This document shows, in pieces, positions 1-24,988 of a stretch of DNA of 24,988 nt (positions are counted from its first letter, which is position 1; every line of letters begins with the position of its first letter). Source of the DNA: a virus; the IMG/VR virus record IMGVR_UViG_3300027881_000070, positions 1 to 24,988 of that record, one strand, 5' to 3'. The notes beneath the pieces are model-generated. The model ran no database searches and was not told the origin of the DNA. It worked only from the letters and a program-made list of their open reading frames with translations. The position numbers were made by a program, and so were the translations under genes.

Positions 1-21
1 TTCAATGCACCCACGCATACG

Positions 22-47
22 AAAACGCCGGATTGAAGTCCGGCGTT
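22..47 (-). terminator. Intrinsic terminator ending the late operon
   Basis: A perfect 9-bp inverted repeat (AACGCCGGA at 24-32, TCCGGCGTT at 39-47) with a 6-base loop. On the minus strand the stem is followed by a short T run (TTTT). It lies about 30 bases beyond the stop of the last leftward gene, the 3TM-holin-like protein, so it probably ends the late transcript. The T run is short, so some readthrough is possible. Confidence 0.8.
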
Positions 48-79
48 CAAAGTTTAAGGAATTGAAAGAGGCGTTACGG

Positions 80-472
80 CTAGAGCTTACGCCTCCAGAT
101 ACGAATGCCGAAGGTGGCAGCATAGATCATGAGGATCAGCCATCTGTACCAGTCTGGCGTCGTTTCAAGTATCTTGAAACCCTCAAGGACATACGGAGCA
201 AGGTGCGGGATGAAAACGAAAACCATAGGGACAGTGAGGACGAGGATTACTAGCTCGTCCTTCCACCCACTATTGCGGATAGATTCTATCTCCCATTCGT
301 GATCCCTACCCTCAGACTCACTTGCGCGTTTGGATTTAGCTTCCTCATACGCTCGCTTGCCTCTGAGAACTTCTAGCTCTACTTCCTGTTTGAGCTTGTT
401 TTTCTCTATGTAATAATCCGCCACCTTTGGCGCGACCTTACCTAATAGTGCCCCTACTATTGAACTCCACAT
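80..472 (-). CDS. Holin-like protein of the 3TM (GTA holin) type
   Basis: A 130-residue protein with an amphipathic, charged N-terminal half and hydrophobic segments in the C-terminal half. After a Gly-Trp-Lys-Asp-Glu start there is a membrane segment (about residues 74-97), a short linker containing TTPDWYRW, and a second segment (about 108-124) ending in a basic Arg-Arg-Lys tail. The N-terminal stretch (about 5-20) could be a third, weak segment. This layout resembles the 3TM holin family known from gene transfer agents and marine phages, which would open the inner membrane for the endolysin. A GGGAG ribosome binding site lies about 7 bases before the ATG. It is the last gene before a terminator, in the same transcript as the endolysin. 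Family membership is inferred from pattern only; a small structural membrane protein is the alternative. Confidence 0.65.
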   Translation of the reverse strand: MWSSIVGALLGKVAPKVADYYIEKNKLKQEVELEVLRGKRAYEEAKSKRASESEGRDHEWEIESIRNSGWKDELVILVLTVPMVFVFIPHLAPYVLEGFKILETTPDWYRWLILMIYAATFGIRIWRRKL

Positions 473-500
473 ATTATTCTCCCTGTCGGCATAAGCCCTC

Positions 501-1313
501 CTAATCGTTCTGTTGAGTCTTGCTCACGATTATAATATCGAAGCCGCCGTGTATGTGGCCGGGCTCCGTCTTACAGAAAGCGTTGAGTCGTATGTCTGTT
601 CTCTCTGGGAATTTATAGTACGGCTTAAATTCATGCTGGAAACCAGAGCCTCGTATTGGAATAGCGACTTCATGCTTGATTAACCAGTCAGTCACTGAAC
701 CGCCACCAGCAAGCCCTGTATGCTGCCGTGCGTATAGATGAAACTCTACGTAGTCAGGCGCTTTGTTATTGGTTGCGTCACTGACAACTGTTCCATAGTA
801 GCTGACCATGTATCCGTCAAAGCCTGCTGGTATTGTGTACTGCGCCATCATGGTCTGGTTATGTCCGACCTCGAGAATAGCGTAGTCCACATTCTCTGCT
901 GCGTTGTGTATCCTTACAGACGAGTCGAGGGCTACTGCCGACCCGACGGATGCCCGGAAGACACGAATCAACGGTGTGCCTAGCGCAACGGCTGTCGTCG
1001 TAAGCGTTCCATCTAGGAGTACGGACTGGTTCTTGAGTTCCCAATTAGCGTCGAGTCCCTGAATGTTGATCCGACCGCCTCGCATTGCTTCCTGATCGGC
1101 AGTCTGGCTAACGTGCGTGATGGTAGCTGTCGTCGGATACGTGTACGGAGAGCTACCTGTCCATACATCCTCAGCCGTGTTAGCAGCGACGTCTTCGTTC
1201 TCTCCGAACTTGTTAATGTGCTGGATGCCGGGGTACACACCCATGGCTATCAACAGATTATCGTCTGTCATCGGGTGCCCGTTAGGGCCTTGTGGGCCGG
1301 GAACTATAGCCAT
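501..1313 (-). CDS. Putative virion structural protein
   Basis: A 270-residue protein with no signal peptide or membrane segment, rich in Thr, Ala, Val and Gly and probably mostly beta structure. It starts with a short PGPQGPNG stretch resembling a collagen-type turn. It then has a Lys-Phe-Gly-Glu-Asn region, DVWTGSSPYTYP at about 49-60, and NQTMMAQYTIPAG at about 152-164. This arrangement recalls a family of virion-associated proteins of unknown role that I know from many marine phages; I infer a tail or capsid surface protein. An AAGGTG ribosome binding site precedes the ATG. A gap of about 90 bases containing a palindrome separates it from the lipoprotein gene upstream, so it may have some independent control. 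Confidence 0.6.
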   Translation of the reverse strand: MAIVPGPQGPNGHPMTDDNLLIAMGVYPGIQHINKFGENEDVAANTAEDVWTGSSPYTYPTTATITHVSQTADQEAMRGGRINIQGLDANWELKNQSVLLDGTLTTTAVALGTPLIRVFRASVGSAVALDSSVRIHNAAENVDYAILEVGHNQTMMAQYTIPAGFDGYMVSYYGTVVSDATNNKAPDYVEFHLYARQHTGLAGGGSVTDWLIKHEVAIPIRGSGFQHEFKPYYKFPERTDIRLNAFCKTEPGHIHGGFDIIIVSKTQQND

Positions 1314-1380
1314 TAGATTTTCACCTTAGTTAGGTGTCTATGTATTAGAAAGGCGTGTGCCATTACTTCCTCTGAAAATT

Positions 1381-1394
1381 GTCACATATGTGAC
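1381..1394. repeat. Perfect 14-bp palindrome between the lipoprotein and structural genes
   Basis: GTCACATATGTGAC is its own reverse complement. It lies in the only gap of appreciable size in the left 11 kb, just past the lipoprotein stop. On the minus strand it can fold as a 5-bp stem with an ATAT loop followed by AATTTT, so it could be a weak terminator. It could equally be an operator for a dimeric regulator. Confidence 0.55.
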
Positions 1395-1402
1395 GAAATT
1401 TG

Positions 1403-1678
1403 TTATCTAATTATCTGAATGCTCTCGACGCACATATAGGAATCGTACGTTCTTGGGAGACAGTCCTTGCTGTATCGGCAACCCATAGGAGGACTCCCGA
1501 ACCACTTAATATGTATCATGCCCCCATTAGCTTCACACGATTGCCGGTATGCTATGAAGGCATCGCGGTGTTCCAGTGCGCGAGCTTCACGTTCGTGCTT
1601 GCGCTCTATCCTCTCGGCGGGAGTAAGTGTGGTGCAGCCCATCAGCAATAGACAAGCTATAACAATGAGTGCCTTCAT
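1403..1678 (-). CDS. Small outer-membrane-type lipoprotein, possible o-spanin
   Basis: A 91-residue protein with a type II signal peptide: Met-Lys, a hydrophobic core, then the lipobox LMGC with Cys15 as the lipidation site. The mature part begins with a charged helical stretch (about 22-45), followed by a region with several Cys residues (49, 67, 73, 83) that could form disulfides. The ATG overlaps the stop of the HslV-like gene by 4 bases (ATGA) and has a strong GGAGGA ribosome binding site. Lysis-cassette lipoproteins are often outer-membrane spanins of the Rz1 type. Rz1 proteins are usually Pro-rich, and this one is not, so the spanin role is only a possibility. The lipoprotein assignment itself is firm. 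Confidence 0.75.
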   Translation of the reverse strand: MKALIVIACLLLMGCTTLTPAERIERKHEREARALEHRDAFIAYRQSCEANGGMIHIKWFGSPPMGCRYSKDCLPRTYDSYMCVESIQIIR

Positions 1679-2157
1679 ACTTCCTCCACTTGTAGGGGTC
1701 GTCCCATCTTGGACGAGTAGGTGTCTCTCTTACAGGCTATCTCCACAGCTTCCTTCGCTGTAGCTCCTGCATCCATAGCGCCTAACGCTATGTTCCCACC
1801 ACTACCGAGAGCGTGGTACTGGACGGGTATTTCCTCTGGGGTAAAGAACCGATCAACGATCCATATGGTCTTATCAGGCTTCATGAGAAGGCACCAGAAG
1901 TCTTCCCCATCATCCTCAAGCCCTAGTATCTGATTGTCGTCCATGACCTCAGAGAAGTCGTGAGACTCATGCACTGAGTACCACTCCATGAAGATGAAGC
2001 ATGGCCCCGGCGCACCTATATGCCCCACAAGAGTTCCCTTGTTGGGGCCTTTTTTTATCCTTTGTATCTTGACGCATGGTGTAGCGATGTTATCTATGGT
2101 GTTCTGATTGTCCGACACCATGACACCCGCCCTTTTATCGGCTACAATAGTAGTCAT
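1675..2157 (-). CDS. HslV-like proteasome-type Ntn hydrolase
   Basis: A 160-residue protein that follows the pattern of HslV, the peptidase of the bacterial HslUV ATP-dependent protease. It begins Met-Thr-Thr-Ile-Val-Ala, as HslV does, so removal of Met1 would expose the catalytic Thr2. An Asp (Asp16, in VSDNQNT) and a Lys (Lys30, in VKIQRI) fall where HslV has its conserved active-site Asp and Lys. The C-terminal part has the hallmark ALGSGGNIALGAM (116-128) followed by an Ala-rich helix ATAKEAVEIACKRD. Usual HslV length is about 175, so this is slightly short. There is no HslU-type ATPase in the window. It sits one base after the zincin-like gene and overlaps the lipoprotein gene. The fold call is strong; its target, and whether it assembles into rings or uses host HslU, is unknown. 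Confidence 0.85.
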   Translation of the reverse strand: MTTIVADKRAGVMVSDNQNTIDNIATPCVKIQRIKKGPNKGTLVGHIGAPGPCFIFMEWYSVHESHDFSEVMDDNQILGLEDDGEDFWCLLMKPDKTIWIVDRFFTPEEIPVQYHALGSGGNIALGAMDAGATAKEAVEIACKRDTYSSKMGRPLQVEEV

Positions 2158-2158
2158 G

Positions 2159-2662
2159 TCAGTGCCCCATTATTTGAGTTTGCTGCTTTGCGTCACAGTC
2201 ATACAGACGCTTCCATTCCTCCAGAGGTCGTTTGAATGATTGTACGGCGTTTAGGTAGTCAACGTACTCGTTAGTAAGTTTCCATGCCTCTCGTTCTATC
2301 ACACAGTCCAACAGCCGTGACGAGTTGTCGTCGAACGCACCATTAAAGTACTGTAGGTAATGTATTTGTTCGTGGAAGATAGTCAACCACATCTGGGTAC
2401 CCTTGAGGGGTGTGTCTAGCCAGACGATAGGTGAGCCACCCCAATACGCGCCACGTACTCGAATGTCTCCGAGCATACCCGAACGTCTTACTGTTGGTGT
2501 CTCTAGCCCCTTGCAGTTGTACTTGGACAACTCACAAGCAGCCTTCCATGTTGCCCTAGCCACACGCTGATCTTGAGCCCATTGGGACGCTACGGTGGTA
2601 GCACCCGTCAGGAAGATCGCAGCGACTAACGGCAGTATGAACCGTAGTCTTGGTAGTCTCAT
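2159..2662 (-). CDS. Signal-anchored HExxH zinc metallopeptidase-like protein
   Basis: A 167-residue protein starting with basic residues and a hydrophobic segment (about 8-26), a signal anchor or cleavable signal peptide. The rest should be periplasmic. Residues 97-101 read HEQIH, the HExxH zinc site of metallopeptidases, within a hydrophobic helix TIFHEQIHYLQY. Glu123 or Glu125, in CVIEREAW 22-24 residues later, is a good candidate third zinc ligand, as in gluzincin-type enzymes. Cys residues at 43, 50, 120 and 156 could form disulfides. The ATG overlaps the endolysin stop by 4 bases, so the two are translationally coupled. Its position where spanins are often found suggests a lysis or envelope-processing role (inference). 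I do not recognise a specific family. Confidence 0.65.
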   Translation of the reverse strand: MRLPRLRFILPLVAAIFLTGATTVASQWAQDQRVARATWKAACELSKYNCKGLETPTVRRSGMLGDIRVRGAYWGGSPIVWLDTPLKGTQMWLTIFHEQIHYLQYFNGAFDDNSSRLLDCVIEREAWKLTNEYVDYLNAVQSFKRPLEEWKRLYDCDAKQQTQIMGH

Positions 2663-3060
2663 TTAATTTCCCAGTGAAACAAATCATTGAAATTCTGATC
2701 GGTCAGGTCTCCATCCCTGTCCCAATCGCCTCCCCATCTTAGAGTTAGCCCTAGTTCCTCTGCTATCGCGTAGCCACGCCCAGCTAAGTAGCCGAGTGAG
2801 CCCCACAACTTGTTGTCTTTCAGCGGTCGGGGGAACGGCTGTAAGTCTACAGCCAAAGATGGTTTGTGATTATGTTTACTGTCTGGGTATTTGAGTTTAC
2901 TGTATCCGTTTTCAAAGAGTCCGTTCTGTGTCTCTCTATCTCTGTATCCGTACAAAAGACTTATGTCTGCTACGTCTCGGAGCATACGATCACACCACTC
3001 CTGAAGACGCGGGTCTAAGGTGTTATATACCTTCTGTGATTTAGTTCCCCAACGCCGCAT
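2659..3060 (-). CDS. Endolysin, M15-family L-alanyl-D-glutamate/D-Ala-D-Ala type peptidase
   Basis: A 133-residue protein matching the VanY/T5-endolysin group (peptidase M15), which cuts peptide bonds in peptidoglycan. Residues 61-72 have Ser-Lys-His-Asn followed by Pro-Ser and Ala-Val-Asp, the first zinc-binding motif, with His63 (or His65) and Asp72 as ligands. The C-terminus has WGGDWDRDGD (109-118) and FHWEI (128-132), where His129 is the third ligand and Glu131 the likely catalytic acid. The opening about loops 35-46 (LLYGYRDRETQN) also fits the family. No signal peptide is present, so export would need a holin. Start ATG has AGGAG 8 bases upstream and lies 20 bases inside the end of the preceding gene. 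Length is close to that of the T5 enzyme. Confidence 0.9.
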   Translation of the reverse strand: MRRWGTKSQKVYNTLDPRLQEWCDRMLRDVADISLLYGYRDRETQNGLFENGYSKLKYPDSKHNHKPSLAVDLQPFPRPLKDNKLWGSLGYLAGRGYAIAEELGLTLRWGGDWDRDGDLTDQNFNDLFHWEIK

Positions 3061-5050
3061 TGATCTGTCTCCTTACTGATTCGGATACATTCTCGACATC
3101 CTTGCCGGCCTTCTCTGAGGCTTTCTCTATGTCAGCCATTGCTGAGCCAGTGATAGCTACAGCCGCAGGGCCAGTGAACCGATCCATGAAGGGAGCCGAA
3201 TGGTTTGCACCAGCCAGTTCCGCCATAAGCATCTTCCTCTGCGAGAAGTTCTTGCCGAAGATGATGCGTCCGAGGATACGGATGGGCACTGTCGCTGTCC
3301 TAACGAGCAAGCTCTTCTTAGCCAGTGAGTGTCCAAAGGTGAATACGGATATAGCCTTAGCTACATCAAGATTGAACAGAGGCTTGGTGGCCTTGTTCTG
3401 TGCCTGTGCCGCGAACTCTCGTAGCTGCGACATCTTAGACTTCTCCAGTCCCATAGCTTCTACTAGGTGGCTCTGCTTCGCCATTGTCCTATCGTAGTTA
3501 CGAATGAAACCATTCCAGTCAGGCTTGCCATCATTGAATAGCGGCGCAGCTATGTCGTACAAGAAATCCTGACGCATACCCTCCACTGATGGGTGGTTGT
3601 CCCCTAGAATCTCTCTAATGCGCTTCACGGTACGTGTAGCCGCAGGCTTAGCACCGGCAGCAGAGGCTCCCCTGAGCCAGCTAGTGATCTCACCCGGAGT
3701 AGCGTTACGATCCATAAGCTGTACAATAGTATTATCCTCAAGGAACCTATCGTTGTATGCCTGTCGTGCCTCACGCGCCTCATTCCATCTACGGATGCCG
3801 CGAGGATCACCAGAAATCATGTCAGAGTTGAACTGTTGGTCGAGCCAGTTGTTCAGCTTCTCTTGGAGCTTGGTTATTGCGAGGTCTTCCCGCACAGTCT
3901 TGGGCTGACGCCGTACCTTTGGCGTGGCCCTAGAGTCTATAACCTTATCTAGCCGGTTGCTAATAGTCTGAATGTCTTGAATACGTGCAGTAGCGCGAGT
4001 GGAGGTAGGCGTTTTGACCTGTACCTTCACCTTCTCATTGTTTACAACAGTCTTGCCCTTAGTCTTAGGGGCGGTAAGCTGTGACGGAGACCGCGTATCG
4101 AGTGCAGCCAGATCATCCAGCGCTTGGGTTACGTGCCGCATCTTGGGAAGGTCAAAGCCTTCTTCCATTAGCTCTCGTGTAGCGACCTTAGCAAACCTGT
4201 TGGCTTCCTTAGTGTCTACAAAACTCTTGCTCTCTAGTGCAAGCTGGGCCTTGTTAGACGCAGAGGCTTTCTGTAGGTTACCAGCCTCTACCAGCGCATC
4301 CCGCAGTTGTGCTGCGTTGGCGTTCCTAGTAGTAGGGGTCATGTCCTTAGCCGCCTCAATGATAGAGGAAGCGAAGTCAGCAGGGTCTAGGTCGATGCCC
4401 AGCTCGTCTGCTATGCGCTCTATGCGCGCCTGTGACTTGAGTAGGCTATTACTAGAGCGTACAACACCACCCACCTTGAGGCCAGCTATGTTGGTGGCTC
4501 CCATGATGTTGGTGTAGATCATAGTACGTGCTAGCTCATTGCCGAAGCTCAGTTGGGTGGCTATATAGTCCACACTGTCGTCGAACTTCTTTAGCGGTGC
4601 CGCCAGCCCCATGAGCATTTCCTGCCCTGTGGAGGTACGCGGTTGGAACGTCAGAGCGTCAGACACAGCGCGCTGTACTGCATTGGCAGGGTCATTGAAG
4701 CCCTGACCTTGGAAGATACCATAGATACCAGCCGCCACTCCTGCTATACCACCCAGAGGCTCTGCTACTGCACTACTGAGTACACTAGTTGCCACCTGAG
4801 CAGCACCACCAGTGCGCCTAGCTATGTCAGCCGCAGGTATAATACCACGGCCAGCCGCTACATTCTGGGCAGCACGTTGCTCTCCCTCAGTGAGTTCTGC
4901 TCCACTTACCGTACCCTGTGAGCGTATGGCAGCCTGAGCAATAGCGTTGCGAGCTATTTGTTTAGTTCGTGGATCATTGTCAAACTCACCGGACTGTTCG
5001 CGTTCGGCAAGCTCTCGCGCTTCGTCAACTGATAGCTGTCGTCGTGCCAT
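3041..5050 (-). CDS. Large internal virion / DNA ejection protein candidate
   Basis: A 669-residue, mostly helical, charged protein. It has a hydrophobic Ala/Gly-rich stretch around residues 83-116 and a second moderately hydrophobic, basic region near 575-600 (TVPIRILGRIIFGKNF). Long helical stretches rich in Ala, Arg, Asp and Lys fill the middle. Size, composition and position (last virion gene before the endolysin, after another large helical protein) fit the internal core or ejection proteins of podoviruses, which enter the cell envelope with the DNA. No lytic transglycosylase motif is visible. The start lies 2 bases after the preceding stop. The family is inferred from context and composition only. 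Confidence 0.55.
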   Translation of the reverse strand: MARRQLSVDEARELAEREQSGEFDNDPRTKQIARNAIAQAAIRSQGTVSGAELTEGEQRAAQNVAAGRGIIPAADIARRTGGAAQVATSVLSSAVAEPLGGIAGVAAGIYGIFQGQGFNDPANAVQRAVSDALTFQPRTSTGQEMLMGLAAPLKKFDDSVDYIATQLSFGNELARTMIYTNIMGATNIAGLKVGGVVRSSNSLLKSQARIERIADELGIDLDPADFASSIIEAAKDMTPTTRNANAAQLRDALVEAGNLQKASASNKAQLALESKSFVDTKEANRFAKVATRELMEEGFDLPKMRHVTQALDDLAALDTRSPSQLTAPKTKGKTVVNNEKVKVQVKTPTSTRATARIQDIQTISNRLDKVIDSRATPKVRRQPKTVREDLAITKLQEKLNNWLDQQFNSDMISGDPRGIRRWNEAREARQAYNDRFLEDNTIVQLMDRNATPGEITSWLRGASAAGAKPAATRTVKRIREILGDNHPSVEGMRQDFLYDIAAPLFNDGKPDWNGFIRNYDRTMAKQSHLVEAMGLEKSKMSQLREFAAQAQNKATKPLFNLDVAKAISVFTFGHSLAKKSLLVRTATVPIRILGRIIFGKNFSQRKMLMAELAGANHSAPFMDRFTGPAAVAITGSAMADIEKASEKAGKDVENVSESVRRQINAALGN

Positions 5051-5052
5051 TA

Positions 5053-6585
5053 TTAACCCCGTTGATCTGGAAAGAGTCGGTCTAGTGACTGGTTGTATTC
5101 ATCGTCAGTTACATCTGGTAACGCCTGTGGTGCAGCGGAACCACCATCAAGTGGCTGTACGTCTACATCAAGAGGGGTATCAAAGGTAGCTCTCGCATCA
5201 TCACCAATGGTAACACCAAACTTGTCATACAAAGCAGCTATGTTCTGGCGGTAACTTGCCAGAGCCTTGCCGCCCATGAGTCTGTCGATCTTCTCGTCGG
5301 AGATAAATGTACCATCACGACGTTCGATTGCACCGTAGTACCCGTTGAGGATATCATCTACATCATTCGAGCCAGTGGCTACAATCTCCATAGACCGCCT
5401 CATGAGTACAGCCGGGTTGGCTGAGCCAGCACCCAATCGTAGTAAGGCGTTCTTAATATCGTTATCAGACAAGCCCCTATTGCTTGGCTCTGCGGCTCGC
5501 GCCGAGAGATAAGCCAGTTCGATGATCTGCGCTCTGTAGTTCTGCGCTTGTGCCGAGGACTCTTGTGCCCACACCGGCAAGTTTATCTGTTCCCAGATAG
5601 CGTTGTTCGGTCTAGCAGCGTGTCCGCGATACTTGTCTAGCAAGTCGCTGTCCGATGCAAAGGTATCACCCGGTACGAAAGCTTCGAGTACACCACGTAT
5701 AGACCTAGCAGTATTATCCATCCATGCTATAGTCCTACCAGCGTCTCCGACAACCTCTTGTACGTTGCCCCTAACTGCAGCATCCCGTATTCCACTGAGT
5801 ACCGCATCGTACTTACGTACAACACTGACATTGGCTTGGACAACTGAGCGTACCTTACTAAAGTCCTTCTTACCTAGTGCGCTAGACAACAACTCAGTGT
5901 CAGACCTGCCGGGAGCACGACCACCTGTTGGGTTGTTGCGTGTCAGACCAGCACCCCACGGTACAAATTGTAGGCTACCATCAGGCTGTGCTATGTTGAG
6001 TCCCTTGACTCCATTCTCGTCTCGCGCTAGAGTACCATCAACAGCCGTACCATTACGGAAGGCGGTTATAACATCTGACTCTTCTGCAAGGCTCTCTTGT
6101 CGTGTAGACTCCGCCTGTAGCTTCTCGAACTCTGTCCGCTCAGTACGTAGGTCTGTGATGCGCTTGAGGGCGCTCCCCAAAACCTCTGAGTCTCCAGAGC
6201 GATTGGCTATGTTGGCTATCTGTCGAGCTAGGTTAATCCTGTCCTGATAGGTGCCCTCTGCCGATACCTTACTAGCTAGCTGTCTAATCTCTCTACGACC
6301 ACGTAGCTGATCCACAGTAAGACCTGTAGACTCTGCTACATCACGATCAGTTGCCTGTGAGTGTGCCTCTGCTGCTGCTTGACCAAAGCCCTTAAAGGAA
6401 CGGTTACGTACAACACTGGCTGCCCCACCTAAGAGACCAGCTAGCCCACGACCTGCTGTACGTCCGCTGGCTTTGGCTGACTGTTGCATCTTAGTAGCAA
6501 GGGCGTCACGTTGCGCTGTGACCTGATCCTTCTCGTCAACTGAGGAGACCCCAAGACTCTCTAGGAATCCTGCTTGTTCTGGCAT
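5053..6585 (-). CDS. Internal virion / ejection protein candidate
   Basis: A 510-residue protein, largely helical and polar. The N-terminal part is basic (about residues 37-65) with a short Gly/Ala-rich hydrophobic segment LAGLLGGAASVV. A likely coiled coil follows around 125-170 (INLARQIANIANRSGD through EFEKLQAE), and the acidic C-terminus contains DVDVQPLDGG and ends in LFPDQRG. It starts in a TAATG overlap with the S74-domain gene and is followed by the 669-residue protein, forming a block of three that occupies the slot of the podoviral ejection proteins. I see no catalytic motif and cannot name a family; the ejection role is inferred from position. Confidence 0.5.
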   Translation of the reverse strand: MPEQAGFLESLGVSSVDEKDQVTAQRDALATKMQQSAKASGRTAGRGLAGLLGGAASVVRNRSFKGFGQAAAEAHSQATDRDVAESTGLTVDQLRGRREIRQLASKVSAEGTYQDRINLARQIANIANRSGDSEVLGSALKRITDLRTERTEFEKLQAESTRQESLAEESDVITAFRNGTAVDGTLARDENGVKGLNIAQPDGSLQFVPWGAGLTRNNPTGGRAPGRSDTELLSSALGKKDFSKVRSVVQANVSVVRKYDAVLSGIRDAAVRGNVQEVVGDAGRTIAWMDNTARSIRGVLEAFVPGDTFASDSDLLDKYRGHAARPNNAIWEQINLPVWAQESSAQAQNYRAQIIELAYLSARAAEPSNRGLSDNDIKNALLRLGAGSANPAVLMRRSMEIVATGSNDVDDILNGYYGAIERRDGTFISDEKIDRLMGGKALASYRQNIAALYDKFGVTIGDDARATFDTPLDVDVQPLDGGSAAPQALPDVTDDEYNQSLDRLFPDQRG

Positions 6586-7925
6586 TAGAGTAACTCCCTA
6601 TAGTTGACTGCGAGATAGCCGCTGGCGTCCATCACGATTGCATTTGGTACAATCTTGGCGACCTCCTGTGCTATAACACCGTATGTTGGTTGGTCTTTGA
6701 TACCAAGCTCTATGGCTTTATCGTTCCAGTCCCACTCGTACCAGCCAAGGTCACCCAAGCTACCTATGCGCTTGATGTTTTCCTTGAGCCGTTCATCAGA
6801 GAAGGGGAGGAAGCTGAGAGCTGTCTTAGCAAGGCCACCGAGGAAGCTACCTCCGCCCCCACCAGAAGCTCCTGCAAGACCCTGTGCGCTCTGTCCAGCA
6901 GCCGAGATACGGTCTGCCTCAGCCTGTCGTAAGCCGAGCATCGTATCTGATGTGAGTGCATCACGCTGTCTGAACTGGTCGAATGCGCTGAGTCCAAGTC
7001 CCACGTTCTGGCCGAAGGCTTGCTGACCTTGACCAAAGAGCCCTGCCTGTGCATCCAAGAACCCTTGTGCGCCCTGCCTACCAAAGAGACCGGACTGTAG
7101 GTTCTGTCCAAACTGTTGGCCCTCAAAGCCACCAGCCTGACCCATGAATCCTTGCGCCTGTCCAAGCTGACCTAAGCCTAGTTGGCTAAGTATCTGCTGC
7201 TGTTGCTGTCCTATGCCAAAGGCTTGACTTTGTAGTCCCAAGTCCTGTTGTGCTACTGCATCTAGGAACTGTCGGGACTCACCAGCACCGCCCGTAGAGC
7301 CGAGTCGGCCCTGAGCGAACTGTCTATTCTGTAGTCTATTGATAGCATTGTCTAGGAGACCAGAACCCTGTACCTCATTACGGAGCGTACCAAGTGCTTG
7401 ACTTCTAAGTGCATCCTGATTGCCTGCGGCTGCTAGATTAGCAAAGCCTGCCTGTCCTGCCTGTCCACCAAACTGCTGTGCCTGTCCTGCTAGGTTGCCC
7501 AGCTGGCCGAAAGCCGTGGGGTTGATACCACCACTCTGCGCTGCTAGGTTACCGAGGGCTGGCCCAAACTGATTCTGGAACTGGCCGAAGTCAAAGCCCT
7601 GACCACCAAACAAAGCTGCGCCACCACCAGCTAAGAGATTCTGTATCCCCTGCTGTGGGCCAGCTAACTGTGCGGTGGAGCCTGTACCAGATATGTTACC
7701 AGACAAGCCACCAAAGTTGAAGCCTTGGTCTTGGAAGCCTGCTCTAGCACCGATATCATCTATGCGGCCTTGATGCTCTCTGATATCCAGGAAGTCCCCG
7801 ACTCCACCAATAAGATCACTTAGACCACCGCCCTGACCAAAGAAACCACCTGTGCCACCACCGCCAAAGACGGAGCCTCCAGAGGGTGCCAATACGCCAC
7901 CTGTACCACCAAATCGTCCGGGCAT
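6585..7925 (-). CDS. Gly/Gln-rich virion protein with C-terminal Peptidase S74-type domain
   Basis: A 446-residue protein of two parts. Residues 1-350 are low complexity, rich in Gly, Gln, Phe and Ala, with many short FGQ/GQ/GLG units and no charged clusters. Residues about 370-446 match the intramolecular chaperone/autoprotease domain of phage tailspikes (Peptidase S74). The signature SDERLKENI starts at Ser376, with Lys381 five residues later, the same spacing as the Ser-Lys dyad of endosialidase tailspikes. GVIAQEV (about 416-422) and a final GYLAVNYRELL complete the pattern. In known cases this domain trimerises the protein and cleaves itself off just before the Ser. Here it sits on a protein that looks nothing like a beta-helix spike and lies beside ejection-type genes. 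Start and stop are in TAATG overlaps with both neighbours. Confidence 0.75.
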   Translation of the reverse strand: MPGRFGGTGGVLAPSGGSVFGGGGTGGFFGQGGGLSDLIGGVGDFLDIREHQGRIDDIGARAGFQDQGFNFGGLSGNISGTGSTAQLAGPQQGIQNLLAGGGAALFGGQGFDFGQFQNQFGPALGNLAAQSGGINPTAFGQLGNLAGQAQQFGGQAGQAGFANLAAAGNQDALRSQALGTLRNEVQGSGLLDNAINRLQNRQFAQGRLGSTGGAGESRQFLDAVAQQDLGLQSQAFGIGQQQQQILSQLGLGQLGQAQGFMGQAGGFEGQQFGQNLQSGLFGRQGAQGFLDAQAGLFGQGQQAFGQNVGLGLSAFDQFRQRDALTSDTMLGLRQAEADRISAAGQSAQGLAGASGGGGGSFLGGLAKTALSFLPFSDERLKENIKRIGSLGDLGWYEWDWNDKAIELGIKDQPTYGVIAQEVAKIVPNAIVMDASGYLAVNYRELL

Positions 7926-8113
7926 TATTCTTTCTCCTCTTTCTTACGCTCTCGGCGTAACTTGTTGGCTCTCTCCCATGTATACCATGCGGTGAGTCCA
8001 CCAATTACAATAGTAGCAATCAATGCCGCTGCGTCCGATGCTATCTCTAGCCAACCGGCCCCTACAACGCTCCCAGTCATTAAGACTCCGACAGCGACTA
8101 ACTTGTCTTGCAT
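7925..8113 (-). CDS. Small membrane protein, holin candidate
   Basis: A 62-residue protein beginning MQDKLVAVG. It has two hydrophobic segments (about 5-20 and 26-42) and a strongly charged C-terminus with alternating Arg, Lys and Glu, the usual shape of a small class II holin. I chose the ATG at 8113 because an AAAGGA ribosome binding site lies 6 bases upstream; two in-frame ATGs further upstream (8143, 8119) have worse spacing. The gene ends in a TAATG overlap with the S74-domain gene. It lies among tail genes, far from the endolysin, so it could instead be a virion membrane protein. A second holin-like gene lies at 80-472. Confidence 0.6.
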   Translation of the reverse strand: MQDKLVAVGVLMTGSVVGAGWLEIASDAAALIATIVIGGLTAWYTWERANKLRRERKKEEKE

Positions 8114-8129
8114 AATCATTCCTTTACCT

Positions 8130-8609
8130 TTATGATATATCATCTTGACATATGAGTGTTATATCGGCATTGCCGTATTCCACTTGTGAAACTTTATGGC
8201 GGAACTTCAGGTTCACAACCCAGTTAGTATCTGCAGCAGTACTGTCATCAATTTTCCAGTTACGGTTTGCGTCCGCCGTGCCACAGTCTATCCATGTATC
8301 CATTGTGCCAGACCGAGTTCCGTCTCCCGTATAAGATTGTTCCGCAGCAAATACTTCAAATAGATTAGCATAGACCGTGTCAGTGCCACCCTTCAACCAT
8401 GCCTGAGATTGCTGGCCGGTGCCTGTGGTAGATGTACCATTAGCGGCCAACATCAATACACCATCGTTCTGGACGGTAACTTGAGCCTCAAAGGTCCACG
8501 GAGCACCGTCGTTATCATGTCCTATAACGGTATCCGCAGCTATGTTTATACGTTCGCCTTCATGCTCGCGTCCACCAAACATTGGGGTTCGCATCCAAGG
8601 GATAAACAT
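8130..8609 (-). CDS. Uncharacterised probable tail-associated protein
   Basis: A 159-residue soluble protein. The start MFIPWMRTP is chosen because it lies in a TAATG overlap with the preceding gene; the longer form from 8636 adds nine residues without a ribosome binding site. The sequence is rich in Thr, Asp, Ala and Gly, with likely beta strands (WTFEAQVTVQNDGVLML, WVVNLKFRHKVSQVEYG) and Cys near the C-terminus. It has no membrane segment and no motif I recognise. Coupling to the fibre-like gene upstream suggests a fibre accessory or virion protein, which remains inference. Confidence 0.6.
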   Translation of the reverse strand: MFIPWMRTPMFGGREHEGERINIAADTVIGHDNDGAPWTFEAQVTVQNDGVLMLAANGTSTTGTGQQSQAWLKGGTDTVYANLFEVFAAEQSYTGDGTRSGTMDTWIDCGTADANRNWKIDDSTAADTNWVVNLKFRHKVSQVEYGNADITLICQDDIS

Positions 8610-9601
8610 TATACAGTGTCTCCTGACAGCACCCACGTAGTAGCAGCTACCTTAACCGCTACCGCCACGGAGCCTGCTTGTGCGAGGCTAGTTCCATTCG
8701 GAGCCGTAAGGGTGTCTGTGGTTATACCAACTGTAGGCTGCCCTGCGCCCGTTATCCATATCATCGTCAGAGTAGTCCCAATCGGGAAAGACTCGACGCT
8801 GTCTGCTGGAATGGTGAATGCTTGTGTGGCAGCGTTGTTCATTGTGAAGGCTTGGTTAGCATCCGCAACTACAAAACCATACGCAGAGGTCTTGTTCGTC
8901 AGCGGGATAGCCATGTCTTGGAAGGCTATGGCGTTGCTTGTGCCACCACCACCATTGTCCACATAGAACAGATCAGCGCCAACCAGCCCTGCACCAGTAA
9001 TGGTAGTCAGGCTGGAGATATCAAAGTCAATGATACCAGAGGCTACTGATATAGGCACAGTTGTGCTGACAGATGCCGGAGTAAGCCCCATCGTATCATC
9101 AGAGTCAATGGTCAGTCCATTATCGACTGCGAGCCAGTTAAGAGCACCATCAGAATCATCCCAATACACAAGAGCGTCTACATTAGGATCGACCAGCGCC
9201 TCAAGACCTAAGAATGACAACGATACTTGGTCGGTGCCAAGCGCGATGCCTGTACCTGCGGTATAAGACAGGGCAGCATTAGTGCCATCGTCCCAACCAA
9301 AGAGTGTATCCGCGGCAGGGTCGGCAAGTGCCTGTAGGTCTCCTACAATACCTGCATTCTCTGCGGCCCATACTGCTGACCACTGCTCCGTGCGGAGGGG
9401 GGTCATAAGAACAACATTACTTGCGCCAGCTTCGGCTTGTGCTTGTGAGCCTAGATCGTTTGAGTCATACTTCGTGGCTATTGCTGTTGAGATAAGAGCA
9501 AGCTCTGTATCTATATCGGCGCCCTTAGCAACCTTATTAGCATCACCAGTAGCCAGAGCATCCTTTGCCGAGAAGTCAATTGATTGTGAATAGTCACTCA
9601 T
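8609..9601 (-). CDS. Tail-fibre-like protein with internal 45-residue duplication
   Basis: A 330-residue protein rich in Thr, Ala, Asp and Gly, typical of fibrous beta proteins. The N-terminus (1-80) has an Ala-rich helical part with TPLRTEQW. Two similar units follow: residues about 88-128 (starting DLQALADPAADTL, then WDDG) and about 133-173 (starting LEALVDPNVDAL, then WDDS), with a weaker third at about 198-230. The C-terminal region (about 245-330) has FTIPADSVESFPIG and TLTAPNG stretches seen in phage fibre ends. It shares TAATG overlaps with both neighbours, downstream of the nozzle-like gene. I infer a tail or receptor-binding fibre component; no enzyme motif is visible. Confidence 0.65.
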   Translation of the reverse strand: MSDYSQSIDFSAKDALATGDANKVAKGADIDTELALISTAIATKYDSNDLGSQAQAEAGASNVVLMTPLRTEQWSAVWAAENAGIVGDLQALADPAADTLFGWDDGTNAALSYTAGTGIALGTDQVSLSFLGLEALVDPNVDALVYWDDSDGALNWLAVDNGLTIDSDDTMGLTPASVSTTVPISVASGIIDFDISSLTTITGAGLVGADLFYVDNGGGGTSNAIAFQDMAIPLTNKTSAYGFVVADANQAFTMNNAATQAFTIPADSVESFPIGTTLTMIWITGAGQPTVGITTDTLTAPNGTSLAQAGSVAVAVKVAATTWVLSGDTV

Positions 9602-11211
9602 TACGTTGAAAGCCTCCCGACTTTAGCATAGAGGTTTAACTGTTGTAAGGCGAAGCTACCAGACGATGTATTGACTGATACGCCCACCTTGATGTATTGT
9701 CCAGACCCACCCAAGGGTGCATCCAGAGTCTTAATCGTTACGCTACCAGACCATTCGGCTATATCAGTACCAGCCACAGCGGTAGTATCGTTTATGTTCC
9801 AGACTCCATTAGAGCCCCACTCAAACAGCCCCCACTCTATCGTCTTAGCTCCTACAATGGCCTTAGCCAAAGAGAAGGTACTACTACCAAAGTCATACTT
9901 GACCTTGTGAGTTACTTGTGTGTTCTGTTGTACGAATACGAAACTGGTAAGGCGCTTAACGAACTTCAGCAGTACATTGAGCTCTTCGCCCAAATCCAGC
10001 CATCCTGACTCGTAGTCAAAGATGAAGGACGTACCGTTGTCGTCGAAGTTGGCGTAGTTCATTACCTCACCAACTGCATCTGTAAGAGAGCCTAGTAGCC
10101 GCTTACCCGATCTCTCGTAGTGGGCAGTCTGTAGCTGCGACGTCCATGTCGTTGCACGGAACGTACCATCTTGCATAGGCAGACGAGTATCATAAATCAG
10201 CTGCTTATCGCTTGTTGGGAAGTTTATTACAACGAACGAATGCACTGGAGAGTACGTCATGGTGATATCGTTGATGTCACTCTCAGTATCAATCCATTTG
10301 ATTATCTGGGACTGTTGGTTCTTACTCAAGTTTGTTATCGGCGTGGAGCGTTGAACCAACTCACGTTTAAGGCCGACTACACCAGTGTCCGTTAGTACCC
10401 ACAGATCACCCACCGTTCTAACAATACCAAACTGTGTAAGGGCACCCATGCCGGGTATGGTGTCAGACACGAACAAATCAGTAGGTTCAATACCTAATGC
10501 TGATGCTGTGCCGTCTGTAGCTACGACTGTATTATTGGAACCGAAAATGACGAGGTCACCATTAAACTCTTCAACTGCAACGATGTCATCTTGACCAGCA
10601 GGCCAGACCTGAGACATGTCAATGCTTCCGCCTCCGTCTGCACTGTCCCATCTGGTCTCGTCCAGTAGAGCCGAGTAGCGAAGAGTCTTGCCGTCCGTGT
10701 CAACAGCCCACAAGCGGCCATACGCTGCTGTGCCGATCCCGCTGGTAGGGGCAGTACCACTATTGACTGTGATATCTGCGAAGTTTCCGGTCGTACGTAC
10801 CGCTGGGATTCCACCAGTCCCAATCCCGAAAGCAATAACTTTGTCGTTGAAATTGACGAACTTGATGTTGCCATCGGTTATCGTTAAGCCTCCGTCGATG
10901 TCCACTGGTGTGGATGCCAGACTATCGTAAATGGTGGCGTCTGTACTAGCGATCATTTCGCTTGTGCCATCGGCCTTGTAGTACTCAAATAGTCTCTTGA
11001 TAATACCAGCACCAGCGGTGCCAGTAATGGTTGTCCAGCCCTTACGAGTAGCAGGACGTCCAGCATCGTCGAACACAGCGTTATCCAACAGAGTAGCCCA
11101 CTCCCGTCCGAGGATAGAAGCTTGCTGCTCTAGGTTCACGCCCTGAAAGGCGGGGGTCGTCAGCGTAATAGGAAAGAGCTGAGCACCCGGAGTAAACTTA
11201 GGAGTCGGCAC
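9601..11211 (-). CDS. Tail nozzle/hub-like protein, beta-propeller type
   Basis: A 536-residue protein almost entirely of predicted beta structure. It has repeated blade-like strands: GRLWAVDTDGKTLRYSAL (about 164-181), GDLVIFGSNNTVVA, GDLWVLTDTGVVGL and YSPVHSFVVINFP. The N-terminus begins FTPGAQLFPITLTTP and has LLDNAVFDDAGRPATRKGW. This layout matches podoviral tail hub/nozzle proteins (P22 gp10 and T7 gp12 types), which extend the tail below the adaptor ring. It starts with GTG immediately after the stop of the adaptor-like gene (TAAGTG), so its translation is probably coupled. The role is inferred from strand pattern and gene order rather than a single motif. Confidence 0.65.
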   Translation of the reverse strand: MPTPKFTPGAQLFPITLTTPAFQGVNLEQQASILGREWATLLDNAVFDDAGRPATRKGWTTITGTAGAGIIKRLFEYYKADGTSEMIASTDATIYDSLASTPVDIDGGLTITDGNIKFVNFNDKVIAFGIGTGGIPAVRTTGNFADITVNSGTAPTSGIGTAAYGRLWAVDTDGKTLRYSALLDETRWDSADGGGSIDMSQVWPAGQDDIVAVEEFNGDLVIFGSNNTVVATDGTASALGIEPTDLFVSDTIPGMGALTQFGIVRTVGDLWVLTDTGVVGLKRELVQRSTPITNLSKNQQSQIIKWIDTESDINDITMTYSPVHSFVVINFPTSDKQLIYDTRLPMQDGTFRATTWTSQLQTAHYERSGKRLLGSLTDAVGEVMNYANFDDNGTSFIFDYESGWLDLGEELNVLLKFVKRLTSFVFVQQNTQVTHKVKYDFGSSTFSLAKAIVGAKTIEWGLFEWGSNGVWNINDTTAVAGTDIAEWSGSVTIKTLDAPLGGSGQYIKVGVSVNTSSGSFALQQLNLYAKVGRLST

Positions 11212-11958
11212 TTATAAATACTCGTTGTTGTTCCAGTCAGATGAACTACCTGACCCCGGCTTGCGCTGTACCTGTTGGTCACGCTCAAGGGCAGAGCCCA
11301 GAGCATCAACCGCATTAGCAGCAGCTAGGCTACCCGGCTGTCCCATCTCCTCACCACGCTCATTGAGAGCAAGGTAGGTGGCATACAACTCTATGGGTAG
11401 AGCGGGGAGTTTAATCTCAGTGTCATCGTCAGTGCCGTCCAGAGCCAGATCGGCTTGGGGCACATACCAATACGACCGCCATGACCGAGCGCTCTCAGTG
11501 GAAGTGACAGGCCAGAGAGTATGGATAGTCCATCCTCGGCCATCAGAATCCGCGAGTACCGCAAACGCCTTGGGGGTCGTCACTGTCTTGCTTGTGTTGT
11601 TCGTCAGCGCCCTCTCTCGGAGGATATCGCTGTAAGGGAAGTCGTTCAGTTGGCCTACCTCATTGGAGGTAATATCATAGGCCGCCGGTAACCAGTCACG
11701 CTCCGTGTCCCGCATGAGTACAGAGCGATCAGTGGTACCAGTCAGATCGTACGTGACGGTCGAGCTATCAGCCAGAACCGTAGTATCAATCTCAGTAATG
11801 TACACAGACCAGTAATGGTTAGCATCCTCCATCCATCCCTTAGCTCGGTTGACGAACTTGGCTATGAGCTGAGCATACGTAGTGTCATTGACGTTGGTAA
11901 CCGTATCTTCTCGGAGCTCCCGTAGGATGTTGTTAACTATTGTTACTTGAGTTGCCAT
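11212..11958 (-). CDS. Head-to-tail adaptor / tail tubular A-like protein
   Basis: A 248-residue protein with a helical N-terminus (TIVNNILRELREDTVTNV, AQLIAKFVNRAKGWMED). Its centre is beta-rich, containing YDLTGTTDRS, and a C-terminal helix carries LPALPIELYATYLALNERGEE. The pattern of N-terminal helices, a central sheet, then a helix holding ALNERG is what I expect of podoviral adaptor/tail tubular A proteins (T7 gp11 or P22 gp4 role), which form a 12-mer ring under the portal. It directly precedes the nozzle-like gene, as expected. An AAGAGGA ribosome binding site lies before the ATG. The C-terminus is a Ser/Asn-rich tail. Confidence 0.7.
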   Translation of the reverse strand: MATQVTIVNNILRELREDTVTNVNDTTYAQLIAKFVNRAKGWMEDANHYWSVYITEIDTTVLADSSTVTYDLTGTTDRSVLMRDTERDWLPAAYDITSNEVGQLNDFPYSDILRERALTNNTSKTVTTPKAFAVLADSDGRGWTIHTLWPVTSTESARSWRSYWYVPQADLALDGTDDDTEIKLPALPIELYATYLALNERGEEMGQPGSLAAANAVDALGSALERDQQVQRKPGSGSSSDWNNNEYL

Positions 11959-11967
11959 GTGTTCCTC

Positions 11968-13635
11968 TTAAACTGGTGTGTGTGCGGTTGCGCCTGTAGC
12001 GTCTAACCATACTGCGCCGTCTGTGTCCCCAGCCGCCCAGACGGGCATACTGGTTGTTGTATTGAATACCCACGCCCCTAACTTCTTGCCTGCGGCTGTG
12101 TTAATAACATGAGTAATATCTGCGAGGTTAGTAGTCGTAACGACCGCAGAGCGCATGTAGCCGCCCTCAATAACTCCCGTAGTCAAGGATTCGCTAGAGC
12201 GAAGAAGACCCGAAGAATCAACACTAAAGCCTGTTGAGCTTGATCCAGAGTCCCATGTCTGTAACTGCGAGGAATCGTTAAAGCCTAAGTAGCCTTTTAC
12301 ACCGTCGGTATTGGAGTACTTAATCGCTGCCGCAGAGGTAGTGCTTACACGGTGGATATCAGTAACAGCAAAAGCGGAGTTGGTAAATCGGTAGGCTCCG
12401 GTAACGTCTTCAGTAGCAGTCTTATCAAGCAAGTTAGCTGTCGTGATACCACCAATGGTAGTACCAGTCAGGTCACCTGCAACCGTCATACCTGAGCTGT
12501 CGGCTGTTACTGTCGCGACACCTGCGTGATACATAACGCTATCACCATCAGGGTCACCAGTGAACAAATTCTTTGCAGACCCCGCAGCATTCTCTGCGTT
12601 GATCTTGACAAGGCCACCATGTATCTGGTTCTCTATTAAGAACGCAGTGGGGGCATTTATGTCATAGCCTATCTCGGCTCGTATAGTACCGTTCTGATGC
12701 CTGTACTCTATACGACGCGTTTCACTATCCGTACTTGTGGTACTATAAACAGCGGTTACACCCCACGCTCCGGTAATAAGACGGGTCTCTCCATTGTAGA
12801 AGAGGGTGGCACCTGCATCGACGTCGGACGTAAAGGCCAGATCAGTATTGACTGCACTAGCATCTGTGTGATATATCTCAATTTTATTACCAGCCCCAAT
12901 GGACGTACGGAGACCACCACCACCAGTATTGAATACTTCGACGTTATCTTCAAACTGCCATGCCCCGGTGATGAGCTCGTTCCCTGCTATACGTGCCAGT
13001 ATGTTGGCGTCCGTAATCTGGGACTCTAGTATAGTCAGTGCAGCTTCGTGCTGTGTGACTGATCCCTGTGTGATGTTGGCATCAGGTACATTCGCCCATG
13101 TAACCGCAGCCGAGAGGTCATTAACTTCTGCGGCGGAGGGAAGTGCCTCAAGTGATATCTGACCATCAGCATTATCATATGTGAGGACGTAGTTATCTTC
13201 ACTAACGGTAACCGCTTGGTCTACATCGAACAAGTAATTACCGAGTCCGACTTCTCCAACACCAAGTACATTGAAATCAGCAGTGTTAGTACATGTCAGT
13301 GTAAAGTTCACACCATCATGTGCGAACGTACCACGGTCTAGATTAGTCGGGTCTTGTATCCTAAGTTCGTTACCGCCAAGGATTCTGACGCGACTATCAA
13401 ACTGCCACCAACCAGTAATAACTTCTTGATCGGCCACGCGAGCCAGCAGAGAGCCATCGACTATATCAGTCTCTACAAGAGCGCGAGATTCCCAGTCTAC
13501 CCCATCAGCTACTAGGAAATTCAAGGCTGTAGGTGTACTGGTATTTACATCTGTTAGATCGGACAGCTCCATTACTACAGTGCCCGAACCTGCGGCGTGG
13601 GTATGGCCTAATAAGGCAAATCGTCGTTCAGCCAT
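11968..13635 (-). CDS. Fibre-like virion protein with repeated 19-residue units
   Basis: A 555-residue Thr/Ala/Gly/Asp-rich beta protein without membrane segments. The N-terminus includes LLGHTHAAG, a GHTH motif common in phage fibre and collar proteins. Three related units occur at about 63-81 (LLARVADQEVITGWWQF), 212-230 (ILARIAGNELITGAWQF) and 402-420 (LLDKTATEDVTGAYRF). Each is followed by fibre-like beta sequence. The C-terminus ends with WVFNTTTSMPVW and a DTDGAVWLDATGA stretch typical of fibre ends. It follows a strong terminator hairpin and has its own GGAGTGAG ribosome binding site. Its place between capsid decoration and adaptor genes is unusual for a receptor-binding fibre, so a head fibre is also possible. 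Confidence 0.65.
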   Translation of the reverse strand: MAERRFALLGHTHAAGSGTVVMELSDLTDVNTSTPTALNFLVADGVDWESRALVETDIVDGSLLARVADQEVITGWWQFDSRVRILGGNELRIQDPTNLDRGTFAHDGVNFTLTCTNTADFNVLGVGEVGLGNYLFDVDQAVTVSEDNYVLTYDNADGQISLEALPSAAEVNDLSAAVTWANVPDANITQGSVTQHEAALTILESQITDANILARIAGNELITGAWQFEDNVEVFNTGGGGLRTSIGAGNKIEIYHTDASAVNTDLAFTSDVDAGATLFYNGETRLITGAWGVTAVYSTTSTDSETRRIEYRHQNGTIRAEIGYDINAPTAFLIENQIHGGLVKINAENAAGSAKNLFTGDPDGDSVMYHAGVATVTADSSGMTVAGDLTGTTIGGITTANLLDKTATEDVTGAYRFTNSAFAVTDIHRVSTTSAAAIKYSNTDGVKGYLGFNDSSQLQTWDSGSSSTGFSVDSSGLLRSSESLTTGVIEGGYMRSAVVTTTNLADITHVINTAAGKKLGAWVFNTTTSMPVWAAGDTDGAVWLDATGATAHTPV

Positions 13636-13648
13636 TACTCACTCCAAG

Positions 13649-13680
13649 AAAAAGGTGGGGGGTTTTTGATGAACCCCCCG
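13649..13680 (-). terminator. Intrinsic terminator downstream of capsid genes
   Basis: Stem GGGGGGTT (13657-13664) pairs with AACCCCCC (13672-13679) around a 7-base loop. On the minus strand the stem is followed by ACC and then a TTTTT run (13649-13653). It lies between the probable decoration protein and the fibre-like gene, so it probably lowers transcription of tail genes relative to capsid genes. Confidence 0.85.
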
Positions 13681-13686
13681 AAAACA

Positions 13687-14067
13687 TTAGTATGACGCAG
13701 CATTCAGGAAGAGATTATCGTCTATCCTGAGAACCAATATATTTAGGTTACCCACAGTAGCAGCGGATGTATTCGTTGCAGCTGTTTGATCCTGCGCTAT
13801 AACCGTCACTTCGTCGTTAGCCGTGACCTGAGCTGTGAAACTAATATCGTCTCCCAGATCAGATACAGCGGATACCAACACGAAGTCGCCTTGCCTTGCA
13901 CCAGTAATACCAGTATAGACAGCGGCGGAGGCGGCGCCAGCAGCAATTGAGTCTTCCTCAAAAGCTACCCGCGCCGCGATAACGGCCTTAAAGACTGCAC
14001 CAAACTGACGGGCGTTATCCGAAGACGCACCCGTAGTTGTGGCAGTTGTTGCTGTTTCAATAGCCAT
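13687..14067 (-). CDS. Probable capsid decoration / head stabilisation protein
   Basis: A 126-residue, Ala/Thr-rich protein with a Thr-rich N-terminus, a helix (about 19-45), then a beta-rich body (GDFVLVSAVSDLG, ISFTAQVTANDEVTVIAQ) ending in NLNILVLRIDDNLF. It has no signal or membrane segment. It starts 20 bases after the capsid gene stop with an AGAGGA ribosome binding site, and the terminator follows its stop, so it would be made at levels like the capsid protein. That placement and size fit a decoration protein. The family itself is not recognised, so the role is inference. Confidence 0.65.
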   Translation of the reverse strand: MAIETATTATTTGASSDNARQFGAVFKAVIAARVAFEEDSIAAGAASAAVYTGITGARQGDFVLVSAVSDLGDDISFTAQVTANDEVTVIAQDQTAATNTSAATVGNLNILVLRIDDNLFLNAASY

Positions 14068-14076
14068 GATAGAATT

Positions 14077-14089
14077 CCTCTAGTTATTA
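14077..14089 (-). promoter_or_regulatory. Translation initiation element shared with the 24121 site
   Basis: The 13 bases CCTCTAGTTATTA recur exactly at 24121-24133. On the minus strand both read TAATAACTAGAGG, with the AGAGG acting as ribosome binding site, and both are followed by a gene whose start lies in an identical CATGAT context. This copy serves the decoration protein; the other serves the 92-residue basic protein. Confidence 0.55.
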
Positions 14090-15052
14090 AGCTGCGGGAA
14101 CCATCAAAGCAACGCCAGCTTCCGGTCGTGGCGTACCGATACCGTAGATCGTGTCTACAGTCATCAGGTCAGCCAAGAACTCCAATTTGTACTGCGACTG
14201 TGCTCGCGGAGCAAGCTGCTCAGCGACGACCACTGCTTCCTTCTGGAAGAGTAGGCATGCACGGTAGGAAGTACAGTCAGAACTATCGACGGTAGCGACG
14301 TTGGTTGAGACATACACGGGGATTCCGTAGATGTCGCCGATCAGGCCATTACGGATGGAGTTGGCAGAGCCAGCCTCACCAGTAAACGCTTGCTCCGTAA
14401 AGCGAGCGAGACCCATGAGCTTACGCTTCTCGACAGGCGGAACGACCAAAACACGCTGGCGTGCTGGGACGTTATTGTCATCGAGTTCCTGAATAGCCCG
14501 ACGGATACCAGCATCAGTCAAAGCGGAACCGTTACCGGAACCAGTCTGAACCCATGTGGTAATACCATCACCACCGATCACAGCCTTACTATAGGCAGAA
14601 CCGGCAGTCGTTGGGGTGGCATCAGGCGCAGCAAACTTGGCACCTTCCGAGTGAACGGCAGAGTCAAGTGAGAGTGCGTGAGCATAACCGGCGTCATTCG
14701 TGTAGAATGCGCGCATTGAATCCAAAGCTTGAATCTTGGCGATGTCTTCGATGATTCGCGAGTACTCAAAGTGTTGATCGATCGAGAGGTTGAAGACACC
14801 TGCAGTCTCAACTATGATCGTCACACCAGTACCAGCGGATTTCGCTGTGACACTGCCGCGAGAAGGCTTCGGTACGTGGACGGTATCGCCCTTTTCATTG
14901 GCGAAAGGCATAGCCTGCACCAAGGGTACCATCACTGTGTTAGCCTTATAAACTGCGAGAACTTCGTCCGACCACAACTCTTTAATAAAGTTGGCTGCAG
15001 TCGTGACGTTAGTTTCATTCGTCAGTGTATCAGGCGCGTATAAAGTTGACAT
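14087..15052 (-). CDS. Major capsid protein, T7-like coat type
   Basis: A 321-residue protein. The N-terminus has TAANFIKELWSDEVLAVYKANTV (about 18-40), the early helix of podoviral coat proteins. It continues with GDTVHVPKPSRG, then FEYSRIIEDIAKIQALDSM (about 95-113), the long spine-helix region, and a domain containing RQRVLVVPPVEKRKL. The C-terminal end is beta-rich (YKLEFLADLMTVDTIYGIG). The fold is expected to be HK97-like. It lies between the scaffold gene and the decoration protein, exactly where a coat gene should be. An AAGAGGA ribosome binding site precedes the ATG. Length is close to the T7 coat protein (about 345). Confidence 0.9.
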   Translation of the reverse strand: MSTLYAPDTLTNETNVTTAANFIKELWSDEVLAVYKANTVMVPLVQAMPFANEKGDTVHVPKPSRGSVTAKSAGTGVTIIVETAGVFNLSIDQHFEYSRIIEDIAKIQALDSMRAFYTNDAGYAHALSLDSAVHSEGAKFAAPDATPTTAGSAYSKAVIGGDGITTWVQTGSGNGSALTDAGIRRAIQELDDNNVPARQRVLVVPPVEKRKLMGLARFTEQAFTGEAGSANSIRNGLIGDIYGIPVYVSTNVATVDSSDCTSYRACLLFQKEAVVVAEQLAPRAQSQYKLEFLADLMTVDTIYGIGTPRPEAGVALMVPAA

Positions 15053-15099
15053 TATGTCAATCCTCTTGCGTGGTTGTTAAAAGAAAGTTACGTTATGTA

Positions 15100-15891
15100 C
15101 TAGTCACGGACATTGCCACTTTCGAGTGCTGCACGATACGCTGCGATATTCCTGTTGACCCATCGTTCTGCGTCGAGGTCACCTTGACTAGCCTTCATCT
15201 TCATGTCGATAAATTCACCGCGTGAATACTTAGGTTCGTCTGTAACCATCACCGCTGACGAGTCTTCCAGTGATGCCGCTTGTATAGCCTCGGCCTCCTT
15301 GGCCTCATTCACCATCTTCGTGATGCCTTTCTCGGCTTTGTACAAACTAAAAAGTGCGTCCGCTGAGTTCATGTCCCACTTGTCGGCGGCGTTAGCCAAA
15401 GCGACTCTGGTAGGATTTTCATAAACCCAACTTGCGAATTCAGGAGTACCTTTGATATCTTCAAAGTCTGGGTGGCTCTCTCGGAAGGTCGATACTGATC
15501 GATCTCTCTCTTGAGCTTCAAACTGTGCTTCGATATCTTGTGCTCGCTTAATCGCCGGGTGATTGGCAATCGCTCTATTGACTGCTTCATCAGGGTTCTC
15601 ATAAAGGTCGTCTGAAGTGATAGGCTTAGACTCCTCTTGAGACGGCTCACTCTCAGATGTAGGGCTTAGAATGTAGTCATCGATCACCCTTCGATACTCG
15701 CCAACAGTCTGTGACTGCTGAGAATTAAGTACCTCTAGGTTCTTGTAGCGTTCCTCCCAATCAACCGGCGTGGCGTCTTCTTTGCGCTTCGTTTGATCTT
15801 CGGCTGCTTCTGTGATTTCCGCTTCTATCCCGTCTGCTGGTGCATTCGGATCGTTCTTCCCACCGGGAAGATAGTCCTCGATATTAGCCAT
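15100..15891 (-). CDS. Scaffolding protein
   Basis: A 263-residue, highly charged, Glu/Asp-rich helical protein without hydrophobic core segments. It has an acidic, Pro-containing N-terminus, a coiled-coil-like region (about 45-70, NLEVLNSQQSQTVGEYRRV), a HPDFEDI motif (about 140-146) and a helical, mixed-charge C-terminus. This composition and the position directly upstream of the major capsid gene are what capsid scaffolds look like in T7- and P22-type phages, where the basic C-terminal helix binds coat protein. Two AGGAG-like sequences lie upstream of the ATG. No protease motif is present. Confidence 0.85.
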   Translation of the reverse strand: MANIEDYLPGGKNDPNAPADGIEAEITEAAEDQTKRKEDATPVDWEERYKNLEVLNSQQSQTVGEYRRVIDDYILSPTSESEPSQEESKPITSDDLYENPDEAVNRAIANHPAIKRAQDIEAQFEAQERDRSVSTFRESHPDFEDIKGTPEFASWVYENPTRVALANAADKWDMNSADALFSLYKAEKGITKMVNEAKEAEAIQAASLEDSSAVMVTDEPKYSRGEFIDMKMKASQGDLDAERWVNRNIAAYRAALESGNVRD

Positions 15892-15945
15892 GTCTATGAC
15901 TCCTATAGTTTAGCCGCTCCTTCTCAGGTGTACAGCTAGTAGTTT

Positions 15946-15973
15946 CTCCCGCCCTAGGATTAGGTGTAGGGAG
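15946..15973 (-). other. Short hairpin between zinc-ribbon and scaffold genes
   Basis: CTCCC (15946-15950) can pair with GGGAG (15969-15973), with inner arms CCCTA (15952-15956) and TAGGG (15967-15971). No T run follows on the minus strand, so it is not a standard terminator. It could be an RNA-processing or attenuation site just before the scaffold and capsid genes. Confidence 0.35.
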
Positions 15974-15979
15974 CCCGTC

Positions 15980-16234
15980 TTATGCGTTGTCACGCCAGTA
16001 GGAATGATCCTGACCAGCGTCTTTGTGGCGCTTCTCCATGCGGTTCCCCGAAGTCTCCATAGCGCCGGGACAGCCAGCATCAGCTAGCTTCTCGACGTCC
16101 ACTCTGGGCGCACTTAGAATTACCTGTTTACATTCAGCACCACATGTAGGGCAATCGTAGATTCCCGTGTGTTGCTCTAAACTCTGTTTGGCCTCGAAGA
16201 GTCCATGCTCTTCACAGCGATAGTCATACCGCAT
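15980..16234 (-). CDS. Zinc-ribbon protein of the FmdB-like type
   Basis: An 84-residue protein beginning MRYDYRCEEHGLFEAKQSL and followed by CPTCG at about 28-32. This is the zinc ribbon layout of FmdB-family proteins: an N-terminal YxYRC strand, a first ligand Cys7 with His10, then a second CxxC, followed by Cys36. The C-terminal half is charged and carries an isolated Cys-Pro-Gly-Ala. Small FmdB-like zinc ribbons are common in phage head gene clusters; their function is not established. The start overlaps the preceding gene by 11 bases. Confidence 0.7.
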   Translation of the reverse strand: MRYDYRCEEHGLFEAKQSLEQHTGIYDCPTCGAECKQVILSAPRVDVEKLADAGCPGAMETSGNRMEKRHKDAGQDHSYWRDNA

Positions 16235-16445
16235 TGGCCTTCTCCAGCTTGGCTAGCTCCCGCATGTCATGCACATATATCAGTGCTCTGCGGAAACCTC
16301 TCAGCTCCATGATATTCTCTAGGCCAGCTTCTAGCTCCTGAACCTCTACGTTACGAATATCTGCCTTCAGCCCCTCTTGGACGAGTTTCCATTGTTCGCC
16401 GCCTGTCACTTCCAGAACGGCGTTGATGTACTCTTGTCTGTTCAT
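16224..16445 (-). CDS. Small helical protein between portal and zinc-ribbon genes
   Basis: A 73-residue protein, highly helical and charged, with no Cys, signal peptide or membrane segment. It begins MNRQEYINAVLEVTGGEQWKL and has Glu/Leu-rich helices. Its ATG follows the portal stop directly, and its end overlaps the zinc-ribbon gene by 11 bases, so all three are translated as a unit. Short helical proteins in this position occur in related podoviruses, but I do not recognise a named family; a head-assembly accessory role is inferred. Confidence 0.6.
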   Translation of the reverse strand: MNRQEYINAVLEVTGGEQWKLVQEGLKADIRNVEVQELEAGLENIMELRGFRRALIYVHDMRELAKLEKANAV

Positions 16446-18404
16446 TTACTTCCCCTGTGGTTTAGCTTTTACTGCGTCAGCTTGAATCTTAGCGCGGCGC
16501 TCCTCCGACTTAATCTTCAGACGGTTAGTCTCGTCCTGCTTGAATCCGAGGGCTACCTTGCCGGCACCCGTCTTGGCGTTCTCTAGCTGGATCGCTAGCT
16601 CTTGCTGCTTGGCCTGGATCTCACCTTCGATCTCACGCCTCTCTGCATCAAGCTTGGCACCCTCTAGCTGCGTCTTTTGGTTCTCCAGTTGCGCTTCCTT
16701 GAGAGATTCCTTGGCGAGCTCGAACTGAATCTGCTCCATCGCCTTCTGTCGCTGCTCCTTTTCAGGATCAGGCTTGTTCATCTGCTCTAGTTTCTGTAGT
16801 ATCTCGTCTCGCTTTGGACTGTTCGATAGCTCAATGACGGACTGGAGAATGATATTGTATGTTGGAGAATCGGGCGTAACGACCGATAGCAACGCGGTAA
16901 GGTTTGACTGCTCAAATTCACGAGCCACGATACCCATAGTTCCCCGAACTCGGAAGTTGTTATCTTGGGGGTATCGGCTAGGAGCAAACTGCATGTACCT
17001 GTCATAGCACTTCCTGATGAGAGGGTTAAGGAACTGCCTCTCTATATTCCACATGGTACGACGCATGCGCTTCAGCCCAGAGGACTGGATCATGCTTATA
17101 CCACTGGCTGTTTCGTTACGTCTATCAACATTGAGCGGCGCGTTTGAGTCCATTGAACCCGTTGCGACCTGCACCAATCGCTCCATCTCTGAGGACTGGT
17201 TGAATGTGGTAGCGTCAAGTGTACCGAGGTTGATGGGTTCCAAGACGTCACTTGGCTTCCCGCGTGTAAGGATAACCTTACCGGGCCGTACTCGAAGATC
17301 AGTGTTGTTGCCGAGACGCGTGATGTCGGCTCCAAGCATAGGAGCGGTAACCAGTCCCAAGGCATCCATACGTGCTCGTAGTTCCGCGTCCAGTGCTCTT
17401 TGAGAATTCCAACCCTTCTCCGATACACCTCGTCCCCAAAACTTTCCGGGAACGTAGTTATGCTGGTAGGCCACGATAGGTCTATCTTTCTTCTTAAAGG
17501 GGTTAACAATAACACGAAGGAGCTCAAGCTCGTTGGCAATAGTAACAATAACTTCAACATGCGCGTTCCCCTGAATGTCTCCCGGTGCTACCTCTACAAC
17601 TCCCTTCAGCAGAGCAGCTGGCACAAGGCCGTAGTACTCTGTTACGAATACTGATCCATCGAACTGTTCTGTCTTACGTTTGCCATCTGGCGTTTCTTGT
17701 CCAGCAGGCCGAGCCGTCGAAGATGTAGAATTCCCGATGATGTTAACTTTCTTATACGTGCCATTCTGTATCCTATTCCATACCTTCTTACGCGGTACAT
17801 GGGTCTCATGAGCGCAGAAGTATGCAGACTCAATGTCTCTAGCCTGAGAGTCAATTACAAACTCCCAAGGCGGAATGGCCTCCAGTGTAACCAGAGGACG
17901 TTGTTCTTTCTCTACATCGCCACCCTTGACGGTACGTAGCTCACGACGGGTAATGTTGATCTTGCCGATACCAGTACCATACAGACAGCCATTCAGGACT
18001 ATCTTGGATATAGCATCGGGTACACCAGCGAGGTCTAAGTCTTCATCCAGTATTCTATGAGCTTGCTTAATGTCGTCAGATTGCTGGTCAAGAACGTCAT
18101 CAGCAGTATCGAACCAGCGATCACGACTGAAAATAGCATCTTCAATAGTAGCAGAAACAGAGTCAATAGCAGCAGACAACGCAGGAGAAACCAAACGAGA
18201 GCGCTCTCCCTCTCTAGTTTTATCTGAGCCGGAGTAGAGTCCTCGGAAGGTTCTTTCATATTGATCCCATTTCCTTTTGTATAGGCGATCCCGTACCTGC
18301 CGGTTCTCCTGAACGATAGGCATGATATGATAGACGAGGGAACCCCCCGGTCTTACCTTTCCAATATTCGCGTTTACTGGTTCGTCTATGTTAATCTGTG
18401 GCAC
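16446..18404 (-). CDS. Portal protein with long C-terminal coiled coil
   Basis: A 652-residue protein with the organisation of podoviral portals. An N-terminal helical wing contains KWDQYERTFRGLY, then SPALSAAIDSVSATIEDAIFSRDRWF (about 73-98) and the glycine stretch ILNGCLYGTGIGKI-like region near 140. A stem/barrel region follows, with PFKKKDRPIVAYQHNY and GMSE-type residues. Residues 545-652 form a very long Glu/Lys/Gln coiled coil (from PDPEKEQRQKAMEQI onward), reminiscent of barrel extensions seen in podoviral portals. It starts with GTG inside a TAGTG overlap with the large terminase stop. The portal forms the 12-mer DNA entry ring. Confidence 0.85.
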   Translation of the reverse strand: MPQINIDEPVNANIGKVRPGGSLVYHIMPIVQENRQVRDRLYKRKWDQYERTFRGLYSGSDKTREGERSRLVSPALSAAIDSVSATIEDAIFSRDRWFDTADDVLDQQSDDIKQAHRILDEDLDLAGVPDAISKIVLNGCLYGTGIGKINITRRELRTVKGGDVEKEQRPLVTLEAIPPWEFVIDSQARDIESAYFCAHETHVPRKKVWNRIQNGTYKKVNIIGNSTSSTARPAGQETPDGKRKTEQFDGSVFVTEYYGLVPAALLKGVVEVAPGDIQGNAHVEVIVTIANELELLRVIVNPFKKKDRPIVAYQHNYVPGKFWGRGVSEKGWNSQRALDAELRARMDALGLVTAPMLGADITRLGNNTDLRVRPGKVILTRGKPSDVLEPINLGTLDATTFNQSSEMERLVQVATGSMDSNAPLNVDRRNETASGISMIQSSGLKRMRRTMWNIERQFLNPLIRKCYDRYMQFAPSRYPQDNNFRVRGTMGIVAREFEQSNLTALLSVVTPDSPTYNIILQSVIELSNSPKRDEILQKLEQMNKPDPEKEQRQKAMEQIQFELAKESLKEAQLENQKTQLEGAKLDAERREIEGEIQAKQQELAIQLENAKTGAGKVALGFKQDETNRLKIKSEERRAKIQADAVKAKPQGK

Positions 18405-19753
18405 TAGTAGCCTACCTCTTCATCATGTGGATTCCAGTCATCGTAGAGTTTAAGTGACTGCCAGTCTGCGGCAGTTTGCACCATCTGATCTACGTATGCG
18501 ACTGCATCCAATAAGTCATCTTTCGCTAGCGGGTTGGGAAAATCAACTGCCTGTGAAAGAAATTTACCTACCCACTTCTCTTCAGCGTCTAGGTCGTCAT
18601 CTGGCTGTAAGGTTATCTGCCCCTTCTCAGCGCGGCCCTGTAAGGCCCATTTAATTCTATCAGTTTTCTTTTGGTTGGCATGAGTAAGAGGCTTGACGGT
18701 AAAGTAACCCCATTTATCCATGAGCTCGCCGAGGTATCCTGACACTCCGTCGTCTCCACAAACAGCGTTCTTTGCCATACCTCTTTCAATACCAACTTCG
18801 GGGCGGCCATTACGCCTCCACGCTTGTATAATTCTAAGAGCCGTTTCACGAACATCCCACTTCCCCCATTTGATCTGTTGTATGTGCCAGCCCTTGGCGT
18901 GTACCAGAGCTATGCAGATAGCATGGTCATCCAGTATTGAGACCTGCCCCTTGCGACCATCGCCCTTAGAGAAGCCAGCGAGGTCAACTGCTATTACAGT
19001 GGCCCCCGATAGACCCACGTAGGGTACTACCGGGAACATGTCCATTGTGAAGACCTTACCACCAGTGGCCTCGAAGGAAGCCTCAAGCTCCTGCTTTATG
19101 GCATCCTTACTCAGACTGCCCTTCATCGCGTCGATCTCTTCGTCGGTCAGATGGGGGTTGTCTGCAGTCTTGAACTGGAAAGCCTTCCAGTGCGTTGACT
19201 CTTCTTCACTTGCGGGATCTAGCCCGTTCCTTGCTGAAAGCCACATCTCATAGAAATGGTTCTTACCGTCTGGGGTTCCGATGAAGAGCGCTCCGCCCTC
19301 CGCTCGCCCCAGTGCTGGTCGAATGATGTACTCCCACACGAATGGCTTCATGAAAGCGTACTCGTCCATTACGACGTAATGTAAACCTACCCCTCGGAGG
19401 GAGTCGGGATCGTCCGCCCCTTTGAAGCGTATAATTCGACCGTTGGTTAATCTGATTTCCCCTTCGTTAGCACGGACGCCATCTATGACGCCTGCTTGGT
19501 TCCCCAAGTCCATCATGACGTTCCAGAGGTTCTCCCTGCCCTGCTTGAAGGTAGGGGAGACGTAATAGACCACCTCATTGAGAAGGTCTATCTCTGTGCC
19601 ATCCGACCGTACTTTGGTCAACTGTGACGCTGCCTCGTATAGCTTATAAGCAGCGAAGAACGACTTTCCGAATCGCCTACCTGCGGCTACTACCTGGAAT
19701 CGGTGGTCGTCTGAGTCTAGGACAGCCTGCTTTTCATGCAGGAAGATGTCCAT
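18404..19753 (-). CDS. terL: Terminase large subunit
   Basis: A 449-residue packaging motor protein. The N-terminal ATPase has a Walker A motif AAGRRFGKS (23-31), a Walker B VVMDE (127-131) and a coupling motif FIGTP (158-162). The C-terminal RNase H-like nuclease shows Asp257 in AVDLAG, Glu323 in GIERG, and the acidic pair with Asp416 in KDDLLDAVAY (411-420). This is the order expected for headful or cos-type TerL enzymes that pump DNA into the prohead through the portal and cut concatemers. It starts in a TAATG overlap with the fibre-like gene, and its stop overlaps the portal start. Catalytic motifs are all present. Confidence 0.95.
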   Translation of the reverse strand: MDIFLHEKQAVLDSDDHRFQVVAAGRRFGKSFFAAYKLYEAASQLTKVRSDGTEIDLLNEVVYYVSPTFKQGRENLWNVMMDLGNQAGVIDGVRANEGEIRLTNGRIIRFKGADDPDSLRGVGLHYVVMDEYAFMKPFVWEYIIRPALGRAEGGALFIGTPDGKNHFYEMWLSARNGLDPASEEESTHWKAFQFKTADNPHLTDEEIDAMKGSLSKDAIKQELEASFEATGGKVFTMDMFPVVPYVGLSGATVIAVDLAGFSKGDGRKGQVSILDDHAICIALVHAKGWHIQQIKWGKWDVRETALRIIQAWRRNGRPEVGIERGMAKNAVCGDDGVSGYLGELMDKWGYFTVKPLTHANQKKTDRIKWALQGRAEKGQITLQPDDDLDAEEKWVGKFLSQAVDFPNPLAKDDLLDAVAYVDQMVQTAADWQSLKLYDDWNPHDEEVGY

Positions 19754-21225
19754 TAGGCATTATACATCGTGGCCCACAAAGCATTTGCTGTTACACCAAC
19801 AAACATAGCGCGAGCCCCAGCAGCAACAGCAACAGCGGTATCTGTCCCAGCACCAGCATCATCACCAGAGGCAGGGAATACATCCATGCTATTTGCGCCA
19901 TCGTTGATAACGTGCATCACAGTACCTATAATAAAGGTCGCGGGCAATGTAGTTGAATCACCAACATTCGCTACTGTCGTAAATTGGCTATAAGAACTAA
20001 CAAGTAATCCACTACCTTGTGCAGAACCAACATCAGCCGTCAACTGGCTATGTAGGTCGTGAGATTGGATTATATGGGTAGAGTTTTCTTCAAGACGTAG
20101 AGCTTCGACACCTCCGGCAACTAGTGATATCGAGTCTGTGGCTCCCGATCCAATACCTGTATTAACATCGCTTTGCCTTGCAAGTAATGATGGAGTGGTG
20201 TAACCAACAGCTACGTTATTTAGAGCGCCCGAAGAACCATCTTGGCCGCCAAACTTACTTGCCTGGAAGAAAAATCCTCCTGTACCTCCAGCGGCTACGC
20301 CTAACGTATCATCAGAAATTTCATAGAATCCTGTATCACCATCACCAAACGCTAACGCCGGTGTAGCAGCAGTACCTTTAAGAGTAGCTCCGGGGAAGAT
20401 AGTAACTTGGTCAGTAGTATCTACACCCGTTTCAGTAACACGTAAACCTTCTATACCACCAGCAATCAAGGAAACCGCATCGGTACCTTGTCGACTTAAT
20501 CCAGTATCGGTATCGTTGTTAAACGTGTATACCGGAACACTAGCAGAAGCAGCCTTATCCTCAATTTGTGGGCCACCCCCGGTGACTGCCTGTATACGAG
20601 TAGTTTTGAGCTGCCAATGCCCCGTCCCGCCGATTGTTATACGCAGGTCATCATCAGCGAATTCAAAGAATCCTGTATCACCATCACCAAATGCCAAGAG
20701 TGGTGTAGCATCTGCACCGCGAACCGTAACGCCGGTACCTAGGACAATTTGGTCAGTTGCCGCGGTACCCGTCTCTTTGATTGCTACCAGGTTAACACCA
20801 CCAGCAATCAGATCAAGCTCGTCCAAAGAGGCCAAACCAAGACCTGTATCGAGGTCTGACTTATTTGGGCAGATATTGGGCTGTGTGCCCGTACCAGCAA
20901 CATTCAAAAGCATAGGAGTGGCGGCATTTGCAAATTGAATGTTACCTTGCGATATCAGGATGGCGTTCGATGCCACATTATCAATCTGAAAACCGTTGGT
21001 AGTATCGAATTTGAAAGAGTTAGTACCCTCTATATCATCCGCAGCAGTCCAAACAGCAATCTGCCCATCTGTCGGGGTACCTGTTACGGTTACCCCACCT
21101 GTCGCCAAAGAGACGAGCTGTGTTGCAGTCAGTTTCTTATCAACTCCACCCTGCGAGGTATACAGAACATCCGTACCTGCGGGAGTGACTACTGCTGTAA
21201 GATCGGTTAGTTTTGAATCAGCCAT
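19753..21225 (-). CDS. Fibre-like virion protein with 115-residue tandem repeat
   Basis: A 490-residue Thr/Gly/Ala/Asp-rich beta protein. The N-terminus (LTDLTAVVTPAGTDVLYTSQGG) is the usual start of phage fibre proteins. Module A, around DTG...LIAGG...ETG, occurs at residues 122-152, 237-267 and 352-382. Module B, around ATPxLAFGDGDTGF, occurs at 173-203 and 287-317. The order is A-B-A-B-A, and the period is about 115 residues. The C-terminus (VMHVINDGANSMDVFP, then an Ala-rich end) also fits a fibre tip. It is fused by TAATG overlaps to the 60-aa gene before it and terL after it. It is therefore probably a virion fibre, oddly placed upstream of terL. Confidence 0.75.
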   Translation of the reverse strand: MADSKLTDLTAVVTPAGTDVLYTSQGGVDKKLTATQLVSLATGGVTVTGTPTDGQIAVWTAADDIEGTNSFKFDTTNGFQIDNVASNAILISQGNIQFANAATPMLLNVAGTGTQPNICPNKSDLDTGLGLASLDELDLIAGGVNLVAIKETGTAATDQIVLGTGVTVRGADATPLLAFGDGDTGFFEFADDDLRITIGGTGHWQLKTTRIQAVTGGGPQIEDKAASASVPVYTFNNDTDTGLSRQGTDAVSLIAGGIEGLRVTETGVDTTDQVTIFPGATLKGTAATPALAFGDGDTGFYEISDDTLGVAAGGTGGFFFQASKFGGQDGSSGALNNVAVGYTTPSLLARQSDVNTGIGSGATDSISLVAGGVEALRLEENSTHIIQSHDLHSQLTADVGSAQGSGLLVSSYSQFTTVANVGDSTTLPATFIIGTVMHVINDGANSMDVFPASGDDAGAGTDTAVAVAAGARAMFVGVTANALWATMYNA

Positions 21226-21407
21226 TATGTGCTACTCTCTAGTATGAGGACATCACCTGTACCGCTTTCCAAAAGCAGTTGATCTCCAGTTTCAAGTAAA
21301 AGGTTATCGACATTGAAGCCTGCATCGTTTAAGATCAGACGATAGCGTTGGTTGACAGTCCTGCTGCCACGCCGTCTAGGTTGCTTCAGTCTTGGTTTGC
21401 TAGCCAC
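21225..21407 (-). CDS. 60-residue protein with LLLE repeats, GTG start
   Basis: I chose the GTG at 21407, because AGGAG lies 5 bases upstream; the ATG at 21452 has no ribosome binding site. The product is 60 residues: a basic, Pro/Arg-rich N-terminus (residues 2-20), then three short units, NLLLETGDQ, LLLESGTGDV and LILESST. Such short Leu-Leu-Glu repeats are seen in small proteins near phage structural genes and may form stacked beta turns. The start lies 22 bases inside the ParB-like gene, and the stop forms a TAATG overlap with the fibre-like gene. Function is not known; translational coupling suggests a partner of the fibre-like protein. Confidence 0.6.
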   Translation of the reverse strand: MASKPRLKQPRRRGSRTVNQRYRLILNDAGFNVDNLLLETGDQLLLESGTGDVLILESST

Positions 21408-21919
21408 GGAAACTCCTGTGCTATGAACTCTGGTTGTTCCCCGTCGAGCCATGCGAATCCAGCATCGTCGTGATCTGCTCTTCGAGCTCGTTCGAGGTTA
21501 TAGTGGTAATCTGCTCCGTACTCTCCAAACTCGAAGGCACGGGGCGGATCGGTGAAGAAGGTAGACCAGTTGTCGGGTCGCACTTCAGGAGACATTTCGT
21601 AGTCTCCGGTGTAGTCGTTAATGATAGCTGGGATTCTTGCGATTCCCATAGTTCGGCAAGCTTTAAGCCGGCTACCCCCAAAAGTAAGGAAGATTCCTTC
21701 GGGGAGGCTCCAGACAAGTATGGGGTTTCTGACTCCATGCTCTTCGATATCATCGTTGAGAGCTCGTTGGAAACCAGGTTTTGTATGATTAGAGATACTG
21801 TCTCGGTATCTCCAGCCATTGAGGCTAACCGACGATCCACCATATTGCGGATTGCGAATAAGCCGCCCACGTACATCCTCACAAAGAATGTTCTCATACC
21901 GGACACTATACTCGCTCAT
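21386..21919 (-). CDS. ParB/Srx-like domain protein
   Basis: A 177-residue protein with a ParB/sulfiredoxin-type core. Helix and strand DDIEEHGVRNPILVW (57-70) match the conserved start of the domain. GGSRLKACRTMGIARIPAI (81-99) matches its G-x-R-R and LGxxxIP elements, and a C-terminal tail is rich in Asp, Arg and aromatic residues. There is no helix-turn-helix DNA-binding domain as in chromosomal ParB, so a partitioning role is unlikely. ParB-like folds in phages have been linked to nucleotide-modification enzymes and to nucleases. Its ATG lies 14 bases inside the methyltransferase gene, so it is probably translated together with it. Confidence 0.7.
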   Translation of the reverse strand: MSEYSVRYENILCEDVRGRLIRNPQYGGSSVSLNGWRYRDSISNHTKPGFQRALNDDIEEHGVRNPILVWSLPEGIFLTFGGSRLKACRTMGIARIPAIINDYTGDYEMSPEVRPDNWSTFFTDPPRAFEFGEYGADYHYNLERARRADHDDAGFAWLDGEQPEFIAQEFPWLANQD

Positions 21920-22502
21920 GAATCATCATACACCGAGTCTTGGTGCCTTTCTTGCTGCGCTTCTCTCTGTGCTCATATACCAGCTCATACAGACCTAAGT
22001 GCTCTTTGTATGCCTTGCGCCACTCTGAGGGTAACTGCTGAATGAGGTGGAGGTCTTGCCCTTTGTAGGGCCCCTCCCAGAAATTCTTACCTGTAGGGTC
22101 ACAGGCTATGTCGCTGTAGAGTACTTTACCTACGAGCGAAGCCACCAGTTTGAGGGTGTCCCCCAGCCTTTCTGGCTCTATGTGCTCCATCACATCAGTG
22201 TTCGTAACTAGATCAAACTGTCCAGTAGGTATTTCGTCATACGCTGGAATGCCCGGATCGTAGTTAGTCCACTCTATTTCTCTCTGTACTCGTTCTCGTA
22301 CAAAGCTCTCAAGATTCCCTTTTCCTGCTCCGAAGTCAAGGACTGTCTGGATGTAGGGTCTCTCTGTAAGTAATTGTACCACATCCGCTCCAGAGTACCT
22401 TCCTCCGGTGCTTCCCCATTTTGAACCATCATGCTCTTTACGGAGTACATCTTGGTACTCAGCTGAAGGCCCTATAGTATCGCCTGCAAATAGCCGCGCC
22501 AT
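21906..22502 (-). CDS. Class I SAM-dependent methyltransferase
   Basis: A 198-residue protein with the Rossmann-fold signature of class I methyltransferases. Motif I is VLDFGAGKG (54-62), followed by an acidic Asp82 in NYDPG, and motif IV is FDLVTNTDVMEHIEPE (96-111), a type 11/12 pattern. The C-terminal part contains LHLIQQLPSEWRKAY and a basic tail. The substrate cannot be read from the sequence; there is no DPPY or PCQ motif, so an N6-adenine or C5-cytosine DNA methyltransferase is unlikely. A GGGAG ribosome binding site supports the ATG, which lies 44 bases inside the upstream gene. It belongs to an overlapping trio with the GT-like and ParB-like genes. Confidence 0.85.
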   Translation of the reverse strand: MARLFAGDTIGPSAEYQDVLRKEHDGSKWGSTGGRYSGADVVQLLTERPYIQTVLDFGAGKGNLESFVRERVQREIEWTNYDPGIPAYDEIPTGQFDLVTNTDVMEHIEPERLGDTLKLVASLVGKVLYSDIACDPTGKNFWEGPYKGQDLHLIQQLPSEWRKAYKEHLGLYELVYEHREKRSKKGTKTRCMMIHERV

Positions 22503-23286
22503 CTATCTTCTCCCTTGGTATCTCTTGTAGCCCCTGTAAGGCGTTAGCTTTCGCTTCTTCGTAGCCAGTTAGTATATATGCGGCTATATCGTCTGTGCCG
22601 AGCTCGCTGTGTGTGAACGTCGTCCAGCTTAGTCTGTGGAGCCAGTCTTCCCGGTCTCCGCCTCGCCATCCTTCTGATGCTTGGTGTTCGCATATCGTTT
22701 TGCACCCCGCAATACCCGAATCAACAGCCGTTGTCGAAGTGTAAGTAATGGCCCGTTTGCAGCTAGAAAGCGCAGTAGCAATCGGCTCGTTATGCCCCGC
22801 CGGTACCATAATGGGATGATGCCGCAGTTCTGCTTCCGGGTACTCATTAAGCTTCTCCTGTAACCACGCTATGTGGTCTGATCCCCTTAATGAGTGATCT
22901 GTAGGCTTCTGCGCCATTATCAGCGTGGCGCCCTCTGTACGTAGTTCTTGTAGCTCTGGTGCCTTCCTTGGCTCTTTACCTGCCTTTGGCCTAGTTCCCC
23001 CACCTTGGAATCCATTGTAGGTGAAATTGGAGGCTAGGGCAATATCGTAGATATCTCTGAAGACCGGGGCCTCCATGATGAGATATGGTATTCCTTTCTC
23101 TATGGCACTCATTAGGGCAGCTGACTTAGCAAAGCCAGTCTGGATAACCAGATCAGCCCCAGCGGCGCTCTCCCCTCGGCTTCTTACTCTTACCGTGTGG
23201 GGAAGGTAACTGATCCCCTTGGCTAGCGCCACCGTACGCATGTCCGTTACGTTGTCGCCCCCCCTTAAATGGATGCTTATTTCCAT
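22459..23286 (-). CDS. GT-B-like (capsule/glycosyltransferase-type) protein
   Basis: A 275-residue protein with alternating strands and helices. The N-terminus is a Rossmann-like start, MEISIHLRGGDNVTDMRTVALAKGI-type. The middle has ADLVIQTGFAKS (45-55) and IPYLIMEAP (66-74). The C-terminal half has RHHPIM (155-160) and ITYTSTTAVDSGIAGCKTI (180-198). In GT-B enzymes and capsule-export proteins the latter position holds the nucleotide-sugar site (TxxSxxxxEAxxxG). This resembles phage proteins annotated as polysaccharide or glycosyltransferase-like. The ATG has only a weak ribosome binding site. It could modify surface glycans or nucleotides; the family match is by pattern only. Confidence 0.6.
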   Translation of the reverse strand: MEISIHLRGGDNVTDMRTVALAKGISYLPHTVRVRSRGESAAGADLVIQTGFAKSAALMSAIEKGIPYLIMEAPVFRDIYDIALASNFTYNGFQGGGTRPKAGKEPRKAPELQELRTEGATLIMAQKPTDHSLRGSDHIAWLQEKLNEYPEAELRHHPIMVPAGHNEPIATALSSCKRAITYTSTTAVDSGIAGCKTICEHQASEGWRGGDREDWLHRLSWTTFTHSELGTDDIAAYILTGYEEAKANALQGLQEIPREKIDGAAICRRYYRAFS

Positions 23287-23321
23287 TCCGAGCCCTGTCT
23301 ATCTCCGCGTAGGTTACGCCT

Positions 23322-23492
23322 TTACCCATTACCTTGTTTGCCGCGATTCTCACTCAGAGCAGGGCCAGTCGCATTTCCGCCACCAGAGCCACTAATCTTC
23401 GGAGCATTCGACTTGGAACGGCTGTAACCGCTTCCGTCATTGAAGCTATTCGGGAGCTTATCGCTACCAGTATCTTGCTTCTCTTTACTCAT
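23322..23492 (-). CDS. 56-residue Ser/Gly/Asn-rich small protein
   Basis: A 56-residue gene beginning MSKEKQDTGSDKL and ending GKQGNG. It overlaps the preceding gene by 8 bases (ATGAGTAA), so translation is probably coupled. The product is polar, with Ser, Gly and Asn dominating, a SGSGGGNATGP linker-like stretch and no hydrophobic segment, so it is probably unstructured. It is too short to assign. The tight overlap and lack of stop codons support that it is translated. Confidence 0.5.
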   Translation of the reverse strand: MSKEKQDTGSDKLPNSFNDGSGYSRSKSNAPKISGSGGGNATGPALSENRGKQGNG

Positions 23493-23838
23493 CGTCTTTA
23501 CCTTTTTTGTCGTCTACGTCGTGGTGCAGGTGATGCACCGTGAACCCCTTCTTATCGGTAGCCTCCTTATCGGAGGACTGGATTCCCTTACTCATAGCAG
23601 AATCCCAGACCATACGCTGTGAAGCCTTATCCCCTTCCTTGGCTTGTACAACGACCATCTTGAGGACTTCGATGATATCCTCATACGTATCCTCTCTGAA
23701 GGCTTCCTCAAGGGCCACCTTCAGCAATGTGATGCGGTTCTTGGAACCAACAGCACGCCCACCACCTGGATTGCCCTTAATGAACCTCCCAGTCTTGGGG
23801 TCTTGCAATGCGACCAGATCGGCCTTCTTATCACTCAT
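23485..23838 (-). CDS. DUF5681-like protein, candidate terminase small subunit
   Basis: A 117-residue basic protein. The N-terminal half has DPKTGRFIKGNPGGGRAVGSKNR (13-35), the Gly-rich basic signature of the DUF5681 family found near phage packaging genes. It is followed by a helical region (LLKVALEEAFRED, EDIIEVLKMVVVQAKEGDKASQRM) and a His/Asp/Lys-rich tail with HHLHHDVDDKKGKDD. DUF5681 proteins often occur where a small terminase is expected, and none of the other genes here looks like one. It overlaps the upstream gene by 4 bases (ATGA). The packaging role is inferred from family and context. Confidence 0.65.
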   Translation of the reverse strand: MSDKKADLVALQDPKTGRFIKGNPGGGRAVGSKNRITLLKVALEEAFREDTYEDIIEVLKMVVVQAKEGDKASQRMVWDSAMSKGIQSSDKEATDKKGFTVHHLHHDVDDKKGKDDE

Positions 23839-24113
23839 TGGTTAGAATCAGTACTCTGGTTCTTGGATTGGGCCTTACGCTTGGCTTTATCGGCCTTGGA
23901 GTCTTTAGTGCTCTCAGAGGCCGTCTTGAATCCAGCTAGACCACCCAGTGTAGCACCAGCTACAGCACCAACAGCGCCACCACGCGATGCACCAATGATA
24001 CCCCCACCGAGGGCACCAATAGCAGTCCCAGCGATCTTCCCCTTTACAGAGGTAGCTCCCTTGACTTTACCCTTCTTACCGCCCTTACTTGATGGTCGTC
24101 TACCTGCTGGCAT
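23835..24113 (-). CDS. Basic glycine-zipper-like small protein
   Basis: A 92-residue protein. Residues 1-24 are Lys/Arg/Ser-rich. Residues about 25-62 form a Gly/Ala-rich segment with repeated GxxxG spacing (GTAIGALGGGIIGASRGGAVGAV, continuing to GGLAG), the glycine zipper shape. The last 25 residues are Lys-rich and end NQSTDSNQ. The AGAGGA ribosome binding site and start context are identical to those of the decoration protein. Glycine zippers often insert into or pass through membranes, so this could be membrane-active, but it has no clear membrane signal and could instead bind DNA. Function is unknown. Confidence 0.6.
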   Translation of the reverse strand: MPAGRRPSSKGGKKGKVKGATSVKGKIAGTAIGALGGGIIGASRGGAVGAVAGATLGGLAGFKTASESTKDSKADKAKRKAQSKNQSTDSNQ

Positions 24114-24120
24114 GATCTAT

Positions 24121-24133
24121 CCTCTAGTTATTA
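24121..24133 (-). promoter_or_regulatory. Translation initiation element shared with the 14077 site
   Basis: The 13 bases CCTCTAGTTATTA are identical to those before the decoration protein gene. On the minus strand they form TAATAACTAGAGG, and the AGAGG is the ribosome binding site of the 92-residue basic protein. The first gene's stop codon (TAG, 24124-24126) lies inside the element. Confidence 0.55.
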
Positions 24134-24438
24134 CTATCTGTATTCTGGTTAAGCCCTTGTATCTCCCGCAACCTCTCGTCTATACGAGCTCTTTGCTTGG
24201 ATGTATCCCCTTTGGGCCCTTCGGGCCTCTCGATGCTCTGATTGGCCGCCTCACGTAACTTAGCCAGAGCAGCCGCACTTCTCTTCTTAGCAGCCGCAAG
24301 CTTACGTGCCGCAGCATCCCTCTTTTGTTGGGGGGACTTCTTGGAGGTCTGCCCTTTAGCCAATGCATCAGCCTTCCTCTGTCTAGCAGCTTCCTTAGCG
24401 GCCTCTAGAGCCTTGGCTTCGTCTTCTCTAAATCCCAT
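24124..24438 (-). CDS. Ala/Lys-rich basic helical small protein
   Basis: I chose the ATG at 24438, giving 104 residues starting MGFREDEAKAL, because GAGAGG lies 6 bases upstream; the longer form from 24510 has no ribosome binding site. The sequence is almost all Ala, Lys, Arg, Gln and Glu, with AAARKLAAAKKRSAAALAKLREAA (about 44-67) resembling the Ala/Lys-rich tails of histone-H1-like DNA-binding proteins. The C-terminus ends NQNTDSNN, close to the NQSTDSNQ tail of the next gene. It is the first gene after the leader, so it should be highly expressed. A DNA- or RNA-binding role is plausible but unproven. Confidence 0.65.
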   Translation of the reverse strand: MGFREDEAKALEAAKEAARQRKADALAKGQTSKKSPQQKRDAAARKLAAAKKRSAAALAKLREAANQSIERPEGPKGDTSKQRARIDERLREIQGLNQNTDSNN

Positions 24439-24490
24439 AATAACCTCTCTACAATGGATAGGTGGGAAGGGGGCACCCACCACACCAAAG

Positions 24491-24514
24491 GACAGTATAC
24501 GAATGCACACTGTC
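24491..24514 (-). other. Leader dyad GACAGT/ACTGTC
   Basis: GACAGT (24491-24496) pairs with ACTGTC (24509-24514) across a 12-base loop. It lies in the 5' leader, about 50 bases before the first gene. It may form a small hairpin in the mRNA or act as a protein site. No T run follows, so it is not a terminator. Confidence 0.35.
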
Positions 24515-24562
24515 GAATAAGGGTCTCTCGCTAAAGAGCTCGCCTTGAATGTTCTTCCCTTA

Positions 24563-24572
24563 ACTTATAAGT
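24563..24572. repeat. 10-bp perfect palindrome in the leader
   Basis: ACTTATAAGT equals its own reverse complement. It lies about 100 bases downstream of the predicted promoter in an AT-rich part of the leader. It could be a protein-binding site, but short AT palindromes are common by chance. Confidence 0.3.
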
Positions 24573-24671
24573 AAATCCCATCTAGATTTGGCTTGCTTAG
24601 TTTCAAGTGCTTAATCAATCTCTAAATGAAGTCTAGCTAAGTACACAAGCAAATATACTTACTATGTATAT

Positions 24672-24700
24672 ATTATACCGGTGAGGAGGACACTTCTCAT
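24672..24700 (-). promoter_or_regulatory. Sigma70-type promoter facing the late operon
   Basis: On the minus strand a perfect -10 box, TATAAT (24672-24677), lies 17 bases downstream of ATGAGA (24695-24700), which matches 4 of 6 bases of the -35 consensus. Transcription would begin near 24665 and run leftward into the first gene at 24438, giving a leader of about 225 bases. It is the best promoter candidate I see in the window. Confidence 0.55.
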
Positions 24701-24746
24701 ATTGTGTGACATAAATAGGCATGATTCCCGTAAAATACCCGTTATT

Positions 24747-24814
24747 TAGGCCGAACGCAGTGAGGCCAGACCCCCCTCTCGCTTCGCTCGCTCTGACCAC
24801 CCCTCTTCGGCCTA
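24747..24814. repeat. Nested inverted repeat, possible cruciform or terminator
   Basis: Outer arms TAGGCCGAA (24747-24755) and TTCGGCCTA (24806-24814) are perfect complements. Inner arms GGCCAGA (24764-24770) and TCTGACC (24792-24798) pair with one G-U. The central loop holds the repeated CTCGCTTCGCTCGCTC. The outer right arm abuts the first 11-bp tandem unit. It could be a terminator for an upstream gene outside the window, or part of an origin or packaging site. Confidence 0.6.
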
Positions 24815-24857
24815 CCCCCTATATACCCCCTATATAGCCCCATTAGACCCCCTATAT
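24814..24857. repeat. Four tandem 11-bp iteron-like units
   Basis: ACCCCCTATAT occurs at 24814-24824, 24825-24835 and 24847-24857. A degenerate unit, AGCCCCATTAG, fills 24836-24846, so the spacing is exactly 11 bases throughout. One unit per helical turn is typical of sites where a protein binds along one face of the DNA. On the minus strand each reads ATATAGGGGGT. Confidence 0.75.
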
Positions 24858-24880
24858 CGTACGTATGAGGGTACCCACCC

Positions 24881-24915
24881 ACCCCCCCGGCGGATTTACC
24901 ATAATGCAGGGGGGT
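24881..24915. repeat. C-run/G-run inverted repeat
   Basis: ACCCCCC (24881-24887) and GGGGGGT (24909-24915) are perfect complements separated by 21 bases. It may form a hairpin. It lies to the right of the tandem 11-bp units and adds to the structured nature of this noncoding region. Confidence 0.45.
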
Positions 24916-24988
24916 AGGGCCGTAAGTGGTTGATTTGTATACGGAAAATCGAAAGTGTTGTATTAAAGCCACAGCTTGAGCCAATGCG

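Follow-up and report, generated by a model that had tools for sequence, protein, structure and literature searches.

PPH, which were reported from numerous phages in 2021, are proteins of about 140 residues that occur in tailed phages and in the prophages of their hosts; they keep helices H1, H3 and H4 but lack H2, carry the residues Thr1/Ser1-Asp17-Lys33-Gly47, belong to group I, where they radiate from BPH and lie near HslV, and have no identified co-occurring AAA+ protein (PMC8665760). No unfoldase is known for BPH, whose acidic pore loop is long, whereas in HslV, which is gated by HslU, the pore loop is short (PMC8665760); BPH is described as forming a tetradecameric double ring (PMC5777263, PMC8665760). 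In the proteasome, helices H1 to H4 provide the contacts between subunits, and single subunits are inactive before assembly (PMC8665760). Two further families are relevant here, i.e., connectase, a monomeric proteasome-like ligase with neither H1 nor H2 and with a two-helix insertion between S3 and S4, and RPC, which are related to PPH, carry a C-terminal extension and are listed for Proteobacteria only (PMC8665760). In the literature found, neither an activity nor a function has been shown for any PPH.

Here we analyzed a linear 25-kb phage fragment (24,988 nucleotides of IMG/VR record IMGVR_UViG_3300027881_000070; "the window"), in which a sequence-only reading had proposed an HslV-like proteasome subunit within a lysis block. 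Judged by the PPH features described in PMC8665760, this protein is almost certainly a PPH; the find is thus genuine, but not new.

The PPH gene, its relatives and its predicted fold

The sequence-only reading had given no strand; the PPH reading frame, which begins with ATG, is on the minus strand. With Met counted as residue 1, its product contains Thr2, Thr3, Asp16, Lys30, Gly48, the motif A116-L-G-S-G-G121 (GSGG at 118-121), Asp145 and Ser148; the Thr-Thr pair after Met1, Asp16, Lys30 and ALGSGG had been pointed out before and are all present as written. The putative nucleophile, Thr2 (Thr1 once Met is gone), is encoded by codon 2154-2152. Thr2, Asp16, Lys30 and Gly48 align with HslV T1, D17, K33 and the glycine after these. 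The protein ends 12 residues past Ser148, with no RPC-type C-terminal extension, and its Ser148-Ser149-Lys150 deviates from the usual [TCS]-G-G. No signal peptide was found in it.

A search with the single sequence matched PHROG_1040, "peptidase HslV family", over nearly the full length (E = 1.8e-31). The same sequence matched neither the Pfam proteasome domain nor any other Pfam family, so that its relation to HslV is a distant one, and it scored 14.4 bits (E = 0.023) against the NCBIfam HslV model, for which the cut-off is 137 bits. As a phmmer search of PDB sequences with the single sequence returned only noise, we used a profile built from 59 relatives, which placed BPH first (5ovu; 47 bits, E = 2.4e-11), followed by HslV (41-42 bits, 1e-9) and then by proteasome beta-8 (37 bits, 2.8e-8).

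A tblastn search with the window protein matched 234 phage records with E <= 0.01; relaxing the limit to E <= 10 gave about 600, nearly all of them less than 60% identical to it, with hosts including Escherichia, Salmonella, Vibrio, Caulobacter, Rhizobium, Aeromonas and others; bacterial contigs contributed 21 PPH loci, mostly from Pseudomonas and Burkholderiales. Conservation was assessed among 66 non-redundant relatives (<85% alike) gathered from IMG/VR and from annotated phages, with a median length of 148 aa (sequences were cut at 200 aa). Position 2 is Thr in 59 and Ser in 7 of these, a count that is slightly biased as the choice of start favoured a codon before T, S or C, which leaves the other positions unaffected. 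Asp16, Lys30 and Gly118 occur in 66/66, Gly48 in 63/66, Asp145 in 57/66 and Ser119 in 53/66, while position 148 is Ser, Thr or Cys throughout. The H4 residues A134, A137, V138, E139 and A141 are nearly as conserved as the active site. The sequence-only reading had named homologues lacking the Thr, Asp and Lys residues as evidence that would count against it; instead, Thr/Ser2, Asp16 and Lys30 are invariant. Together with invariant Gly118 and near-invariant Gly48 and Asp145, these residues argue for preserved catalysis, although conservation by itself cannot tell a protease from a ligase or an amidase.

Two further observations were made among the relatives. In the Caulobacter phages C1, RB23, J4 and BL47 (hits H48-H53), tblastn gave four separate PPH-like sites per genome, which may represent multiple copies. 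PPH-like proteins with a long C-terminal extension were seen in Vibrio phage S4-7 (L033, 292 aa) and in nieznany (L032, 230 aa); these possibly resemble the RPC subfamily.

A structure prediction with comparison to HslV had been proposed as a check, and a prediction lacking the Ntn fold had been named as evidence against the reading; the outcome is in its favour. The AlphaFold2 model (monomer; 59 relatives in the alignment) has the Ntn/proteasome fold with high confidence (mean pLDDT 90.6, pTM 0.86), and Foldseek matched it to HslV (best E = 2.6e-9; TM 0.66-0.72 of the query), to yeast beta5 (PRE2; TMq up to 0.77, the top TM-score among the matches listed) and to many phage proteins. The label "HslV-like proteasome subunit" is thus upheld as far as it denotes an Ntn hydrolase with intact catalytic residues, but the protein is a PPH rather than HslV, being devoid of H2 and nearest to BPH by profile.

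In the model, H1 spans residues 50-62, H3 121-129 and H4 134-144, while helix H2 is absent, its place being taken by just a 5-residue low-confidence helix (69-73). The segment from H1 to GSG comprises 70 residues in the window PPH, as compared to a family median of 59.5 and to 75 in HslV. The low-confidence loop at this place (pLDDT about 60-80) contains 10 Asp/Glu and no Lys/Arg among its 25 residues and exceeds the family median length by about 10 residues. From Gly118 to Asp145 (H3-H4), every member has 27 residues, as compared to 36 in HslV. Because H2 is absent and H3-H4, the segment by which rings are joined in the proteasome, is short, PPH probably does not copy the double ring of the HslV type.

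Genes around PPH in the window and in other phages

In the window, PPH is preceded by a gene for a 669-aa protein (a search for relatives of which found none), an M15 endolysin gene and a gene for a predicted exported zincin, and is followed by a gene for a small lipoprotein (Table 1). The neighbours named in the sequence-only reading, a zincin and a lipoprotein in a lysis block, are thereby borne out. The zincin stop codon ends 1 base before the PPH start (TGAcATG) and the lipoprotein start overlaps the PPH stop (ATGA); with gene ends touching in this way, co-translation of zincin, PPH and lipoprotein is likely, and PPH and the lipoprotein may be translationally coupled.

Table 1. Features on the analyzed stretch discussed in the text
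Feature	Coordinates	Strand	Evidence
Small membrane protein, possibly holin-like	80..472	minus	PHROG_2524, unknown function, E = 1.3e-23
Small predicted lipoprotein, 91 aa, lipobox LLMGC	1403..1678	minus	Sequence
PPH-type proteasome homolog, 160 aa	1675..2157	minus	PHROG_1040, alignments, AlphaFold model, Foldseek, profile match to BPH
Acidic low-confidence loop at the place of H2 of HslV, PPH residues 63-87, HESHDFSEVMDDNQILGLEDDGEDF	1897..1971	minus	Model, segment length and charge
Predicted exported zincin-like protein, 167 aa, H97-E-Q-I-H101, hydrophobic N-terminus	2159..2662	minus	Sequence
M15-type endolysin	2659..3060	minus	PHROG_465 endolysin, E = 2.6e-19

The endolysin also matches Peptidase_M15_4, just under the cut-off (E = 7.9e-5). 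The zincin-like protein has a conserved EREA downstream of HExxH; none of the Pfam, PHROGs and NCBIfam families matches it above cut-off, a search of phage records gave no relative, and its AlphaFold model, built from two sequences, is unusable (pLDDT 48). The lipoprotein likewise matches no family above cut-off. Upstream of the terminase block of the window, a ParB-like protein and a SAM methyltransferase (Methyltransf_23) are encoded side by side (21386-22502).

A single relative of the zincin was found (48-49% identical), in the IMG/VR locus L135. The zincin gene follows an M15 endolysin gene in both phages; in L135, this pair is kept and is followed by a small membrane protein gene, with neither PPH nor the lipoprotein. 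A 131-aa gene similar in appearance to that of the holin-like candidate in Table 1 lies after the same block in L135. A further small membrane protein of the window (7925-8143, after the structural genes and upstream of an S74-type gene) has a homolog directly after the L135 zincin (L135:6486-6704), so that the order of these homologs differs between the two phages.

Neighbourhoods of PPH in other phages were sampled from 14 annotated phages, from PHROG neighbour tallies and from a count of membrane segments made with a crude home-made gene caller. The tallies cover the 25 commonest families and hence undercount lysis genes, which is why the annotated phages and the membrane-segment count were used as well. 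In SE2, holin/endolysin follow PPH immediately; in BUCT548, an M15 peptidase and a holin come 1-2 kb after PPH; in Dewey, PPH is 2-4 kb downstream of the lysis cassette; and in phiAH14a, it lies after two genes that we read as holin-like (unannotated or misannotated) and before a PhageMetallopep gene. On the other hand, PPH was also found near head-tail genes (Gungnir39), a helicase gene (3/49), tail genes (IME346), replication or nucleotide-metabolism genes and, in large phages, miscellaneous genes. Proximity to lysis genes is thus a repeated feature, but one of a minority of phages. There is a modest, about twofold, enrichment of small membrane proteins near PPH (34/307 within 3 genes as compared to 26/430 elsewhere; p = 0.02, with loci that are not fully independent).

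In Pseudomonas prophage loci, including L028:6185-6808 and L128:8662-9270, a PhageMetallopep gene (PF18894, E about 1e-42) lies directly downstream of PPH; its product is a second, different putative metallopeptidase adjoining PPH. HExxH proteins were encoded by 8/209 genes within 2 positions of PPH as compared to 5/~800 elsewhere in the same loci, mostly representing one orthologous group. The label "peptidase M48" on phiAH14a gp56 (L028:5099-5422) is a probable misannotation, as this small protein has several hydrophobic segments and no HExxH and appears rather holin-like.

Possible roles of the phage protein

We consider it probable, on balance, that PPH is an active, ATP-independent cytoplasmic threonine peptidase carried as accessory late cargo. 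The host methionine aminopeptidase would remove Met1 and thereby expose the Thr nucleophile; Thr as the second residue permits such removal, and an N-terminal Thr acting with Asp and Lys is established as the nucleophile of the family. Asp16 and Lys30 would assist the Thr, Gly48 would belong to the oxyanion hole, and GSGG, Asp145 and Ser148 would cluster around this site. The enzyme would act in the cytoplasm with no HslU or dedicated AAA+ unfoldase and may cut peptides or poorly folded or exposed protein segments, while the acidic loop at the place of H2 and the pore loop may limit access, as that of BPH is thought to. As an accessory late gene, PPH would be co-expressed with the endolysin and the zincin but stand outside the lysis machinery, and its task may with equal likelihood be the cutting of one specific phage or host protein or general clean-up. 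Since proteasome subunits are inactive when unassembled, PPH may need a ring, the model presented here being that of a monomer.

No AAA_2 domain (HslU/ClpX-type) was found within the window, and no AAA+ match in Pfam among the 27 window proteins scanned; AAA_2 was also absent from 17 related PPH-bearing records, 8 of which are complete phage genomes. These scans agree with the earlier statement that neither HslU nor another AAA ATPase is in the window; an ATPase for the window PPH could lie elsewhere in the genome, beyond the 25-kb fragment. The acidic loop would fit an enzyme free of an unfoldase, as in BPH.

Among the alternatives, a monomeric and highly sequence-specific Ntn enzyme (a peptidase, an amidase or a connectase-like ligase) with a single phage or host target, e.g., in counter-defence, is unlikely, yet it survives best. 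The lack of H2 and the short H3-H4 segment are in its favour, as monomeric connectase provides a precedent for lost contact helices (PMC8665760), and so is the presence or absence of PPH between sister loci, an accessory pattern typical of host-interaction genes. The conservation of H4, nearly equal to that of the active site, could however mean that a subunit interface is preserved, and PPH, unlike connectase, retains H1 and shows no two-helix insertion.

It is quite unlikely that PPH, the zincin and the lipoprotein jointly process a protein of the envelope or of the lysis system when infection ends. The sequence-only reading had suggested such late-stage or envelope-related proteolysis from the coupling of the three genes, and the position of PPH after the endolysin and the zincin, the overlap with the lipoprotein start, the proximity to lysis genes in SE2, phiAH14a, BUCT548 and Dewey, and the nearby small membrane proteins are consistent with it. 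The L135 phage, however, has the endolysin-zincin pair with neither PPH nor the lipoprotein, and most PPH contexts elsewhere are not lysis contexts. Moreover, PPH lacks a signal peptide and depends on the Thr behind Met becoming a free N-terminus, so that it should be cytoplasmic, whereas the zincin and the lipoprotein look exported. A link between PPH and envelope proteolysis is thus not supported beyond gene order in one phage. We regard with equal doubt a virus-specific, ATP-free mini-proteasome that has no classical ring, acts late on one defined phage or host protein and, in this phage and several others, belongs to the lysis/terminase end of the late operon.

That PPH is a true phage HslV, which plugs into host HslU and redirects degradation by HslUV, is improbable to a still greater degree. 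Its likeness to HslV (NCBIfam E = 0.023, a place among the top Foldseek matches and the second rank in the profile search) and the use of the name HslV by phage annotators speak for this explanation, but the NCBIfam score is far under the cut-off (14 vs 137 bits), and the borrowing of host HslU, one of the options in the sequence-only reading, is disfavoured because the H2 and pore-loop region of HslV is missing or replaced in PPH. In addition, PPH phages span many hosts, including an actinobacterium (Microbacterium, phage WaterT), and Actinobacteria are unmarked for HslV in Table 1 of PMC8665760.

A catalytically dead PPH that serves as a decoy, poisoning HslV or some other complex of the host, would agree with the lack of an ATPase partner in the window and the 17 records and with the divergent PPH surface, but is most improbable and was rejected, as Thr/Ser, Asp and Lys are invariant in the 66 relatives, which is unexpected for a decoy. 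A role as capsid maturation protease was also considered and rejected, as the position of PPH varies and WaterT has its own such protease.

Comparison with known proteasome-like systems

Within the proteasome-like family, PPH are the first branch that is truly viral. To this branch, the present work adds a member, from a phage for which the collections searched gave no close relative. It demonstrates the invariance of the active site across a wide PPH sample and removes two tempting stories, i.e., borrowed HslU as the default and a conserved zincin-PPH-lipoprotein unit.

The window protein resembles the described PPH in being phage-borne and small, in lacking H2, in its catalytic residues, and in its affinity to BPH and HslV, and no AAA+ partner was seen in the records scanned; it differs in its length of 160 aa, in a longer acidic loop and in being flanked by genes for a predicted exported zincin and for a small lipoprotein. 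The name of PHROG_1040 is in use in phage annotation, but it is a loose label, since H2 is lacking and no HslU was found in the window or in the 17 related records. Among solved structures, BPH (PDB 5ovu, 5ovs) is the best profile match and has an acidic loop at the same site (PMC8665760); the BPH chain, on the other hand, has about 200 aa and includes H2, while the window PPH has no H2 and a shorter acidic loop.

With HslV (ClpQ), the window PPH shares the fold, Thr1/Asp17/Lys33 and GSGG, but HslV, which works with HslU, possesses H2 and an H3-H4 segment longer by nine residues. HslV also has Cys at the place of the PPH family's Asp145, and E. coli HslV has Cys and Thr at the places of 145 and 148; the E. 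coli sequence compared agrees with PDB HslV chains over its full length. Proteasome beta subunits (yeast beta5) have an Asp..Ser motif after H4, as PPH does, and we take Asp145 and Ser148 to be the counterparts of proteasome Asp166 and Ser169; unlike these subunits, the window PPH has no propeptide, is much smaller and has no alpha-type partner. From connectase, it differs in the presence of H1 and in the absence of the two-helix insertion between S3 and S4.
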